NCBI GenBank assembly: GCA_026419835.1
Contig: JAOAKQ010000001.1
Location: 1 to 64,000 of the forward strand
Source of the DNA: Sulfolobales archaeon
GTDB taxonomy: Archaea > Thermoproteota > Thermoprotei_A > Sulfolobales > NBVN01
Length of the DNA stretch: 64,000 nucleotides
Direction: 5' to 3'
Shown here: positions 1-64,000 of the stretch, piece by piece
How the letters are laid out: each line of letters starts with the position of its first letter
How positions within the stretch are numbered: the first letter of the stretch is position 1
Notes under the pieces: generated by a model
Databases searched by the model: none
What the model was told of the DNA's origin: nothing
What the model saw: only the letters and a program-made list of their open reading frames with translations
Translations under genes and position numbers: made by a program

Positions 1-849
1 TTCTTCGTCCAGGAACTTCTTTATCTGGTCTGGTGAGGTGATATTTATCTTAGCCGTTATGTCAGGCTTCTCGATTTCTAGAGGTGCGTCTAGTAGTGCT
101 ATTTTCGCATTCTCGACTCTTCTAGGCATTCCAGGGTGAACTACCTCCTTATCTAACACTATTCCCTTAATTAATCGAGTTTCCGCTAGAGAAGCCCCCT
201 TCTTCTTCTCAATCTTTATGTTGTCAGACCTTACGATATACCCTCCCTCCGGTTTTTTCTCAGCTACGGTCGTTACGGCATCAATTACAACGTTAATAAA
301 GTGGTCTATAACATCTGGAGCGGCTACGTACTTACTCGCTAGTGCGGCGTACGCGAGTTCTCTAAGTACCGGCCTGGTTCTCTCAACACCTTCGGGAGTC
401 TCTATATCGACCTCCACTACGTCAGCTATCTCATCAAGTATTTCAATAGCTTTCTCGGAAGCCTTCTTGAAGCCCTCAATAATTATCGTGGGATGGATGT
501 TCTGGTCGAGAAGTGCTTCAGCTTTAGATAGTAGAGTACCGGCCAGGACTACAGCTGAAGTAGTTCCATCACCAACCTCAGCATCAACAGCTTTAGCCGT
601 TTCCACTAGTAGCTTAGCTGCCGGGTGCTGAACCTCCATTTCCTTAACTATGGTGGCTCCGTCATTGGTTACCGTAATATCGCCGAAACTATCTACCAAC
701 ATCTTATCCAAGCCCTTAGGACCGAGAGAAGTCATTAGCACCTCGGCTAGGGCTTTAGCTGCCATAATATTACTTCTCAGTGCTTCACGTCCGTGAGTTC
801 TAGTCGCACCCTCCTTTAATATCAAAACCGGGATACCGTACGTCGACAT
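1..849 (-). CDS. Thermosome subunit (group II chaperonin), partial
   Basis: This is the N-terminal 283 codons of an ATP-dependent group II chaperonin that folds proteins in the cytoplasm; the rest lies beyond the left edge. Reading the minus strand from the ATG at 849 gives [20 protein letters not shown], then the chaperonin motifs [12 protein letters not shown] and [11 protein letters not shown], and the ATP-site motif [12 protein letters not shown]. These match the apical and equatorial domain order of thermosome subunits. A Shine-Dalgarno-like GGTGTGAT precedes the ATG and a TATA-like GCTTAAATA lies about 40 bp upstream. Which paralogue (alpha, beta or gamma) it is cannot be told from this part. 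Confidence 0.96.
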
Positions 850-882
850 ATCACACCCCATTAGAATTACATTAAAGACTTC

Positions 883-940
883 TATTTAAGCTTTTATCAA
901 ACTACTGAGATCGGACTTAGGAGAACTACTGTATACAGTA
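883..940 (-). promoter_or_regulatory. Thermosome promoter region with 14-bp palindrome
   Basis: On the minus strand a BRE/TATA-like GCTTAAATA (883-891) lies upstream of the thermosome start. About 36 bp further upstream is the perfect palindrome TACTGTATACAGTA (927-940). The stretch between the thermosome and the exonuclease gene holds no other gene. A dyad upstream of a chaperonin TATA box could bind an activator or a heat-shock regulator; that role is inference. Confidence 0.45.
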
Positions 941-952
941 TGTGGCGAGAAA

Positions 953-1960
953 TTAGGCAACCACCACTTCCTTAATTCCAAGATTCTCCGATACGTAGGC
1001 TGCGAATTCCTCCGCTCCGTTACTTCTAGCTCTTACTACGTAGACTTTTCTAGGTTTAACACTAGCTACGTACTGAATTAATCCTCTAAAATCTGAGTGG
1101 TCACTGAAAGCTACGTGCCACGTGCGGTTGGCTAACTTCTTAATCGGTTTCTCGAATTCCCATCCACTAAGTATTATAGAACTTATAGAACTCGCACTTC
1201 GAGAAGCTCTACTATGAGCTCTTGTCGTGTGGTCTAGGTATACGTACCACCCATTCCTCATTACTTCGCTAGCTTCTCGAGTACCTAGTAGAATGTAGTC
1301 CTCCACTCTGTGTCCCAAGTTCTCGGCTTTCTTAGTCATCATGTAGACCTTGGAGGGTAGAATGAATGGTGCGTCAACCCCCCTACTTCTGAGAAGCTCC
1401 ATGACTTCGTTGAGTTTTCCGTAATAACCGTAGATATGTACACTACTTTCAGAAAGAAGCTGCCTCACTAAGTCCACTAGCAGGTCCTCTATAACGTCAT
1501 CGAATCTCCTCACGTAGGACGGCCTTCCGTAGACAGCGTCAATTATTAGCGTATCCGCTTCAACTAGGGGAGTGCTCTCGCCAGGCTTCTTGAAGTCGCT
1601 GCTGTATAGAACTCTGTACCCATCTTCAAGTTCGGCTAGAACTTGAGCTGTGCCCGGTATGTGGTGGCTTTTCACGAGTTCAAGGCGTACACTGCCTACC
1701 TTAATTCTAGTACCGTAGCTCAAATAAATTGAAGAAGCCATTACGGGGTAGCCCAGTACTGGAAGCCAGCTCAGAGTTACGTGAGTTCCAATTAGTCTAT
1801 ACGAGCTCCCTATACTAGGCATAAGGTTAACTATGTGGTCGCTATGTATGTGAGTAACTACTCTAGCTCTACTTGAGACACTCCTATGTCCGTCAATAAC
1901 TACTTCGTCTAGAATTGATATAGCGCCACTACTATCAATGTATATACGGCGCTCGCTCAA
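953..1960 (-). CDS. Metallo-beta-lactamase-fold exonuclease (beta-CASP / ligase-associated exonuclease type)
   Basis: A 335-residue metal-dependent nuclease of the metallo-beta-lactamase fold. The signature THIHSDH is at residues 36-42, a second metal-ligand region KSHHIPG is near 97-102, YSSDF supplies the bridging Asp at 121, and AFSDHSDF near 283-290 is the C-terminal His motif of beta-CASP-like enzymes. The pattern resembles mRNA 3'-end-processing-like exonucleases and the exonuclease that bacteria encode with Lhr and ATP-dependent ligase. Both of those partners also occur in this window, though not adjacent. The start is TTG, supported by GGTGAG just upstream and a TATA-like GCTTAAATG about 26 bp before it. 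Whether RNA or DNA is the substrate cannot be decided by eye. Confidence 0.8.
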   Translation of the reverse strand: MSERRIYIDSSGAISILDEVVIDGHRSVSSRARVVTHIHSDHIVNLMPSIGSSYRLIGTHVTLSWLPVLGYPVMASSIYLSYGTRIKVGSVRLELVKSHHIPGTAQVLAELEDGYRVLYSSDFKKPGESTPLVEADTLIIDAVYGRPSYVRRFDDVIEDLLVDLVRQLLSESSVHIYGYYGKLNEVMELLRSRGVDAPFILPSKVYMMTKKAENLGHRVEDYILLGTREASEVMRNGWYVYLDHTTRAHSRASRSASSISSIILSGWEFEKPIKKLANRTWHVAFSDHSDFRGLIQYVASVKPRKVYVVRARSNGAEEFAAYVSENLGIKEVVVA

Positions 1961-2067
1961 TACTCACCAGCTCCTCTCAACTACATTTAAGCTAGGACTT
2001 TAAAATGCTGAACCCCGGCACCGCCAAATAGCTCCTCACGCGGAGATAGACCGAGGACTGCGGGAGT

Positions 2068-2667
2068 CTACACCCAGCTCTCACATGAAATCAGTTCGCA
2101 GTTCTCCGAGATCCACCTATATAGAGCTCTAAACGCTAGACCTCTATGAGATATCGCGTTCTTCTCCTCAACACTCATCTCCGCAAAAGTCCTGTCGTAG
2201 CCGCTCGGAATAAATATCGGGTCGAAGCCGAAGCCTCCAGAACCTCTAGGCTCTTCAGATATAGTTCCCCTAACCTCCCCACCGAAGAGCTTTACACCAT
2301 TAATTGTCGGAGCCGCTAGAGCTATTACCGACTTAAAAGAGGCTTCTCTATCTCTAACTCCGCTCATAAGCTTCAGAATGCCCGATATTCCGATTGTTTT
2401 AAATACGTAGCTAGACATAGCTCCCGGAAACATGTTCAAGTGCTTTACGTACAACCCCGAATCTTCAACTATGACGGGTTTTCTCAGAACTAAGTACGCT
2501 GTAGCTACTGAGTAGAGAGCTATATCTGAGAGACTCTCAGACTGTATCTCGACCTTGGGAACGTCTATGGGGATCAACTCTATTTGGTGCGCTCTAGCTA
2601 GTAGACCTAGCTCCCTTATTTTCCACAAATTTCTGGAAGCTAAGTACAGCCTCACCTCAACCACCAC
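2068..2667 (-). CDS. XTP/dITP diphosphatase (Ham1/RdgB family)
   Basis: House-cleaning pyrophosphatase that hydrolyses non-canonical purine nucleoside triphosphates (ITP, XTP, dITP) to monophosphates and so protects DNA and RNA. The N-terminal YLASRNLWKIREL corresponds to the family's ATxNxxKxxE loop. VEDSGLYV holds the catalytic acidic residues, FPGAMSSYV follows, and GSGGFGFDPIFIP plus KNAISHRGLA form the C-terminal substrate motifs. At 199 residues it has family length. The first GTG at 2667 may be too early; the GTG at 2655, preceded by GGTGGTTGAG, would start the protein at VRLYLASRN, closer to usual family starts. Confidence 0.93.
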   Translation of the reverse strand: MVVEVRLYLASRNLWKIRELGLLARAHQIELIPIDVPKVEIQSESLSDIALYSVATAYLVLRKPVIVEDSGLYVKHLNMFPGAMSSYVFKTIGISGILKLMSGVRDREASFKSVIALAAPTINGVKLFGGEVRGTISEEPRGSGGFGFDPIFIPSGYDRTFAEMSVEEKNAISHRGLAFRALYRWISENCELISCESWV

Positions 2668-2825
2668 TAATATGTAGAGTTTAGTTTCTCAAGATAACAT
2701 TCACGGCTACTCGAAGAATAGCGTTCACCGCGTACTAACTTAGCGTCGATTTCTCTTTGTAGAGGTTGATCTTCAGGTACAACGAACGCTTTTAAGTATT
2801 GAAAGTACTCGAATTAGGGAGAGAT

Positions 2826-3125
2826 TTGGAGAAGAAAAAGAACGCGGAATCCAATGAAAGTGAAAAGAGCTTTAAGCTAGACCTAAACCTCAGGGTAGTT
2901 TACGAAGACCAGGAAGTTCTCGTGATTAGAGCGCCTACGGAAGATGAACTTGTAGATATAATACTTAAACTACTGAACACTAAGCCTATGAATATCAAGG
3001 AAATACACCAGTACCTCCCCGGAATTGCGAGTGAAGATAAGATTAGGAAGACCCTTACTAAGCTGGTTAACGAAGGAAGGGTGTACGTTCTCGAAAACGG
3101 ACGTTTTATAGTTGTTGGAAGGTAA
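2826..3125 (+). CDS. Small winged-helix-like protein, function unknown
   Basis: A protein of about 99 residues with a charged, Lys/Glu-rich N-terminus and a C-terminal region (from about NTKPMNIKEIHQYL to ENGRFIVVGR) that looks like a winged helix: three predicted helices followed by a beta-hairpin wing. A TATA-like CTTTTAAGTA at 2789-2798 lies 27-35 bp before the TTG at 2826, so I prefer this leaderless start; an upstream in-frame TTG at 2799 would overlap the TATA box. It probably shares a transcript with the Cys-rich gene that follows 9 bp later. I do not recognise a specific family. Confidence 0.6.
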   Translation: MEKKKNAESNESEKSFKLDLNLRVVYEDQEVLVIRAPTEDELVDIILKLLNTKPMNIKEIHQYLPGIASEDKIRKTLTKLVNEGRVYVLENGRFIVVGR

Positions 3126-3134
3126 TCTACCTAG

Positions 3135-3449
3135 GTGCTGAAATTGCTTGAACATCAATCAAATCCTCAGAGCAGTACTTCAAAGCAGCTTACCGATAAA
3201 GCGAAGTGGATCGAGAAAATCGTAAAATCAGCTAAGCAGTCCTACAAACTCTGCCCGTACTTCGATAAGAAGACGAACTCGTGCTTCGTTAAAATGATGA
3301 AATCTCAGAAGAAAGCTAAGTGCGATAGAGAGGGTAAGTTCGATACTTGCCCGGTGTTCGCTGAATTTATTGGAGAGCAGTACGATAAACTGGTCGCTCT
3401 AAATAGAGTACTACCGCAAGACTTTAGGGATCTCCAGTTAGTAATCTAG
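3135..3449 (+). CDS. Small cysteine-containing protein, function unknown
   Basis: A protein of about 100 residues with four cysteines in its middle (LCPYF, SCFVK, KCDRE, TCPVF), spaced like a small zinc- or Fe-S-binding module, in an otherwise Lys-rich helical sequence. It starts 9 bp after the winged-helix gene, which suggests one operon. GTG 3135 is the longest start; TTG at 3144 behind the Shine-Dalgarno-like AGGTG is equally likely. The spacing and charge suggest nucleic-acid or protein binding, but no family is recognised. Confidence 0.55.
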   Translation: MLKLLEHQSNPQSSTSKQLTDKAKWIEKIVKSAKQSYKLCPYFDKKTNSCFVKMMKSQKKAKCDREGKFDTCPVFAEFIGEQYDKLVALNRVLPQDFRDLQLVI

Positions 3450-3559
3450 GTGCGGCACGATCCCGGAACTCGCTACGGAAGACCTCTCGCGGACGCGTTT
3501 AACGTATAAAACTTGGGACTCGAAATATGCTTGGTGATGAAAAGAGGGTCTAGTGACCT

Positions 3560-4012
3560 ATGAACGCTGCTGGAAATGCTGATTTAGCTAAGAGAGCTTA
3601 TCTACAAGCAATTCTAGCTGTAGGGACTTGGCTACTTATATCTGGAGCTATATACGTGAACACTCTCGAACGTTACGGATATAGCGGTGTCAGCACACTG
3701 TATGACGCAATTTCTGTGAGTTCTCTTATAGTGTTCATAGGAACGCTAGTACTAATGTTTAAGTTGAAGATAGAGACAGCGCTAGCGCTTTCTTCAATTC
3801 TGCTAGTAATTACATACTACGCCAGACTCTCTCACATAGCGTTAAGTAGGGAGTGTGAAGTGCTTTTACTACCCTTAGTTACAGTCGTAGAACTTAAAGA
3901 TAGTGGTTTCGGGTCCCTCTCTCTAGATCTAGGTCAATTGGGTCTCTACACACTTCTGTATCTTGCCGCTAAGAGCTCTATAGTGAAGGCGTACTTAAAG
4001 CGTATCAAGTAG
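3560..4012 (+). CDS. Four-helix membrane protein, unknown
   Basis: A 150-residue hydrophobic protein with about four transmembrane segments (near residues 12-34, 45-68, 73-90 and 125-145) and basic residues in the connecting loops. No motif identifies a function. The ATG at 3560 overlaps the stop of an eight-codon upstream frame (3537-3563). A TATA-like CGTATAAAA at about 3503-3511 would start the transcript near 3532, giving a short leader that contains this small frame. The downstream PfkB gene has its own TATA-like element, so this gene may be monocistronic. Confidence 0.6.
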   Translation: MNAAGNADLAKRAYLQAILAVGTWLLISGAIYVNTLERYGYSGVSTLYDAISVSSLIVFIGTLVLMFKLKIETALALSSILLVITYYARLSHIALSRECEVLLLPLVTVVELKDSGFGSLSLDLGQLGLYTLLYLAAKSSIVKAYLKRIK

Positions 4013-4099
4013 TTACGCACTACTTCGAGACCTTAAGAAGCAGTAACTCGGTGAGTTTGACCTAAACGAACTTATAGCACTTGTAGAACTAAGTCGATC

Positions 4100-4990
4100 T
4101 TGTGGAGAAGCTTAATGCTAGTGGTAGTAGCCGCATCCACACTTGATTACGTTGCGAACGAACTTCGACTAGGAGGACCGGCATACTATATAGGTATAGC
4201 CATGCTACACCTTAATTCACGAATTCTCTTAGTAACGACAAGGTCTTCCGTATCGAACTTTCTAAAAAAGCATGGCGATGTCCTAGATTTATTGAACGTA
4301 GTAGAAGCTGGTACTGGAGAAACCGTCTTTAGAATAGATATTTCAGATGATAATAGAAGTCTTAAACTGGTAAGACGGTCAAAGTTTGAAATAGAGCGAG
4401 TTCTTGAGGTAGTGAAGAACTTTAGTGCTATCCTCGTTTCAACCACATACAGCGAGTTAAACATCGAGGAATTAGCTGAACTAGCCAGAGAACGCATTGC
4501 AGTAGTGGACGTCCAGGGATTCATTAGAAAGGTAGCTGAAAGTGGTGAAGTAGTTCACGATACGGTGAGAGTTTTTGAGCTAGGAAAGTACCTTAAAACA
4601 TCTAAACGAGCTATTCTGAGAGGTGAGAGATCAGAGTTCCCAGCGGAATGCTGGGTGAACCCCCTAAGATGTGCGGAAGAGCTCGAAGCGGACCTAGTTG
4701 TAACCGATGGAAAAATGCCTTTCAAAGTGGTATCCTATAGAGATAAGTGTTTATACGAAGTTAAGCCGCTGCAGAGTGTTTGCGGAAAGTCCATAGGATC
4801 TGGGGATGTTTTTACGGGAGCACTAGCTCATTACATAGTTAACGGAAACATAGAACTCCTCGAAGCCGCTGCGACCGCATCTGTAGCGGCATCTCTAAGG
4901 CTAAGAGATAAGTACCCCTGGTTTACTCTTCGTGAACTTGAAGTTTTAAGAAGTAAGGTGCGGGTTTTGCGAGAAATCTGTTACGCATAG
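4100..4990 (+). CDS. PfkB-family sugar/nucleoside kinase
   Basis: An ATP-dependent kinase of the ribokinase/PfkB fold. The N-terminal substrate-binding part contains LRLGGPAYYIGIAM (the GG motif). The C-terminal signature is SIGSGDVFTGALAHY, with the anion-hole GSGD at residues 233-236 and the catalytic Asp at its end. At about 296 residues it has family length, but the substrate (ribose, nucleoside, fructose phosphate or other) cannot be assigned by eye. A TATA-like CTTATAGC at 4071-4078 lies 25 bp before the TTG at 4100, which fits a leaderless start; ATG 4115 with GGAG upstream is an alternative. Confidence 0.85.
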   Translation: MWRSLMLVVVAASTLDYVANELRLGGPAYYIGIAMLHLNSRILLVTTRSSVSNFLKKHGDVLDLLNVVEAGTGETVFRIDISDDNRSLKLVRRSKFEIERVLEVVKNFSAILVSTTYSELNIEELAELARERIAVVDVQGFIRKVAESGEVVHDTVRVFELGKYLKTSKRAILRGERSEFPAECWVNPLRCAEELEADLVVTDGKMPFKVVSYRDKCLYEVKPLQSVCGKSIGSGDVFTGALAHYIVNGNIELLEAAATASVAASLRLRDKYPWFTLRELEVLRSKVRVLREICYA

Positions 4991-5040
4991 AAGGAGTAAC
5001 ATTTTTTTAAAGGTTGAATCGCTACTTAACTTGAGCTACC

Positions 5041-6036
5041 GTGCCAATTCATCGAAGCATATCATTTAAAGTGCCCTACGAGTTGGAAAAAGTGTATGAA
5101 GTAGTATCGAGACCTAAAGACTTCTTCTCTCTACTTCCAATTTCAGCGGAGTTCAGATCTTTTAGAGGTAGTGACCTAGTTGTGCATTTGAGTGCTTTCG
5201 GATTGAAGGGTGATGCCGTTTTTAGCTTCGCAGCTTCTAAAAAAGTGAATAGAGTTATTGTTGAGAGCAGCTTGATTGGCGAGCTGATTATGGGGTTCTT
5301 TAGACCACCCCGCACGGATCTGAACTTTAGACTTCTCGCTACGAGGATTGGTGAAGAAACTGAGATTACGTTTGAACTCTACATAAAAGCCGGTGCTTTC
5401 AGAGAGAGAGTTTCTGGACTAGCTAGTGAAGCTGAGAAATTCATCTCCAGCATTCCTAAGAGCATTACTGAAGCTTTGAGGCAAGTTGCCGCTAAACCTG
5501 CGGTCGAAGTTAGGCGTGAAGAAGCGGTAGTCTCCAGCCTACCTACGACTTCGGTAATTGCCGTTAGCGAGAGGGGGGTCCCACCGGCAGAAGCAGAGAA
5601 AAGAGAGGAAAAACGTGGGTTAGCACGGACTCCGGCGGTTCCTATACCATCAGTAGAAAGTGCTAAACCCGTGGGTAGAGCTGTTTCAGATACTTATCTA
5701 GGTATTCTCGAAGATCCGGTAGCAATATATAGGTTAACCATTGGGGGGAAATCTATTGCTACCTTGAGAATGAAGTACTCCAGCGTTTTAATGAACGTTC
5801 TATCAGATATAAGTACCAAGAACAGCACCCCAATCTACGTAGTCCTCGTAAGCGAGAAACGAATAGCGAGATTAATAATGATTAAAGACGAGATACTCGG
5901 TATTGCGGTAGAGTACGAGAACGATGTAGTCAAGGGAGATAGAGCTCTCGAACTCCTAGAGAAAAGTGAGGAAGAATTCATTTGTGCTGTATTCGCAGTG
6001 AGTAAAGAACTCTTAGATTCGTTAAAGCCGTCTTAG
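5041..6036 (+). CDS. SRPBCC/CoxG-like protein with extra C-terminal domain
   Basis: Residues 1-150 look like an SRPBCC (START/Bet v1-like) domain of the CoxG type. It opens with a beta-strand and VYEVVSRPKDFFSLLP, then a curved sheet and a long C-terminal helix (SGLASEAEKFISS). A low-complexity Ala/Pro/Glu-rich linker (about 151-225) leads to a second alpha/beta domain of about 105 residues that I do not recognise. The GTG start has no Shine-Dalgarno; a T/A-rich element at about 5002-5011 suggests a leaderless transcript. CoxG-like proteins bind hydrophobic ligands; a ligand here is unknown. Confidence 0.6.
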   Translation: MPIHRSISFKVPYELEKVYEVVSRPKDFFSLLPISAEFRSFRGSDLVVHLSAFGLKGDAVFSFAASKKVNRVIVESSLIGELIMGFFRPPRTDLNFRLLATRIGEETEITFELYIKAGAFRERVSGLASEAEKFISSIPKSITEALRQVAAKPAVEVRREEAVVSSLPTTSVIAVSERGVPPAEAEKREEKRGLARTPAVPIPSVESAKPVGRAVSDTYLGILEDPVAIYRLTIGGKSIATLRMKYSSVLMNVLSDISTKNSTPIYVVLVSEKRIARLIMIKDEILGIAVEYENDVVKGDRALELLEKSEEEFICAVFAVSKELLDSLKPS

Positions 6037-6206
6037 CGCACCGAAGCTAATAAAGCACCCACTCAGAGTGCCGTTCGCATTAAGAGAGCTTTCCTGTACG
6101 TCCTAGTATGACTTCGAGCGCTCGTTACCTTTAACTAGATTAGAGCCGAAGCAAGTACGAGCGTAAAGCATAAAAATCGTAAGCTAGAAATAAATCGGGG
6201 GAGTTC
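6037..6206. other. Gene-free stretch before the isochorismatase-fold gene
   Basis: This spacer separates the SRPBCC gene from the hydrolase gene. It contains a 10-bp palindrome CGAGCGCTCG (6115-6124) and an A/T-rich element (ATAAAAATC near 6170) that may be the hydrolase promoter. I see no RNA gene or repeat. Confidence 0.3.
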
Positions 6207-6758
6207 GTGAGCGGGCATGCCGTTCTCGTTATCGATATGCTGCATGACTTTATTTACGGGAAGATTAAGTGCCAACCGTGCGCTGAAATTATCGGTAGTG
6301 TACAAAAAGTGGTTCGAGCGGCTAGATCTGCTGGTATTCCAGTAATTTACGTGAATGATTCTCACTTTCCCACGGACCCTGAGATGAGAATCTGGGGAGA
6401 GCACGCGATGAGAGGTGGGGAAGGGTCTAGAGTCGTAGAAGAGCTTAAGCCGCTAGATCGTGACTTCGTTTTAGAGAAGAGAACGTACTCCGCGTTCTTT
6501 GAGACCGGACTAGACCTTCTACTCAGAGGGCTTGGTGTAAGAACCGTTGTAATTACCGGGATACACACGCACATCTGCGTAAAGCACACAGCCGCTGACG
6601 CTTTCTTTAGGGGTTACAACATTGTGGTACTGCGGGACGCTACGGCAACGTTCAACTCTAGGGACCACGAAGAAGCTCTAAACTACATGAAAACAATGTA
6701 CGGAGCGGAAATAATGGCTTCAGAAGACCTTCTTCACCTTTGGACTTCGAAACGCTAA
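6207..6758 (+). CDS. Isochorismatase-fold cysteine hydrolase, nicotinamidase-like
   Basis: A 183-residue cysteine hydrolase. The catalytic triad is visible as Asp10 (VLVIDMLHDF), Lys91 (VLEKRTYSAF) and Cys124 (GIHTHICVKHTA). Asp51, His53 and His66 (NDSHF and WGEHAMRG) match the metal-binding residues of archaeal nicotinamidases. Nicotinamide deamidation to nicotinate in NAD salvage is therefore the best guess, but isochorismatase-like amidases share the fold. The GTG start follows GGGGGAG. Confidence 0.8.
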   Translation: MSGHAVLVIDMLHDFIYGKIKCQPCAEIIGSVQKVVRAARSAGIPVIYVNDSHFPTDPEMRIWGEHAMRGGEGSRVVEELKPLDRDFVLEKRTYSAFFETGLDLLLRGLGVRTVVITGIHTHICVKHTAADAFFRGYNIVVLRDATATFNSRDHEEALNYMKTMYGAEIMASEDLLHLWTSKR

Positions 6759-6830
6759 ATATGGTTAGGAATGGAGTCTCACCTTATTCTATTGAATCTC
6801 GAAGCGCAGAGAAGTACTGGGCATCCCGAC

Positions 6831-9485
6831 TCAAGTTACCTTTTCCGACATTTTTCTGAGAACTTCTTCGTAGAGTTTTAGAAGTAGTTTCTTTCTGTCT
6901 TCCATGAGTATCACATCACTGTAGCCGTGCGTAACCATTGAGTGAGCGAAAGGTGATGGAGGACCTCGAACTCTCATCAATTTCACCATAATATCGCCAG
7001 CTTTCATAGAGTTCAGTATTCTTTCGGCATCTTCGACATCCATGACGTCCTCCATAACTTCTCGGTAGGCTTCTTCTAGAATTGGGAATTCCTCTATTGT
7101 CTCTACGATCCTTATGAGGGTTTCAGCGTTTACCTGCCTTCTACTAACACTAGTTTCCTCACCTCTATAGTTTCTAAGAAGAGCTAGGGCTCTCTCAGCA
7201 CAGTGTCTAAATCTTCTCTTCAAGATCTCCGACCTTCTTAAAGCTCTTCTAAGTAGCTCTCTAAGCTGGCAATTCTTCAAGTCACTCAAAACTCTGTGGA
7301 CTACCTCGTCGTTGAACAGTACGTGCTTTGATGGAGCTGTCAGTATGAAGCCGTTATCGGTTACAGTTATTCTCACGTTAACGTCAATAAGATCGCTAGC
7401 GAGTAGAGCTGTAGCTCTAGCTAAGGCATCGTTAACTCTTCTTCCGAGTAGAGTATGGAATATCAAGTTATCGGTATACGATGCATCATCATACCACATC
7501 TCCACCAGAAAAACTCTCTCATCGGGTACGACTCCAACGTACTCCTTTTGTTCGTAAACGTAGTCCACTATGTACTTCGCTACCCGCTCATCTACGCCGT
7601 AACCTATTGAAACTTCACGTACAGCTCTCTTAAGGCCGACACTATCTATCATGCGGGAGACGTGTCCACGGAATTTAGCTACTTCAATTGCCGAATCGAA
7701 GGATAGTGGAAGCATCTCTGAAAACCAGCTCGGAACAGTAGGTTTCTGATGCTCTACCTTTCTCGCTACCACTCTCATAGCACTAGACTTCACGAACTGG
7801 AAGGTCCTGCCTCCAAGTACGAATACATCGCCTGGCTCCAGGTACTCAACAAACTCCTCCTCCAAGTCGCCGACGTAGCGCCCATCTTCAGTGAATACTC
7901 TGATCTTAGCTTCATCAGGTATAGCGCCGGAGTTTAGGTAGTATATGGCTCTTACACCTCTCTTCTTACCGAAAGCTTCTTCGTCTTCATAGTACCTTAT
8001 CTTAGAGTAGGTTCTCGTAGTCAATAGAACGTCTTCGTGCTTCCCAGATAGGTACTCTATAACCCGCATAAACTCGCCCCACGATAGTTCGCGGTAATTG
8101 TAAGATCTTCTAATAACCTCGTATGCTTCTCTAAGCTTCCACTTTCTCTCTAAAGACATCCCAACGATGTGCTGAGCGAGAATATCGAGGGGTTTTCTAA
8201 GTACTCTCACGCTATCGAGCTTTCTCTCCCTAGAGAGCTTAGCTAGGACTGTCACCTCAACGAGGTCGTCTCGATCTACAGCTACTATATACCCCCTACT
8301 AACATCGCTAATGCTGTGCCCGGACCTCCCAACTCTCTGAATCAACCTAGTAACACTCTTCGGAGAGCTGAGTAGGACTACCGCATCGATATGGCCTATA
8401 TCTACTCCTAGCTCTAGAGATGTAGAACTCACTATAGCTCTAAGATCGCCATTCTTAAGCTTGTTTTCTACGTCTAACCTAAGCTCTCTACTTAGCGAAC
8501 TATGGTGTGCTTCCACTTCATCAGCATCTAGTACACCTTCTTTCTCAAAGATCTTTCTCAACTTAAACACGACTCTCTCGGTAGAGCTTCTAGTGTTCGT
8601 AAACACTAGAGTAGTTCTATGCCGGAGAACTATCTTCTTCAGCTCCTGGTAGATGGCTTCGTTAACTACTTCAGCTGAGTCTCTTATGATATCGACCTTC
8701 GGGCACAGCACGTCGACCTCCATGGGCTTGAGGAATCTAGCGTCAACAACTACGCAGTCTCTAGGTTCCAGGCTCGATCTATAACCAACTAGAAACTGCG
8801 CAACTACTTCGAGAGGAGCTATTGTGGCACTCAAACCTATTCTCTGAAGCTCCCAAGGAATTAGTTCTTCAAGTCTTTCGAGAGTTAACGATAGATGGGC
8901 TCCTCTCTTGCTAGACGCCAGTTCGTGGACTTCATCTACCACGACCCACCTAACCCCCGATAGTTTCTCTCTAAATCTAGGTGCCACTAAAGCTATTGCT
9001 AGAGATTCTGGTGTAGTTACTAGTATGTGGGGAGGTTCCTTCAGCATCTTCTGTTTTTCGCTCGGTAGTGTATCGCTGGTTCTCACCTTCACTCTGAGCT
9101 CCGGAAGTTCTATACCCATTCCTAGGGCTACTTCACGTATTCCATCTATGGGCTTTCTCAGGTTTTTGACTATGTCGTTATTGAGAGCTCTAAGTGGGGA
9201 GATGTATACAGCGTACACGCTATCTTGAATTTGTCCTAGCTCACCTAATCTGTATAGCCCATCTACTATAGGTAGAAAGGCGGCGAGAGTCTTACCCGTA
9301 CCAGTAGGACTAGAGATGAGAACGTTGAGGCCCTGCTTTATGTACGGTATAGCCATAAGCTGAGAGGGAGTGAAGCTTCTAAAAGTTCTCTTAAACCACG
9401 CTACCGTGTACTCTCTAAGTAAACTCAGTACTTCATCTTCTCTAGGTACTTCAGCTACCACTTTAACTACAGCACATCCCTCCAC
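6831..9485 (-). CDS. lhr: Lhr-family superfamily 2 helicase
   Basis: An 884-residue ATP-dependent 3'-5' helicase of the Lhr (large helicase-related) family, linked to DNA repair and RNA-DNA unwinding. RecA domain 1 has the Q-motif region SFTPSQLMAIPYI, Walker A SSPTGTGKT and the DEVH box VVVDEVHELAS followed by LSATIAPLE. RecA domain 2 has SSTSLELGVDIGHID and motif VI QRVGRSGH. The remaining C-terminal part matches the Lhr winged-helix and beta-barrel core, without the long bacterial extension. The GTG at 9485 sits very close to a TATA-like CTTTAAGT, so the in-frame GTG at 9461 may be the true start. It converges with the hydrolase gene. Confidence 0.93.
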   Translation of the reverse strand: MEGCAVVKVVAEVPREDEVLSLLREYTVAWFKRTFRSFTPSQLMAIPYIKQGLNVLISSPTGTGKTLAAFLPIVDGLYRLGELGQIQDSVYAVYISPLRALNNDIVKNLRKPIDGIREVALGMGIELPELRVKVRTSDTLPSEKQKMLKEPPHILVTTPESLAIALVAPRFREKLSGVRWVVVDEVHELASSKRGAHLSLTLERLEELIPWELQRIGLSATIAPLEVVAQFLVGYRSSLEPRDCVVVDARFLKPMEVDVLCPKVDIIRDSAEVVNEAIYQELKKIVLRHRTTLVFTNTRSSTERVVFKLRKIFEKEGVLDADEVEAHHSSLSRELRLDVENKLKNGDLRAIVSSTSLELGVDIGHIDAVVLLSSPKSVTRLIQRVGRSGHSISDVSRGYIVAVDRDDLVEVTVLAKLSRERKLDSVRVLRKPLDILAQHIVGMSLERKWKLREAYEVIRRSYNYRELSWGEFMRVIEYLSGKHEDVLLTTRTYSKIRYYEDEEAFGKKRGVRAIYYLNSGAIPDEAKIRVFTEDGRYVGDLEEEFVEYLEPGDVFVLGGRTFQFVKSSAMRVVARKVEHQKPTVPSWFSEMLPLSFDSAIEVAKFRGHVSRMIDSVGLKRAVREVSIGYGVDERVAKYIVDYVYEQKEYVGVVPDERVFLVEMWYDDASYTDNLIFHTLLGRRVNDALARATALLASDLIDVNVRITVTDNGFILTAPSKHVLFNDEVVHRVLSDLKNCQLRELLRRALRRSEILKRRFRHCAERALALLRNYRGEETSVSRRQVNAETLIRIVETIEEFPILEEAYREVMEDVMDVEDAERILNSMKAGDIMVKLMRVRGPPSPFAHSMVTHGYSDVILMEDRKKLLLKLYEEVLRKMSEKVT

Positions 9486-9540
9486 GTATCACTTAAAGGT
9501 AAGTAGTATTAAGCAGAGAACGCAATGAGGTCTGCGACCG

Positions 9541-9618
9541 CTTACCGCACTCTCAGTAAGTTGGATCTAGTTTGAGAAAGTGCGGGTAAGTAGCACTCCG
9601 TGCTGGCAGACATAGCAC
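9541..9618 (-). other. Structured intergenic RNA region upstream of lhr
   Basis: Between the TRASH-protein gene and lhr lies a long imperfect inverted repeat: left arm 9541-9555, right arm 9573-9590. It makes about 15 base pairs with a one-base and a two-base bulge around a 17-nt loop. Next to it the pentamer AGCAC (9592-9596) can pair with GTGCT (9600-9604), which can instead pair with a second AGCAC (9614-9618), giving two mutually exclusive hairpins. It lies in the 3' flank of the TRASH gene and the 5' flank of lhr. Function is unknown. Confidence 0.4.
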
Positions 9619-9649
9619 CTCGTACTAAAGACGGCGGGAGGGTCCATAC

Positions 9650-9892
9650 TCAAATTTTCTTTGAGGTAGCTTCTCTCCTTCTTTCAAGCATATTTCCAAG
9701 CTCCCTAGCTAGTCTAATCGATTCGCTGATAACTTCTTTAGAACCTCTATCAATGAGCATTTTGTAAAATCTCGCAGCACACTTACTACTGTGAAACGCT
9801 AGCTCTCTATCTTCAACTCTAATCACTATACCCTGCCCCCTAGGGAACACTCGACCGCATACTACACATAGATAGCGATCTGCGTGCTTCAA
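9650..9892 (-). CDS. Small zinc-binding TRASH/L24e-like protein
   Basis: An 80-residue protein whose first half is a treble-clef-like module: Cys9, Cys12, His34 and Cys38 (YLCVVCGR and LAFHSSKCAARFYK). This follows the TRASH/L24e pattern except that His replaces the third Cys. The second half is a basic helix. A strong TATA box TATAAATTTATA at 9921-9932 is 30 bp upstream of the TTG start, so the mRNA is probably leaderless. Such modules bind metal and often nucleic acid or sense metals; the role here is unknown. Confidence 0.7.
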   Translation of the reverse strand: MKHADRYLCVVCGRVFPRGQGIVIRVEDRELAFHSSKCAARFYKMLIDRGSKEVISESIRLARELGNMLERRREATSKKI

Positions 9893-10024
9893 ATCCGTAC
9901 CCAGGCGTAGCTCACGGTACTATAAATTTATAATTTCACAATACGCCGTAAAATGCGCACGCATTCGCTCAGTAAATCTCTGAAGGTAGATCGAGATTTC
10001 GAGAATGTCTGCGCATATGGATTT

Positions 10025-10645
10025 TTATGTAGGTCTTCGAGTTACTATTACCGCCGGCACCGGACCGGTTGGTGTTGGAATAGCTAGCAGCTTAGACTTA
10101 TATATTTCCGCTTTTCTAACTGGGTATATCTTCTTAGCGCGCGTCATTAGGTCTACAGCCATATCGCCGAAGACCATGGCTTTAACAAACTCATCGAAAG
10201 TGCTCCTCTGAGCCCACTCCTTGATGGTTTGGAATACTATCTTTCTAATAGCTCTCTTATGGCTAGTATTGCAGTTGTAAGCGGTTAGCACCAACCCGGT
10301 AACTCTTAAGACATACCCGTCGCTAGTGGTAGTATCGGTAATACCTACGATCTTAGAAGACTTCCTCCTAGTTATAGACTTAACGTAGTCCCTCGAAAGT
10401 TCGTGCCCCTTGAATCTAGTGTACACGTTCTCTTCATCGTATCTGTAGACTTGGAAGTAGAGGTGTATGTAGTGCTTAGTGAAATCTCCAGTTAAATCAA
10501 AAAGTGTCGTCTCTACAACTCTCCCCAGCAGCTTCCAATCTTCATCGGCGGGGATACCACCTATAGGAATACTCCCAAATACTTCTGGAGATACGACTGA
10601 ATACCACTTCTTCGCCTTCCACTTCGTCTTAACCGCTGACGACAC
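10025..10645 (-). CDS. Small ribosomal subunit protein eS1 (S3Ae)
   Basis: A 206-residue ribosomal protein of the 30S platform. Recognisable stretches are KWKAKKWYSVVSPEVFG at the N-terminus, GRVVETTLFDLTGDFTKHY, and YVLRVTGLVLTAYNCNTSHKRAIR truncated in the middle of the family core (read as separate motifs VLRVTGLVLT and TSHKRAIRKI). The GTG start is backed by a strong Shine-Dalgarno AAGGAGGA. The gene follows pcc1 by 35 bp in the same direction, an arrangement conserved in many archaea, so the two are probably cotranscribed. Confidence 0.95.
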   Translation of the reverse strand: MSSAVKTKWKAKKWYSVVSPEVFGSIPIGGIPADEDWKLLGRVVETTLFDLTGDFTKHYIHLYFQVYRYDEENVYTRFKGHELSRDYVKSITRRKSSKIVGITDTTTSDGYVLRVTGLVLTAYNCNTSHKRAIRKIVFQTIKEWAQRSTFDEFVKAMVFGDMAVDLMTRAKKIYPVRKAEIYKSKLLAIPTPTGPVPAVIVTRRPT

Positions 10646-10680
10646 GCACTTCCTCCTTAACGTTTAAAGCAAGCCGAGAC

Positions 10681-10953
10681 TTAAAAGCTTTTGCGCTCTC
10701 CCACAGCTCTAACAACCTTCCTAATCATATCAGATAGAAGAATCACCTCGTTCAAGACCGAGCCTAAGGTTAGGATATCCTCACTAAAGCAATCACCGCA
10801 GCCCACCTCGTATACGTAGCAACCATTTGTACTTGAACTAGTTAACGTGAATTTTTTAGGAGGAACGTCATCTGGACTGAGAGACCTGGCTAGAACGCTA
10901 GCTGGAAGCTCACTAAAACACAGCATTAACCTAGCTTTAAGTTTAATTCTCAC
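10681..10953 (-). CDS. KEOPS complex subunit Pcc1-like
   Basis: A 90-residue protein that fits the Pcc1/CTAG family: RLMLCFSELPASVLARSLSPDD at the start (the 'A..LARSLSPDD' element), two beta-strands, then a C-terminal helix pair with TLGSVLNEVILLSDMI, equivalent to the family's TLRSTLNDLLxxI motif. Pcc1 dimerises and binds tRNA and Kae1 in the KEOPS complex that makes t6A37. Its position beside S3Ae supports the call. Two cysteines (CGDC) in the middle are unusual for the family. Confidence 0.7.
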   Translation of the reverse strand: MRIKLKARLMLCFSELPASVLARSLSPDDVPPKKFTLTSSSTNGCYVYEVGCGDCFSEDILTLGSVLNEVILLSDMIRKVVRAVGERKSF

Positions 10954-11020
10954 TTAAAGCACCACAGCATACCCTTCTCGTCGGGGAAGCTCTTTAGCGG
11001 GAACGCGCTTATTTCAATAC

Positions 11021-11425
11021 TCACGCCAACTTCACCTTCTTCGCTATCCTACTTCTAACAATACCTCTAGCGGAGTTAACGTAGAGCTGCCAGTAGTTTA
11101 TTAAGTCTCTACCTACGTAAGCTTCGTAGAGCGGGTTTCTTCTTAGAGGTTTAGCTACGTGAACTACTGTTTGATACGGAATTTCGTACCCGTTGAAAGC
11201 AACTTTATCGATTACGCATAGGGAAAATATAGCGTAGCTCCACACGCCTCCCACACTTACTTCTACTTCTTTAAGCGATTCAACGTTTTCAAAGCACTTA
11301 AGGTCTTCCGCTATAGAGACGTCTATAAACGAAGTATTGATGTCTTCGGTTACTAGAGCTCTAGCATAGCTAAATCTACTTCCTTTAAATAGCCCGAGCA
11401 GTAGCACTACTTCAAATTTATTCAT
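11021..11425 (-). CDS. Unknown protein, possibly an inactive retropepsin-like fold
   Basis: A 134-residue protein with no clear family. It is predicted to be mostly beta. Two stretches recall clan AA aspartic proteases: ALVTEDINTSFIDVS sits where those enzymes have ALVDTGAS, and YVGRDLINYWQLYV resembles the 'hLGRDhLxxxxhxh' C-terminal motif. The Asp-Thr-Gly triad is absent, so catalysis is unlikely. It lies between the PP-loop-like gene and pcc1, all on the minus strand. A TATA-like GCTTATTAAG precedes its ATG by about 33 bp. The fold assignment is a guess. Confidence 0.45.
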   Translation of the reverse strand: MNKFEVVLLLGLFKGSRFSYARALVTEDINTSFIDVSIAEDLKCFENVESLKEVEVSVGGVWSYAIFSLCVIDKVAFNGYEIPYQTVVHVAKPLRRNPLYEAYVGRDLINYWQLYVNSARGIVRSRIAKKVKLA

Positions 11426-11500
11426 ACTCTTCGCAATAGTCTATGCGTGACTCACTTAATAAGCAAATTCAGCGGTGCGTTCGAACTACTCCTAGGCCAG

Positions 11501-12217
11501 CTAAGTTTCGACATTACGTAGGAATCTGTAGACTAACTCTGGGTGTTTTAGTGATAGCCACACGGCGAGTTTTTCTAAGACCTCTACATTCCCGACGGAG
11601 GTATTGAAGCAATCCAAACTCTTCAAAATCCCGGAGATGTGAGCGTACGCAGTGACATCAGTTTTAAGCACTCTGTACATAGGAACTACGACCTCTACAT
11701 CGCCGGACTTAAAGTATATTCTCGGTTTCTCGATTACGTACTTATTGACTAGGTTTTTCAGAAACAGAGTAAGTATATCGTTTAGAGTCTCTGGAAGAGC
11801 TACTACATCTAATCTAGTGGTTAAGCCGGCTATAGCTTTCTGAACGTAGCCACCTTCGAGAACGTCCCTACCTAGGCTCGAGAAAACTACGTCTTGACAA
11901 TATCTTCTAAAAACTGAGTAGCACTCGAAAAGTTCTTCTTCTAGAACTACGCACACAACTTCACTGTTGAACCCTCTTTCAATATCGCTAAGGATCTTCA
12001 TTAGAACGGTGCTTTCTACAATCCTATGCGAGTAAACTAGGACAGCTATCTTAAGTCCGAAGCTCTTTTTTCTAATTAAAGAGAAAGACCTCTTGATTTC
12101 TCTAGCAAGATCTCTGTAGAGACAGATAGCGCAAAGCTTCTCACCTGAATGTCTTCTATAGTAGCTAGCGGAACGCCTTCCGCAACTCGAGCAAAGAACT
12201 GCTTCCGCACTCCTCAT
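11501..12217 (-). CDS. Degenerate Ncs6/TtcA-like PP-loop protein
   Basis: The N-terminus has two CxxC pairs (CSSCGRR and LCAICLYRDL; Cys 9, 12, 29, 32 from the start used here), the zinc-finger layout of Ncs6/TtuA tRNA thiolases, followed by an alpha/beta region. The PP-loop where those enzymes have SGGKDS reads VYSHRIVES, so the pyrophosphate-binding glycines, Lys and Asp are missing. No other catalytic motif is seen. ATG 12217 is preferred because a TATA-like TATAAAGT at about 12235-12242 is 20-25 bp upstream, which excludes the GTG at 12235. It diverges from the flavoprotein gene. Confidence 0.55.
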   Translation of the reverse strand: MRSAEAVLCSSCGRRSASYYRRHSGEKLCAICLYRDLAREIKRSFSLIRKKSFGLKIAVLVYSHRIVESTVLMKILSDIERGFNSEVVCVVLEEELFECYSVFRRYCQDVVFSSLGRDVLEGGYVQKAIAGLTTRLDVVALPETLNDILTLFLKNLVNKYVIEKPRIYFKSGDVEVVVPMYRVLKTDVTAYAHISGILKSLDCFNTSVGNVEVLEKLAVWLSLKHPELVYRFLRNVET

Positions 12218-12286
12218 CGTATAGCCCACAGACACTTTATAGCTCAGCTATAGCTACGTACACGCAGATATCCAATAGCTGTAGAA

Positions 12287-12309
12287 CTTAAATACCAATA
12301 CCTATTGGT
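12287..12309 (+). promoter_or_regulatory. TATA box with overlapping palindromic operator
   Basis: The TATA-like CTTAAATA (12287-12294) runs directly into the inverted repeat ACCAATA-CC-TATTGGT (12294-12309), a 7-2-7 dyad between the TATA box and the expected start site near 12315-12320. A repressor bound here would block polymerase recruitment. Another CCAATA half-site lies about 22 bp upstream. The flavoprotein ATG is at 12325. Confidence 0.6.
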
Positions 12310-12324
12310 CTGCTCGGGAATAGC

Positions 12325-13041
12325 ATGACGAGGGTACTAGCTATAAACGCTTCGCCGAGAAAGTACGGAAATACGTATAAACTACTTAGAGTAGCGGTTG
12401 AAGCGTCCAGGCGCTTCGGGGCTTCAGTGGAGCTGCTGCACCTATACGACTACTCAATACAACCCTGTATTGGGTGTGTAAGCGATGCGCAGCTATCGTG
12501 CAGATATCCGTGCTTAGTAGATAATGATGACTGCAACAAGATACTCGATAAGATCGTTAAGTCAGATGCGCTCATAATTTCAACACCAATCTACTGGTAC
12601 GGCCCCAGCGGCCACCTCAAGAACCTGATCGACAGGATGACCTCTCTGGAAAATATGATTTTCGTATCTGGAAGGTCTCTGCTCGAAGGTAAGGTATCGG
12701 GTTTTATAGCTGTTGGAGCGGATAGTGGTAACATAATGACTATATCTTACCTGATGGTAGTAATGAACTCTATGGGAGCTATAGTACCTCCGTGGGCACT
12801 TGTGTACTACCTAGGGCGGGGTGACGCTCTAGAAAACGGAGAATCAGTACTAGATGCCGCTAACCTAGGCTTCCTCGTTACTAGAGCGGCTCAAGGAGCT
12901 CATCCTAGCGAACTGCGCTACAACCCTCTCCTCCTAGAGGAGCTGGGCGGAGAAAAACTCGTTTCCACTATATACAGTGAAGTCAGCGCGCTCTATCAGC
13001 AAGAGCTGGTGAAGAGAAAATCGATTTTCGGACCGACATAG
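12325..13041 (+). CDS. NADPH-dependent FMN reductase / iron-sulfur-flavoprotein-like
   Basis: A 238-residue flavodoxin-fold protein. The N-terminal VLAINASPRKYGNTYKLL is the FMN-phosphate loop, and IISTPIYWYGPSGHLKNLIDR is the second flavin-contacting segment. Between them lie Cys48, 51, 59, 63 and 70 (CIGC...C...C...C), recalling the compact cluster motif of archaeal iron-sulfur flavoproteins, but the spacing differs. It probably moves electrons between reduced cofactors and a redox stress or sulfur substrate. A coding-like -1 frame continues for 19 codons past the stop, so the C-terminus may be frameshifted. Confidence 0.8.
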   Translation: MTRVLAINASPRKYGNTYKLLRVAVEASRRFGASVELLHLYDYSIQPCIGCVSDAQLSCRYPCLVDNDDCNKILDKIVKSDALIISTPIYWYGPSGHLKNLIDRMTSLENMIFVSGRSLLEGKVSGFIAVGADSGNIMTISYLMVVMNSMGAIVPPWALVYYLGRGDALENGESVLDAANLGFLVTRAAQGAHPSELRYNPLLLEELGGEKLVSTIYSEVSALYQQELVKRKSIFGPT

Positions 13042-13451
13042 AGAAGAAGGTAGTTGACAAGATCTTCGCGAACTTACTGAGTAATGTAGGCGAGATCTAG
13101 TGAACTCTCCGTAGTTCTTCGCGGTAGATCTCGGCTTACTCACGAAGTGAGTAAGTATCGAAGTAGCACTAAATGCCTTTACCGCATTTCTTTGAATCAG
13201 CCAAATGCCTTTACCTCATCTACTCGGTGCCGGAGGAAATCATCACTTCACAGGGTCGTGGCGTGGGTTTTACATCACGTATCAGCGCTTAAAGACCTCA
13301 ATCATCCCCAAGGTACGTACGTCCACGAGCTTTTAAAAATTTGACATGAGCTGCTCAGATCTACGTAGCTAGAACTTACGGTACCACTTCATCTACGCAG
13401 TCTCGCGGTATCTATTAAGCTGCGATTACCGCGTTAGTTGGGTACTTCGCA
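13042..13451. other. 410-bp gene-free stretch with hairpins and direct repeat
   Basis: The first 59 bp look like a frame-shifted tail of the flavoprotein gene. Then come two perfect inverted repeats: CGAGATCTA (13091-13099) with TAGATCTCG (13125-13133), and a 9-bp stem with GAA loop at 13135-13155. The 13-mer AAATGCCTTTACC occurs twice, at 13171-13183 and 13203-13215, and the second copy lies in the candidate C/D sRNA described separately. A TATA-like GCTTTTAAAAAT lies at about 13330-13341. A 65-codon open frame here (13147-13344) does not look like a protein. Confidence 0.45.
13193..13250 (-). ncRNA. Candidate C/D box sRNA
   Basis: Read on the minus strand: box C GTGATGA (13246-13240), a 12-nt guide TTTCCTCCGGCA, box D' CCGA (13227-13224), one spacer base, box C' TAGATGA (13222-13216), a 15-nt guide, and box D CTGA (13200-13197). 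TGAA and TTCA close a 4-bp terminal stem. The order and the 12-nt C-to-D' spacing are those of archaeal 2'-O-methylation guides. A minus-strand TATA-like CTTTAAGC near 13287-13294 could drive it. The D' guide is complementary to GCCGGAGGAA, which I recall as a conserved archaeal 16S segment. Confidence 0.5.
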
Positions 13452-14531
13452 GTGTCGTCAAGGGTCGATGTTAGCATAGTAATTCCTACGTACAACGAGA
13501 GAGAAAACATAGCTCGCTTAATAAAGGTCCTACACGACCTCATGGTGGAGAACGGATTCTCCTACGAGATCGTGGTTGTTGACGATAACTCACCGGATGG
13601 AACGGCTGATGCTGTAAGAGCTGCGCAGAACCACTACAACGTTAAGCTAATTGTGAGGCCCGGGAAAATGGGGTTAGCATCGGCCGTGCTGGAAGGCTTC
13701 AGAGCCGCTAGAGGCTCTCTTCTAGCTGTAATGGACGCCGACTTTCAGCACCCCCCCGAAGCACTACCAGAAATGCTGAAGAAAGCTCTGGGTGAGTGCG
13801 ATGTTGTTGTAGGTTCTCGATATGTCCGCGGAGGTTCTACGCGGGGGTGGTCTCCTCCAAGAAAAATAATTTCAAGAGGTGCTGATCTTATAGCTAAGGT
13901 GCTACTACCGAAGACTCGCAAGATCAAGGATACCATGTCGGGGTACTTCGTGCTAAGGAGGGAGGTTATTGATGGAGTATCTCTAGATCCGAGAGGCTTT
14001 AAAATCCTTCTCGAGGTCCTAGTTAAGGGACGTTATAGAAAAGCTTGTGAACACCCTATCGAATTTAGAGCCAGAGTGTGGGGTAAATCGAAGCTAGGAA
14101 CTACCGAGATCTTCAACTACCTACTCCACGTGCTGAATCTAGCTCACGAATCCATAAGATTCGTTCTAGTGGGCGGGTTGGGAACTATAGTTAACCTCAC
14201 GGCACTCTACCTTCTAGGCTATCTACTGGGAGTCGAGCACTGGGTCGCGGTACCGCTAGCTTTCGAGGTCTCGACTCTGTTCAACTTCGTAATGCACGAA
14301 GTGTGGACGTTTAAGTCTGCGTTTAGTAGAGGTGTTATTAAGAGACTAGCTGAGTTTCACGGTGCTACAGTCGTTCACTTCGTATCTCAAGTTACTGTAT
14401 CCAACGCACTCTTCTACGGCTACGGAGTTGAGAGAGTAGTGTCTCAGTTGATCAGCATAGTAGTGGGGTTCTTTCTCAACTACGTGCTGAGTAGGTATAT
14501 TGTCTGGAGAAAGGCTTTAGTAAGGTTCTAG
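13452..14531 (+). CDS. Dolichol-phosphate mannosyltransferase-like GT2 with GtrA-like membrane domain
   Basis: A 359-residue polyprenyl-phosphate sugar transferase. Residues 1-225 are a GT-A (family 2) domain with VSIVIPTYNERENI, VVDDNSPDGT and the metal-binding Asp-Ala-Asp at 95-97 (VMDADFQHPP), and VVGSRYVRGG. Residues about 235-355 hold four hydrophobic helices of the GtrA/DPMS-like type (IRFVLVGGLGTIVNL onward). This resembles the membrane-anchored archaeal dolichol-phosphate mannose synthase, which supplies lipid-linked sugars for N-glycosylation. The GTG start has no Shine-Dalgarno. Confidence 0.9.
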   Translation: MSSRVDVSIVIPTYNERENIARLIKVLHDLMVENGFSYEIVVVDDNSPDGTADAVRAAQNHYNVKLIVRPGKMGLASAVLEGFRAARGSLLAVMDADFQHPPEALPEMLKKALGECDVVVGSRYVRGGSTRGWSPPRKIISRGADLIAKVLLPKTRKIKDTMSGYFVLRREVIDGVSLDPRGFKILLEVLVKGRYRKACEHPIEFRARVWGKSKLGTTEIFNYLLHVLNLAHESIRFVLVGGLGTIVNLTALYLLGYLLGVEHWVAVPLAFEVSTLFNFVMHEVWTFKSAFSRGVIKRLAEFHGATVVHFVSQVTVSNALFYGYGVERVVSQLISIVVGFFLNYVLSRYIVWRKALVRF

Positions 14532-14582
14532 CATAATAGTGTTGAATTCGAAGTATCTATAGAGTGAGGGAAGCTGGTTAAA

Positions 14583-16901
14583 CTGAAACTAATCGTAAGT
14601 GGCCTAGTTCAGGGTGTTGGTTTTAGACCGTACGTACACTCACTAGCGAGATCCCTGAATCTAACCGGGTACGTCAAGAACGTAGGAGGGTCTGAAGTGG
14701 AGATAGTCGTCGCGGGAAGTAGAGACAGCGTTTCACTCTTCCTATACAGACTACTTCTAGACACTCCAGAACCAGCTGAAGTAGAGCACGTTATTGTAGA
14801 GGAGCAGCAGCAAGGAGAGTACGGAGAGTTTAGAATAGAGAGGTCTTCCGGTAGGCTGTACCTACGCTCAATGCTGCCACCGGACTTCAGCATATGCGAT
14901 GACTGCCTGCGCGAAGTTCTCGACCCTGGAGACAGGAGGTTCTCCTACCCGTTCAATTCGTGTGTTTGGTGCGGTCCGAGGTTCTCGATGATGTACGGAG
15001 TGCCGTATGATAGAGATAGGACCTCGATGAGAGATTTCCCCCCCTGCCCCGACTGCTTAAGTGAGTACACCGATGTAGAAAACAGGAGGAGGTACCACGC
15101 CCAAGGCATATCGTGCCCAAGGTGCGGACCTAGGGTAAGCCTATATACGCGCAGCTGGGAGTTGATGGACGTGAGTGACCCTATAAGCGAAGCGGCAAAG
15201 CTAATTAACGAAGGATACATCGTCGGGGTTAAGGGTGTTGGCGGGTACCATATTGCGTGTCTAGCTACGGAAGACGAGGCAGTCTTAAAGTTAAGACAGA
15301 GAAAGAGGAGACCCACCAAGCCGTTTGCTGTGATGGTCCTAGACCTGGACACCGCGGATAAGCTGGTAGTTCTCGACGGAGCTTCGAGGAATCTACTGCT
15401 CTCCCCCCAGAGACCTATAGTGCTACTACCTAAGAAAGAGGGGTCTCCCGTATCTAAGTACGTATCGCCCGGCATGGTTCACGAGGGCGTCTTCCTGCCC
15501 TACACGGCTCTCCACCACCTTCTCCTTAAGAATGTGGGGGACCGGTTCGCGGTTATGACTAGTGGCAACGTGACGGACGAGCCTATGTGCTACGACGAGA
15601 GCTGCGCGAAGAGTAAGCTGAGTAGGATAGCGGACTTCATCCTAACTCACAATAGAGTTATAGTTAATAGAGTGGACGATAGCGTCGTAAGATTCACCGA
15701 CGGCACTCCGGTCGTGCTTAGGAGGTCCCGCGGCTACGTTCCGCGGTGGATTAGAATTCCGTTCAGACTTAGTAATGAAGTCGTAGCTATGGGCGCCGAC
15801 GTCATAAGCGCTCCAGCAATAGCTTTTGAAGATAAGGTCGTGCTAGCTCAGTACGTAGGGGAACTCAGTAACGGAGAGACCGTGTCTGAGCTTCTTAAGT
15901 ACTTGAAGTACTTTATCGAAGTCTATAGAGTAGAGTCCGCGAAAGCCGTATACGTAGTCGATAAGCACCCTAGGTACGTATCTCGAACGATAGGAATTGA
16001 AGCAAGTAGGAAGTCCGGAAAACTCGTAGAAGTACAACACCACGTAGCTCATATTCTCAGTACTATGGCTGACGTCAACCTACTTGGAGAGTCTTACGTG
16101 GGGATAGCTACCGATGGAGTCGGCTACGGAGATGATGGTGCTATATGGGGTTGTGAAGTGATTGAGGTATCGAGGTCTGGGTATAGAAGACTTGGAAGGC
16201 TGTCCTACGTAAAGCTAAGTGGGAGCGATCGAGATGTGAAATACCCAGCGCGAGTACTAGCATCGTACCTCACTACAATACTGAGTGACGAGGAGATCGT
16301 GTCTCTATATGAAAAGAGCGGGCTCATCAAGACCCTACCCGGTGGTAGACCCGAGCTAGAAGTACTTCTGAAGGCGGTAAGGAGGAGTCGGGTCTACTCC
16401 TCCAGTCTCGGAAGACTGCTAGATGCCATATCGGTTTTACTAGGCGTAGCTACAAGTCGAGAGTACGAAGGAAGTCCAGCAATTAGACTTGAAGAAGCTG
16501 CCCACCGAGGTTCGCTACTAGAGGAAGAGGGCTTTGCTAGTAACTTAGTGCGCGTCGGCGAGCTGATCGAGGTGGACCCGGTACCTCTACTTAGGAGAGT
16601 CCTCGAATACCTAGGTGAGGGTAGGCACAGCGGAGACGTGGCGTACACAACGCAGTACTTAATTGGAAGAGCTATAGGAAAAACCGTCATCGCCGCCGCT
16701 AAGGGAAGAAGAGTAAGTAGGTTGATACCAGCGGGGGGTGGAGCTATAGTTAATTCAATCGTAGCGAAAGGAATAAAGGATGAGTTGAGGAGTGAAGACC
16801 TAGTACTAACGCTGCCAGCACGCGTACCGCCTAACGATGGTGGTATAGCTCTAGGTCAGGTCTACTTCACGACCTACATAACCAACGGCGCTACTCAATA
16901 A
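14583..16901 (+). CDS. hypF: Carbamoyltransferase HypF, [NiFe]-hydrogenase maturation
   Basis: HypF makes the carbamoyl group used for the CN ligands of the [NiFe] site. In order: an acylphosphatase-like domain (LIVSGLVQGVGFRPYVHSL near the start), two Cys4 zinc fingers (CDDC/CVWC and CPDC/CPRC), a YrdC-like domain (GVKGVGGYHIAC), and a Kae1-like domain (VQHHVAHIL, ATDGVGYGDDG, IPAGGGAIVN). The acylphosphatase domain begins upstream of the first canonical start (GTG 14697). The frame is open back to a TGA at 14565 without ATG, GTG or TTG, so I place the start at CTG 14583, giving about 772 residues. The downstream protease gene is probably cotranscribed. Confidence 0.9.
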   Translation: MKLIVSGLVQGVGFRPYVHSLARSLNLTGYVKNVGGSEVEIVVAGSRDSVSLFLYRLLLDTPEPAEVEHVIVEEQQQGEYGEFRIERSSGRLYLRSMLPPDFSICDDCLREVLDPGDRRFSYPFNSCVWCGPRFSMMYGVPYDRDRTSMRDFPPCPDCLSEYTDVENRRRYHAQGISCPRCGPRVSLYTRSWELMDVSDPISEAAKLINEGYIVGVKGVGGYHIACLATEDEAVLKLRQRKRRPTKPFAVMVLDLDTADKLVVLDGASRNLLLSPQRPIVLLPKKEGSPVSKYVSPGMVHEGVFLPYTALHHLLLKNVGDRFAVMTSGNVTDEPMCYDESCAKSKLSRIADFILTHNRVIVNRVDDSVVRFTDGTPVVLRRSRGYVPRWIRIPFRLSNEVVAMGADVISAPAIAFEDKVVLAQYVGELSNGETVSELLKYLKYFIEVYRVESAKAVYVVDKHPRYVSRTIGIEASRKSGKLVEVQHHVAHILSTMADVNLLGESYVGIATDGVGYGDDGAIWGCEVIEVSRSGYRRLGRLSYVKLSGSDRDVKYPARVLASYLTTILSDEEIVSLYEKSGLIKTLPGGRPELEVLLKAVRRSRVYSSSLGRLLDAISVLLGVATSREYEGSPAIRLEEAAHRGSLLEEEGFASNLVRVGELIEVDPVPLLRRVLEYLGEGRHSGDVAYTTQYLIGRAIGKTVIAAAKGRRVSRLIPAGGGAIVNSIVAKGIKDELRSEDLVLTLPARVPPNDGGIALGQVYFTTYITNGATQ

Positions 16902-16956
16902 CCACTACTGGGTATGGAGAATCAGTTTCTTAACGTAATCACTAGGGGTCGTAGAT

Positions 16957-17466
16957 ATGGTGTCCATGGTTAGTGAGGAAGAACTGAGAGAGTTCTTAGG
17001 GAAAGTGGTGATTCCAGGTAGTACTGCGGTAGTAGGTATAGGAAATGAGTTGAGGTGTGATGACGGTTTTGGAGTATATCTAGCCAGATCTTTATCGAAT
17101 CTTCTAGCGAGGTACTCGAGAAGAACGTGCGTAGTGGTCGTCGACGCTGGTACCTCGCTTGAGTCCTACTTAGATATATTGAACACCGCGAAAGTATCTA
17201 TAATTCTAGATACTGTCGAAGCCCCCGTCCCGGCTTCCGAGATCGTCGTTCTAGATAGGCACGACATCCCAAAATATTCCACAACTCTATCAACTCACAC
17301 TATGGGAATGGACTTAGTGCTGAGCTTGGTGGAGTCCAGCATCTACGTCATCGGCACTAGACCGGTGTGCCTAGACGTAAAGATCGGCGTTACGAAGCCC
17401 GTGGCTAGAGCTATTCAGAAAATCGTGAAAGCCTTTATATACGTCCTTAAGCATATGGAGTGCTAG
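16957..17466 (+). CDS. Hydrogenase maturation endopeptidase (HycI/HyaD family)
   Basis: A 169-residue nickel-dependent protease that trims the C-terminus of [NiFe]-hydrogenase large subunits once the metal site is built. VVGIGNELRCDDGFGVYLA carries the conserved GxGNxLxxDDGxG motif with its metal-binding Asp, VVDAGTS supplies the second, and TTLSTHTMGMDLVL the His. The tail contains IGTRPVCLDVKIGVTKPV typical of HycI. It follows hypF by 55 bp and precedes the mbh operon, so its substrate is probably MbhL. Confidence 0.92.
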   Translation: MVSMVSEEELREFLGKVVIPGSTAVVGIGNELRCDDGFGVYLARSLSNLLARYSRRTCVVVVDAGTSLESYLDILNTAKVSIILDTVEAPVPASEIVVLDRHDIPKYSTTLSTHTMGMDLVLSLVESSIYVIGTRPVCLDVKIGVTKPVARAIQKIVKAFIYVLKHMEC

Positions 17467-17485
17467 AGATCACTACCAACGTATC

Positions 17486-17551
17486 GCTTTAATTGTTTTA
17501 ACCGAGAAGATTATGCAGCATTTAAATTTTCGACATTTCGTAAACTTGGTG
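17486..17551 (+). promoter_or_regulatory. Promoter region of the mbh hydrogenase operon
   Basis: Two TATA-like elements precede mbhJ: CTTTAATTG/GTTTTAACC (about 17487-17502) and GCATTTAAATTTT (about 17518-17530). The second is 25-38 bp from the ATG at 17557, and a Shine-Dalgarno GGTG lies at 17548-17551. All following genes to 25443 overlap or abut, so this is probably the main promoter of the operon. Confidence 0.5.
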
Positions 17552-17556
17552 CTGGA

Positions 17557-17970
17557 ATGAGCGTTAAGGTCATAAGGTACTCTCCATGGGTAATGCACTT
17601 CAACGCTGGAGCTTGTAATGGTTGCGATATTGAGGTACTTGCCACACTCACACCTTTCTTCGATCCCGAGCGCCTCGGGGTTAAGCTAGCACCAAACCCA
17701 AGACATGCTGATATAATAATCGTAACCGGAGCGCTCAATAAGAAAGCCGCTGAAAGACTTAGAAGACTGTACGATCAGACCCCGTCCCCCAAGTTCGTTG
17801 TAGCCTGCGGTGCGTGCGCGATCTCCGGAGGCGTGTTCACAGGCTCCTACCCACTTATCTCAAGAGCCGATAAGGTAGTTCCCGTAGACGTGTACATTCC
17901 GGGGTGCCCACCTAGACCTGAAGCAGTACTTTACGGAATCAAGAAGCTCATCGAAAAGATAGGTGGTTAG
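17557..17970 (+). CDS. mbhJ: Membrane-bound hydrogenase small subunit MbhJ
   Basis: A 137-residue NuoB/EchC-like subunit holding the [4Fe-4S] cluster next to the NiFe site. Cys20 and Cys23 (AGACNGCDIEV), Cys87 (VACGACAISGG) and Cys117 (IPGCPPRPE) are the cluster ligands, in the usual CxxC...C...C order. It starts the operon and is followed after 2 bp by the NuoC-like subunit. It carries electrons from the MbhN ferredoxin-like subunit to MbhL. Confidence 0.95.
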   Translation: MSVKVIRYSPWVMHFNAGACNGCDIEVLATLTPFFDPERLGVKLAPNPRHADIIIVTGALNKKAAERLRRLYDQTPSPKFVVACGACAISGGVFTGSYPLISRADKVVPVDVYIPGCPPRPEAVLYGIKKLIEKIGG

Positions 17971-17972
17971 CC

Positions 17973-18389
17973 TTGAATATATCGCTAGCCGGCGTTCGAT
18001 TCGAGGAAGTCAGTCCTAGGAGATTCATAGCTACCGTATCAAAACATGAACTAAGAAAGGTCGTAGAAGCGGTAGTTGCGGAAGATTCCTACCTCTCCAA
18101 TATTACTGCGGTGGACCTGCCTAGAGATGGTAAGATAGTGCTTAACTACGTTTTCTGGAGCATTAAGCTTAGAGCTGCCGTCATAGTAAAAGTACCGGTA
18201 GACAAAAACGATCCGATGGTTCCAAGTATCTCAGACATAGTTGGCGGTGCCGTTGGGAGTGAAATCGAGGTCTACGATCTGATGGGAGTGGTTTTTCAAG
18301 GAAATAGAGAGCTTAAAAGAGGTTTTCTAGCCCCTGAAGATGTAGTAGCTAGAGGTATCTACCCACTAAGAAAGGACTCAGGTGTTTAA
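17973..18389 (+). CDS. mbhK: Membrane-bound hydrogenase NuoC-like subunit MbhK
   Basis: A 138-residue homologue of the 30-kDa (NuoC) subunit of complex I. The N-terminal part forms a beta-alpha-beta sandwich, and the C-terminal IYDLMGVVFQGN-like element (here VYDLMGVVFQGN) followed by LKRGFLAPEDVV is the NuoC hallmark. It has no cofactor and scaffolds MbhJ and MbhL. TTG start; the gene ends 3 bp before mbhL. Confidence 0.85.
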   Translation: MNISLAGVRFEEVSPRRFIATVSKHELRKVVEAVVAEDSYLSNITAVDLPRDGKIVLNYVFWSIKLRAAVIVKVPVDKNDPMVPSISDIVGGAVGSEIEVYDLMGVVFQGNRELKRGFLAPEDVVARGIYPLRKDSGV

Positions 18390-18392
18390 GCC

Positions 18393-19553
18393 GTGGTCGT
18401 AGTCGAGATACCCATAGGACCCCAGCACCCAGCACTCCACGAACCTATAATGCTCAGAGTTAGAACTGAGGGAGAGGACGTTGTGGAGGTCTCCGTAAAC
18501 ACCGGTTACAATCACAGAGGAATAGAGAAGTTAATGGAGAAGAACAGCTGGGTTAGAGGAGCGTATATTGCCGGTAGGGTCTGTGGAATATGTAACGCAG
18601 TACACATGCAGACCTACATACAGGGAGTAGAGAAGTTAATGGGGGTCGAACCACTTCCTAGAGCTAACTATATAAGAACAGTCGTTATGGAGCTTGAGAG
18701 AATACATTCGCACATGCTTATATCAGCCGTTATGGCTGAGATAGTGGGTTTCGACACTCTCTTCATGTTAATAATGAGAGATAGAGAAAGAGTGATGTAC
18801 CTCAAGGAGCTGGTAGCCGGTAGTAGAGTTCACGCAGATATACATACAATAGGAGGCGTTAAGAGAGATATAGATGAAGTTAGGAGAGATAGAATGCTTA
18901 GCGAACTTAAGAAGGTTGAGGAGAGACTTAAGTACTATAAGAACGTCTATGAGAACGACTACACTATAGCGAAGAGACTCATAGAAGTTGGCGTTATAAG
19001 TAAATCAGACGCTCTCAGAATGTCCGTAGTTGGCCCGACTCTCAGAGGTTCCGGCATTAAATCCGACGTTAGGTTTGAAGATCCCTACGCAGCTTACTCT
19101 GAGATCCCCTTTAATGTAGTGGTCCGTGATAAGGGGGATTCTTGGACTAGAATGATGGTGCGCTTAGAGGAGGCTCTGGAGTCCGTCAACATTATCCGCT
19201 ACGCTCTGGAGAAGATGCCTCAAGGGCCAGCTATACCGAAGACTATTCCGAGGTCCGCTAAGCCCGGTGAGGTAGTTTCAAGAGTTGAAGCTCCGAGAGG
19301 TGAGCTCGTGTACTACATAGTAAGTACTGGGGGTTCTAATCCCTATAGAGTGAAGATAAGAACTCCATCGTTTCTAAACATCCTCAACACTACCTCCGTG
19401 TACCTAGGGCATAGACTAGCGGACGTCCCCATAATATTCGCATCCTACGATCCGTGCATTTCGTGCACGGAACGTGCGGTAGTTATAGACGAGAAAACCG
19501 GTGGAAGAACCTATATGAGCCTTAGAGAACTAGCTAGGGTGAAGGCCCTGTGA
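18393..19553 (+). CDS. mbhL: [NiFe]-hydrogenase large subunit MbhL (group 4d type)
   Basis: The 386-residue catalytic subunit. All four nickel ligands are present: Cys64 and Cys67 (RVCGICNAVH) and Cys355 and Cys358 (DPCISCTER). This argues for true proton reduction rather than the sulfane-reducing MBS/MBX type, which lacks some of these. HPALHEPIM near the N-terminus and YNHRGIEKLME are typical of group 4 large subunits. A tail of about 28 residues follows the last motif and could be the site of processing by the nearby endopeptidase. It overlaps mbhN by 4 bp. Confidence 0.96.
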   Translation: MVVVEIPIGPQHPALHEPIMLRVRTEGEDVVEVSVNTGYNHRGIEKLMEKNSWVRGAYIAGRVCGICNAVHMQTYIQGVEKLMGVEPLPRANYIRTVVMELERIHSHMLISAVMAEIVGFDTLFMLIMRDRERVMYLKELVAGSRVHADIHTIGGVKRDIDEVRRDRMLSELKKVEERLKYYKNVYENDYTIAKRLIEVGVISKSDALRMSVVGPTLRGSGIKSDVRFEDPYAAYSEIPFNVVVRDKGDSWTRMMVRLEEALESVNIIRYALEKMPQGPAIPKTIPRSAKPGEVVSRVEAPRGELVYYIVSTGGSNPYRVKIRTPSFLNILNTTSVYLGHRLADVPIIFASYDPCISCTERAVVIDEKTGGRTYMSLRELARVKAL

Positions 19554-19939
19554 AACTAAGCGTGCTTAGTGAAGCTCTGAGAAACCTAGTTAGAAGACCG
19601 TCTACGATTAGGTATCCGGTAGCTAGAGAACTAACTGTAGCTCCAGGTTCTAGAGGAAGGCACTACGCAGACTTAATGAAGTGCATTGGGTGCTCTCTCT
19701 GCGCTATAGATTGCCCAGCGAACGCTATAGCTATGGAGAAGCTCCCCCAGCCGCTAAAGCACAATCCGAGGAGTCAGTACCCGGTCGTAGACTACGGCAA
19801 GTGCGTTTTCTGCTATCAATGCGTCTTCGTATGCCCGGTAAAGGCCTACGTTACATCTGAAGTATTCGAAATGGCGGACTACAGCATATACACATCGCGA
19901 GATTTGAGCTTAGCCACGATCAAGTCCGGTGGAGAGTGA
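19550..19939 (+). CDS. mbhN: Membrane-bound hydrogenase 2[4Fe-4S] ferredoxin-like subunit MbhN
   Basis: A 129-residue NuoI-like subunit with two complete CxxCxxCxxxC motifs: Cys45, 48, 51, 55 (CIGCSLCAIDCP) and Cys85, 88, 91, 95 (CVFCYQCVFVCP). It accepts electrons from reduced ferredoxin and passes them to MbhJ. The GTG start overlaps the mbhL stop, and its own end overlaps the next start, indicating translational coupling. Confidence 0.94.
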   Translation: MKLSVLSEALRNLVRRPSTIRYPVARELTVAPGSRGRHYADLMKCIGCSLCAIDCPANAIAMEKLPQPLKHNPRSQYPVVDYGKCVFCYQCVFVCPVKAYVTSEVFEMADYSIYTSRDLSLATIKSGGE

Positions 19940-20217
19940 TGAGCGTCGTTGAGCTTGTGCTAGCCTTCGTTGTTCTTCCGATTCTATCTACTTCTTACAT
20001 TCTCTACTTGCTGGTAGCTTATAGAGGACCTACGATATCCGATAGAGTGCTTGCGGCAGATGTTTTCTTCTACTCAGTATCGCTACTGTTCGGCGTTGCG
20101 AGCATACTGATCAGGTCGCCAATAATGTCGGCGTGTACCATCGTCCTAGTTCTCTGGGCATACGCACTGGACATATACGTAGCTAAGTACCTAGAGAGGG
20201 GTGAGATGGGTGATTGA
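19936..20217 (+). CDS. mbhB: MrpF-like antiporter subunit MbhB
   Basis: A 93-residue protein with three transmembrane helices and the MrpF signature RGPTISDRVLAADVF between helices 1 and 2. It belongs to the Na+/H+ translocating half of the hydrogenase. It overlaps mbhN by 4 bp and the following gene by 17 bp. Confidence 0.88.
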   Translation: MMSVVELVLAFVVLPILSTSYILYLLVAYRGPTISDRVLAADVFFYSVSLLFGVASILIRSPIMSACTIVLVLWAYALDIYVAKYLERGEMGD

Positions 20218-20575
20218 TGAAATCGCTAGATATGTGGGACTGGCACTGCTAGTTGCGGGTAGTGTTATCAATTTAATAGGTGCCGTAGGACTTAGTAGGT
20301 TCAAAAACTTCTACCTAAGACTCCACGCCGCTACCGTAAGCACTATCGGCGGTACTTTCTACCCGCTTCTAGGTCTAGTCATAGTATCACTCGCAACACC
20401 AGAGCTAGGTGAGCTCAGGTTCTTCATGGGCGGGTCGCTCCTGGTAGCGGCTTTCATTCTTCTACTACTAGCACCAGCCGGTTCTCACGCACTTGCTAGA
20501 GCTACACATAGAGCGAAGATCTCTAGACCGGAGCCTGTAATCGTGGACTACCTAGCTGAAGATAGGGGTGATTAG
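20201..20575 (+). CDS. mbhC: MrpG-like antiporter subunit MbhC
   Basis: A 124-residue protein with three transmembrane segments and the MrpG motif GAVGLSRFKNFYLRLHAATVS, here split as GLSRFKNFYLRLHAA. It is a small structural subunit of the Mrp-like module. The GTG start at 20201 lies inside the end of mbhB. Confidence 0.88.
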   Translation: MRWVIDEIARYVGLALLVAGSVINLIGAVGLSRFKNFYLRLHAATVSTIGGTFYPLLGLVIVSLATPELGELRFFMGGSLLVAAFILLLLAPAGSHALARATHRAKISRPEPVIVDYLAEDRGD

Positions 20576-20828
20576 TGTGGATTTCTCTCTAGTGCTGCTA
20601 GCTCTATTTAGTGCTGTAGGTCTGACCTTCACGTACTTAGCGGTCGTAGAGAAAGACTTAGTTAAGGCGGTGATCTTCTCAGCTATTCAGAGCACTGCCT
20701 ACGTCGCCATACTGTACCTCCTTAGAGCTCCGGATATCGTGCTTGTTTACCTACCTGTTGCGGTAGGACTATACCCGGCGGCGCTCCTTTTCTTAATAGG
20801 AAAAACCGAGAAGGTGGAGGAAGAGTGA
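20568..20828 (+). CDS. mbhD: MbhD-like membrane subunit
   Basis: An 86-residue protein with three short transmembrane helices and the element EKDLVKAVIFSAIQS, typical of MbhD and the equivalent C-terminal part of MrpA. The GTG at 20568 overlaps the previous stop; GTG 20577 is an alternative. It connects the antiporter core with the smaller Mrp subunits. Confidence 0.85.
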   Translation: MISVDFSLVLLALFSAVGLTFTYLAVVEKDLVKAVIFSAIQSTAYVAILYLLRAPDIVLVYLPVAVGLYPAALLFLIGKTEKVEEE

Positions 20829-21628
20829 GGAAGTACCTCGTTCTAGCTTCCATAGTCTTAACAACGGCTGTCGTAGCTTACGTAACCACCTACCTAGGAG
20901 CTCTAGGGCCTCTAGGACTTGACACCAGGTACCTTGCTAAACTGTTTCTCGCCAACACGTACAACCCGGCTCATAGAGAGCTCACGGCTATGTCTCCAGA
21001 GGCTGTAACATCTATTGTGTGGGATTTTAGAGGTATAGACACGCTTTACGAAACGGTAGTCTTCTACATGGCGATCATAGCGGCTCTAGCTATCTATAGA
21101 GGAGTTAGCTACAGCAACGTTAGAAGAGGTAGCGGTCTCTCACTAATAGTTAAAGTAGTTACTAAACTGCTGATTCCAATAAATATCGCTGTAGCCGTTT
21201 CAATAGCCGCTCACGGTCATCTAACTCCGGGAGGGGGTTTTCAAGCTGGTGCAGCTCTTGCGGTAGTATCGGTTCTACTAGCTGTAGTTTACTCAGCTCA
21301 CTCTTTCGTAGAACTAGGCGTTAACTTGTCTAGAGCTGTCGCTCTACGCTCAGCCGGGCTGCTAGCAATAGCTTTAGTGGTGTTTACACCCATAGTAATC
21401 AGCGCACTAACGGGAACTCAGGCATACCTAATGCAGAACTACGTAAAGGTGGACTCGGCATTCAGTTTTCCAGCACATGTGCAGAGCCAACTTATTTCTG
21501 GGACTCTGATATGGTTCAACCTAGCGGAGTTTCTAGCTGTAAGCTTCGGTTTCTTCATAATCTTCATGCTCCTCTCTCTACGTGAAGAAGTAGTTAGGGA
21601 GTGGGTGGGGAAGGAAGATGAGCACTAG
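20825..21628 (+). CDS. MbhE-MbhF fusion (MrpA C-terminal/MrpB-like)
   Basis: A 267-residue membrane protein. Residues 1-100 match MbhE (PEAVTSIVWDFRGIDTLYE, then a helix). Residues about 110-255 match MbhF/MrpB, with the invariant HGHLTPGGGFQAGAAL. In Pyrococcus these are separate genes; here they are one open frame. It overlaps mbhD by 4 bp and the next gene by 11 bp. Confidence 0.88.
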   Translation: MRKYLVLASIVLTTAVVAYVTTYLGALGPLGLDTRYLAKLFLANTYNPAHRELTAMSPEAVTSIVWDFRGIDTLYETVVFYMAIIAALAIYRGVSYSNVRRGSGLSLIVKVVTKLLIPINIAVAVSIAAHGHLTPGGGFQAGAALAVVSVLLAVVYSAHSFVELGVNLSRAVALRSAGLLAIALVVFTPIVISALTGTQAYLMQNYVKVDSAFSFPAHVQSQLISGTLIWFNLAEFLAVSFGFFIIFMLLSLREEVVREWVGKEDEH

Positions 21629-22013
21629 CTTTCTCGAGAACTTCCTGATCACGCTTACACTCTACAATATACTAGCAACGGCAGGTATCTCTCTCTACGG
21701 TATAGTTACGAGACCCAGCGTCACGAAGAAGATAATCTCGCTCACTATTTTAGGAGACACCTTTAACGTGCTGGCTATATTCATAGGATTCAGAGTGTTT
21801 TCCGTACCTCCAGTTCTACTAGACCTGGATGGTAGTGTAGAGAAGCTGACCACTTTCGCAACTTCGGCTGTAGACCCCCTCCCACAGGCACTAGTTCTTA
21901 CGGCAATCGTAATTGGGTTGGCGGTAAACCTCTTCCTAATATTCCTAGCACTTCAGATGTACAGACTCTACGGAACTCTAGACTCGAGAAGAATTAGGGA
22001 GTTGAGGGGGTGA
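21618..22013 (+). CDS. mbhG: MrpC/NuoK-like subunit MbhG
   Basis: A 131-residue three-helix protein of the MrpC/NuoK family, with conserved LYGIVTRPSVTKKIISLTILGD and the segment DPLPQALVLTAIVIG that is diagnostic of MrpC (split here as separate motifs). It takes part in ion translocation. Overlaps on both sides indicate coupling. Confidence 0.9.
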   Translation: MSTSFLENFLITLTLYNILATAGISLYGIVTRPSVTKKIISLTILGDTFNVLAIFIGFRVFSVPPVLLDLDGSVEKLTTFATSAVDPLPQALVLTAIVIGLAVNLFLIFLALQMYRLYGTLDSRRIRELRG

Positions 22014-22516
22014 GTTCTGTGAGGAAGTACGTTCCGGTAGCCCTCCTAGTGCTTACGGCGTACATAGTGTTTAGTGGTAGTGTATCTCCGTACGACGTAG
22101 TTCTAGGATCTCTCGTCGCGGCCGGTGTTAGCTTAATTACATCGAAGTACGTAGTTAGGGACGCATCTAAGGCCGTTAGCTTGAGAAGATTTCTACACTT
22201 AGTGAAGTACGCTTTCTACTACCTAACTATAGCGGAATTTAGGGCTCACAGAATGGTGATCGGAATAATACTCAGTAAGGCCATGGTCGTTAATCCAGCT
22301 ATTGTGAGAGTTCCCTATAGAGCTAGGAACGAGTATACAATAGTTGCTTGCGCTAACTCTATAACTAATACTCCAGGAACTGTGGTGGTAGACATAGACC
22401 AGGAGAAGTCTCAGTACTACGTTCACTGGATCTACGCGACGGGACTAGATAGAGAGACAGCATATAGGGAAATCCTAGAAGAATTTGAGAAGAGGTTGGC
22501 TAAAGTATTTGAGTAG
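22010..22516 (+). CDS. mbhA: MrpE-like subunit MbhA
   Basis: A 168-residue MrpE-family protein: two N-terminal transmembrane helices followed by a soluble tail containing ANSITNTPGTVVVDID, a strongly conserved MrpE element. In Pyrococcus this gene heads the operon; here it lies between mbhG and mbhH. The GTG start overlaps the mbhG stop by 4 bp. Confidence 0.9.
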   Translation: MSSVRKYVPVALLVLTAYIVFSGSVSPYDVVLGSLVAAGVSLITSKYVVRDASKAVSLRRFLHLVKYAFYYLTIAEFRAHRMVIGIILSKAMVVNPAIVRVPYRARNEYTIVACANSITNTPGTVVVDIDQEKSQYYVHWIYATGLDRETAYREILEEFEKRLAKVFE

Positions 22517-24136
22517 GTGGTAGTAGTGCACTCCGTAAGTGCCGCACCAGCACTCCTAGTTGCTGTAGCTTTCTCTCTACCCCTGATCTACCTCAAGGTG
22601 AGGAGCGTAAAGTTCTTCCACGGAGTCTCTCTAGTAACGACCGTCTCGGTCTTCCTCCTAACACTACATGTACAGCACTACATTATAAGTCGAGAGACGC
22701 CGATCGTCTACAGAATGGGTGGGTGGCCCCCACCGCTTGGAATAGTTTACGAAGTAGACGCTCTATCAGCTCTACTAGCTACGTACACAGCTCTCGTAAT
22801 TGTGTTTATAGTAGCTTACAGCTACTGGTACCTGGGGGAGGACCCCGGAACACCTTACTACTACTCCCTCTTACTCGGTGCTGAAGCCGGTCTACTGGGG
22901 ATATACTACACAGGCGATGTTTTCAACCTGTTCGTTATGCTGGAGGTGCTGGGAATAACTTGCTACGGGTTGGTTGCCTATTATAGAAGTAGTCGGGAAG
23001 CTGTCGAAGCGTCGTTCAAGTACGCATTCTTCGGAGCCATAGCTGGCTTACTCTACTTCGTAGCGGCGGTAACCACCTACGCTAGCTTCGGCAATTTAAC
23101 CATGGGTTTTGTAGCGGCTCACACGAGACCTCTACTCAGGCACTCTTACCAGTACTTCTACCAGTTCATCGACGTGTTTACGTGGGGCAACATTACTGGG
23201 GCGGTGGCGGTCATAGTAGCTCTATCTCTCTGGACGTTCACTTTTAAAGCCGGCGTATTCCCAAACCACTTCTGGCTCCCGGACGCTCATCCAGCAGCTC
23301 CAACACCTATATCAGCGGTTCTCTCAGGGCTAGTCGTTAATGCTGGCGCATACGCTTCGATAAGATTCCTCTACACCATATTCGGAGTATACGATCCGTT
23401 GAGTCAGTTCTACCACCTATCGCCGTACTTTAGCGTAGTTCTATCCTTCATTGGAGCTGCATCCGCCGTGTTCGCACCTATCATGATGCTAATACAGAGA
23501 GATGTTAAGAGGTTGATAGCGTATAGTACTATAATGCACCTAGGATTGGTGTTCACAGGCTTCTCACTAGGTACCGCGCTGGGGGTTAAGGCATCACTGT
23601 ACCACATTCTAACTCACGCAGCTGGTAAGGCCCTTCTATTCATGAGTGCTGGCGTGGCTGTAGAAGCATCTAAGACTAGGAGGATTACTGACCTAAAAGC
23701 CGTCGGTAGATTGAATCCACTGGTTGGAGCGTCCGTGGCTATCTCATGCTTCTCACTAGTAGGTCTACCACCTCTCGGCGGTTTCTTCAGTAAGTTCGCT
23801 CTCTACCAGGCGTTTATAGAAGCTGGGAGATTCGAGTTGACAGCCGTACTACTGATTTCTTCCGGACTGGCTTTGCTAGGTTACTTCAAGATAATTCAAC
23901 CAATCCTATTCGGGTTCCCACCGAGTGACTTAAATACGAGTAAACTCAGGGAGCTTTCCCTGTGGACGTCACTACTACCCCTGTTACTGCTTCTGATAGT
24001 TCTAAATCCGATCACTGTGGAAGTACTGCTGAATGAAGCGGCCGAATCCGCGGTTCTCGCGGGCAAGTACATAAGTCAGGCTGTAGAGTCCTACATCAGC
24101 TACATTAGAGAAGTTCAGCTCTCACCGGGTGGTTGA
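22517..24136 (+). CDS. mbhH: MrpD/NuoN-like antiporter subunit MbhH
   Basis: The large 539-residue antiporter-like subunit with about 14 transmembrane helices. GDVFNLFVMLEVLGITCYGL contains the key Glu on helix 5, and FKAGVFPNHFWLPDAHPAAPTPISA with HAAGKALLFM supplies conserved Lys and His residues of the proton/sodium path. It couples ferredoxin oxidation to ion pumping. It is the only full-size antiporter subunit in the operon. Confidence 0.95.
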   Translation: MVVVHSVSAAPALLVAVAFSLPLIYLKVRSVKFFHGVSLVTTVSVFLLTLHVQHYIISRETPIVYRMGGWPPPLGIVYEVDALSALLATYTALVIVFIVAYSYWYLGEDPGTPYYYSLLLGAEAGLLGIYYTGDVFNLFVMLEVLGITCYGLVAYYRSSREAVEASFKYAFFGAIAGLLYFVAAVTTYASFGNLTMGFVAAHTRPLLRHSYQYFYQFIDVFTWGNITGAVAVIVALSLWTFTFKAGVFPNHFWLPDAHPAAPTPISAVLSGLVVNAGAYASIRFLYTIFGVYDPLSQFYHLSPYFSVVLSFIGAASAVFAPIMMLIQRDVKRLIAYSTIMHLGLVFTGFSLGTALGVKASLYHILTHAAGKALLFMSAGVAVEASKTRRITDLKAVGRLNPLVGASVAISCFSLVGLPPLGGFFSKFALYQAFIEAGRFELTAVLLISSGLALLGYFKIIQPILFGFPPSDLNTSKLRELSLWTSLLPLLLLLIVLNPITVEVLLNEAAESAVLAGKYISQAVESYISYIREVQLSPGG

Positions 24137-24455
24137 TGTGGATGCTCCCAGCTTAATGGGGATACTGACAGCCATATCTATAGCGGTATCTTTAGCGATA
24201 TGGATACCCATAGCTCTGAAAGTTAGAGTAAGAAGAACGGAGGTGTACCTATCGGGAGAACCTCAAGCGGGTTACCGCCTAGGTATAACTGAAGTTTCCT
24301 GGTCCGTTAGAAGGGTTTTCGAGAAGCTGTACGCAGCTATACTGAACTACGTTCAAACGGGCGTGTTCAACGATTGGTTCGCCATCTCCCTTCCGTACCT
24401 CATACTTCTCCTAACTCTACTTACGGTAGTTACTCTAGTAGGAGGGGGTGGTTGA
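24129..24455 (+). CDS. mbhI: MbhI-like subunit
   Basis: A 108-residue protein with two transmembrane helices joined by an amphipathic region (YLSGEPQAGYRLGITEVSWS, then VRRVFEKLYAAILNYV). This layout matches MbhI, related to the end of NuoL/MrpA with its lateral helix. The start is GTG 24129 or the in-frame GTG 24138, which sits on the stop of mbhH. The first 21 bases of the junction are repeated exactly at the start of the next gene. Confidence 0.75.
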   Translation: MVDVDAPSLMGILTAISIAVSLAIWIPIALKVRVRRTEVYLSGEPQAGYRLGITEVSWSVRRVFEKLYAAILNYVQTGVFNDWFAISLPYLILLLTLLTVVTLVGGGG

Positions 24456-25443
24456 TGTGGATGCTCTAGCTCTTATTGGAAGGATTTTGTTTACTACGTT
24501 AGTATACCCGGGACTGGTCTTCCTAGTCGTTTTAGGGCTTCTATCTCAGTGGTATAGAAGAAAGCTAGTAGCACGACTGCAGAATAGAGTGGGACCGAAG
24601 TACGTAGGTCCTGTAGGTATCCTCCAACCGTTTGCGGATGTCTACAAGCTACTCTTCGTTAAAGAGGTAGTTACAGGTTACTACACGCCCGCTAGATTCA
24701 TTATGTTCATTACGACTCTGGGTATCGTGACTCTAGCTGCTAGCACTGTATTCCTACCAATTACACCGTACTCTATAGGAGTTGACTACGACGTCCTAGT
24801 CTTCATATATCTAACTCTCTACGCATCCATAGCTTACGCTATAGTAGGTTTTGGAAGTACGTCGCCGTACCCTAGCTTCGGGGGGATAAGGTACACAACT
24901 ATGATGATTGTTTTTGAACCAGCCGTAGCTATATCGCTACTAGCTATCGTTAGAGCTCTAGCACCCGGAAGCCTATCCATACACGAAGCTCTAAGCAGCC
25001 CGAGAATTCCAGGAGTCGGCAACCCTCTCCACGCAGCCGTTTTAGTAGCTGTCTTGCTAACCGCTGGTGTAGCTCTATCTATATCCCTCCTATCTAAGGC
25101 TATGATGAAGCCCTTCGATATTCCTGAAGCCGAGACCGAGGTTGCTGGAGGATACCTAGCTGAACTAAGCGGACCAACTCTCGGATTGAGCATACTACTT
25201 CACGAAGTCGAGCTAGCACTATACGTACTAGTTCTATCGAATCTCTTAATTCCAACACCACCAATGCTTCCAGGTCTTCTGGAGGTAGCTACATCTCTAC
25301 TGAAGTACTTCGCAGTACTGACCGTACTAGTGGTCGTAGCGTACTCTATGGGTAGGGTTAGACTAGACCAAGCTCTTAGAACTCTAGTTAAGGTCCCACT
25401 ACCTCTCTCAATACTATCACTGGCACTTTCATTCCTCACGTAG
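24448..25443 (+). CDS. mbhM: NuoH-like membrane subunit MbhM
   Basis: A 331-residue NuoH/HycD homologue with about eight transmembrane helices. RKLVARLQNRVGPKYVGPVGILQPFADVYKL is the family signature (here read in two parts: RLQNRVGPKYVGP and LQPFADVYKLL), and KPFDIPEAETEVAGGY the second. It anchors the catalytic module in the membrane. Candidate starts are GTG 24448 and GTG 24457. It is the last gene of the operon. Confidence 0.94.
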   Translation: MVDVDALALIGRILFTTLVYPGLVFLVVLGLLSQWYRRKLVARLQNRVGPKYVGPVGILQPFADVYKLLFVKEVVTGYYTPARFIMFITTLGIVTLAASTVFLPITPYSIGVDYDVLVFIYLTLYASIAYAIVGFGSTSPYPSFGGIRYTTMMIVFEPAVAISLLAIVRALAPGSLSIHEALSSPRIPGVGNPLHAAVLVAVLLTAGVALSISLLSKAMMKPFDIPEAETEVAGGYLAELSGPTLGLSILLHEVELALYVLVLSNLLIPTPPMLPGLLEVATSLLKYFAVLTVLVVVAYSMGRVRLDQALRTLVKVPLPLSILSLALSFLT

Positions 25444-25502
25444 CGGCTTTTTCTCGTGGAGCCATTTTAAGCGGTGAAACGTACTTAGTAAAGTGATGCC
25501 GG

Positions 25503-25787
25503 ATGGTTAAGAATAGAAAGACCGTTGAGGCTGTTCACGGTAAACCCCACGTAAGAATAGGAAAAAGCGGCATTCACAGAAGCTTACTTCAGGAAATCGA
25601 GAGAAGACTGAAGGAGGAGAAGGTAATTAAGGTCCGTGTGTTGAAGTCGTATATCGCAAGTTCCGGAGAGGATATCGAATCTATAGCTAGTGAAGTAGCT
25701 AAGTTAGTTGGAGCTGAGTTAGCGAATGTGCGTGGACACGTATTCGTACTGCGGAAGAAGACTGAGAAGAGAAGGTACTGGAAGTGA
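25503..25787 (+). CDS. YhbY/CRM-domain RNA-binding protein
   Basis: A 94-residue protein with the CRM/YhbY pattern: RIGKSGIHRSLLQEIERRL, EKVIKVRVLKSY, and a C-terminal RGHVFVLRKK. These proteins bind rRNA during ribosome assembly. Its ATG is preceded by AGTGAT and a TATA-like CCATTTTAAG at about 25462-25471. It overlaps nep1 by 4 bp, so a shared role in ribosome biogenesis is likely. Confidence 0.88.
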   Translation: MVKNRKTVEAVHGKPHVRIGKSGIHRSLLQEIERRLKEEKVIKVRVLKSYIASSGEDIESIASEVAKLVGAELANVRGHVFVLRKKTEKRRYWK

Positions 25788-26479
25788 CCGCCTCCGAGCG
25801 CATAGTAACGATAGTTCTTGCTGAATCATCTCTCGAGCTAGTTCCTAGAGAAATAGCTTCACATCCATCTATTAGAAAGTGGGCTAGTGTGAGAGGTAAG
25901 AACCCGGCCGAAACTCTACTAGATACGTCCCTACACTACTTCGCTATGAAGAAGTTGCGCGATAGGGAGAAGCGGGGTAGGCCCGACATAGTCCACGTCT
26001 CGCTTCTAGAAGCTCTCTCATCTCCACTCAACATAGAGGGCAGGCTGAGGTTCGTAGTGCACACAGTAGGTGATTACGCTATCTTCGTAGATCCCTCAAC
26101 CCGAATACCGAGAAACTACCTCAGGTTCGTTGGACTCATGGAGCAGGTGCTTAAGTACGGTAAGGCACCTCCAGAATCTGAAAAACCTCTATTGAGAGCG
26201 GTAGCAATAGACTTTCCAAGACTTCTAAGAGAACTCGGGGCTAGAGAAGTAGTGCTTCTGGACGAGGGTGGTACCAGAGAAAAACCTAGGGAAATATGCC
26301 GTAAGTCTTTAGAAATCAGCGCTCCGATAGTTATAGGTGGGTTTCCAAGAGGAGACTTCAGCCCTACGATCAGGTCCTACGCAAGACACGTCTACTCTAT
26401 ATACCCTAAGCCACTAGATACGTGGGTAGTCGTATCTAGAGTAGTTAGCGGCTGTGAAGAGCTGGTGGGATTGCTCTAA
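25784..26479 (+). CDS. nep1: rRNA pseudouridine N1-methyltransferase Nep1
   Basis: A 231-residue SPOUT methyltransferase of the Emg1/Nep1 family, which methylates a pseudouridine in 16S rRNA helix 35 and aids 30S assembly. LRDREKRGRPDIVHVSLLEALSS (read as GRPDIVHVSLLEA), DPSTRIPRNYLRFVGLMEQ (IPRNYLRFVGLMEQ) and IVIGGFPRGDFS are family motifs, the last being the SAM-binding knot. The GTG start is coupled to the YhbY gene. Confidence 0.93.
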   Translation: MTASERIVTIVLAESSLELVPREIASHPSIRKWASVRGKNPAETLLDTSLHYFAMKKLRDREKRGRPDIVHVSLLEALSSPLNIEGRLRFVVHTVGDYAIFVDPSTRIPRNYLRFVGLMEQVLKYGKAPPESEKPLLRAVAIDFPRLLRELGAREVVLLDEGGTREKPREICRKSLEISAPIVIGGFPRGDFSPTIRSYARHVYSIYPKPLDTWVVVSRVVSGCEELVGLL

Positions 26480-26578
26480 CTTAGGTACGTCTACACCGCC
26501 TCGCGCAATTACATCCGAGAAGCTTCGAGCGGCGTACTAGTTATTTTAGTTTTGAAAAGAGCTAGTAGGAGGGATTGA

Positions 26579-28390
26579 GTGCTATTTGAAGTACTAGCTA
26601 GAGCTTTCGATAATGCTGAACGTACAACTAGCAGAACTCAGCTTACATCTATTCTCGTAGACCTCTTCAAGAAGTCCGACCCGGAGATAGTGGATAAGGT
26701 CGTCTACCTAATTCAAGGTAAGTTGTGGCCGGACTGGGCAGGGCTACCTGAGTTGGGAGTGGGAGTGAAGATACTTATTAAAGCTATGTCTAAACTCTTC
26801 AACGTTAAAGAGGAGAGTGTAGAGGCTCTATACGGTAAGCTGGGTGATTCAGGTAAGGTAGCTGAGCACTTGAAGTCTAGCAGAACTCAGACCGCTGGTG
26901 GTTTAGCTAGGTTTATTCAGAAAACTGAAGCCTCTAAGCTAACTGTAGCGGAAGTTTACGATACTTTAGCGAAAGTAGCTCTAGCTACCGGTGAAGGCAG
27001 TAGAGATGTTAAGGTAAACCTCATAGTCACGCTACTGGGCAAAGCCGCACCGCTAGAGGCAAGGTACATCGCCAGGCTGTTCGAAGGAAGACTTCGTCTC
27101 GGGATAGGTGATGCTACTATTATGGACGCCCTGTCCGTAGCCTACACCGGTTCCGCTCTAAATAGGCAGATCGTTGAGTACGCCTACAACGTGAGAGCCG
27201 ACTTAGGTAACGTAGCTAAGGTACTGGCTACTAGAGGTTTAGAAGGTCTTAGAGAGATAGCTCCAACACCCGGCATCCCCATCAGACCTATGCTAGCGGA
27301 GCGCTTGAGCGATCCTCAAGAAATACTGAGCAAGACCGGTGGGCAGGCTCTCGTAGAGTACAAGTACGATGGGGAGAGAGCTCAAATCCACAAGGTGGGA
27401 GATAGAGTGGCGGTATTCTCAAGAAGATTGGAGAACATAACTCACCAGTACCCGGACGTAGTTGAGATGGCTAGAACTGGGATTAGAGTAAAAGAAGCTA
27501 TTGTAGAAGGAGAGATCGTCTGCGTGGATCCAGATACGGGCTCTATGAGACCCTTCCAAGAGCTAATGCACAGAAAGAGAAAGCACGATATTCACGAAGC
27601 CGTGAGAGATTATCCCGTCGCTGTATACCTATTCGATGCTCTATACGTAGATGGAGTGAACTTCATAAACGAACCAATAAGAAAGAGGAGAGATGTTCTA
27701 AGTAAGATAGTCTCCGAGAGCGAGAAGTTCAGACTATCAGAATCCGTACTAATCTCCAACGCTTCCGACCTAGAGAAGTTCTTCCTTAAAGCTGTTGAAG
27801 ACGGTGCTGAGGGGGTCATGGTTAAAGCCGTTCACTCCCAGTCGGTGTACCAAGCCGGTGCTAGAGGCTGGCTCTGGATTAAGTATAAGAGAGACTATAA
27901 GAGCGAGATGATAGATACTGTTGACTTAGTTGTAGTGGGTGCTTTTAGAGGAAGGGGTAGAAGAGGTGGGAAGATAGGTGCTTTGCTTGTTGCTGCGTAC
28001 GATGAGGAGTCAGATACTTTTCAAACAGTCTGCAAGGTCGGGTCGGGGTTTTCTGATGAAGATCTAGCTAAACTAGATGAGCTTCTGTCACCGTACCTTA
28101 TAGACCGCAAGCACCCTAGAGTAGTTTCTGACGTAGAACCTGACATCTGGGTCGTTCCAGCACTGGTAATGGAGGTACTCGGAGCGGAGCTAACGCTATC
28201 ACCACAACATACATGTTGTAGAGGTGCTATTAGGAAGGGAGTAGGTATTTCGATAAGATTCCCCAGGTTTATTAGGTGGAGAGATGATAAGGGACCTGAA
28301 GACGCTACGAAAACTAGTGAGTTGGTTGAGATGTATTTCAATCAGCTAAAGAAGATATCTGAAGAGCAAGTCGAGAAGTTAGAAACGTGA
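26579..28390 (+). CDS. lig: ATP-dependent DNA ligase
   Basis: The 603-residue replicative ligase that seals Okazaki fragments. Order: N-terminal DNA-binding domain, then the adenylation domain with catalytic Lys262 in EYKYDGERAQIH, VFSRRLENITHQYPD, EGEIVCVD, EGVMVKAV and WIKYKRDY, then an OB-fold domain ending at a PIP-like tail. It has full family length. The GTG start follows the strong Shine-Dalgarno AGGAGGGAT, with an A/T-rich promoter element at about 26540-26550. Confidence 0.96.
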   Translation: MLFEVLARAFDNAERTTSRTQLTSILVDLFKKSDPEIVDKVVYLIQGKLWPDWAGLPELGVGVKILIKAMSKLFNVKEESVEALYGKLGDSGKVAEHLKSSRTQTAGGLARFIQKTEASKLTVAEVYDTLAKVALATGEGSRDVKVNLIVTLLGKAAPLEARYIARLFEGRLRLGIGDATIMDALSVAYTGSALNRQIVEYAYNVRADLGNVAKVLATRGLEGLREIAPTPGIPIRPMLAERLSDPQEILSKTGGQALVEYKYDGERAQIHKVGDRVAVFSRRLENITHQYPDVVEMARTGIRVKEAIVEGEIVCVDPDTGSMRPFQELMHRKRKHDIHEAVRDYPVAVYLFDALYVDGVNFINEPIRKRRDVLSKIVSESEKFRLSESVLISNASDLEKFFLKAVEDGAEGVMVKAVHSQSVYQAGARGWLWIKYKRDYKSEMIDTVDLVVVGAFRGRGRRGGKIGALLVAAYDEESDTFQTVCKVGSGFSDEDLAKLDELLSPYLIDRKHPRVVSDVEPDIWVVPALVMEVLGAELTLSPQHTCCRGAIRKGVGISIRFPRFIRWRDDKGPEDATKTSELVEMYFNQLKKISEEQVEKLET

Positions 28391-28505
28391 GCCCCTAACC
28401 ATATTTTACCGGCCGCCGGCTAATACCTAGAGCTATACAAAGTGTACGTCATGCGCGCGTAAATACTATTACGGAAGTAGGGTTTCTATTTGGGGGCCAT
28501 CTACG

Positions 28506-29303
28506 TTGCGTAGTAGAGGAGAACTCTATCTAGTTGGCGCGGGTTTGTCAGCTAGATACCTAACGCTCGAAGCTCTTGAAGTTATTGAAAAAGCTGACTA
28601 CGTATTCGTAGACACGTATACTGGGCGCATAGACCCCCGCGATCTCGAGAAAATAGTATCTAAACCTCTCGTTGAAGTATCGCGGAGGGATCTTGAGGAG
28701 AGGTCCGGGAAGGACGTTCTGAAACTACTAGCCGAAGGTAGGAGGGTGGCGCTCCTAGTTCCAGGAGATCCTCTAGTCGCTACTACGCACATATCTCTCC
28801 TACTAGAAGCGCATTCAAGAGGATTTGAGTGTAGAGTTGTACCAGGGGTCAGCATAGTTCCAGCAGCACTTACTTTCAGTGGGTTAATGGTGTACAAAAT
28901 AGGGAAAATAGCCACAGTCGTCTACCCCAAGAACGGCATACTGTTCGAGTACCCGTACGACGTAATTAAGGCTAACGACTCTCTGAACTTACATACTCTA
29001 CTCCTACTAGAATATGATGGTGAGAAAGGAGTAGCTATGAAGTTCAGAGAAGCTATCGAAATTCTGAGAGAAATTGAGGAGAAGAGAGGTGAGGGAGTCG
29101 TGAGAGAAGAGAGGTTAGTATCAGTTGCGGCAGCACTGGGATACCCCAACTTCAGTGTGTGCATTGGTGAGCTTAGAAGAGTATCCGAGCTTGAAATCGA
29201 AGAGGTACCTCAAACTCTAGTATTTGTATCACCGAAACCGCATCCAATCGAAGTTGAGGCGATGAAGTTCGCTAACTCGAGGTGGTGTAGAGTTGGTAGA
29301 TGA
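28506..29303 (+). CDS. dphB: Diphthine synthase
   Basis: A 265-residue SAM-dependent methyltransferase (Dph5) that methylates the modified histidine of aEF-2 in diphthamide synthesis. LYLVGAGLSARYLTLEALE, VFVDTYTG, LLVPGDPLVATTHISLLL and VPGVSIVPAALTFSGL are its hallmarks. The TTG start follows a GGGGG run, and GCGTAAATAC at about 28457-28466 may be the TATA box. It overlaps the next gene by 11 bp. Confidence 0.95.
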   Translation: MRSRGELYLVGAGLSARYLTLEALEVIEKADYVFVDTYTGRIDPRDLEKIVSKPLVEVSRRDLEERSGKDVLKLLAEGRRVALLVPGDPLVATTHISLLLEAHSRGFECRVVPGVSIVPAALTFSGLMVYKIGKIATVVYPKNGILFEYPYDVIKANDSLNLHTLLLLEYDGEKGVAMKFREAIEILREIEEKRGEGVVREERLVSVAAALGYPNFSVCIGELRRVSELEIEEVPQTLVFVSPKPHPIEVEAMKFANSRWCRVGR

Positions 29304-29982
29304 TGTAGCTAGAGTTAGAAGCTACATTAACTCTTTAGAACTAGCTCTAAAGGAAGCGAGGACGAAGTCTAGGCAATCTAAGGAAGTAGCTGACATCGTT
29401 AAACTAGCCGAGCTGTACATGGAAGACGCGAAGTACTACCTGAGCCTGGGGGACCTCATCACATCCACCTCTTGCGTAGCCTATGCGGAAGGTCTTATTG
29501 ACGCACTGAGAATGCTTGGATTAGCGGACTTTAGTTGGAGAAGAAGTGAAGTATATAGGGTCCTAGTTGCTGGAACCTTTGACTTACTCCACCCAGGGCA
29601 CGTATACTTTCTAAATAGAGCGTACGAGCTAGGACTTCCATACGTGGTAGTATCGAGAGATGTAAACGTCATTAGAAGCAAGGGGCGGCCGCCAGTTATG
29701 AGTGAACTCGATAGGCTAACCATGGTCAGCTCACTAAAGCCTGTATACAAAGCCGTTCTAGGCGATACTGAGGACTACCTAAAACCCGTCGTAGAAATAC
29801 ACCCAGACGTGATCCTACTGGGTCCCGACCAGTTCGTAGACGAAAACCAGCTGACTAGAGAGTTGGAGAGTAGGGGATTAAGGTCTACTAGAGTTCTAAG
29901 GGTTAAGGAAAGACTTGATAACTACTCCTCAACACAGTTAATTAAGAGAGCTCGCGAAGTTCTCAACAACTCCATTAAGTAG
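29293..29982 (+). CDS. DUF357 plus cytidylyltransferase-like protein
   Basis: A 229-residue protein in two parts. Residues 1-85 are a helical DUF357-type domain (VKLAELYMEDAKYYLSLGD). Residues about 88-229 are a nucleotidyltransferase with VLVAGTFDLLHPGHVYFL, where HPGH is the nucleotide-binding HxGH, and later LDNYSSTQLIK for the SSTxI motif. The fold transfers CMP or AMP to phosphate-containing substrates, as in archaeal FAD synthetase; the substrate is unknown. It overlaps dphB. Confidence 0.85.
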   Translation: MVDDVARVRSYINSLELALKEARTKSRQSKEVADIVKLAELYMEDAKYYLSLGDLITSTSCVAYAEGLIDALRMLGLADFSWRRSEVYRVLVAGTFDLLHPGHVYFLNRAYELGLPYVVVSRDVNVIRSKGRPPVMSELDRLTMVSSLKPVYKAVLGDTEDYLKPVVEIHPDVILLGPDQFVDENQLTRELESRGLRSTRVLRVKERLDNYSSTQLIKRAREVLNNSIK

Positions 29983-30000
29983 CTTCATATACGCTAGCTA

Positions 30001-30660
30001 TTAGTTGATTAGGAAATTCCGTAGTTCAACGATCTCAGCGCTCGGCACCAGGTTTCTCACCGTGAATTGAGCTAGGTCGAACGCCTTCTCGGATTTCAAT
30101 AAAATCACGAAATCACTACTACTAATTACCTTTCCAGAGCCTATGACGGCTATATCAGCTTTAGCTGCCGCAACTACTTTAATACCGTACGCCGACCTAA
30201 TGAAGTCTGCGTGTTCCGCGCTCCAGCTCACGTTCTTATCTAGAACTATGAGAACGTCTTTAACTTTTAGTTCATCTATAGCTTTAGCTACGTACTTCAC
30301 GGCTTCCACTATCTTGGGTGTCTCGAAGTTCTTTACGTAGCTACTTCTAAGATCTCTAATAAATCCGTCGTCGCATAGAAATATTTGTAGTCCCTCTATA
30401 GCTGAAACCACTGTGAGGATGACGTTGTATCCATCGATGACTAGCTCTAGGCCGTGCGCGTCTCTAACGGTCTTTTTCTTTACCGCTTCAGAGTCTACAT
30501 CTCTGTGAACACACCTTAGAAGAAGAGCTCTCTCAGACCGAGTTAATTTGTAGTTAGCTGAGACGAAATCTAGTGAAGCTTTCTGAGGATACCCTCTATT
30601 AAGCAAATACTTGTAGTCTCTAGCTGCCTCAACTACCTCACTCCTCAAGAAGCTGCGCAA
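30001..30660 (-). CDS. DUF434-domain protein
   Basis: A 219-residue protein conserved beside alaS in archaea as I recall. The N-terminal DYKYLLNRGYPQKASLDFVS is the DUF434 pattern, and VIDGYNVILTV followed by IVLDKNVSWSAEHADF resembles PIN/NYN-like nuclease cores with Asp residues. It overlaps the end of alaS by 16 bp and is probably coupled to it. A tRNA-related role is inference from context. Confidence 0.75.
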   Translation of the reverse strand: MRSFLRSEVVEAARDYKYLLNRGYPQKASLDFVSANYKLTRSERALLLRCVHRDVDSEAVKKKTVRDAHGLELVIDGYNVILTVVSAIEGLQIFLCDDGFIRDLRSSYVKNFETPKIVEAVKYVAKAIDELKVKDVLIVLDKNVSWSAEHADFIRSAYGIKVVAAAKADIAVIGSGKVISSSDFVILLKSEKAFDLAQFTVRNLVPSAEIVELRNFLIN

Positions 30661-33410
30661 AGTTCTCTCACTCTCTCTAAAATCACTCTCCTAATTTCAT
30701 CTACTTCATCTCTCTGAACCAACTTCTCTACAACTAGAATGGCGTGATCGCGCTTCCCCCCACCTTTGCCTCCAACTATCTTAGCAATTCTATTCACTAG
30801 ATCAACGGCGTCCACTCGAGAAGACGCTCTAGACCCCTCCGAGACCTCTATACGAGCTTTCTTAACTTCATTCGATATGAGTACTACAACGACCGTCGGG
30901 TCCTCTTTAACGTAGTCTTTCAACGTTTCCGTGAAGAGCTTTTCGTCGAGCAACTCGGTGAATACGGTGGATACAGAACAGTTTTCAGATACGACTTCTC
31001 TCCTTTCAAGTATATCTCTAGTGAGGGAGTTTCTATAGAATTCTCTGTATCTCTGAAGAGTTTTCCTTAAGTCTTCCAGTTCTTTCACAAATTTAGGCAG
31101 TCTCTCGAGTAGCTCTCCACCAACTATCTTCTCGGCGCTACTGATTTTTTCTTCTAGCTGGTGAGCGTACTCAACTAACTGGGGACCCGCCACGTACTCG
31201 AATCTCACGACTCCGTCCTGAATCTTCTCGACGTTAACTAGCTTAAAACCACCAACTTCAGCGGTGTTTCTAAGATGAGTTCCAAAACATGCTTCAGCAT
31301 CTATACCCATCACCTCAATGACCCTAATTCGAGGTTCTAGAGGTACACCTCCTTGGTATAGCTTAAAACCGTACGATCTCTCAGCATCGTACTTAGGCAC
31401 GGTCTTGAACGTAACAGGTCTAGCTTCGTTAATTACTCTATTAACTTCTCTCTCAATAAGTCTGACCTCATCGAGCGTCGGTAGCTTGAAGTGAGTAACA
31501 TCCAGCCTACCCTTAGCTACTTCCTTCTCAGCACCAGCCTGCCATATGTAGTCTCCGTAGATTTTTCTTAGAACGCCCAGGAGGATGTGAGTAGCTGTGT
31601 GGTGCCTCATGTGGGAGTACCTCACATCCCAATCTATTTCACCGTAAACTTCAGCACCAGGTGAAATATCTCGAGGTTCCGGCCTAACTTTATGAAGTAC
31701 CACATCTCCAACTTTCTGGACATCTAATACTTCGTAGACTTTACCTCCAACTACGATCTTACCCCTATCAGCTTTCTGACCTCCCCCCTCGGGGTAAAAC
31801 GCCGTTCGATCTAGAACTACGTAATCACCAATGACATCAACTACTCTCGCTTTAAACTCCCTCACATAGGGGTCTACGTGGAATAGCTTCTCAACTGCGG
31901 GTAGCTTAACGGCTCTTTCATACACTTCTCTCGGTACCGGAAGAGCCTCAGCCTTCTTAATTGGAGCTTTTACGCGTTTCGATGCTAGTGCTGAGTAGAA
32001 TTCCTTAGGCACGGAGACTCTATATCCGAGTTTAAGAGATGCTTCAACCACTAACTCCGGTGGTAGTCCGTGACTCTCGTATAGCTCTACGTAATCTTCT
32101 AAACTTAGACCTGGGGATCCTCTACTTAGGTATCTTCTAACTATGGAGGGAGCTCTCTCAACTAGCTCCTGGAACTTCCTGTATTCCAATTCCACAACTT
32201 CTTGTACGTAGTTCCAGTTATCACTAACTCTCGGATATAGGCTTCTCCAAGTTTGTGCCTGAAGCTCGAACATCTTAAGAACGGAATCCGCACCAATACC
32301 GAGTTTTGAAAGTACTCTAAACACCTTGCGTAGAACTAGCCTAGCTAAGTACCCCTCACCAGTATTAGAAGGAACAACACCATCCGATAGCATGAGTAGA
32401 GCCGTTTTAACGTGGTCAAGCGCGTTGTAAACCAGAACGGCACCATCCAGGTACTTAAATACCTCAACTTCCGGTAGTCCGAGTTCGTAGCTAACTAGCT
32501 TCTTAAGTGACTCAAACTGAGCCGGATCTCTTAAATCCCACCTGCCAGCTCTCTTAAATACTGCTTGAAGTAGCTTTACTGGAGGTTCTTCAATACCCAT
32601 AATTTTGTGGTATGTGCTAACTAAGTCTCCGTAAACTGCGTGAAATGCTGTTGGAGTTCTCTGAGTTAACCAAGTTATTCTCTCAATTCCGTAGCCTGTA
32701 TCAACTATTTTCAGCGGCATTTCCACGTACTTACCGTCCGAGACCTCGTACATCATGAAGACGAGGGTAGCTACCTCAAGTCCTCCAACGGATACTTCAA
32801 AGCATGGACCGGCGTTACCTCCCCCCTCCCACCACGATTCCTTGAAAGATAGCTCTTCTTCTGGAACGCCTACGTGCTTTGTGAAGAACTCGGTAGCTAG
32901 TTCAACGGTTTCATCTGTGAAGTAGATGTACTCATCTGGGTAGTTGAAAGCATGGTGACCCCCCATTATGAAGTTCGTTAAGTGCCTTCCGATCGTGTAC
33001 CCAACACTTCCGAGGTCTTCCAGCCTAATGCACGGCTGCGCGATGACCAGGGGGTTGGCTGGAGGCTTAACTATCATCTTAGTTACGTGGGGTTGAAATA
33101 CGGCTATTGAAGCAATAGTTAGGTATAGGTCTTCTCTCCACCTAGCAACAACTGGGTAGGGGTCTACTACTTCGTGACCTCTATCTTTGAAGAACTTAAG
33201 AAACTTCTCCCTAACCTCACCTAGAGATAGCGGGGGTGTCTTAAGCCTCACCTCATCGAAGTAGTAGTCCGTGCACGGAGTATCACCGCAATTCTCTCTC
33301 TGAAGCCTACCCCAGAAATTCGCTTTACAACTACCGCATACTTGCCTCGAATACCCCTTCTCCTTAAACATTCTAACTCTAAATATGTTCTCTCTACCCA
33401 TAGCTCTCAT
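30645..33410 (-). CDS. alaS: Alanyl-tRNA synthetase
   Basis: The 921-residue archaeal AlaRS. The N-terminal zinc-like CGSCKANFWGRLQRENCGDTPC region (split as CGSCKANF and CGDTPC) is typical of archaeal forms. The aminoacylation core has CFEVSVGGLE and IERITWL. The editing domain has HHTATHILL and CFGTHLRNTAEVGGF, where HxxxH and CxxxH bind zinc, and a C-Ala domain follows. A TATA-like ATTTTATAGC lies 20-27 bp upstream of the ATG, suggesting a leaderless mRNA that diverges from the exporter gene. Confidence 0.96.
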   Translation of the reverse strand: MRAMGRENIFRVRMFKEKGYSRQVCGSCKANFWGRLQRENCGDTPCTDYYFDEVRLKTPPLSLGEVREKFLKFFKDRGHEVVDPYPVVARWREDLYLTIASIAVFQPHVTKMIVKPPANPLVIAQPCIRLEDLGSVGYTIGRHLTNFIMGGHHAFNYPDEYIYFTDETVELATEFFTKHVGVPEEELSFKESWWEGGGNAGPCFEVSVGGLEVATLVFMMYEVSDGKYVEMPLKIVDTGYGIERITWLTQRTPTAFHAVYGDLVSTYHKIMGIEEPPVKLLQAVFKRAGRWDLRDPAQFESLKKLVSYELGLPEVEVFKYLDGAVLVYNALDHVKTALLMLSDGVVPSNTGEGYLARLVLRKVFRVLSKLGIGADSVLKMFELQAQTWRSLYPRVSDNWNYVQEVVELEYRKFQELVERAPSIVRRYLSRGSPGLSLEDYVELYESHGLPPELVVEASLKLGYRVSVPKEFYSALASKRVKAPIKKAEALPVPREVYERAVKLPAVEKLFHVDPYVREFKARVVDVIGDYVVLDRTAFYPEGGGQKADRGKIVVGGKVYEVLDVQKVGDVVLHKVRPEPRDISPGAEVYGEIDWDVRYSHMRHHTATHILLGVLRKIYGDYIWQAGAEKEVAKGRLDVTHFKLPTLDEVRLIEREVNRVINEARPVTFKTVPKYDAERSYGFKLYQGGVPLEPRIRVIEVMGIDAEACFGTHLRNTAEVGGFKLVNVEKIQDGVVRFEYVAGPQLVEYAHQLEEKISSAEKIVGGELLERLPKFVKELEDLRKTLQRYREFYRNSLTRDILERREVVSENCSVSTVFTELLDEKLFTETLKDYVKEDPTVVVVLISNEVKKARIEVSEGSRASSRVDAVDLVNRIAKIVGGKGGGKRDHAILVVEKLVQRDEVDEIRRVILERVRELCAAS

Positions 33411-33510
33411 CTAAGAAATAGTCTAGGAGCTATAAAATTAGGTAAACGTAGGTGAGAGGTCGTAGTATTGCGTACTTAAATCACTAGAGATAAGAAGCGT
33501 AGGGAAGGAA

Positions 33511-33999
33511 TTGGAGGACTTGGTGAAGTATCTAGTGGTTTTCTTACTAGGCGCAGCTCCAATCAGTGAAGTTAGAGGAGCTATACCTCTAGCCAGAGTT
33601 CTATTTCGTAGCGATAGCGACTTTCTTCTAGCTTCACTTATCGCAGTACTAGGTAATTTAGCAATAGCACCCGCAGCTCTATACGCTCTAGAGTACGTAG
33701 AGAAGGTCGTAGTGAAATATGGTTGTTGGTTGGGGAGAGTGTATGGAAGAGCTCTAGGTATGGCGCGCAGAAAATCGCGTAAAGTCGAGAAGTACGGTAT
33801 TCTCGGCTTAGCCGTATTCGTCTCCATACCACTACCAGCAACCGGTGCCTGGACGGGTTCTCTGGTAGCCCACATACTCAGCCTTCCGAAGCTTAAGTCA
33901 ATAGTATCTATAGAGATCGGTGTACTTATAGCGTCAGCGGTAGTCTACGCTGCGACGATTCTCGGTGTCGAGTTTTTAAAAAAGCTATTTTTTATGTAG
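33511..33999 (+). CDS. COG2426-type small membrane exporter
   Basis: A 162-residue membrane protein with four to five hydrophobic segments and the family motifs PISEVRGAIPLA and SIPLPATGAWTGSLVA, which are diagnostic of the putative small multidrug export family. Transport activity is not proven for the family. TTG 33511 is the longest start; GTG 33523, preceded by GGAGG at a good distance, may be the real one. Confidence 0.85.
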   Translation: MEDLVKYLVVFLLGAAPISEVRGAIPLARVLFRSDSDFLLASLIAVLGNLAIAPAALYALEYVEKVVVKYGCWLGRVYGRALGMARRKSRKVEKYGILGLAVFVSIPLPATGAWTGSLVAHILSLPKLKSIVSIEIGVLIASAVVYAATILGVEFLKKLFFM

Positions 34000-34011
34000 A
34001 GAGATCGCCCC

Positions 34012-34986
34012 CTAGAGCTCTACGAACCTACCGATACCTTTCTCAGTAGCTATCCTATAAGCAACAGCCGCTGCCGCAGCATCTTGAATAGCTAGTCCAA
34101 CACTCTTAAATACGGTCACGCCGTCTCTACTCAACCTCCCGGGTTTCCTACCTGAAGCTACCTCACCGAGCTCGTAGACTCTCTCCATACTTAAAACACC
34201 GCTTTCAACGGGAATTCTAATATCGCCAGTTTCCAGCATAACCGCTTCGCGAGAATCTACTACGATTACCTCGGCTCTCCTCACTACGTCGTCATCTAGA
34301 GCTCTGGCATCCCTTAGATGGGCTCCTATAGATATCACGTGGGATGGACTCTCTAGATACGCTCCTTCAACTACGGGAGTTCTAGTTGTTGATGCTTCTA
34401 TCACTAAGTTGGCTCCTTTAATAGCTTCTCGAGAGCTCCGGCACTTGGTAACCTCGAAACCTAGTTCCTCAGCGTACTTCTTAAACGCTTCAGCTGCCTC
34501 ATCTCTAATATCGTATATCCTCACCTCATCAGCTCTATAGATATGCGATACGAATCTGAGCTGGTACCTGGCTTGATAGCCCGTTCCTATTATAGCTACC
34601 GGCCCCCTCAACTCCGGGGCCATGTACTTCGCGGAGACGGCGCTCGCAGCACCCGTTCTAAGAGCGGTGAGCACTCCTCCCTCAATTATAGCTAGAGGCG
34701 AGCCCGTCTGCGGATCGAAGAACGTAACTAGTGCCTGTATTGTTGGAAGCCCTCTCTCGACATTGCTGGGAATGACGTTCACAACCTTAACACCGACTCC
34801 GTAGTTAGGAACGTAGGACTGCATTATACCCCACCAATTGTTTTCAACCCACATCACAGTTCTGGGCGGTGTTACGGTAGACTTGTTCGAGTACGCTATA
34901 AACGCCTTCTCTACTTCACCTATAAGAATGTCTGGTTTCAGGATTTCTTCAAGTTCTCTTCCTGAAATTACTAGAACTCTAGGCAA
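34012..34986 (-). CDS. Ornithine cyclodeaminase / mu-crystallin family dehydrogenase
   Basis: A 324-residue NAD(P)-dependent enzyme of the OCD/archaeal alanine dehydrogenase family. VMWVENNWWGIMQSYVP leads to the substrate site, LTALRTGAASAVSAKYMA and VAIIGTGYQARYQLRFV (Rossmann GxGxxxR) follow, then SIGAHL and DSREAVMLETGD. The substrate could be alanine, ornithine, or another amino acid. I start it at TTG 34986, since GGTGAGTCA lies just upstream, a TATA-like GCTTATATT is about 30 bp upstream, and the protein then begins PRVLVISGRELEE as in relatives. Confidence 0.87.
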   Translation of the reverse strand: MPRVLVISGRELEEILKPDILIGEVEKAFIAYSNKSTVTPPRTVMWVENNWWGIMQSYVPNYGVGVKVVNVIPSNVERGLPTIQALVTFFDPQTGSPLAIIEGGVLTALRTGAASAVSAKYMAPELRGPVAIIGTGYQARYQLRFVSHIYRADEVRIYDIRDEAAEAFKKYAEELGFEVTKCRSSREAIKGANLVIEASTTRTPVVEGAYLESPSHVISIGAHLRDARALDDDVVRRAEVIVVDSREAVMLETGDIRIPVESGVLSMERVYELGEVASGRKPGRLSRDGVTVFKSVGLAIQDAAAAAVAYRIATEKGIGRFVEL

Positions 34987-35052
34987 TGACTCACCAACGT
35001 GAGATTCCAGGTAGCAATATAAGCTCGCAGGACTAAAACGCGGAGTACCGGC

Positions 35053-35139
35053 TCTATATAAACTTTCTCGCAGTACGTTAAGTAGCGTGATGAGTAGAGA
35101 AGCATGAATTCGTGATTGAGGGTGCAAGCACTGAACCTA
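35053..35139 (+). ncRNA. Candidate C/D box sRNA with its own TATA box
   Basis: A TATA box CTATATAAAC (35054-35063) lies about 25 bp before a C/D-like RNA. Box C GTGATGA is at 35087-35093, a 10-nt guide follows, then D'-like ATGA (35104-35107), C' GTGATTG (35112-35118), a 12-nt guide AGGGTGCAAGCA, and box D CTGA (35131-35134). The RNA itself is expected from about 35082 to 35139. Promoter spacing, C and D boxes and the 12-nt C'-to-D spacing are all canonical; only D' deviates. Confidence 0.6.
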
Positions 35140-35171
35140 TTCAGAGTTCGCAGAGTATCTGAGCGCTATCG

Positions 35172-35185
35172 GAAGGAGCTCCTTC
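35172..35185. repeat. Palindrome just after xerA
   Basis: The perfect palindrome GAAGGAGCTCCTTC lies 5 bp beyond the xerA stop codon and 38 bp beyond the box D of the sRNA candidate. It could form a 3' hairpin on either transcript or bind a dimeric protein. It lacks the two 11-bp arms and 6-bp centre of a dif site. Confidence 0.4.
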
Positions 35186-35189
35186 GTAG

Positions 35190-36101
35190 TTAAGCGGTAG
35201 AGTCCTGAGCCGCTCTACTCTCGTAGTATACCTTGAAGTACAAGTTCTTCACATCTTCAATCGCTAGGTGAAGGTATATTTGAGTTGTTTTAATATCTCG
35301 ATGACCGAGGATCTGCTGCAGAGCTGGTAGCGCCATTCCGCGTTTGAGAGATTCCGTAGCAAACGTGTGTCTAAATACGTGAGGCCTCACTTTCCTCACA
35401 TCAACACCGGCTCTCGTAGCTAGACTTTTCAACCTCTTATACAAACCTGTATATGAGAGTTGGAGCACTCTATCCTCTTCTCTCAGTAGGGGTAGGTACC
35501 TTGAAAGTACTTCGTAAGTGAGCGGACCTATAAATACTACTCTACTTTCACCAAACTTAGCGTTTAGAACTCTAACTTCCTTCCTACTGAGATCTACATC
35601 GGACTTCCTCAATGAGAGAGCTTCTCTAGCTCTCAGGCCCGTTTCTAGTAGTAGAGATACTATTAGCAGGTCTAGAACATCTCTAGACGCATTAACTAAC
35701 TTCCTAACTTCATCTCTAGTTAAAATTGTGTAGAGCCTTCTTCTGCGAGGCTTACTTATAGATGGAAGAGGGTCTCTCAGAACGCCTAACCATGAGAGAA
35801 AAGACCTTACGTATAGTGAGTAGTAGTATAGAGTCCAGTGGTTGGACTCTATACTCCTCCTACTAGATCTAAAACCTTCTCTAAGACGGCTAATTCTCCA
35901 CGCAGTAAAATCCTGCGGTCGCAGCTCATCGACATATCTCTTCCTAGTGAACTCTATGAAGTCCTTGATCGCGTATCTGTACGCTTTCACGGTACTCGGT
36001 GAAGCACCAGCGGCTTCGAAATTTGCTAGAAACTCCTCAGCGGCTAGGTTGAGCTCGCACTTAACGAGGCAGCTAGGTGGTGGAAGAGTTAACTTAGTCA
36101 T
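35190..36101 (-). CDS. xerA: XerA-like tyrosine recombinase
   Basis: A 303-residue site-specific recombinase. The N-terminal SAM-like domain includes STVKAYRYAIKDFIEF, and the catalytic domain has Arg157 (ETGLRAREAL), Lys182, His241 and Arg244 (HVFRHTFA), His267 (LGHRD) and the nucleophile Tyr276 (TTQIYLHL). This matches archaeal XerA, which resolves chromosome dimers at dif. There is no att site, tRNA target or phage gene nearby, so I do not read it as an integrase of a mobile element. A TATA-like TTTTATAAGG lies about 40 bp upstream of the ATG. Confidence 0.9.
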   Translation of the reverse strand: MTKLTLPPPSCLVKCELNLAAEEFLANFEAAGASPSTVKAYRYAIKDFIEFTRKRYVDELRPQDFTAWRISRLREGFRSSRRSIESNHWTLYYYSLYVRSFLSWLGVLRDPLPSISKPRRRRLYTILTRDEVRKLVNASRDVLDLLIVSLLLETGLRAREALSLRKSDVDLSRKEVRVLNAKFGESRVVFIGPLTYEVLSRYLPLLREEDRVLQLSYTGLYKRLKSLATRAGVDVRKVRPHVFRHTFATESLKRGMALPALQQILGHRDIKTTQIYLHLAIEDVKNLYFKVYYESRAAQDSTA

Positions 36102-36272
36102 CTACATCAAATACGTTCTCTAAACCCGCTTACTACCTTATAAAACTACAGCAACAACTAACCTAGTAGAACCCCCAGCCCGCAAACTCTTTACTGAAGC
36201 CGCGGGTATGTCGGTAGAACGCTATGAGCTGAGAGCGTTATAAGATTTAAAAACTCGGTGCGCATATAGTGT
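36102..36272. promoter_or_regulatory. Spacer with xerA and 5S rRNA promoters
   Basis: On the minus strand TTTTATAAGG near 36137-36147 is the likely xerA TATA box. On the plus strand GATTTAAAAA at about 36244-36253 lies 25 bp before the 5S rRNA 5' end, as expected of an archaeal stable-RNA promoter. No gene is seen in between. Confidence 0.55.
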
Positions 36273-36401
36273 GTGGCGGATCCCGACCATAGCAGCTGGG
36301 AAACACCCGGACTCGTCAGATCCCGGAAGTTAAGCCGGCTGCGTTAGAGAGGCAGTGAGGTCCGCGAGGCCTCGCAGCCTCTCTAAGTTGGGATCCGCCG
36401 C
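36273..36401 (+). rRNA. rrf: 5S ribosomal RNA
   Basis: About 129 nt with the archaeal 5S landmarks: the 5' helix I strand GTGGCGGATCCC pairs with the 3' strand GGGATCCGCCGC, with ACCCGGACTCGTCAGATCCC and GGAAGTTAAGCC in between. The gene stands alone, away from 16S and 23S, which is usual in Crenarchaeota. A TATA box lies 25 bp upstream. Ends were set from helix I and could shift by one or two bases. Confidence 0.95.
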
Positions 36402-36422
36402 AAGTACTTCCTTACCTCGCTG

Positions 36423-36740
36423 CTATGCGGATTCCAGTTCTCTCAGTTCTTCCCTGATAATATTCTTGATTTCGTACTTGTGCATTCTGAGTAAGTGGAG
36501 ATACATACCCTTTCTAGTGTAGGGTCCTTTTCCACATATGTTGCAGTAGAGTTGATTGTTGGAAGTACGAACTACGTATCTAGATGAGTTCCCTATAGCT
36601 CTAGATACTACGCTTTCGAAAAACGAGGAAGTCGTTTTCAGTCTAAAGTTCTTGATTTTAAAACCTACGGCAACTCTAATTACAACATCTATGAGCTTCT
36701 CCGATAGAACGTCGGTATCGTATACGGTCATTCTACACAC
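36423..36740 (-). CDS. Small C2H2 zinc-finger protein
   Basis: A 105-residue protein whose C-terminal third is a single zinc finger: Cys66, Cys69, His82 and His87 (YCNICGKG...YLHLLRMH). The N-terminal part is mixed helix and strand without a known motif. It overlaps the upstream gene (36733-37254) by 8 bp, so the two are translationally coupled. DNA or RNA binding is likely from the finger, but the target is unknown. Confidence 0.7.
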   Translation of the reverse strand: MCRMTVYDTDVLSEKLIDVVIRVAVGFKIKNFRLKTTSSFFESVVSRAIGNSSRYVVRTSNNQLYCNICGKGPYTRKGMYLHLLRMHKYEIKNIIREELRELESA

Positions 36741-37254
36741 CTAAACCTCCAACTAGTAGTGCGAGACTAGTTAAAGCTACTTGAAGAGCTATGTGGGGGG
36801 TTAGAGGCTGCAGCCTTCGCTCGAGTTCTTCACAGGAAGATATGTGTAGGTAGTGGCAGGTTAGATTGAGTAGTTCTCTGGAATCTTCGTCACCAACCCT
36901 TCCCTTTAGTAGAGATGCTCTATAGCCTACCAAAATACTTAAGAACTCCGCGAGAGATGCGTCCGAGGAATCTAACTCCCAGAGGTATTTCTCGATACTA
37001 GAAGATAGAAAAGAAGCTAGACCGGGAACGTATGTTCCTTCAACAGCTAGAGCCTCTAGAAGTCTTCCAACGCGTTCCTTGAGAACGACCACCAACTCTT
37101 CGGAAAACTCCCGATACCCGAGGGAATTTACTATGTTAACCATTGAGTTAACTAACACGAGCTCTGAAATAATATCTTCTAGCTCCTCCACGTCAATTAG
37201 CGTATCCTGAGGTTTCTCACTTAATGTACTATAGAGATCGCTAATGTAATTCAC
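36733..37254 (-). CDS. Helical protein with C-terminal membrane segment, unknown
   Basis: A 173-residue, mostly helical, acidic protein ending in one hydrophobic stretch (ALQVALTSLALLVGGLGV) that looks like a tail anchor. I do not recognise a family. The GTG start lies 40-45 bp below a TATA-like CTATTTTAAG on the minus strand. It is coupled to the zinc-finger gene. Confidence 0.55.
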   Translation of the reverse strand: MNYISDLYSTLSEKPQDTLIDVEELEDIISELVLVNSMVNIVNSLGYREFSEELVVVLKERVGRLLEALAVEGTYVPGLASFLSSSIEKYLWELDSSDASLAEFLSILVGYRASLLKGRVGDEDSRELLNLTCHYLHISSCEELERRLQPLTPHIALQVALTSLALLVGGLGV

Positions 37255-37510
37255 ACTCTACCCACACCTTACTCTATAGAGACTATTCACTTAAAATAGT
37301 CTGGTAGAACTAATAGCTTCTTCCAGTTACGCAAAATATTACGAATCCGCGTGAGCCGACTACCTCAGGTACAGTGGATATTATATCGACAGCTACTTTT
37401 AATCTTACTATGTAGTTTAACTAATAGAAGTTCTAAAGACTTTTCAACGCCCGGCTACCCCGCTTTCACATATTCAAATACTTACCTACTAAAACTTCAG
37501 GGCTCTCAGA

Positions 37511-37930
37511 GTGAGCTGTCGCACGTACTTGAAGAAACACTTCGTCGATACGAAGAACAGGTTCGAAGTAGTTAGAATAACAAAGCTGGTTGAAGATGCT
37601 GTGAAAGAATCTGAAATTAGGGAAGGACACGTTCTCGTATTCACTCCACACGCAACTGCTGCGGTAGCCGTTAATGAGTACGAACCTAGAATTGTTGAAG
37701 ACTATATAACGTGGATTAAGAGAGTGTTTCCTCCTGGAGCTGGTTGGAGGCATGATGAGATAGATAGCAACGCCTACGCTCACATAGCGTCTCTCGTAAT
37801 AGGGCAGTCTAGAGTGCTTCCAGTATCTGGAGGATACGTAATTAGAGGAACTTGGCAGGAAATACTACTTCTCGAATTCGACGGTCCGCGTAGGAGAGAT
37901 ATCGTTATCCAAGTATGCGGAGTTCAGTAA
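37511..37930 (+). CDS. YjbQ/UPF0047 family protein
   Basis: A 139-residue member of the YjbQ family, some of which have weak thiamine-phosphate synthase activity. VLVFTPHATAAVAVNEYEPRI carries the conserved His, and HDEIDSNAYAHIASLVIG and GTWQEILLLEFDGPR complete the family pattern of metal or phosphate ligands. The GTG start has no clear Shine-Dalgarno. The 256 bp before it hold only an A/T-rich stretch and the promoter of the divergent gene. Confidence 0.93.
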   Translation: MSCRTYLKKHFVDTKNRFEVVRITKLVEDAVKESEIREGHVLVFTPHATAAVAVNEYEPRIVEDYITWIKRVFPPGAGWRHDEIDSNAYAHIASLVIGQSRVLPVSGGYVIRGTWQEILLLEFDGPRRRDIVIQVCGVQ

Positions 37931-37980
37931 GTTCGTCTGAGTAGCGCGACTTAGATACAGTTGCGGTCACTAGCACACAC

Positions 37981-38496
37981 CTACTTAGTTTCGCTAAGGA
38001 GTGTGTTGCTGTACTCTACGAGAGCTCTCGGAACGAGCATTCTGATCTTAGCTCGAGAGCGTAGAAGTGCGAGAGCTTCCGATACTCTAATTAATTTCGA
38101 AGAAAAAGCTCTGTACCTGCGCTCACCTATAACTACATCTTCTTCAAACTTAACTGGTATCCTTAGCTCTTCATCCGATAAACCAAAGAGGAGTACTAGG
38201 TAGTATGTATAGAGTTCCCTAGCTATCTCTCTCAGGAAGTTCAAGTCTATAAATGATTCTTCCCTCGCTGCGGAAGGCACTAAGTCTGAGATAACTTTTG
38301 AGAATCTAATCTGGTGCAGTGACTTTACTACATCATGTACTAACTCAATGAACTTGGCACAAGACAGCAGCCGGCTCAAGCAAAACGACAACACCTGCCT
38401 AACCTCCTTAGATACGTCCAACAGGTCATCGCGATTCAGCTTAGAAAGCTCTTCACCCACTACTTCAGCTAGCACGATTCTGTCTATACTCGACAT
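37981..38496 (-). CDS. Helical protein, possibly GINS15-like
   Basis: A 171-residue protein, helical for about 110 residues and then with short beta-strands. LHQIRFSKVISDLV followed by a helical pair and a small C-terminal beta-like part (IRVSEALALLRSRAKIRMLVP) weakly recalls the A and B domains of archaeal GINS subunits, but no motif is decisive. A minus-strand TATA-like GTTTAAATT near 38524-38532 supports its start. Confidence 0.5.
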   Translation of the reverse strand: MSSIDRIVLAEVVGEELSKLNRDDLLDVSKEVRQVLSFCLSRLLSCAKFIELVHDVVKSLHQIRFSKVISDLVPSAAREESFIDLNFLREIARELYTYYLVLLFGLSDEELRIPVKFEEDVVIGERRYRAFSSKLIRVSEALALLRSRAKIRMLVPRALVEYSNTLLSETK

Positions 38497-38629
38497 AATC
38501 TGCCTAGCTATGATGTCAACAGCTAATTTAAACCTTTGGAGCTAGAGGTTTGCGAGAGAATCGCCTAAAATTCAGCTATATTTACTTCGTAACCACACTC
38601 ACTGGGGGTCCTACATCAGGGATAGCAGC

Positions 38630-39007
38630 ATGAGCTTCGAAGACGAAGTGCTTAAAATAATAAAGGAATCGACGAAAAAGAGCGGGGGCATAGTGCAGAG
38701 CGAATTATGGAAGATTCTCGGAATAGACAGTAGAGAAGGAAGTAAACTCGTAGCTAGACTTATGAGAAAAGGACTTCTAACGAGAGAAACCGTAATGTAT
38801 AAGGGAAAGAAAACGTACATTCTAAGATACGCCGACAGTACTAAGATTCCGCTCAGCATTTCCGTAAGCCTGAACCCGGTTGTTGAAATACCGTGTTTTA
38901 CGTGTAGACAAATAAGTAGGTGTAGCATTGGAGGATACTACGATCCAACGAGATGCACTCTACTAACAAAATATCTCATATCGTACTCAAAACCAGTCAT
39001 TAGGTAG
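38630..39007 (+). CDS. TFE-beta / RPC39-like transcription factor with Fe-S motif
   Basis: A 125-residue protein with an N-terminal winged helix (VQSELWKILGIDSREGSKLVARL and a wing) and a C-terminal Cys4 cluster, Cys89, 92, 98 and 109 (PCFTCRQISRC...DPTRC). This cysteine pattern with GGYYDPTRCTLLTKYL matches RPC39 (GGEISPSNC...) and crenarchaeal TFE-beta, which carries a 4Fe-4S cluster and helps RNA polymerase open promoters. The gene lies just before topoisomerase VI genes, with a separate promoter. Confidence 0.78.
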   Translation: MSFEDEVLKIIKESTKKSGGIVQSELWKILGIDSREGSKLVARLMRKGLLTRETVMYKGKKTYILRYADSTKIPLSISVSLNPVVEIPCFTCRQISRCSIGGYYDPTRCTLLTKYLISYSKPVIR

Positions 39008-39114
39008 GGTGGGGACCTCACATAGAGAAGCGAGCTGAGGTAGCCGAGGTAAGTCTATCTTTTAACGTCGAAGTTGGTTGAGCCTTAAAGAGTTATTAAC
39101 CTCTAAGAACCATT

Positions 39115-39173
39115 AGGTGTGTGATGAAACGACGGTCTCCTGATAGTTGATGTGTCTTCTCTTCACTGATTAA
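39115..39173 (+). ncRNA. Candidate C/D box sRNA upstream of top6B
   Basis: Box C GTGATGA (39121-39127), 12-nt guide AACGACGGTCTC (39128-39139), box D' CTGA (39140-39143), 3-nt spacer, box C' TTGATGT (39147-39153), 12-nt guide GTCTTCTCTTCA (39154-39165), box D CTGA (39166-39169). Every spacing is the archaeal optimum of 12 nt. A TATA-like CCTTAAAG (39083-39090) lies about 27 bp before the expected 5' end. It sits in the 216-bp spacer between the TFE-beta-like gene and top6B. Confidence 0.72.
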
Positions 39174-39223
39174 CCAACGATTTTTAAAGACGGGTCTTTT
39201 AGAGAGTATGCTAGGTGTAGGGA

Positions 39224-40792
39224 GTGGCGGTAGTTGAAGAAAACTTCAAGTCTATATCGCCAGCGGAGTTCTTCTATAAGAACAAGGAGATAGCTGGATT
39301 TTCTAATCCTGCGAGAGCTCTTTACCAGACCGTTAGAGAGCTGGTTGAAAATTCTCTTGACGCGACCGAGAACCACGGAATACTCCCAACGATTAAGGTC
39401 TCTATTAGAGAACTAGAGGTAGTACCTGAAGGAGCTTACTACGAAGTAGTTGTTGAAGACAACGGTATAGGTATTCCCCCCAAGTACGTACCGCAAGCTT
39501 TCGCACAGCTACTATTTAGCTCTAAATACGTTTTAAGGCAGTCGAGGGGGATGTTCGGTCTAGGAGCTAAGATGGCAGTTCTCTACGCTCAAATAACTAC
39601 TGGGCAGCCCGCTGAAGTAATCGTATCGCCAATAAGGTCTAAGCATGTGTATAGCTTTAAGTTGAAGATAGATATAAAAGAGAATAAGCCCGTTGTACTG
39701 GGTTTCACTACCACATCCAACATCTTGGGGGGGCATGGCACTATAGTTAAGTTAGTTACTATAGGAGATTGGACTAGGTCTAGGCAGAGAATTTACGAAT
39801 ACTTAAAGAGAACGGCGGTAGTAGCTCCGTATGCTGAGATAGTTTTTAGAGATCCCGAGGGTAACTACCTGCTGTTCGAGAGGTCTATAGAGAAGCTGCC
39901 TCCTCCAGCTAGAGAAGCTCTCCCACATCCACACGGAATAGACTTGGAGACCATGAGGAGCATACTGAAGTCCATATCGGATAAGCCCGTAGTTGAGGGA
40001 TTAGTAGAGAGTTTCCAAGGAGTAGGTAGGACAACAGCTCTCAGAATTCTTGAAGAAGCTAGGATCGGCGTAGAGAAGAGAGCTGGTGAGCTATCGGAGC
40101 CCGAGATCGAGACCCTCGTCAGAGTGATGAAAAACTACAGAGACATTAAGCCACCAAGAGCGGACCACCTCTCATACCTAGGTAAGGAGATCATAGTAGC
40201 CGGCCTTAAGAAGATATTTGAACCGGAGTTTGCTACCGCTATCAGTAGAAAGCCTTCCGTATACGAAGGACAGGCGTTCATAGTTGAAGTTGGGGTTGCC
40301 TACGGCGGTAAGGTGCCGGTAGCTGAGAAACCTCTAATTCTGAGATACGCAAATAAGATCCCCCTACTGTACGATGAAGGAAGTGATGTAGTGTATAAAG
40401 TGCTAGATGAGAAGAAGGGTATAGACTTCAAGGTGTACGAGGTCGAGTTTCCAGCACCCCTAGTTATACTAACTCACATATGTAGCACTAAGATTCCCTA
40501 TAGAGGTGTTGGAAAAGAAGCTGTGGCTGACGTGCCTGAAATAGAGAGTGAAATTGAGAGCGCACTTAGAGAAGTGCTTAGAGAGCTGAGGTCATACGTA
40601 CTGCAGAAGAGGAGGGAACTGGAGGAGATAGAGAAAGCAGTCGCTATAGCAAAGTACATACCTGAAGTAGCTGAATCTCTCTCTAGAATGTATAGAGTGA
40701 ATCCGCAGGAAATATCGGTGAAACTCCTAGACCTCCTCAACTCCAGGATGAAGTCGTTTAAGATAGGTAGTTTGAGTAGTATCGTGATGTAG
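39224..40792 (+). CDS. top6B: DNA topoisomerase VI subunit B
   Basis: The 522-residue GHKL ATPase subunit of the type IIB topoisomerase that relaxes and decatenates the chromosome. Bergerat-fold motifs are LVENSLDAT, EDNGIGIPPKY and GMFGLGAKMAVLYAQ. The helix-2-turn-helix, transducer with switch Lys, and C-terminal parts follow. It has family length. The GTG start follows GGTGTAGGGA. The stop is 1 bp from the subunit A start. Confidence 0.96.
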   Translation: MAVVEENFKSISPAEFFYKNKEIAGFSNPARALYQTVRELVENSLDATENHGILPTIKVSIRELEVVPEGAYYEVVVEDNGIGIPPKYVPQAFAQLLFSSKYVLRQSRGMFGLGAKMAVLYAQITTGQPAEVIVSPIRSKHVYSFKLKIDIKENKPVVLGFTTTSNILGGHGTIVKLVTIGDWTRSRQRIYEYLKRTAVVAPYAEIVFRDPEGNYLLFERSIEKLPPPAREALPHPHGIDLETMRSILKSISDKPVVEGLVESFQGVGRTTALRILEEARIGVEKRAGELSEPEIETLVRVMKNYRDIKPPRADHLSYLGKEIIVAGLKKIFEPEFATAISRKPSVYEGQAFIVEVGVAYGGKVPVAEKPLILRYANKIPLLYDEGSDVVYKVLDEKKGIDFKVYEVEFPAPLVILTHICSTKIPYRGVGKEAVADVPEIESEIESALREVLRELRSYVLQKRRELEEIEKAVAIAKYIPEVAESLSRMYRVNPQEISVKLLDLLNSRMKSFKIGSLSSIVM

Positions 40793-40793
40793 T

Positions 40794-41969
40794 ATGAGCG
40801 TCAGTAGCTACTCATCTAAAGTCGATGTTAAAGCTAGAGAAGCAGCACTTAAGGTCCTATACGAGAAGTTCTACGCAGTTCTCGAAAAAATACTAAGTGG
40901 AGAACCTCCTAAACTCGTAATAAAGAAGAGGACTCTCAGTAACACTATCTACGAACCAGAGCGAAAACTTCTTCTACTCGGTGAATCGGTCTTCGAGAGA
41001 TCATTTCTAGATGTGCGGGAGGCAAAGAAGTTCATGCAAACTCTACTGATGGCTAGCATAATTTACGAAGCACTATCCAACGGTGAATACCCTACTATAA
41101 GAGACCTCTACTATAGAGGTAAGCACACAATTCGATACAGAAAACTGCCTTCAAAGAGCGTGGGTGAGGAAAATACTTGGGATGAGCAGGCGGAGTCCGA
41201 TTCCGTACTGAGAGATATTGAGGTCTTTACGAACGTACTTAGAGAGGAAATGTTGATTCTAAGCAAGGAGAAGGGGAAGGTAGTGGGCAACTTGAAGATA
41301 AGGTCTGGTGACGACGTTATAGACTTGAGTAAGATGGGGCACGGAGCCTACTCCATAGAGCCCACGCCGGACTTGATAGACTTCATTGAAGTAGACGCAG
41401 AGTACGTCTTAGTGATAGAGAAAGACGCCGTCTTCCAACAACTCCATAGAGCCGGTTTCTGGAGAAAGTACCGAGCTGTACTAATTACGAGCGCTGGGCA
41501 GCCTGATAGAGCTACTAGAAGATTTGTTAGAAGACTCAACGAAGAACTTAAACTCCCTACGTACGTAATCTCCGATTCCGACCCCTACGGATTCTACATA
41601 TACAGCGTCTTTAAAACGGGCTCTATAACTCTGTCGTATGAAAGTGAGAGACTAGCTATTCCAAACGCTAGATTTCTCGGAGTTATGATGACCGATATAT
41701 TCGGTAGTAGTAAGCTCAATAAGAAACCCTATCTAACTGAAAGCGAGAGGAAGAACTTCATTATTAGAGCTAAGGAGCGCGATATTAAGAGAGCTAAGGA
41801 ACTTAAGGAGTACCCTTGGTTCAAGTCCGAGAGATGGCAGGTCGAGCTAGATGAGTTTCTGGAGAGAAGGGTGAAGCTGGAAATTGAGGCCCTAGCTGGT
41901 AAGGGACTTAAGTTCTTAGCGGATAAATATATACCGGATAAGATTAGTGTCGGTGATTGGATCGAGTAG
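40794..41969 (+). CDS. top6A: DNA topoisomerase VI subunit A
   Basis: The 391-residue Spo11-like cleavage subunit. PTIRDLYYRGKHT contains the catalytic Tyr in the CAP/winged-helix domain. The Toprim domain has VIEKDAVFQQL and ISDSDPYGFYIY, whose acidic residues bind magnesium. Directly downstream of top6B and probably cotranslated with it. Confidence 0.96.
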   Translation: MSVSSYSSKVDVKAREAALKVLYEKFYAVLEKILSGEPPKLVIKKRTLSNTIYEPERKLLLLGESVFERSFLDVREAKKFMQTLLMASIIYEALSNGEYPTIRDLYYRGKHTIRYRKLPSKSVGEENTWDEQAESDSVLRDIEVFTNVLREEMLILSKEKGKVVGNLKIRSGDDVIDLSKMGHGAYSIEPTPDLIDFIEVDAEYVLVIEKDAVFQQLHRAGFWRKYRAVLITSAGQPDRATRRFVRRLNEELKLPTYVISDSDPYGFYIYSVFKTGSITLSYESERLAIPNARFLGVMMTDIFGSSKLNKKPYLTESERKNFIIRAKERDIKRAKELKEYPWFKSERWQVELDEFLERRVKLEIEALAGKGLKFLADKYIPDKISVGDWIE

Positions 41970-41997
41970 TCATGTACCACCGTACTTACTAGAATAT

Positions 41998-42669
41998 ATG
42001 GGGGTTCTCGAAGAATCTATAGACCAGACGCTACTGAAGTACGATGCCTCCGAGAGAGACTACATCGACTTTATAGAAAAATCGGAGAAGTACAGGTTCA
42101 GAGCTATAGTAGTTCCGCAGGTAGTGCTTCCAGTGGTTACACCAATAACTAAGCACGTAGTTGGAACGGTAGTAGGATTTCCAAACGGGTATACTCCGCT
42201 TAAAGTAAAACTTAGTGAGATAGACTTAGCGGTAGGTGCTGGAGCCCGCGAGATCGACGCGGTTCTAAACACTATTCTCGTTAAGAGCGGCAAGTGGAGT
42301 GATGTTAGGCACGAAGTATCGAGTATCGTAGATAGAGCTAGAGAGTACGGAGTTGTAGTTAAAGCCATTATTGAGACCTCCATACTTAAGAAGGAGGAAA
42401 TAAGAACGGTTTCTAGGATTGTTGAAGAATCCGGCGCTCACTTTATAAAAACAAACACCGGGTTTGGAACCAGGGGGGTTGCGCCATCAGATATCCTAGT
42501 TATAAAGTCGTCGATCACCGGGAAGAGCAAGATTAAAGCTTCCGGGGGGATTAGAAGCGCTATAGATGCTGCGCTAATGCTTTACTTAGGCGCTCACGTT
42601 ATTGGAACGAGTAGTGGAGTAGAGATAGTTGAAGAAGCTAAAGCGATTGCTAGTGGAGTTCACGAATAG
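41998..42669 (+). CDS. deoC: Deoxyribose-phosphate aldolase
   Basis: A class I aldolase that splits 2-deoxyribose 5-phosphate into glyceraldehyde 3-phosphate and acetaldehyde in nucleoside breakdown. SIDQTLLKYDA is the N-terminal family motif with Gln in place of the usual His. FIKTNTGFGTRG carries the Schiff-base Lys, and IKASGGIRSAIDA and IGTSSG form the phosphate site. I start at ATG 41998 (223 residues), which fits family length; an in-frame GTG at 41947 would overlap top6A by 23 bp. Confidence 0.93.
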   Translation: MGVLEESIDQTLLKYDASERDYIDFIEKSEKYRFRAIVVPQVVLPVVTPITKHVVGTVVGFPNGYTPLKVKLSEIDLAVGAGAREIDAVLNTILVKSGKWSDVRHEVSSIVDRAREYGVVVKAIIETSILKKEEIRTVSRIVEESGAHFIKTNTGFGTRGVAPSDILVIKSSITGKSKIKASGGIRSAIDAALMLYLGAHVIGTSSGVEIVEEAKAIASGVHE

Positions 42670-42734
42670 CCGCTGCCGTAAAGTCCTTGCTAGCATCTTA
42701 ATATCTTAAAACGGGAAGTTGCTGGGGCGTGTGA

Positions 42735-43337
42735 ATGGAGTCTTCGAGTGCTCTCGTAGAAGATCTGTGTCGCGTTATGAAGTACATGTACGTGAAGGGT
42801 CTGATATCGGCTCTCAGTGGAAATGCCAGCATTAAGTTAGATGATACTAGGATTGCGATAACACCTTCCGGTAGAGCGAAGTTTCTTCTTAGACCTGAGG
42901 ATGTGTCCATAGTAAGTACGAGCGGAGAACATCTGAGCGGTCCAAGGCCTTCTGTGGAGGTTTGTATGCACTTAAGGATATACTCGAACTGCCCTGACTG
43001 TAGGTCGGTAGTGCACGCTCACGGACTTCTCTCACCTCTTCTGGTGGGATTACTAGAACCCATTGAAGATTTAGAGATTAGGGCTTACGGAATCAGGATC
43101 TGCTACGTGGGTGAGCTAACTCCAGGATCTAGGGAGCTCGCTGAAGCGGTAGGTAGAGCTGTGTCTAGCGGCTGCAAGGTGGTTGTACTTAAGAATCACG
43201 GAATTGTGGGAGTAGGGAGAAGTCTCGGGGAAGCGCTTGAAGCTGTCGAAGCTGTTGAGAATTCTTTTAAGAAGAGCCTAGTGCTTTACGTGCTAGATAA
43301 GCTGAAAGCTTTCTCTACGCAGACTATCTCTAGATGA
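42735..43337 (+). CDS. Class II aldolase/adducin-family protein
   Basis: A 200-residue zinc-dependent aldolase of the fuculose-1-phosphate/ribulose-5-phosphate epimerase type. GLISALSGNASIKL begins the fold. The catalytic Glu75 lies in PSVEVCMHL, and zinc ligands are His94, His96 (VVHAHGLLS) and His155 (LKNHGIVGVG). The sugar phosphate is unknown; the neighbouring deoC suggests salvage of pentose moieties. The start follows GGGGCGTGTG and a TATA-like TCTTAAAAC. Confidence 0.88.
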   Translation: MESSSALVEDLCRVMKYMYVKGLISALSGNASIKLDDTRIAITPSGRAKFLLRPEDVSIVSTSGEHLSGPRPSVEVCMHLRIYSNCPDCRSVVHAHGLLSPLLVGLLEPIEDLEIRAYGIRICYVGELTPGSRELAEAVGRAVSSGCKVVVLKNHGIVGVGRSLGEALEAVEAVENSFKKSLVLYVLDKLKAFSTQTISR

Positions 43338-43420
43338 GTGGAATCTCTTCGTACATCAGCTATAGGACGGAGAGCTCTTCACTACATTACCACACTCGTA
43401 TTCGAGGCGTCGGTCTTCAG

Positions 43421-43780
43421 CTACTCGAGGAAAAACATCTTCTTTAGAATTCTTATAATCCCCCTTCTCCTCTTTCTTTCCTGAGCTTTTACTGATTCCA
43501 GGACCTCTTCACCGTAGAGTGCGGCAATTAGCATCTTAGACTGCTGGTCCCGCATGTCTTCCGGCTCTATTCTCTCCGCTACTGCTAGAAGTCTGTCCAG
43601 TTCCTCATCAGTTGCGTGATCTAGTGGATTACCTCTTCTTTCATTAAGTTCCCAGCGCTGATATAGCTGTGTTAGTAGTTCCATGGCTTCGTCGTTCGAG
43701 TAGAATGCTGCCTTTCTCCACGGCTCGACGCTTAGGTCCACTAACTCCATAAGTCTTCTCTTCTTGGACTCTATATTCAC
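43421..43780 (-). CDS. Helical protein, unknown
   Basis: A 119-residue charged, helical protein ending in a basic stretch (ERKRRRGIIRILKKMFF). No family is recognised. It diverges from the winged-helix gene, with A/T-rich promoter elements in the 60 bp between them, and converges with the aldolase gene. Codon use and composition look like its neighbours, so it is probably real. Confidence 0.55.
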   Translation of the reverse strand: MNIESKKRRLMELVDLSVEPWRKAAFYSNDEAMELLTQLYQRWELNERRGNPLDHATDEELDRLLAVAERIEPEDMRDQQSKMLIAALYGEEVLESVKAQERKRRRGIIRILKKMFFLE

Positions 43781-43840
43781 ACTCTACACCTCTACCCAGT
43801 GCTTATTAGCTTCTTAACATTATAAGTTCCTTGGTATATC

Positions 43841-44542
43841 TTGAGCGTAGAATCTAGAGTAATTAGGTACTTGAAGGAAAATCCGGGAGCTACTCCCAGA
43901 TTAATTGCTGATGCTCTAGGACTTTCGATAAGTCAAGTCCGGCTCGCACTTAGTAAGTTAAGAGATTCCGGCTACGTAGTTAGAATTCCCGGTGAAGGAT
44001 ACTACGTAAGAGCCTCCATAGATTCTAGAGATTTGGAGGTAGCTGAGGCTGACTACGGCTTGAAATCGAGGAAAGAGGAAGGTGGTAATCTCACTCAACT
44101 TATTGAGAGAATTAGGGAAACGGTTGACGGTCTAGCTAGTAGAGTAGATAGACTTGAAAAAGAAGTGAAGGAAGTCAGATTAGTTCTCGAAGCACTTACG
44201 AAAGCAAACCAGGAAGCTAAACTAAGACCTTCCGCAACTTCTGAAGTTCGAGAAGACCCCGTTGTTAAAGAGTTGAAGAACAGAAAGATTATGAAGGTTA
44301 GCGAAGTTCTAGCCATAGCTACGAAACCACTAGAAGAATATGTGAAATCTGGTTTGTTGAAGATCGTATCCGACTTAGCTGTTTACTACGAGTTCTATAA
44401 TCACTTCGTAAGTAGGTTTCCGATAAAGAAGCTTGAAGTATCTAAGCTAAGTAATGAAGAAAGAGAGCTCATGAATGCTATGATTAGAGATGGGATGGTC
44501 TACCTACATGGTGGGAGAGAGTACAGGCTTATTCTCTCCTAG
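43841..44542 (+). CDS. Winged-helix protein with coiled coil
   Basis: A 233-residue protein. Residues 1-55 are a winged helix (ATPRLIADALGLSISQVRLALSKLRDSGYV). A coiled coil follows at about 83-115 (heptads in LTQLIERIRETVDGLASRVDRL), then a C-terminal helical domain. A TATA-like ATTATAAG (43815-43823) lies 20-26 bp before the TTG start. It is probably a transcription regulator; the target is unknown. Confidence 0.7.
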   Translation: MSVESRVIRYLKENPGATPRLIADALGLSISQVRLALSKLRDSGYVVRIPGEGYYVRASIDSRDLEVAEADYGLKSRKEEGGNLTQLIERIRETVDGLASRVDRLEKEVKEVRLVLEALTKANQEAKLRPSATSEVREDPVVKELKNRKIMKVSEVLAIATKPLEEYVKSGLLKIVSDLAVYYEFYNHFVSRFPIKKLEVSKLSNEERELMNAMIRDGMVYLHGGREYRLILS

Positions 44543-44608
44543 TTTCGCTCAGCTAGAGAGGCACTTCTTGAAGTAAGGTTTTATGCATTCTAAGCAGCTG
44601 TAAAGAGG

Positions 44609-45976
44609 GTGTTGAGAGTGCTTGATAATATAGTTGAGAAATGCGCTGGGAATTCTATCTGCATTGTTGAAGAGTTTAAGCTGCGTCTAGATGAAGGTTA
44701 TAGTCCAACTCAAGACGAGGTAAAATACGTTTCAGCTCTACTAGGCGAGTCTACGAAGAAGGTCGAAGTTTTGAAGAGTAAGTACATCGACGTCTTTACG
44801 CGTTTAGTCGAGAAGAACTGTAGCTACGTTGGGGATGAGTCTCTCTGCATCTACACGTGGAATCCGAAAATACCTGTGAGGTACTTCCCCGTATCTCTCG
44901 ATGCTACAGGTACCGTACTCCACTTCAGTAAGTCTCAAGTTTCTCTAGTTGCGTACCCCGCGCACAGGTCCTACGACCTAGAGAGCGGGGGCGTCGAAGT
45001 ACCCGACCCTGAGAAGGTTAGAGTTGTAGAGGTAACTTCCAGAGTTGACGGGTATCAGATCACTTTCTACTTCAATAATCTACTGAAGAGGTGGGTTCCG
45101 GCTACGAGATACGTTCTTCACAATATGAGGTACGTAAGAAATAGACTAGTGGAAGAAGACCTAGCCAACATAATTAACCCGTACGCAGCCGTAGCTGACC
45201 ACATAGCATGGAGTAGAGGTCTGTACGAGAGAATTAAGGACATGGTTGGGTGGACATTTACCTTCGTCCTGAAAGCTCCGGAGCCAGCAATTCTTAAACC
45301 TAACGTAGAGCTATATAGTTACGAAGACTTTAAACTATACCTAATAAACGCTCGCGAACCCGGAGGGCGCTTACTAACAACGGAAGAATCCTCTCAGCTA
45401 GTGAGATGGGAGAGCGTTCCAGTTGAGAAAATCGAGGTGGGCAGCGCGTCCAAGCTGAAAGAACTTGTAAATACGTGGAGCGCGGATATCTACGTAAGAT
45501 CGAGATTTCTGAGATTCGCATCGCGGGACCCGGTGAGACCCTACGTAGTTGAAGTAAGATCGAAACTCTACGAAAACGCCGTTCTCGTTAAGTACTCCTC
45601 CGATCCCAAGTCGCTCATAGTCCTAGCTTCCCACGGACTTGGCGGTGAGGGGGTGAAGCTACTAACGGACTACCGAGATGTTAGAGCTGTAGGTAGAGAG
45701 ATCTGCGAGCTATATCAAGAACTTAGGGACATCGTTTCTCAGCTTTTAAGTAGCGCTGTAATTGAGGAAATTATGAGAGATCTGAAGCTATCGAGAGATC
45801 TATTCGGAGAGCTCGAGAAAGCGAGGCGTTCGGGGGGTTTAGATAGATTCACTAGAAAGCTTTCTCTAGCTGTGTCGAGCGAGAACATCTATGAAACGAG
45901 AGACAAGTTAAGAGCTCTCGTAGAAGAGTTGAAGAGAAGGTCGAGATCGCATCAGGAGTTATCAAAGCAGTTTTAA
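44609..45976 (+). CDS. T4 Rnl1-like RNA ligase homologue lacking catalytic residues
   Basis: A 455-residue protein whose middle aligns by eye with T4 RNA ligase 1. A Phe/Pro-rich lead-in (FSKSQVSLVAYPAHRSYDLES) parallels the Rnl1 segment before motif I. TSRVDGYQITF stands at motif I, where ligases have KxDG; the nucleotidyl Lys is replaced by Arg145. WTFTFVLKAPEPAILKP parallels Rnl1's motif IIIa region, and PYVVEVRSKLYENAVLVKY the region of motifs IV and V, without the EGxV Glu. A helical C-terminus follows. It is probably a pseudoenzyme. It lies just upstream of glmS. Confidence 0.6.
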   Translation: MLRVLDNIVEKCAGNSICIVEEFKLRLDEGYSPTQDEVKYVSALLGESTKKVEVLKSKYIDVFTRLVEKNCSYVGDESLCIYTWNPKIPVRYFPVSLDATGTVLHFSKSQVSLVAYPAHRSYDLESGGVEVPDPEKVRVVEVTSRVDGYQITFYFNNLLKRWVPATRYVLHNMRYVRNRLVEEDLANIINPYAAVADHIAWSRGLYERIKDMVGWTFTFVLKAPEPAILKPNVELYSYEDFKLYLINAREPGGRLLTTEESSQLVRWESVPVEKIEVGSASKLKELVNTWSADIYVRSRFLRFASRDPVRPYVVEVRSKLYENAVLVKYSSDPKSLIVLASHGLGGEGVKLLTDYRDVRAVGREICELYQELRDIVSQLLSSAVIEEIMRDLKLSRDLFGELEKARRSGGLDRFTRKLSLAVSSENIYETRDKLRALVEELKRRSRSHQELSKQF

Positions 45977-46014
45977 GCGTTCTCGGGTATTTGAGTCTAG
46001 AGTTGGTGCTCAGA

Positions 46015-47835
46015 ATGTGCGGGATTGTAGCGATTACTAGTAGTAATAGAAGAGGGGATCTGGGAATCCTCCTCACGGAAGCACTGAAGAAATTGGAGTA
46101 TAGAGGTTACGATTCCGTAGGTATAGCTGTGGTGGACCAGGGCAATCTCTACGTAGCTAAAAACGTGGGAACGGTTGAATCGGTAGCTAAATCGGAAAAC
46201 TTCGCATCTCTCTCCGGTTGTGTAGGTATAGGTCACACTAGGTGGGCAACGCACGGAGCTCCGAGTAAGAAAAACTCCCACCCACACACCGACTGCGCCA
46301 AGAAGATCGCGGTTGTACACAACGGAATTATAGAGAACTACAGTGAACTTAAAAACTTTCTTCTAAGTAGGGGTCACGTATTCATTAGTGATACGGATAC
46401 CGAGGTCGTGCCTCACTTAATAGAGGAATTCAAGCGTGCTGGGTTAGATACATACTCAGCGTTTAGGAAAGCCGTTTCTATGCTCAGAGGAACTTTTGCT
46501 ATTGTTGCTATAGATATTGATGGAGGGCGGAAGCTCTTGTTTACGAGAAAAGTATCACCACTTGTTGTAGGTATTGGCAGCGATTTCGTACTAGTATCAA
46601 GTGATATCGTTAGTATTCTTCCGTATACAGATAGAGTGGTAGTGCTAAACGATGATGAGGTGGGATACGCAGAACCTGGTAGAGTGTTTATAGAGACCGT
46701 CGGCGGTCGTTCAGTAGATGTAGCTAGCAGAGTAATGAAAGTAGACTACGGCGTAGAGGATTTCGATAAGGGTCCTTACGAGCACTACATGATTAAGGAA
46801 ATTCGGGAACAGCCCTACACTCTAAATCAAACACTATCCGGACTAATTTCTTCTAGAGACGAGGTCGAGAAGTCCTTGAAGTTACTTGAGAGTGCCGACA
46901 GCATATACATTGTTGGAGCTGGAAGTTCGTACTACGCATCACTTCTAGGTTCACTCTACTTCAGGTATCTCGGGTTTAGAGCTCAAGCACTAGTGTCTTC
47001 TGAAGCAACTCCGTATCTTAGAGGAGTGAGACCTGGAGATGTTGTTGTAGTAGTTAGTCAGTCGGGGGAGACTATAGACACCCTTCTAGCGATGAGAGAG
47101 TCTGCGAAAAGAGGTGCTAGAGTTGTAGCGATCGTAAACAACCCGCTATCGACAATAGCTAGAGAGTCAGACGCGTACGTATACATGAAGTCCGGCCCCG
47201 AGATATGTGTTGCCGCTACTAAGACGTTCACTTCTCAGGTACTGGTGCTCTCGTACCTAGGCTTAGCAATGACTAGAGATAGTCACCGCATCGAAGCCTC
47301 CCTCAGAGCTCTTAGAAGACTTCCAGAGATTACCGCATCTATGATCAGCTCCACGGAGAATGCTGCGCGGAAAGTAGCGAAAAAGATATCAACGGAACAC
47401 TCGGTTTACTACCTCGGTAGAGCGTTTGGCTACCCTATATCAGCTGAAGCGGCTTTAAAGATGAAGGAAGTTGCCTACGTACATGCTGAAGCATATCCAG
47501 CTGGTGAGTCGAAGCACGGTCCAATAGCTCTAGTAGCTAGCGGATTCCCAGTAGTGTTCACGATTGTTGGGGAACTCGACGAACTAATTGAAGGAAATAT
47601 TGAGGAAATGAAAGCTAGAGGCGCCTACGTCATTACCTACGCCCCGAGCGATAGAATTACTTCTACTGTAGAGAGAAATAGCGATCTAGTAATTCCACTA
47701 CCTCAGGTACTTCTTGAAGTATCTCTAGTTACGTACGTAATACCGCATCAGCTACTAGCATACTATACATCAATTGAAAGAGGGTACAATCCCGATAGAC
47801 CTAGAAATCTAGCTAAAACAGTTACAGTATTCTAA
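46015..47835 (+). CDS. glmS: Glutamine-fructose-6-phosphate aminotransferase (isomerizing)
   Basis: Makes glucosamine 6-phosphate, the entry to UDP-GlcNAc and archaeal glycans. The glutaminase domain starts at MCGIVAITSS; Cys2 is the N-terminal nucleophile after Met removal, so ATG 46015 is the start (606 residues) with GGTGCTC just upstream. GIGHTRWATHG and HNGIIENYSEL follow. Two SIS domains bind the sugar phosphate (VGAGSSYYASLLG, SQSGETIDTLLAM, and ESKHGPIALV). Confidence 0.96.
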   Translation: MCGIVAITSSNRRGDLGILLTEALKKLEYRGYDSVGIAVVDQGNLYVAKNVGTVESVAKSENFASLSGCVGIGHTRWATHGAPSKKNSHPHTDCAKKIAVVHNGIIENYSELKNFLLSRGHVFISDTDTEVVPHLIEEFKRAGLDTYSAFRKAVSMLRGTFAIVAIDIDGGRKLLFTRKVSPLVVGIGSDFVLVSSDIVSILPYTDRVVVLNDDEVGYAEPGRVFIETVGGRSVDVASRVMKVDYGVEDFDKGPYEHYMIKEIREQPYTLNQTLSGLISSRDEVEKSLKLLESADSIYIVGAGSSYYASLLGSLYFRYLGFRAQALVSSEATPYLRGVRPGDVVVVVSQSGETIDTLLAMRESAKRGARVVAIVNNPLSTIARESDAYVYMKSGPEICVAATKTFTSQVLVLSYLGLAMTRDSHRIEASLRALRRLPEITASMISSTENAARKVAKKISTEHSVYYLGRAFGYPISAEAALKMKEVAYVHAEAYPAGESKHGPIALVASGFPVVFTIVGELDELIEGNIEEMKARGAYVITYAPSDRITSTVERNSDLVIPLPQVLLEVSLVTYVIPHQLLAYYTSIERGYNPDRPRNLAKTVTVF

Positions 47836-47870
47836 GATGACGGTTTCTGCGAAGATAGCTTACCCACCCA

Positions 47871-49313
47871 CTAGGACGCTAACTCTTTAACCATGTAGGG
47901 ACCGCTCTCAATTTTTCTATAGCCATGTTTTCGGTAGTATTCTCTGGCACCAACACCCGGGAGAACGAATACCCTGCGGCAGCTGAATTCGTATCTCGCT
48001 ACATCTTCAGCTTCGCGGAGGAGTCTAGCGCCCCACCCCCTGTGCTGCCAAGAATTCTCGTCTCTAATTCCGACCGGAACTTCGGGTCCGTAGACGTGTA
48101 GCTCTCTAATAATGGCTGACCTATCTTTAAGTTCCGGTCTATGAGCTTTCTCTGAAGGAATTCTAAGTCTAAGTATCCCCACTACAACTCTAGAAGAGGG
48201 GTCCTCCACCGATAGGAATACCTCCATACCTCTACTTGCTTCATAGTGCTCTCTCTTTATAGACAGGTCTGATGGCTCGACTCCCCTGTAAAACTCCTGG
48301 CGACCGACTTCTCTAAACCTTATTTCCCTAATATCTATTCCCTTATCAATAGCTCGAAGTTCGACGAGTTCGCGCAGATTGCCTTTTCTAGGTCCAGCCT
48401 CGATGTACTGAACCGGTATATCTCGCTGAATTCTCATAACTCTAACCCACTTCGGTACGTACTTATAAGTCTCAGAGATCAGTTCGATAGCTTCTTCATC
48501 TGTGTACGGTCTGTACCTCCCCTCGATCCACCAATTATAGAGCTCCGTGCCTCTGACTACTACCGTTGGGTATATCTTGAGCATGTCGGGTCTGAAGTCG
48601 GGGTTCTCGAAGAGCTCTCTAACCATCTGGATATCTCTATCCGGATCCGAACCCGGTAGTCCCGGCATTACGTGGTAGACTACCTTAAACCCGCTATCCT
48701 TGAGAACTCTGGTAGCTTCAACCGTATCTCGCACAGTATGGCCTCTCCTCACTAACGCGAGGACGTCGTCAAAGACTGTCTGAACTCCTACTTCAACTCT
48801 AGTAGCACCTAGATAGAGCATTCGATCTGCGTGTTTTTCTTTAGCGAAATCAGGTCTTGTCTCTATTGTTAAGCCAACAATTCTAATCTTAGCTACCTCA
48901 TTTAATTTCTGAGCTTCTTGTAGACTAGGTGTTTCAGAAGACTTCCGCTCCGGGTACCTATTGGCAGCATGGAATACGTTCGCTATGAACCACTCCTGGT
49001 AACCTTCCGGTAGGGCCATAAACGTGCCACCCATAACAACCACCTCCACCTTACTGGGAACTTGACCGAGGAGCTCGTACTGAGCTAACCTCGCTCTTAC
49101 CTGCTGATACGGGTCGAAGTTAACCCTCAGAGCTCTCATAAGTGCTGGTTCCTCACCTATGTAGCTCTGTGGGGTACCAAAGTCCGGCCCCCCCGGGCAG
49201 TAGACACATTTACCGTGCGGGCACGGATGCGGCTTAGTCATAACCGCAACTACGGAGACTCCTGATAGCATCCTAGTCGGCTTCCTAACTTTCTCTAGGC
49301 GAACCGCGCTCAT
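47871..49313 (-). CDS. elp3: Elp3-family tRNA uridine-34 acetyl-CoA-dependent enzyme
   Basis: A 480-residue radical SAM plus GNAT protein that forms carboxymethyl-type modifications at wobble uridine 34. The radical SAM cluster motif is in PHPCPHGKCVYCPGG, followed by VVMGGTFMALP and IETRPDF. The C-terminal acetyltransferase domain ends with WGARLLREAEDVARYEF. A TATA-like CATTAAATAA about 26 bp upstream of the ATG suggests a leaderless mRNA. It converges with glmS. Confidence 0.95.
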   Translation of the reverse strand: MSAVRLEKVRKPTRMLSGVSVVAVMTKPHPCPHGKCVYCPGGPDFGTPQSYIGEEPALMRALRVNFDPYQQVRARLAQYELLGQVPSKVEVVVMGGTFMALPEGYQEWFIANVFHAANRYPERKSSETPSLQEAQKLNEVAKIRIVGLTIETRPDFAKEKHADRMLYLGATRVEVGVQTVFDDVLALVRRGHTVRDTVEATRVLKDSGFKVVYHVMPGLPGSDPDRDIQMVRELFENPDFRPDMLKIYPTVVVRGTELYNWWIEGRYRPYTDEEAIELISETYKYVPKWVRVMRIQRDIPVQYIEAGPRKGNLRELVELRAIDKGIDIREIRFREVGRQEFYRGVEPSDLSIKREHYEASRGMEVFLSVEDPSSRVVVGILRLRIPSEKAHRPELKDRSAIIRELHVYGPEVPVGIRDENSWQHRGWGARLLREAEDVARYEFSCRRVFVLPGVGAREYYRKHGYRKIESGPYMVKELAS

Positions 49314-49468
49314 CTAGACTAAAAATGTTCGAGAGTTATTTAATGCCCGAATAACCTACCACAGACCTCTCCCAAGATAAAACCTATAAACCCACAGACG
49401 GTAGAAACGCAGAAGAATCTGGGCGATAGAATTGAAAATCCTCTCCACCTCGTCTACCCAAAGAATTT

Positions 49469-49499
49469 CTTTAATTTACTTCCAGAGCTAGAGCTCTAG
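49469..49499 (+). promoter_or_regulatory. Flippase promoter with 12-bp palindrome
   Basis: A TATA-like CTTTAATTT (49469-49477) is followed by the perfect palindrome CTAGAGCTCTAG (49488-49499), directly before the Shine-Dalgarno GGAAGGAG and the GTG at 49511. The dyad overlaps the expected start site, a typical repressor position. The preceding 150 bp otherwise hold only the elp3 promoter. Confidence 0.4.
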
Positions 49500-49510
49500 G
49501 AAGGAGCGGA

Positions 49511-51043
49511 GTGAAGAACAGCGATGCGGCTCTCTACGAAGCAACCTCAATAGCGGTAGTAATAGCTGGAGGAAGCTTTCTCTCCTTATTTATTGCCGGT
49601 ATAGGGTCTCTTGCTTTGGCTAGACTGCTGGGACCTGAAGGATACGGAGCTTACTCACTCGTTCTAGCTGTACCTTCGTTTCTCATAGCTCTGGTAGACT
49701 TAGGCATGCCTGCGTCTATGATAAGATACATATCTAGGTACCCCGAGCGAGCAGTGCGCTACACATCGCAGGCACTTTCTGTAGCTACAGCTGCGGCACT
49801 TACCGCAACAATAGCTGGAGTATTCTTAAGTAGCTACCTCTCGCAAATCCTTATCAACAGACCTGAGTATTCGGAATTGGTAACTATCTCACTACCGTAC
49901 GTCACAGCGTACACAATACTTAACATCGTTAAAGCGTCTCTAATGGGCTTAGGAGAGAAGGTTAAGGCGGTATCGCTAGATCCTCTCTACAATATACTGA
50001 GAACCTCGCTATCGATATCTCTAGTACCTCTCCTATTCGTTAGAGGAGCTATACTGGGCTTCGTAATTGCGTCAGTAATCAGCTGCTTAGTAGGTATTCT
50101 CGTGCTGTCCAGATCTCTTGGTAGTTCGAAATTTGAACCGAATTTCTTAAGCATGCGAGAACTACTAAGCTTTTCTCTCCCACTACACGCCGCCAATCTC
50201 ATCAACTCCGTAATGTGGATATATACAACAATAGTCTTATCGAGATTTTTCACGGACTTCGAGATAGGAAACTATAGAGCTGCTCTAAATCTTCTAACTG
50301 TAATATCTCTAGTTATATCTCCGTTCTCAACCGCTTTTCTAAGAGTTTTCTCTGAAGCCAGTACTCAGAATTTCGAGAAGATATTTGAAGACTCGGTTAA
50401 GTACGTAGCACTAATTTCAGTTCCTCTAGCGCTGTACTCATCAGCGACATCACACGACCTCGTTCGAGTGGTCTACGGTCGAAGATATGGCGACGCTGAG
50501 AACTACTTCAGCGTAGTGGTTTTCGCAAATATACTGACACTAGCTGGGTCTCACGTAGTAGGATCCGCTCTAAGTGCTGCGGGTAGAACTAAGTACATCC
50601 TACTATCTAGCACTGCTGGAGCTCTGACCTACGTACCCCTACTATACGTTCTTACGGGAATGTGCGGTTTGTACGGTGCCGCCGTGTCTTACGTTTCTCT
50701 AGGTGCTGTAGTTACTCTAACTCAGCTGTACTTCCTTAAAAAAGTCATCAGAGTATCTGTGAGCACCTCGTTTTCACTGAAAGTTGTGGCTTCCTCCGCG
50801 GTGCCCGCAGTTTTAGTAGCGCACTTAGCTAGTGGGTCGGATTTTCTAGGTTCCCTCCTACTACTAATTGCTAAATTCACCGTTTTCGTAGCTATCTACA
50901 CGGCACTGCTAGTAGCTCTTAGAGCTATTTCTGAAGAAGATATCAGGAAGCTGCGCAGTTTATCAAGAGCTCTAGGCCCTCTATCGAAGGTAGTGGGCAT
51001 AGTGCTTAAGTACGCTACTTTACTGATAAGAACCCTCCAATAG
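49511..51043 (+). CDS. Wzx-like lipid-linked oligosaccharide flippase
   Basis: A 510-residue membrane protein with about 14 transmembrane helices of the MOP/polysaccharide-transport superfamily. The start GSLALARLLGPEGYGAYSLVLAVP and the Arg-rich loop before helix 5 are typical. It probably flips lipid-linked glycans across the membrane for S-layer or protein glycosylation, in line with glmS and the DPM-like gene in the window. Confidence 0.85.
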   Translation: MKNSDAALYEATSIAVVIAGGSFLSLFIAGIGSLALARLLGPEGYGAYSLVLAVPSFLIALVDLGMPASMIRYISRYPERAVRYTSQALSVATAAALTATIAGVFLSSYLSQILINRPEYSELVTISLPYVTAYTILNIVKASLMGLGEKVKAVSLDPLYNILRTSLSISLVPLLFVRGAILGFVIASVISCLVGILVLSRSLGSSKFEPNFLSMRELLSFSLPLHAANLINSVMWIYTTIVLSRFFTDFEIGNYRAALNLLTVISLVISPFSTAFLRVFSEASTQNFEKIFEDSVKYVALISVPLALYSSATSHDLVRVVYGRRYGDAENYFSVVVFANILTLAGSHVVGSALSAAGRTKYILLSSTAGALTYVPLLYVLTGMCGLYGAAVSYVSLGAVVTLTQLYFLKKVIRVSVSTSFSLKVVASSAVPAVLVAHLASGSDFLGSLLLLIAKFTVFVAIYTALLVALRAISEEDIRKLRSLSRALGPLSKVVGIVLKYATLLIRTLQ

Positions 51044-51056
51044 AGGGGGTGGAGCT

Positions 51057-51296
51057 GTGTGGTTCGCTCACGTAGTAGGTCCTCTAGGAACCTACGTTAG
51101 GACTAGGTGGATGTATATTGAAGACATCGAGAAGTGCTTTGAGGACGGTAGTCTAAGTTACGGTAATCTGAGGGTAAGTCTCAGTAAGCACTACTTAGAT
51201 GACGTAATAAAGATGTCGTCACTAGACCCAGACATAGTTGATGTGGTTAAGAGCTCTGAAAGAGATAGTGTCTGCGTGTACGTATACGGAAGATAG
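51057..51296 (+). CDS. Small protein, unknown
   Basis: A 79-residue acidic protein without recognised motif. It lies 13 bp after the flippase gene and has its own Shine-Dalgarno-like GGGGGTGG. The composition fits a real gene of this genome. The next gene has its own TATA-like element, so this one probably shares the flippase transcript. Confidence 0.5.
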   Translation: MWFAHVVGPLGTYVRTRWMYIEDIEKCFEDGSLSYGNLRVSLSKHYLDDVIKMSSLDPDIVDVVKSSERDSVCVYVYGR

Positions 51297-51339
51297 ATTC
51301 TTCAATATATATTTCCTAAGAGAGTAGATCTTGGACTCT

Positions 51340-51741
51340 ATGAGTAGAACGGATAAGAGAGCGGTCGCCGAATCAGTAGAAAACTCCGTTGAAAAACCAC
51401 CTGAGAAAGCTATTGAAGCGGTACTAGGAAGGCGCTTACTAAAGCTTCTCTGTAGAAGTGATAAGGAATCCGCCGAAATATACGTATTCTACGGAAGAGA
51501 TAGAAGCTACGTGCTAATTCCCAAAGCATTCTGCGGATGTAAGGACTTTGAAATAAACGTAGTTTTAAGGAGAGAAAGAGGTTCTTGCTATCATCTAATC
51601 GCTCTCGAACTAGCTATAAGAAGGGGGGTCCTCAGAGTTTTAGAAGTAGATTGCGGTACTCTTAGAGAAGTAGCACTAGAACTAGTACTCGGAGAAAACT
51701 CACCTACTCTAAGAAAGATAGTGCGCCATTTACTCCCCTGA
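51340..51741 (+). CDS. SWIM zinc-finger protein
   Basis: A protein of about 133 residues carrying a SWIM domain: Cys68 and Cys70 (FCGCKDF), then Cys86 and His88 (SCYHLIALELA), numbered from the longer TTG start at 51331. SWIM proteins pair with RecA/RadA paralogues in recombination in archaea and eukaryotes, so a role in DNA repair is possible. A TATA-like ATATATATT at about 51306-51314 favours the ATG at 51340 for a leaderless mRNA. Confidence 0.75.
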   Translation: MSRTDKRAVAESVENSVEKPPEKAIEAVLGRRLLKLLCRSDKESAEIYVFYGRDRSYVLIPKAFCGCKDFEINVVLRRERGSCYHLIALELAIRRGVLRVLEVDCGTLREVALELVLGENSPTLRKIVRHLLP

Positions 51742-51801
51742 GAGAACTCTACTAACTACCTAGCTAAACTCGCTGATACACTGAGTATCTGAACGTGCTT
51801 G

Positions 51802-51907
<106 letters not shown>

Positions 51908-51946
51908 ACCATAGGTATATCGTGGCATAGCTCTTAAACTTTTATC

Positions 51947-52061
51947 TGGTGCGGGGGGTGGGATTCGAACCCACGCAGGCCTACGCCATCGGGTCTCGCA
52001 TCCCCAGAGCTGCTGGAAGACCTTAAGCCCGACCCCTTTGACCTAGCTCGGGCACCCCCGC
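51947..52061 (-). tRNA. tRNA-Leu (TAA) with intron
   Basis: Type II tRNA with acceptor GCGGGGG/CCCCCGC, D-loop CTAGGTCAAAGGGG, a long variable arm and T-loop TTCGAAT. The anticodon stem TCGGG/CCCGA encloses CTTAAGA, anticodon UAA, with a 27-nt intron after position 37 at 51995-52021. CCA is encoded (51949-51947). A TATA box ACATATAAGT lies at 52101-52110. Confidence 0.94.
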
Positions 52062-52083
52062 ACCGGTACACGGGTGTACCGGT
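52062..52083 (-). repeat. Perfect hairpin abutting the tRNA-Leu 5' end
   Basis: Ten bases, ACCGGTACAC, pair with GTGTACCGGT across a 2-nt centre. The repeat begins at the base next to the mature 5' end of tRNA-Leu and would be the first 20-odd nucleotides of the pre-tRNA, given the TATA box 20-25 bp further upstream. It could be a leader hairpin or a dyad bound by a protein. Confidence 0.55.
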
Positions 52084-52194
52084 AAATAGTTAGCTCAGGA
52101 ACTTATATGTGAAAAGGAAGTACGTATATACGCAGGCGTCGCGGAGGCAAAGCTTATAACCTCGTAGAGTAAGTAGAGCGGGCACCTAGAGAAC

Positions 52195-53751
52195 ATGGTG
52201 GACGATCTACGTGAAGACTACGTTAGAACGGCTGGTGAAGTAGTGCTAGTTCCCGATACCACCGTTATATATAATGGCGTTCTTAGAAGACTTATAGTTA
52301 AAGAAGGAATTAGAGGCGTCGTAACTATACCTAAAGAGCTTGTCATGTTTTTCGATAATCTCAGTAAGGAAGGTAGGAGTTTAGGTGTCGTAGCTTTAGA
52401 GGAGCTCAGACTAATTAGAAGTCTCTCGGATAGGTACGGAGTAAAGCTGAGAATAACTTCAATAAATAGAAAGATAGATGATATAGATGTTGCGATAAGA
52501 GAATACGCCTACGAAAACGGCTTCGTACTGGTAACCTCTTCTAGAACTCAGAAGCTTTCAGCTGAAATACTCGGTGTTAAAGTTCTCTACAAAGAGCCGG
52601 AGAGAATACAGCTTAGAGAACTCGAGAAGTACTTCGCTGAAGACGTGATGAGCGTGCATCTCAAAGAAGGCGCCTCACCACAGGTTAAGAAAGGGCGCCC
52701 CGGTAGGTGGGTACTAGAGAAGGTTTCTGAGACCCCAATAACTCGAGAAGAACTCGAAGCTCTCTCCGAGGAAATAGTTGAAGCGGCGAAGACTCTACCC
52801 GACGCAGTAATCGAAATAGAGAGAAGAGGTTCGACAATAATTCAGCTCGGCGACTATAGAATAATCATCTCCAGACCCCCCATGAGTAGTGGGTGGGAGA
52901 TAACTGCGGTGAAGCCTCTTGCTAGACCTAAGCTAGAAGACTACGGTCTTCCGGAGAAATTGGTGAAGAGACTCAATGAGAGAGCCGAGGGTATAGTAAT
53001 AGCTGGAGCCCCCGGGATGGGTAAGACCACGTTCGCTCAAGCGCTAGCGGAGTACTACTCAAGGAAGGGTAGGGTCGTTAAGACAATCGAATCTCCTAGA
53101 GATATGAAGCTACCGCCTCAGGTAGTTCAGTACTCGAAGATATACGCAACACCAGACGAGCTGCATGATATACTACTTCTAAGTAGACCGGATTACACAA
53201 TATTCGATGAGATGAGGAATGACGAAGACTTCAAGCTTTACGTAGACTTGAGGTTAGCCGGTATAGGTATGGTGGGAGTAGTGCACGCGTCATCACCTAT
53301 AGACGCTATACAGAGATTTATAGGTAGAGTCGATATCGGCGTGCTTCCATCGGTCGTAGACACGCTCATCTTCATAGATTCTGGTGAAGTTAGAAAGGTC
53401 TACGAACTCGATATCACAGTTAGACTACCAACCGGTCTTAGAGAGTCGGATCTAGCTAGACCGGTAGTTGAAGTTCGTGATGCTATTACTGGAGATTTAG
53501 AGTACGAAATATACACTTTCGGCGAGCAGACCACAGTAATACCCGTTAAGAAAGTCTATGGCAGTACTATGAGGAAGAACGTGGAGCAGGTAGTAAAGTC
53601 ACTGGTACCGTCGGCTAGAGTAACTCATAGTGGAGATAGCATAGTTGTTAGCATACCTAGGGATGAAGCTAAGAATCTCAGTAGGCTTAAGCGAAAACTT
53701 AGAAGAATTAAGGAAGAACTCGGTATAGACGTAGTTCTCGAACTAAGCTAG
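52195..53751 (+). CDS. PIN-KH-ATPase protein (PINc/VirB11-like)
   Basis: A 518-residue archaeal protein combining three domains: a PIN nuclease (VVLVPDTTVIYNGVL at 16-30, further acidic residues near 96-98), a secretion-type ATPase with Walker A GAPGMGKTTF (271-280) and Walker B-like YTIFDEMRNDED, and a C-terminal KH domain. Such proteins probably process or surveil RNA at the ribosome, but the substrate is unknown. A TATA-like GCTTATAAC precedes the ATG. Confidence 0.9.
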   Translation: MVDDLREDYVRTAGEVVLVPDTTVIYNGVLRRLIVKEGIRGVVTIPKELVMFFDNLSKEGRSLGVVALEELRLIRSLSDRYGVKLRITSINRKIDDIDVAIREYAYENGFVLVTSSRTQKLSAEILGVKVLYKEPERIQLRELEKYFAEDVMSVHLKEGASPQVKKGRPGRWVLEKVSETPITREELEALSEEIVEAAKTLPDAVIEIERRGSTIIQLGDYRIIISRPPMSSGWEITAVKPLARPKLEDYGLPEKLVKRLNERAEGIVIAGAPGMGKTTFAQALAEYYSRKGRVVKTIESPRDMKLPPQVVQYSKIYATPDELHDILLLSRPDYTIFDEMRNDEDFKLYVDLRLAGIGMVGVVHASSPIDAIQRFIGRVDIGVLPSVVDTLIFIDSGEVRKVYELDITVRLPTGLRESDLARPVVEVRDAITGDLEYEIYTFGEQTTVIPVKKVYGSTMRKNVEQVVKSLVPSARVTHSGDSIVVSIPRDEAKNLSRLKRKLRRIKEELGIDVVLELS

Positions 53752-53753
53752 AG

Positions 53754-54575
53754 CTACTCCCTCCCCAGGTAGTTTGAGAGAATTAGTGTTAGAATCAGGG
53801 GCGTAATCAAGTACGAGAGATCCACACCCTCTCTTAAAAGCTCTCTATCGAGTTCGTAGAGAACTCTTTGATTGAGCTCTGCCACCGAGCTAAGCTTCTC
53901 GCACTCGAATCGAGCTAGCTTAAGAAAAGCTCTTACTGCTATATCATTTAATTCAATACTTTCAGTAGCCACACGCCCTACCTCCAACCCAACTTCGACG
54001 ATGTAGTCCATTCTCTTCAAAACGTACTGAATGTCCCTAGCTTTTGAGCTGAGAGCGGATAGAATATCCCCTATAGATGGCTTTTCTGTAGCTAACTTAC
54101 TGAAGGTAATACCACTCTCTAGAAGAGCCGTGTAACCAGCTCCGTAAAATTGTCTAATACCGTCGACAAGAGCGGATGTGTCCTTAGAGTTATCGATACC
54201 TAAAATTGTGAAGAATATCTTTCTGAAGCTACTCGCGAACGACTGCTGTTTAAGAGAATATGCTACAGATAGTGTGAATGGAATTAGTGCTAAGCTTAAA
54301 GTTTGGTGAGCCCTCGCACCTAGCTTTCTGTAGGATTTAGCAAGTGAGTTGTAGAATAGACGGCCTATGCCTACAGAGTAGAGAGTTTCCTTACCGGTAC
54401 CGACATCTAGCCCAGCGGTAAAAGCCTGACTATATACATCTAGAGATGAAGACACAGTAAATACTATGGATTCTAGGTCTCTGAACCTCGTAGAGTACCT
54501 GTGGGGTGCCGCTGGCTTAATGTATGAGTAGACCGCCAGGTGCAGAGCCTCTATTAATCTACTTAAGTACTCCAC
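53754..54575 (-). CDS. CitG/MdcB-like protein, divergent
   Basis: A 273-residue helical protein resembling triphosphoribosyl-dephospho-CoA synthases. PAAPHRYSTRFRDLESI parallels the family's KPGxVHRxxDF start. GARAHQTLSLALIPF occupies the place of GGNTHxGxxLLLxPL, so the NTH triad is altered, and TLSVAYSL follows. Activity in making the citrate-lyase prosthetic group is doubtful, since no lyase genes are near. It converges with the PIN-KH-ATPase gene, with only 2 bp between the stops. Confidence 0.5.
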   Translation of the reverse strand: MEYLSRLIEALHLAVYSYIKPAAPHRYSTRFRDLESIVFTVSSSLDVYSQAFTAGLDVGTGKETLYSVGIGRLFYNSLAKSYRKLGARAHQTLSLALIPFTLSVAYSLKQQSFASSFRKIFFTILGIDNSKDTSALVDGIRQFYGAGYTALLESGITFSKLATEKPSIGDILSALSSKARDIQYVLKRMDYIVEVGLEVGRVATESIELNDIAVRAFLKLARFECEKLSSVAELNQRVLYELDRELLREGVDLSYLITPLILTLILSNYLGRE

Positions 54576-54673
54576 TATCAGCTCTACCAGCCGATCTTGA
54601 ATTTAGATTAAAGCTAATTAACCTGGTAACAAAACTGAGTCTCTGTAGATAGGTAGTGCAATAGCTCTTGAAG

Positions 54674-56230
54674 CTACAGCAGCGTTTTCAGCTTTCCAAT
54701 TAGCTTAGATACGTACAAAGCTCTTATAGAGTCGTTCATACTTTCAGATATGTCTTCTACGCTCGATATATCAGCTTCTATAAACATCCTAATCATTTCA
54801 CCAAGAACCGTTATACCTATTAAACTGTTGAGAGCCACGCCCCACATTTCTTTAAAATTCGCTCGGCAGAAAATTACTATTTCGTTTTGCCAGTGCCTGT
54901 ACTCAAGTTCTTCGAGTTCGAAGAATTCGTTTGATTGAATAGCTTCTTTTACGATGCTCACCAAGTTCTTTAGTTCTCCGACTTTCTTTATGGAGAAAAC
55001 TACCTCGTGCCTCTCAACTATGGGTGTGTAGGATCCGTATCTAGCCGTTCCAGCACCTACTTCTCTTAATAGAGCTAGCAGAGCTAGGAAGCCCGAGAGT
55101 AGACTAGCTGTAACTGAGATGACAGCTTGCCTTACCGAGAATAGATGTAGAACTAGCACTAGGGAAATAGCGGAGCCCAGTGATGTAACTACTGCGACAT
55201 GCATTAGTAGAGTAATTGAAGTCCCCCATTGTGGTAATCCTACGTAGTGGAGTCTTTCGTGCACAACTTTAAATTCGGGTAGTAGAGACCTATAGGCTAC
55301 GGCTACTATGATTACACTCGAGAGAACTACAAATAGAGCTGATACGGCAGCTTCTAACGTCATAACTCGGACAGCGCCAATAATTAGGACCTCGCTGCCC
55401 GAGTAGTACTGAAGTGATTCAACATTAAGAACCTCAGCTAGTCCTTCAATCGTGCTGCGAGTGACCACCCTCCCTACTAGCAAGATATCTGTAACTAGAG
55501 GTTCTTCAAAACCTAGAATCTCTGAAACCGTAAATATGTCGGATACTATGACTAGGTCTAGCGATGGAACTATGGGTTCTAGTCCGATATACCCTAGAAC
55601 CGGTAGAAGAGTTTCGAGCGGAGTGATCTTGAATCTACGCAGAGAATTTTGAATGCATCTAACCCTAAATCCGATCGTGTAGATGCTTTCGTTTCGAAAA
55701 TCCCGGCATCCAGTTAGGATCTCTCTTTCAGAAATGTTTAATCTCGAGAGAATGTCTCCATCAACACCAATAACTACCCACTTAACCTCGGGCAATCCCT
55801 CGATTTTAATACCCTTCTCCAGGACTGCTCTATACAGATACATCGCACGCCCATCTCTTACTAGAGAGTCTACAGTCTCATCTGCGGTCCTCAACTTCAT
55901 AGGCTCAGAGAGTTTTACCAGCGCCACAGGGTCTTCGACTACCTCACCCAAGTTCTGAACGTATTCCGTTCTCGTATCGCTATACGCAGCTGCGGCTATT
56001 AGTGATGATGTGACTATGCATGTAACGATCAGCGCGGTCGTAATGTTTAGTAAAGTAATTCTAAGTACTCTACCGAAAACACGCATCTTCGTCATGCTGT
56101 GCCTAACGTACTGACGAAATAGTGGAGGTGATAGTTCTATACTGCCCCTCCAGGTCTTAAGTACTCTAGTGGCAGCGTACGCCGCTATGCCGATGTACGT
56201 TAGTGCAAAAACTATGAAAACTAGCTCCAC
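54674..56230 (-). CDS. FtsX/MacB-like membrane protein, unknown
   Basis: A 518-residue protein with an N-terminal helix, a second helix at about 58-82, a large extracytoplasmic domain (about 85-290), three further transmembrane helices (about 293-395) and a cytoplasmic tail of about 110 residues. This resembles FtsX-type permeases that work with ATPases, but no ATPase gene is adjacent. It starts 3 bp after the OPT transporter gene, so they form one operon. Confidence 0.6.
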   Translation of the reverse strand: MELVFIVFALTYIGIAAYAATRVLKTWRGSIELSPPLFRQYVRHSMTKMRVFGRVLRITLLNITTALIVTCIVTSSLIAAAAYSDTRTEYVQNLGEVVEDPVALVKLSEPMKLRTADETVDSLVRDGRAMYLYRAVLEKGIKIEGLPEVKWVVIGVDGDILSRLNISEREILTGCRDFRNESIYTIGFRVRCIQNSLRRFKITPLETLLPVLGYIGLEPIVPSLDLVIVSDIFTVSEILGFEEPLVTDILLVGRVVTRSTIEGLAEVLNVESLQYYSGSEVLIIGAVRVMTLEAAVSALFVVLSSVIIVAVAYRSLLPEFKVVHERLHYVGLPQWGTSITLLMHVAVVTSLGSAISLVLVLHLFSVRQAVISVTASLLSGFLALLALLREVGAGTARYGSYTPIVERHEVVFSIKKVGELKNLVSIVKEAIQSNEFFELEELEYRHWQNEIVIFCRANFKEMWGVALNSLIGITVLGEMIRMFIEADISSVEDISESMNDSIRALYVSKLIGKLKTLL

Positions 56231-56233
56231 GGC

Positions 56234-57967
56234 CTAGGCACCTACCCCCAATAGCTCGTAAAATGTGTACGTAATTACTGCTAGCGTACTACCGAATAGC
56301 CCAAGAGATGAGTAAGCTACTAGAGATTCGTATGCGTCGGGCCCTATGCGTAGAGCTAGGTACTTGATTAAAGCCGCAATTATGAAGAGCATGCCTATAT
56401 CCGGAGTTACCGTAATTCCAACTAGAACAGCGAATGGTGAAAGACTTCTCATACCTAAGACTCTCGCAGTAAATAGGATGAAGACGGCTAGAACTGCTCC
56501 GAGAGTAAATGATTGTGCGGGAAGTGCTGAAATATCGCCGGTGTATACAGCATTCATCCAAACTACTATCGGAAGCCATCTAACTAGTGGGAACTTAGGA
56601 GACGTGGTTCCATATACTGCTAGAAGAATATTTCCATACACTAAGGTAAGCGGAGCTCCGAGCACGATCCCTAGCATCATTAAAAAGCCGGCAAAACTAG
56701 GTTTAATTCCAGAGTACTTACTGAGCCTAATTAAGTTCATCGACGATGCTGCGACGAACTGAGGCATAGGCGTTCCTGTATATGGGTCTAGCATAACGTA
56801 GGGCATAGACTCTCTAATTCCAGCTATAAACATAAGTCCAGTTACAGCTGGTAGAGTTGACTGAGATACGATACCCACTTCACCCACCACTCGGCATGTT
56901 AGAAGTATTATGACTATGTATAGAACCGCTAGAACGGGAAATAGAGAAGCTATCCTCAAAGTATCCTTAGATATCAGTAAGGCTGGAATTACTGGAAGCG
57001 ATATTAGGAGCACGCCGATGTAGAATGTTGTTTTGTACTCTCTTATTTCTCTAATGAGTGTTAGTGAGTGAAGGAATAGCTTCCTATACTTAGTAATGTA
57101 GTAGGAAGCTGTTAGAATTAAGTAACCTATCAGAAGTGAAGCTATTGACGATGAAGCTGATGAAGCGATGTCGTAAGTACTCATTGTTGGGAGGGGGATC
57201 ACTATCCCCAGATAGGCGAGAATGGGTATTGCTAGTAGGAAGGTAGCGATGCTCCCAAGTCCAACTCCTATAGAAGAACCTACTGGAAGTAGTAGTGCTA
57301 ACAGCAGTACTAGAGGGTCGAAAGAGAAAGCTATGGAAGCTCCAGGAGCTATTAAGTAGAGGACTTGAGCGAGATCTGCCGATATATCTCTGTAGAGAGC
57401 TGCTAGTTCGAGAACGTAGCCTACTAGTATCGTGATAGCTATTTTTCTTACTTCAAGATTTCTTATCACGTTAACAACTCTCCAAGCACCGCCTCCAACG
57501 GGAAATACGAGTCTTTCTCTCTCTATGAAGTGGTCACTTAGCGATAGAGCTACCAGCACTCCACCGGCTGAAACTGCTGATGCGAATAGGTAGAAGAGAA
57601 CGGCTTCCGCAGTGTAGCCTCTATACACCCAGGGAGCCATGCCAACGGCTTCCGGGTTGCTTCTCTCAGCAAACATAGTGTAGGTAATCAGCATTCCGGA
57701 CGTTAGGGTAGTCGTGATGTCTATTCCAACGGCAAAAGCTACGGCAGCTATGTGAGCAAATACGCTGTAAATCTTCATAACGAGCCTTAGTACGAGATAC
57801 GTTAGCACGCCAGCTACTATCGGGGAAAGCTCGGATGTGGTGTACCCGCTAACGGCGTACCCATAGCTATTGCTAAAACTAGTCAAAGCTCCAATAACAC
57901 CTCCAGCGATCAGCGACCTAGCTAGGTCCGCTCCTCTGATGGAGCTACGCTCCGTTATCTCAACCAA
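56234..57967 (-). CDS. OPT-family oligopeptide/metal transporter
   Basis: A membrane protein of about 577 residues with 14 or so transmembrane helices. The first helices contain SNSYGYAVSGYTTSELSP and the segment ERLVFPVGGGAWRVVN matches the OPT family 'FPxGxA' element. OPT transporters import oligopeptides or metal chelates. I start at TTG 57967, where TTACTCA and a TATA-like AAATAAATA lie upstream; the GTG at 58060 would add 31 residues that do not resemble the family. Confidence 0.75.
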   Translation of the reverse strand: MVEITERSSIRGADLARSLIAGGVIGALTSFSNSYGYAVSGYTTSELSPIVAGVLTYLVLRLVMKIYSVFAHIAAVAFAVGIDITTTLTSGMLITYTMFAERSNPEAVGMAPWVYRGYTAEAVLFYLFASAVSAGGVLVALSLSDHFIERERLVFPVGGGAWRVVNVIRNLEVRKIAITILVGYVLELAALYRDISADLAQVLYLIAPGASIAFSFDPLVLLLALLLPVGSSIGVGLGSIATFLLAIPILAYLGIVIPLPTMSTYDIASSASSSIASLLIGYLILTASYYITKYRKLFLHSLTLIREIREYKTTFYIGVLLISLPVIPALLISKDTLRIASLFPVLAVLYIVIILLTCRVVGEVGIVSQSTLPAVTGLMFIAGIRESMPYVMLDPYTGTPMPQFVAASSMNLIRLSKYSGIKPSFAGFLMMLGIVLGAPLTLVYGNILLAVYGTTSPKFPLVRWLPIVVWMNAVYTGDISALPAQSFTLGAVLAVFILFTARVLGMRSLSPFAVLVGITVTPDIGMLFIIAALIKYLALRIGPDAYESLVAYSSLGLFGSTLAVITYTFYELLGVGA

Positions 57968-58133
57968 TGAGTAAACTCCGAGAGAGTATTTATTTCCCAG
58001 AACTCTACATGATAGAACAGCAGTGATCACCTTTCTCGAACGACAGCGGCACAGTTTCACTCAGCACCTTCAAGTATTGAAGCGCTTTGTGCAGCTATGA
58101 AAACTTAAAAGATTTTTGAAGTGCATTTAGCTG

Positions 58134-58224
58134 GGGGCCGTCGTCTAGCTTGGCTAGGATGCCAGCCTGGGGGCGATCCCCGCCGGTACGCTGGTGGTCC
58201 CGGGTTCAAATCCCGGCGGCCCCA
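58134..58224 (+). tRNA. tRNA-Pro (GGG) with intron
   Basis: Acceptor GGGGCCG/CGGCCCC with A discriminator (58224); CCA is not encoded. The anticodon stem CCAGC/GCTGG encloses the loop CTGGGGC, anticodon GGG, with a 16-nt intron after position 37 at 58173-58188. The T-loop is TTCAAAT with CGGG stems. TATA-like ACTTAAAAG at about 58103-58111 is 25 bp upstream. Confidence 0.92.
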
Positions 58225-58264
58225 CTAGGTAAGTAGAGCGTAGGTACGTGCTGGTGCATAGCAT

Positions 58265-59053
58265 ATGGTGACTGTAAGTCCAGCGCTGGTGAGAAAGTTT
58301 ATTGAGGACTCTAGTTTGTTGAGGAGAGTGTACGAATTTCTAGAATCAGATGAAGAAGTGCAGAGCCTTGTTGATATGTCTAACATAATGGCGGTCGGTA
58401 GACTTAGATACAACGACCACGGCGTTATTCACTCGAGAATTGTGAGTGGGTCGTCTTTAGAGATATTCGACCTACTACTAAAAGCTAAGTTGAAACCTAC
58501 GTCACTAGAGTTTGGAATTACTAGAAGCGTGGAGGAGAGCATGGTCATAGTTCTTGCCGCAGCTTACCTACACGATATAGGAAACGCCGTTCACAGAGTT
58601 AACCACGAGTTCATAGGGTCTCTACTAGCTAAGGACATAGTTGATAGAATGCTTAGCGACACTATGCCCTACGTAGAAGGAAGAAGAAGGAGAATGATTA
58701 GGCAGGAGATACTTCACGCCATATACGCAACTGAAACAAATACCCAGGCTCTAACGGTTGAAGCCGGGGTCGTTAAGGTTGCTGATGGAACCGATATGGC
58801 TGAAGGTAGAGCTAGAATACCGTATAAGCTAGGAAAAATAAACATGCACTCGGTATCAGCAATAAGCATAAAGAAAGTCGAGATCTTAAACGGCAATGGT
58901 AGACCGGTAGTAATCGAAGTTACTATGGATAACTTCGCAGGTCTCTTCCAGATCGAGGCGGTCCTCAGACCTAAGATACTGACGACGGGAATAGCTGACT
59001 ACTTCGACATAGTAGCGAAAGTAGGAGATAGGGAAATTAAAGTATATCCGTAA
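58265..59053 (+). CDS. HD-domain phosphohydrolase
   Basis: A 262-residue metal-dependent hydrolase. His52 (NDHGVIHS), His103-Asp104 (YLHDIGNAVH), His151 and Asp174 (VKVADGTDMAEGR) form the HD site, followed by a beta-rich C-terminal domain. HD proteins hydrolyse nucleotides or second messengers; the substrate is unknown. It lies 40 bp after tRNA-Pro. The ATG follows GGTG. Confidence 0.88.
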   Translation: MVTVSPALVRKFIEDSSLLRRVYEFLESDEEVQSLVDMSNIMAVGRLRYNDHGVIHSRIVSGSSLEIFDLLLKAKLKPTSLEFGITRSVEESMVIVLAAAYLHDIGNAVHRVNHEFIGSLLAKDIVDRMLSDTMPYVEGRRRRMIRQEILHAIYATETNTQALTVEAGVVKVADGTDMAEGRARIPYKLGKINMHSVSAISIKKVEILNGNGRPVVIEVTMDNFAGLFQIEAVLRPKILTTGIADYFDIVAKVGDREIKVYP

Positions 59054-59150
59054 CCCGAGCTCAGATACGGGCTCACCTTACCACAGCTTACGTCTATTTA
59101 AACCCATCTATCCTGAAACTGCTGGCACGGCGAAAGCGTTCCGCAGACGT

Positions 59151-59168
59151 GACGCTACGCTCAGCGTC
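59151..59168. terminator. Hairpin between convergent genes
   Basis: GACGCT pairs with AGCGTC around a 6-nt loop. It lies in the 150-bp spacer between the convergent HD and MobB-like genes, which otherwise shows only an isolated TATA-like CTATTTAAA at about 59091-59099 on the plus strand. There is no T-run, so termination is only suggested by location. Confidence 0.3.
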
Positions 59169-59203
59169 TTCCGATGAATACCTAACCATACCGACTAGCT
59201 TAA

Positions 59204-60001
59204 CTACTCAGACACTTCTATCACGACACGTCTAACATTCTCCGGCACTCCCTTTAAAGAACTCAGTAAGCCCGTGATTGTTGATTTAATCAAATTCTTT
59301 ACGAAGGGATTCAAAGTTACTTCGCGTTCATTTACAACGAGTTTTACACCTAAAACCACTGGACACCGCTCCCTCTCGCCTTTAAGAATTTTAGTAGCTA
59401 GTGATTCGCACCGATCTACTCCACACATACCGCAGTTCAAACCCGGTAGTTGCGATGTTACGTGGTCCACAGCTCTCCTCACTATTAAGTCGGTGAGTTC
59501 ACGCACTTGATCGCTGTAGAGAACTGCGGCATTTCCCACGCCGTTCTTCTCTATGGCGCGGTTTCTCGAGTTTATTACGATAGCTACAGTACTCTTCTTC
59601 AGTAGTTGAACCGCTTCTTCAAGACTATCAGTAACTATCACGCTATCGCCTACTTCAACATCTCTAAATCCCTCAACTACAATTAGAGGTTTACTAACAT
59701 ACTTCAGCAAGTCGCTGAGGTCGTCAATTAGGGTCTTGCTGTACAGTACTGTGAGCTCTCTCGACGAGACGACTACCTCCATCGCACCAGCGGAAAGGTA
59801 GCGTGAACTATCTTTCTCTTCTAAAGTTATTCTACTCGCGGAATGCTTAATCACTCCCACCGAGTACCCAGTCTTAACCAGCTCTTCAACAACTTTAGAA
59901 GCAATAAAAGTCTTGCCTACGCCAGCTCTTCGAGATATGAACCTAACGACGTAGGGTCTCACCACGCCACCCAGTACCTGAGTGGTCTTAGTGAATATCA
60001 A
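59204..60001 (-). CDS. MobB-like GTPase with C-terminal 4Fe-4S motif
   Basis: A 265-residue P-loop protein. The Walker A is ISRRAGVGKT (residues 22-31; MobB usually has xxxGxGKT), followed by GVIKHSASRI, typical of MobB, which delivers guanine nucleotides for the molybdopterin cofactor. The C-terminal part has Cys190, 193, 198 and 213 (CGMCGVDRCES...CPV), the CxxCxxxxC...C cluster motif of ferredoxin-like or corrinoid proteins. It probably takes part in tungsten or molybdenum cofactor assembly. GTG 59962, following GGGTGGC, may be the true start. Confidence 0.7.
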   Translation of the reverse strand: MIFTKTTQVLGGVVRPYVVRFISRRAGVGKTFIASKVVEELVKTGYSVGVIKHSASRITLEEKDSSRYLSAGAMEVVVSSRELTVLYSKTLIDDLSDLLKYVSKPLIVVEGFRDVEVGDSVIVTDSLEEAVQLLKKSTVAIVINSRNRAIEKNGVGNAAVLYSDQVRELTDLIVRRAVDHVTSQLPGLNCGMCGVDRCESLATKILKGERERCPVVLGVKLVVNEREVTLNPFVKNLIKSTITGLLSSLKGVPENVRRVVIEVSE

Positions 60002-60013
60002 GCTGTACAGCTT
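60000..60013. promoter_or_regulatory. 14-bp palindrome in the divergent spacer
   Basis: The perfect dyad AAGCTGTACAGCTT lies between the divergent MobB-like and glycosylase-like genes, overlapping the possible TTG start at 60001. A shared TATA-like GTTTATAATT lies at about 60046-60055. The core CTGTACAG resembles the CTGTATACAG core of the thermosome-upstream palindrome (927-940). Confidence 0.45.
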
Positions 60014-60081
60014 TCACTCAAGCACCGTTTTCTCGAAGAAACTGTTTATAATTACTAGCGCCGTATCATAGTGGGATTAAC

Positions 60082-61044
60082 TTGCCACTGAAGCTATCCT
60101 TCAGTAATATATCGGCTGTAGCCAGTGCCATAAGAAAATCCTACGGACAGGTCGTTAGTGTAGTAGAGAATTTTACGGACCCCCAGTACTATCCTCCAGA
60201 GAATAGCTCTGTCGAGGACGTTCTCAGGTATTTCTTCTTCATGGTAGCTATAGACCACAGAACCTCTAGATTTAGACCTTTCGAAGGTTACGTAAGAGGA
60301 AAGTTCCATCATGGAGCCGACCTACTGTACCGATTGGGAATGCTTAAATACGAAGAAGACCCCAGCTTCTTTAGTCCTGAGAGGATGGCTAATCTATCTA
60401 CTAGAGAAGTCGTTGAGTGGTTGAGGACACCTGGTGGTGATGCTATATGGGATCCCGATGTAAGAACGGAATTACTGCGGGATGCTGGTATAAAGCTCAT
60501 AAAGTACTTCGGAGGTTCCGTATTGAACTTTATTAAAGCTTCTGGAAGCTACATCAGGCACCCAACATCTCGCTGTCTAGGAATTCTATTTAAAGTATTT
60601 AAAGCATACTCCGACCCTGTGGAGAAAAAGATGTTTCTCTTTATTAAGTTCACCTTAAGAAGGAGTTTACTAGCGGTAAAAGATATTCAAAATCTTGAAG
60701 TACCAGTAGACAACCACCTAACTAGAATAGCGCTTAGACTAAAGCTAGTTGAGCTAGATGAAGAAATGAGTAGTAAAATCGTGAGTAGAGCGGAAGTTTC
60801 AGATAGAGAAGATGTAGAGCTGAGAATGGCTGTGAGAAGAGCGTATTCACATCTCTCACGTCTTTCTGGTGTAAGACAGGATTATCTCGATGACTATCTG
60901 TGGATTCTAGGTAGGAAGATATGTACTCGAGAAAATCCAGCTTGCGAGAGATCAGGCTTCTGCCCTCTTTCCTCAGTCTGCGCAAGCTGCGGGAACGCTA
61001 GTAAGATAGTTGAGCACAACTACGTAAACACGTATTACTACTAG
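60082..61044 (+). CDS. HhH-GPD-like protein with Fe-S cluster loop
   Basis: A 320-residue helical protein. VPVDNHLTRIALRL (207-220) parallels the catalytic helix of endonuclease III (VDTHVxR), with Asp210 as candidate catalytic residue. The C-terminus holds Cys281, 288, 294 and 300 (KICTRENPACERSGFCPLSSVC split as CTRENPAC and CPLSSVC), a CX6CX5CX5C cluster loop, while endonuclease III has CX6CX2CX5C. This suggests a DNA or nucleoside N-glycosidase. A TATA box lies about 30 bp upstream of the TTG start. Confidence 0.6.
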   Translation: MPLKLSFSNISAVASAIRKSYGQVVSVVENFTDPQYYPPENSSVEDVLRYFFFMVAIDHRTSRFRPFEGYVRGKFHHGADLLYRLGMLKYEEDPSFFSPERMANLSTREVVEWLRTPGGDAIWDPDVRTELLRDAGIKLIKYFGGSVLNFIKASGSYIRHPTSRCLGILFKVFKAYSDPVEKKMFLFIKFTLRRSLLAVKDIQNLEVPVDNHLTRIALRLKLVELDEEMSSKIVSRAEVSDREDVELRMAVRRAYSHLSRLSGVRQDYLDDYLWILGRKICTRENPACERSGFCPLSSVCASCGNASKIVEHNYVNTYYY

Positions 61045-61317
61045 ATGGTGCTGCCTCTGACACAGAGCAAGGATGCTCTTTCCAACATCATCCAAAATCT
61101 AACTGAAGAAGACATCGCAGTCTTGAAGTACTTTCTCAGGTATAGGTCCGTTGGCGAGATTTTAGCGTCGAGAGAACTGAGAACTATTGGAATAAAGAAC
61201 CCATCTAAAGCACTGGCTAAACTAATATCTTTAGGTTTAATTAAGCGCGGAATCGGCTGCTTCACCATATCGAGAGAAGTTCTAGAAGCATACAGACGGG
61301 GTGAGATAAAGCTGTAG
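61045..61317 (+). CDS. Winged-helix protein
   Basis: A 90-residue protein with the layout of a single winged helix: LTEEDIAVLKYFLRYRSVGEIL, a recognition helix (PSKALAKLISLGLI) and a wing ending in FTISREVLEAY. It directly follows the glycosylase-like gene, with stop and start adjacent, and may be its regulator or a DNA-binding partner. Confidence 0.7.
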   Translation: MVLPLTQSKDALSNIIQNLTEEDIAVLKYFLRYRSVGEILASRELRTIGIKNPSKALAKLISLGLIKRGIGCFTISREVLEAYRRGEIKL

Positions 61318-61348
61318 AGCTAGGTTCGTTCCTTATTTACCGCACTAC

Positions 61349-61377
61349 GTATTTAATTAGCTTAGGTAACTAAGCTA
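61349..61377 (+). promoter_or_regulatory. Rhomboid promoter with inverted repeat
   Basis: TATA-like GTATTTAATT (61349-61358) is followed by TAGCTTAG-GTAA-CTAAGCTA (61358-61377), a perfect 8-bp inverted repeat that fills the space between TATA box and the GTG start at 61380. The transcript would be leaderless. A dimeric repressor bound here would cover the start site. Confidence 0.55.
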
Positions 61378-61379
61378 CG

Positions 61380-62732
61380 GTGCTGGCTTTGGGCTACGTC
61401 TTCGGCGGTGCCGAGCCAAGGCGTTTTCCAGTTGCGACTATCGTTATAATAGCCGTAAACGCCGCTATATACTTCATCACCTCGTCTCCTTCATACTTTA
61501 CTACGACGTCATCGAGCTACATATACAGATTTGGCTATATACCAGCTCTCCTCATTTCGCAAGAAGGAGTTATCAGAATACTTACATCTATGTTTATACA
61601 CGCAGACGTACTTCACATAATCTTCAATATGTACTTTCTATACATTTTCGGTAAGGGAGTGGAGGATTTAGTAGGTTCCGCACGGTATCTAGTAATGTAC
61701 TTGGTCTCTGGTATTGGAGCTGCGCTATTTCACACAGCTTCAATACCTCTATCGGGTTTAGAGACCGTAGGTATTCCAGCGGTTGGAGCTTCGGGAGCTA
61801 TTAGCGGTATTCTAGGAGCCTATCTAATGTTCTTTCCCGGTACATCTCTAATAGCATGCTTTCCGATACTACTACTCCCAATGTGCTTTACGGTGCGCGC
61901 GTCCGCTTACTTAGCTTTCTGGTTCGCTCTTCAGGTAATCTACGGATACGCAAGAATAGGTAGCGTTGCGTTCTTTGCTCATGCCGGAGGCTTCATTACT
62001 GGTATCGCAATGGCTTGGTTACTCGGTAGGAGCAGAGTTGCTGAACTGAGAGTTTTCAGGGAAGGCCTCTACTTCTTTAGATACATAGTCTTCAGAGCGT
62101 ATCGAGGTGGACTAGGATTCTTTACTAAGTTCGTACTAGTACTGCTGATGATTGTAACCGCTGCGACCATGCTGTACTACTCCATTGAGACTAACCCAGC
62201 TCTAGTCTCGATCTATAGAGGAGATATCGTAGTAGACGGATACGCAGATACGGTGCTACTTAAAGTTTCAGCGGACGGTAGCTATAGTTACAGTGGATTT
62301 GAAGTTGTGTACACGAATATCGTGCTTACGAGACTAAGTAAAATGGGTCTGCTGGTCAACCCCGATCTCTCAAATAAATACATAAACTCCACGGTTAATC
62401 CGCTTGAAGAAGTAGTTAGAATACAGATAGAGGTATTTGGAAGATACGTAAGTGAAGATGTAGCGGTAGTTCTACGTATTGAAGCATCGTACGATGAAGA
62501 AGGAGTACTTAGAGTAGCTAGAGGTCGTATGTACACACAGGTAGTTGAAGTAACTTCAGAACGTGGGAGTGTAGTCATCAGGAAAAGGCCCGCAATTTTC
62601 GATTTCAGCATAAGCTCCGCAGGTCCATACACTGGAGAAGCTGTGGTCGTAGCTACACTTCCATCAGTAGCAGTATCTCTTCTTTCAGCATACGTAGTAT
62701 CTAGGAAAGATTCCGAGCTCTCAGTTTCGTAG
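61380..62732 (+). CDS. Rhomboid-family intramembrane serine protease
   Basis: A 450-residue protein. The first 215 residues are a six-helix rhomboid domain with the catalytic dyad Ser138 (VGASGAISG) and His201 (FFAHAGGFITG), and the oxyanion residues His79 and Asn83 (HIIFNMY). The rest consists of another helix at about 245-265, a beta-rich extracytoplasmic domain of about 150 residues without known motif, and a final helix. Rhomboids release membrane-bound substrates. The extra domain may present or sense substrate. Confidence 0.9.
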   Translation: MLALGYVFGGAEPRRFPVATIVIIAVNAAIYFITSSPSYFTTTSSSYIYRFGYIPALLISQEGVIRILTSMFIHADVLHIIFNMYFLYIFGKGVEDLVGSARYLVMYLVSGIGAALFHTASIPLSGLETVGIPAVGASGAISGILGAYLMFFPGTSLIACFPILLLPMCFTVRASAYLAFWFALQVIYGYARIGSVAFFAHAGGFITGIAMAWLLGRSRVAELRVFREGLYFFRYIVFRAYRGGLGFFTKFVLVLLMIVTAATMLYYSIETNPALVSIYRGDIVVDGYADTVLLKVSADGSYSYSGFEVVYTNIVLTRLSKMGLLVNPDLSNKYINSTVNPLEEVVRIQIEVFGRYVSEDVAVVLRIEASYDEEGVLRVARGRMYTQVVEVTSERGSVVIRKRPAIFDFSISSAGPYTGEAVVVATLPSVAVSLLSAYVVSRKDSELSVS

Positions 62733-62784
62733 GTATCGAGAAGTGGCTGAGCGACTCACGCAAACTAGTCCATTAACCTCTAGT

Positions 62785-63276
62785 CTAACTTGAAGAATGC
62801 TTACTCCACACGTACTTTAGCGCGATCTCAACTTGTTTTAAAGCTATCGGTGTTGGATTTATGAGGTCTATTTGAGTAATGTACCCACCACTCTCTTTCA
62901 GCCTGTAATCACCTATATCTTTCTTTCCCTTCAGCTCCTCCAGGATCTTGAGGAGGAAATTGGCAACTACTTCATCATTCAACCTTATCCCTCCTCTAAG
63001 AACGATCTTAACCGTTCCATCAGATAATACCTCGTTGGCGATTATCTCTTCTTCAGCGTATATAACTCTAACCTTCTCTTGCTGAGCTACTTTAACTTCC
63101 TCGCTGTAAGATGTTGGGTGAACACTTTGCCGAGAACTTGAAATTGTTGATGCGAGATACCTTAGTATCTCTAGTTCTTCAGTTAACTCCTTTATTCTTC
63201 TCTCTACTTCCTTAATTCTGCTCTCTAAATACTTCACTACTCTATCCTGACTCAGCGGCACCACCCCTATTCTCAA
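62785..63276 (-). CDS. Coiled-coil protein coupled to uracil-DNA glycosylase
   Basis: A 163-residue protein with a coiled coil at residues 15-50 (VEKRIKELTEELEILRYL-type heptads) and a C-terminal alpha/beta domain with no recognised motif. It overlaps the udg gene by 35 bp in the same direction, so the two are coupled. A DNA-repair accessory role is inferred from this context only. Confidence 0.6.
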   Translation of the reverse strand: MRIGVVPLSQDRVVKYLESRIKEVERRIKELTEELEILRYLASTISSSRQSVHPTSYSEEVKVAQQEKVRVIYAEEEIIANEVLSDGTVKIVLRGGIRLNDEVVANFLLKILEELKGKKDIGDYRLKESGGYITQIDLINPTPIALKQVEIALKYVWSKHSSS

Positions 63277-63889
63277 TAAACTTGAGCAACCCTTTTGAAC
63301 GGTCTTTCATATTCGAGACCTCCCTAAGTAAACTGATATCTCTCTTTAAAACTTCGTAGAGTTCTGGGTTGTAGAGAGCTGCCGCTGGATGATAGGTAGG
63401 TATCAGTAATCTCCGGGATCCTAAGATGTGCGGTCTGTAAGTTCTCCCCCTCATTTTAGATACTCCGACCCACTTGATACCGCCTTTAAGTTCAAAAAGG
63501 TAGTAACCTGCGTAATTACCAAGTGTAACGATTATGTGGGGGTTAACTAGCGAAATTATTCTATCCGTAAAGTATGAGCAGGCAGCTATTTCTTCAGGTT
63601 TAGGCTCTCTATTGTTTGGGGGTCGGCACTTAACTACGTTAGTTATGAAGAACCGCTCCCGCTTAAAACCTACCTCGCTAATGATTTTATCGAGAAGCCT
63701 GCCGGCGGCCCCTACGAATGGCCTACCTTCTTCGTCTTCAGACTTACCCGGAGCTTCTCCGAGGAACATTACGTCCGAGTACAAATTACCTTCGCCAGGA
63801 ACTACTCTAGTTCTAGATAGGGAAAGTGGGCACCTGGCGCAAGATGACATCTCAGCCCTTAATTCACTCCACTTAGACTCTCTACTCAT
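63242..63889 (-). CDS. udg: Family 4 uracil-DNA glycosylase
   Basis: A 215-residue thermostable enzyme that removes uracil from DNA. Fe-S ligands are Cys17 and Cys20 (CARCPLS), Cys88 (VVKCRPP) and Cys104 (AACSYF). Motif A is FLGEAPGKSEDEEGRPFVG, and motif B is PTYHPAAALYNP. A TATA-like CTATATT on the minus strand at about 63923-63930 lies 35-40 bp upstream of the ATG. Confidence 0.95.
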   Translation of the reverse strand: MSRESKWSELRAEMSSCARCPLSLSRTRVVPGEGNLYSDVMFLGEAPGKSEDEEGRPFVGAAGRLLDKIISEVGFKRERFFITNVVKCRPPNNREPKPEEIAACSYFTDRIISLVNPHIIVTLGNYAGYYLFELKGGIKWVGVSKMRGRTYRPHILGSRRLLIPTYHPAAALYNPELYEVLKRDISLLREVSNMKDRSKGLLKFIENRGGAAESG

Positions 63890-63934
63890 CTACTTAACTA
63901 CCAACACGTATCTCTTCGGAAGAATATAGATTCG

Positions 63935-64000
63935 CTACTCAATAACTTCGAGACCGTACGCATTTGAAACACTTCTAACTACTTGTTTTACGTAAGCTGG
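63935..64000 (-). CDS. C-terminal end of an unidentified protein, partial
   Basis: On the minus strand the last 21 codons before a TAG at 63937-63935 read as a plausible protein tail, ending QVVRSVSNAYGLEVIE. The gene continues beyond the right edge. Nothing about its function can be said. The udg promoter lies inside or just after its end. Confidence 0.55.
   Translation of the reverse strand, partial: PAYVKQVVRSVSNAYGLEVIE

Follow-up and report, generated by a model that had tools for sequence, protein, structure and literature searches.

A conserved archaeal descendant of Rnl1-type RNA ligases that has probably lost its adenylation chemistry

A ligase-like gene in a Sulfolobales genome

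What does a protein with the layout of an RNA ligase do when the lysine that should carry the nucleotide is an arginine? The question is raised by a gene in a 64,000-nucleotide stretch of a Sulfolobales archaeon (contig JAOAKQ010000001.1, positions 1 to 64,000, hereafter the window). The archaeal source assembly has 1.42 Mb and is 84% complete, and its closest named relative is the Sulfolobales MAG SKW299 (77% identity). The gene is intact and full-length, as an initial annotation had stated, with a frame that is uninterrupted from a GTG start to the stop codon and a product of 455 aa. The position of a possible TATA-like box upstream would fit a leaderless transcript, and the true start of glmS, the downstream neighbor, is probably the ATG at 46015. 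Scans of the window protein with Pfam, NCBIfam, and PHROG returned no family above noise, and an Rfam scan of 43000-48500 matched no RNA element.

Table 1 Features of the locus (window positions; residue numbers of the window protein; fractions refer to the 31 pseudo-ligases)
Feature	Position	Strand	Basis and remarks
Pseudo-RNA-ligase gene	44609..45976	+	GTG start, 455 codons; open reading frame, orthologues, and hhalign to Rnl1-type ligases (E 7e-24)
Possible TATA-like box	44578..44587	+	About 25 bases 5' of the GTG; suggested by sequence inspection
Nucleotidyltransferase-like domain, residues 70-345	44816..45643	+	Aligned to true ligases and T4 RnlA
Thr100 at the T4 Arg54 position	44906..44908	+	Alignment; Arg lost
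Arg120 at the T4 Lys75 position	44966..44968	+	R 20/31, K 11/31; partial loss
Motif I RVDG	45041..45052	+	Arg145 replaces nucleotidyl Lys99; Asp147 and Gly148 kept
Motif Ia region ATRYVLHNM	45101..45127	+	T166, H171, N172, and M173 invariant; R167 is R/K
Motif III region FVLKAPEPA	45263..45289	+	Val220 replaces Glu159; EPA (225-227) newly conserved
Motif IV Arg297-Ser298	45497..45502	+	Replaces Glu227-Gly228; 297: R 24/31, P 7/31; 298: S 30/31
Motif V EVRS	45551..45562	+	Glu315 replaces Lys240, Arg317 replaces Lys242; Ser318 kept
C-terminal all-helical region, residues 346-455	45644..45973	+	Predicted; lower conservation
glmS	45991..47835	+	Downstream neighbor, same direction

Homology to Rnl1-type ligases

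We searched 214 genomes of the order and found 29 full-length orthologues, including the window's own; extending the search with an alignment profile to 398 genomes of the phylum yielded two more, both from another order, giving 31. The order-wide search also returned five short matches, which represent a different, catalytically intact protein of genus g16 that exceeds the curated cut-off of the Pfam family RNA_lig_T4_1. To the g16 proteins we joined three other ligases of the order and a single one found elsewhere in the phylum, which gives our set of nine active-type Rnl1 ligases. The same Pfam model (PF09511), which describes T4 RNA ligase 1, does not match the window protein or the six other pseudo-ligases scanned. 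The RtcB model (PF01139) does not match the window protein either, and RtcB is encoded by a separate gene in the same genome.

Using hhalign, a profile of the 29 orthologues alone aligned with the nine archaeal ligases over 343 columns (99.6%, E 7e-24), and the nine-ligase profile retrieved T4 Rnl1 from the PDB (E 1.3e-14). Direct alignment of the pseudo-ligases with T4 RnlA gave E 1.2e-4 and a probability of 55%, and T4 RnlA scored 9.3 bits against the pseudo-only HMM, where the best of 2,000 shuffles scored 4.2 bits; by this measure the resemblance is not due to chance. A control alignment of the pseudo-ligases with Rnl3 had a probability of 0.5%, with no profile match. Since the pseudo-only profile did not retrieve Rnl1 from the PDB by sequence and the direct match to T4 RnlA is weak, the archaeal ligases are needed as a bridge: through them the link to Rnl1 is secure, and without them it would be only suggestive. 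MAFFT and profile alignments made via these ligases follow the protein along T4 RNA ligase 1 without a change in domain order, starting ahead of motif I and ending past motif V, as the initial annotation had proposed. Judged from these alignments, the family belongs to the Rnl1 superfamily by descent.

AlphaFold2 runs with a two-row input (the window protein and one orthologue, L002, only) gave models with pLDDT of 40.7 and 37.0 that are too poor to interpret; helices were predicted with confidence from residue 361 or so onward (most blocks at pLDDT 75-85). Foldseek with the poor two-row model (pLDDT 37-41) found nothing significant, and its top match, at a non-significant E of 0.17, was the adenylyltransferase domain of Candida glabrata tRNA ligase (9qw7), which the nine-ligase profile also matches weakly (E 7e-5). 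This domain belongs to an active eukaryotic enzyme, and we do not count the fold match as evidence.

Most of the catalytic residues are replaced

In T4 Rnl1, the residues R54, K75, K99, E159, E227, G228, K240, and K242 are essential. In a MAFFT alignment of the 31 homologues with the nine true ligases and T4 RnlA, every one of these residues is kept in the active-type ligases (9/9). In the pseudo-ligases, the position of T4 K99 is taken by Arg145 (codon 45041-45043), which is fixed in 31/31 sequences, as are the following D147 and G148 (T4 D101 and G102), whereas motif I of the true ligases has K in 9/9. The initial annotation had named this arginine as the replacement of the nucleotidyl lysine and asked whether it is fixed among orthologues or whether a nearby lysine restores motif I; no column between residues 125 and 174 has Lys in more than 9/31 sequences, so no substitute lysine was found there. 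Its second claim, that the motif IV Glu is missing, also holds, since the T4 E227 position is occupied by Arg297. The replacements extend further than that annotation described, to R54 (Thr100), K75 (Arg120), E159 (Val220; Glu in 0/31), G228 (Ser298), K240 (Glu315; E in 29/31, D in 2/31), and K242 (Arg317), the last being K in 11/31, so that T4 K242 is only partly lost. Thus, the family departs from active Rnl1 at KxDG (RxDG in 31/31), at the motif IV Glu, and at the KxK of motif V. What it retains of T4 RNA ligase 1 are the equivalents of Asp101, Gly102, the basic residue 119 (R167, at the T4 K119 position), Ser243 (S318), and Tyr246 (Y321), and T4 F77 aligns to Y122 of the window protein.

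With residues of motifs I, III, IV, and V replaced, adenylation chemistry is almost certainly lost, in agreement with the initial annotation, and the joining of RNA has very probably gone with it. Taken together, descent from Rnl1 and loss of adenylation form a reading of the alignments in which we place high confidence. Several near-invariant positions have appeared that are absent or rare in the ligases, namely Y154, W162, Y168, H171, N172, M173, E225-P226, and K334; the NM pair is not present in the true ligases. The fixation of new residues at some changed sites (Arg145, Ser298, and Glu315) suggests that the pocket was rebuilt and did not decay.

The closest catalytically intact relatives found are five archaeal Rnl1-like ligases (L015, L016, and L034-L036), which we take to be of Ignicoccus type. 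They share with the pseudo-ligases the C71/C80-Y82 region, GT, DG, R249, and a C-terminal Arg. However, their KLDG, FEL, EG, and KxKS are intact and their length is about 333-365 aa; a longer helical C-terminus and an insert that contains HNM set the pseudo-ligases apart. The C-terminal region is less conserved than the nucleotidyltransferase-like domain (median 0.32 versus 0.52), and the nucleotidyltransferase part has a median net charge of -2 in the pseudo-ligases versus +1 in the true ligases.

Spread and selection

The pseudo-ligases form one clade that spans 16 genera and seven families, with a patchy distribution in which most genomes of the order have no copy. The branch that parts them from the ligases has a support of 97/99, and the ligase side of the tree contains one very long branch (L085). 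The tree roughly tracks families, with genus g56 of family f9 nested among members of f2, a placement that likely reflects at least one transfer. In one genome (G069; L032 and L039), a pseudo-ligase coexists with an Rnl1-type ligase whose motifs are intact, and in another (G170) an Rnl1-type ligase frame of 233 aa (L086) has an intact motif I and appears truncated after motif Ia. Viral origin or carriage was considered and rejected: no relative was found on viral contigs, and among phages the true ligase comes closest to ordinary T4-like rnlA genes, at about 24% identity.

dN/dS is about 0.09-0.21 for pairs in which both rates are computable, some other pairs being near saturation, and the family is under long-term purifying selection. 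Conservation is higher in the old active-site columns than elsewhere in the domain (P 0.0025), and marginally so when only the nine changed active-site columns are taken (P 0.037).

Gene neighborhood

The initial annotation had placed the gene beside glmS. This adjacency is found in five of the six gene-carrying genomes of the window's genus and was seen nowhere else; within the genus, G003 carries the pseudo-ligase without it, and G004, which is 97% complete, has no pseudo-ligase and a different sequence upstream of its glmS. Since the adjacency is confined to one genus, we give it no functional weight and reject a glmS operon. G003 and G004 each contain two glmS-like genes; compared with the window's glmS, one is about 47-53% identical and the other about 34-36%.

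Clustering of 560 neighboring ORFs revealed no partner common to several families, the largest shared cluster being unrelated ABC ATPases. A primase-like neighbor (c40) was rejected as a partner because it occurs in 9/29 carriers and 10/29 non-carriers (P 0.5). A 450-aa protein that has no Pfam match and looks primase-like by eye (10657-12009 (+) at locus L049 and 5982-7352 (-) at L057) adjoins or lies near the pseudo-ligase in two families; it is multi-copy in several genomes and shows no overall association. A PPP-type metallophosphoesterase lies about 0.2-7.4 kb from the pseudo-ligase at L052, L053, L056, L057, and L061 (families f2 and f5). A 119-aa protein of unknown family (43421-43780, -, in the window) and a class II aldolase-like gene (42735-43337, +) are found close to the pseudo-ligase in the window's genus and again in genus g37 of f5 (L056, L061, L062, and L063); these shared surroundings are perhaps a remnant of an ancestral neighborhood.

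Rnl3, RtcB, and RtcA in the same genomes

Rnl3 (Pab1020, MthRnl, TK1545), the standard ATP-dependent RNA ligase of archaea, shares the ATP-dependent ligase superfamily with the pseudo-ligases and occurs in the same order, but its catalytic residues are intact and it is mostly found in genomes other than the carriers of the pseudo-ligase. It is present in 69/214 genomes, a count that leaves out a 70th match in G116 as a decayed copy; these remnants (contig C33, 2200-3056) have four internal stops, and G116 itself has the pseudo-ligase. Rnl3 is found in 2/29 carriers versus 67/185 non-carriers (Fisher P 7e-4, with related genomes that are not independent). The scarcity has P 0.03 at the genus level and P of about 0.005 when stratified by family, with family sizes deduced from how the genome handles are ordered. 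Genus g30 is divided, with two genomes that have the pseudo-ligase without Rnl3 and four with the reverse, and counting it as having both raises the genus-level P to 0.11. Two genomes, G032 (100% complete) and G107, have both genes, and about half of all genomes have neither. A control gene in the same test showed no such exclusion pattern (P 0.5). Shared ancestry or coincidence could account for the loss of Rnl3.

RtcB and RtcA are the usual archaeal RNA-end enzymes. RtcB was present in 41/41 genomes tested, carriers and non-carriers alike, and RtcA in all well-completed genomes tested, whether or not the pseudo-ligase is present. The initial annotation had suggested a part in tRNA intron biology, which we reject given this distribution and the patchiness of the pseudo-ligase gene. 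In four genomes (G044, G141, G037, and G081), the RtcB frames are about 955-973 aa long, and the break in their family match around residue 49 resembles an intein.

A binding pocket as the favored explanation

We propose that the protein is a pseudoenzyme that descended, with a single origin, from an Rnl1-type ligase, and that it would be unable to adenylate itself or RNA and probably also unable to seal pre-adenylated RNA. The old nucleotide pocket, built of Arg145, Asp147, Ser298, and Glu315 together with the new aromatic, HNM, and EPA invariants, may bind a ligand without ligase chemistry. A conserved function of the pocket other than ligation is probable. An RNA end, or a small structured RNA, would be the likeliest ligand, given that the protein descends from an RNA ligase and that carriers seldom have Rnl3; still, the assignment of an RNA end, though plausible, stays below even odds, and the nucleotidyltransferase domain is not basic, so RNA binding is not favored by its charge. 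As a whole, this picture of a protein that binds or protects RNA ends, in lineages mostly devoid of the ATP-dependent circularizing ligase Rnl3, is our best explanation and a tentative one that falls short of even odds; against it stand the failure to find a conserved partner gene and the chance that the loss of Rnl3 reflects coincidence or shared ancestry. Rnl3 circularizes C/D box sRNAs in Thermococcus kodakarensis (PMC9014305). It is improbable that the pseudo-ligases, as an ancient family, replace Rnl3 on its own RNA substrates (C/D box sRNAs, for instance) and deal with RNA ends through binding, or through new chemistry in the rebuilt pocket, in place of ATP-dependent sealing.

The main rival to a binding role is a new enzymatic activity, in which the ligase scaffold has been re-used for another reaction with Arg145, Tyr168, His171, Asn172, Glu225, and Glu315 as a new active site. 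Many invariant polar and aromatic residues missing from true ligases have been gained at or beside the old motifs, and the above-average conservation of the changed columns fits selection on the pocket rather than on a surface. However, invariance fits binding as well as it fits catalysis, and any clustering of these residues is putative; we regard a new reaction as rather unlikely. About equally unlikely is that the protein serves an RNA processing complex as a regulator or as a subunit without catalysis, using the fold for contacts with a protein such as RtcB or a phosphatase. The ubiquity of RtcB in the genomes tested and the phosphatase near the gene in two families would fit this role, but RtcB is equally frequent where the pseudo-ligase is missing, the phosphatase is near in only five loci, and no partner is consistently linked.

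A residual ligase that bypasses self-adenylation and joins only pre-adenylated RNA has a precedent in the motif I mutant K97A of MthRnl, which keeps full step-3 sealing of pre-adenylated donors, but the double mutant K97A K246A (motifs I and V) has no activity in any step (PMC3514331). The positions of K97 and K246 are both changed in 31/31 pseudo-ligases, which have also lost the motif IV Glu along with the first motif V Lys in 31/31, and sealing of this kind is very improbable. Least credible is a decaying remnant heading for loss: the gene is patchy and missing from most genomes of the order, yet it is intact in 29 genomes, has dN/dS well below 1, and keeps invariant sites across families within a single ancient clade, which already contradicts decay. 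We retain a pocket that binds a ligand as the preferred reading.

Implications

In the literature outside subscription journals, our search found no account of an Rnl1 lineage that has lost catalysis yet is conserved in cellular genomes. If RNA binding is true, a ligase fold would have been turned into a reader of RNA ends, and the near-exclusion with Rnl3 would provide a handle on how archaea manage when they are unable to circularize C/D box sRNAs. A ligase homologue in these genomes cannot safely be assumed to ligate. A group of heat-loving archaea keeps an intact, strongly conserved descendant of an Rnl1-type ligase whose chemical residues are almost all exchanged; very probably it has stopped joining RNA and serves another job.
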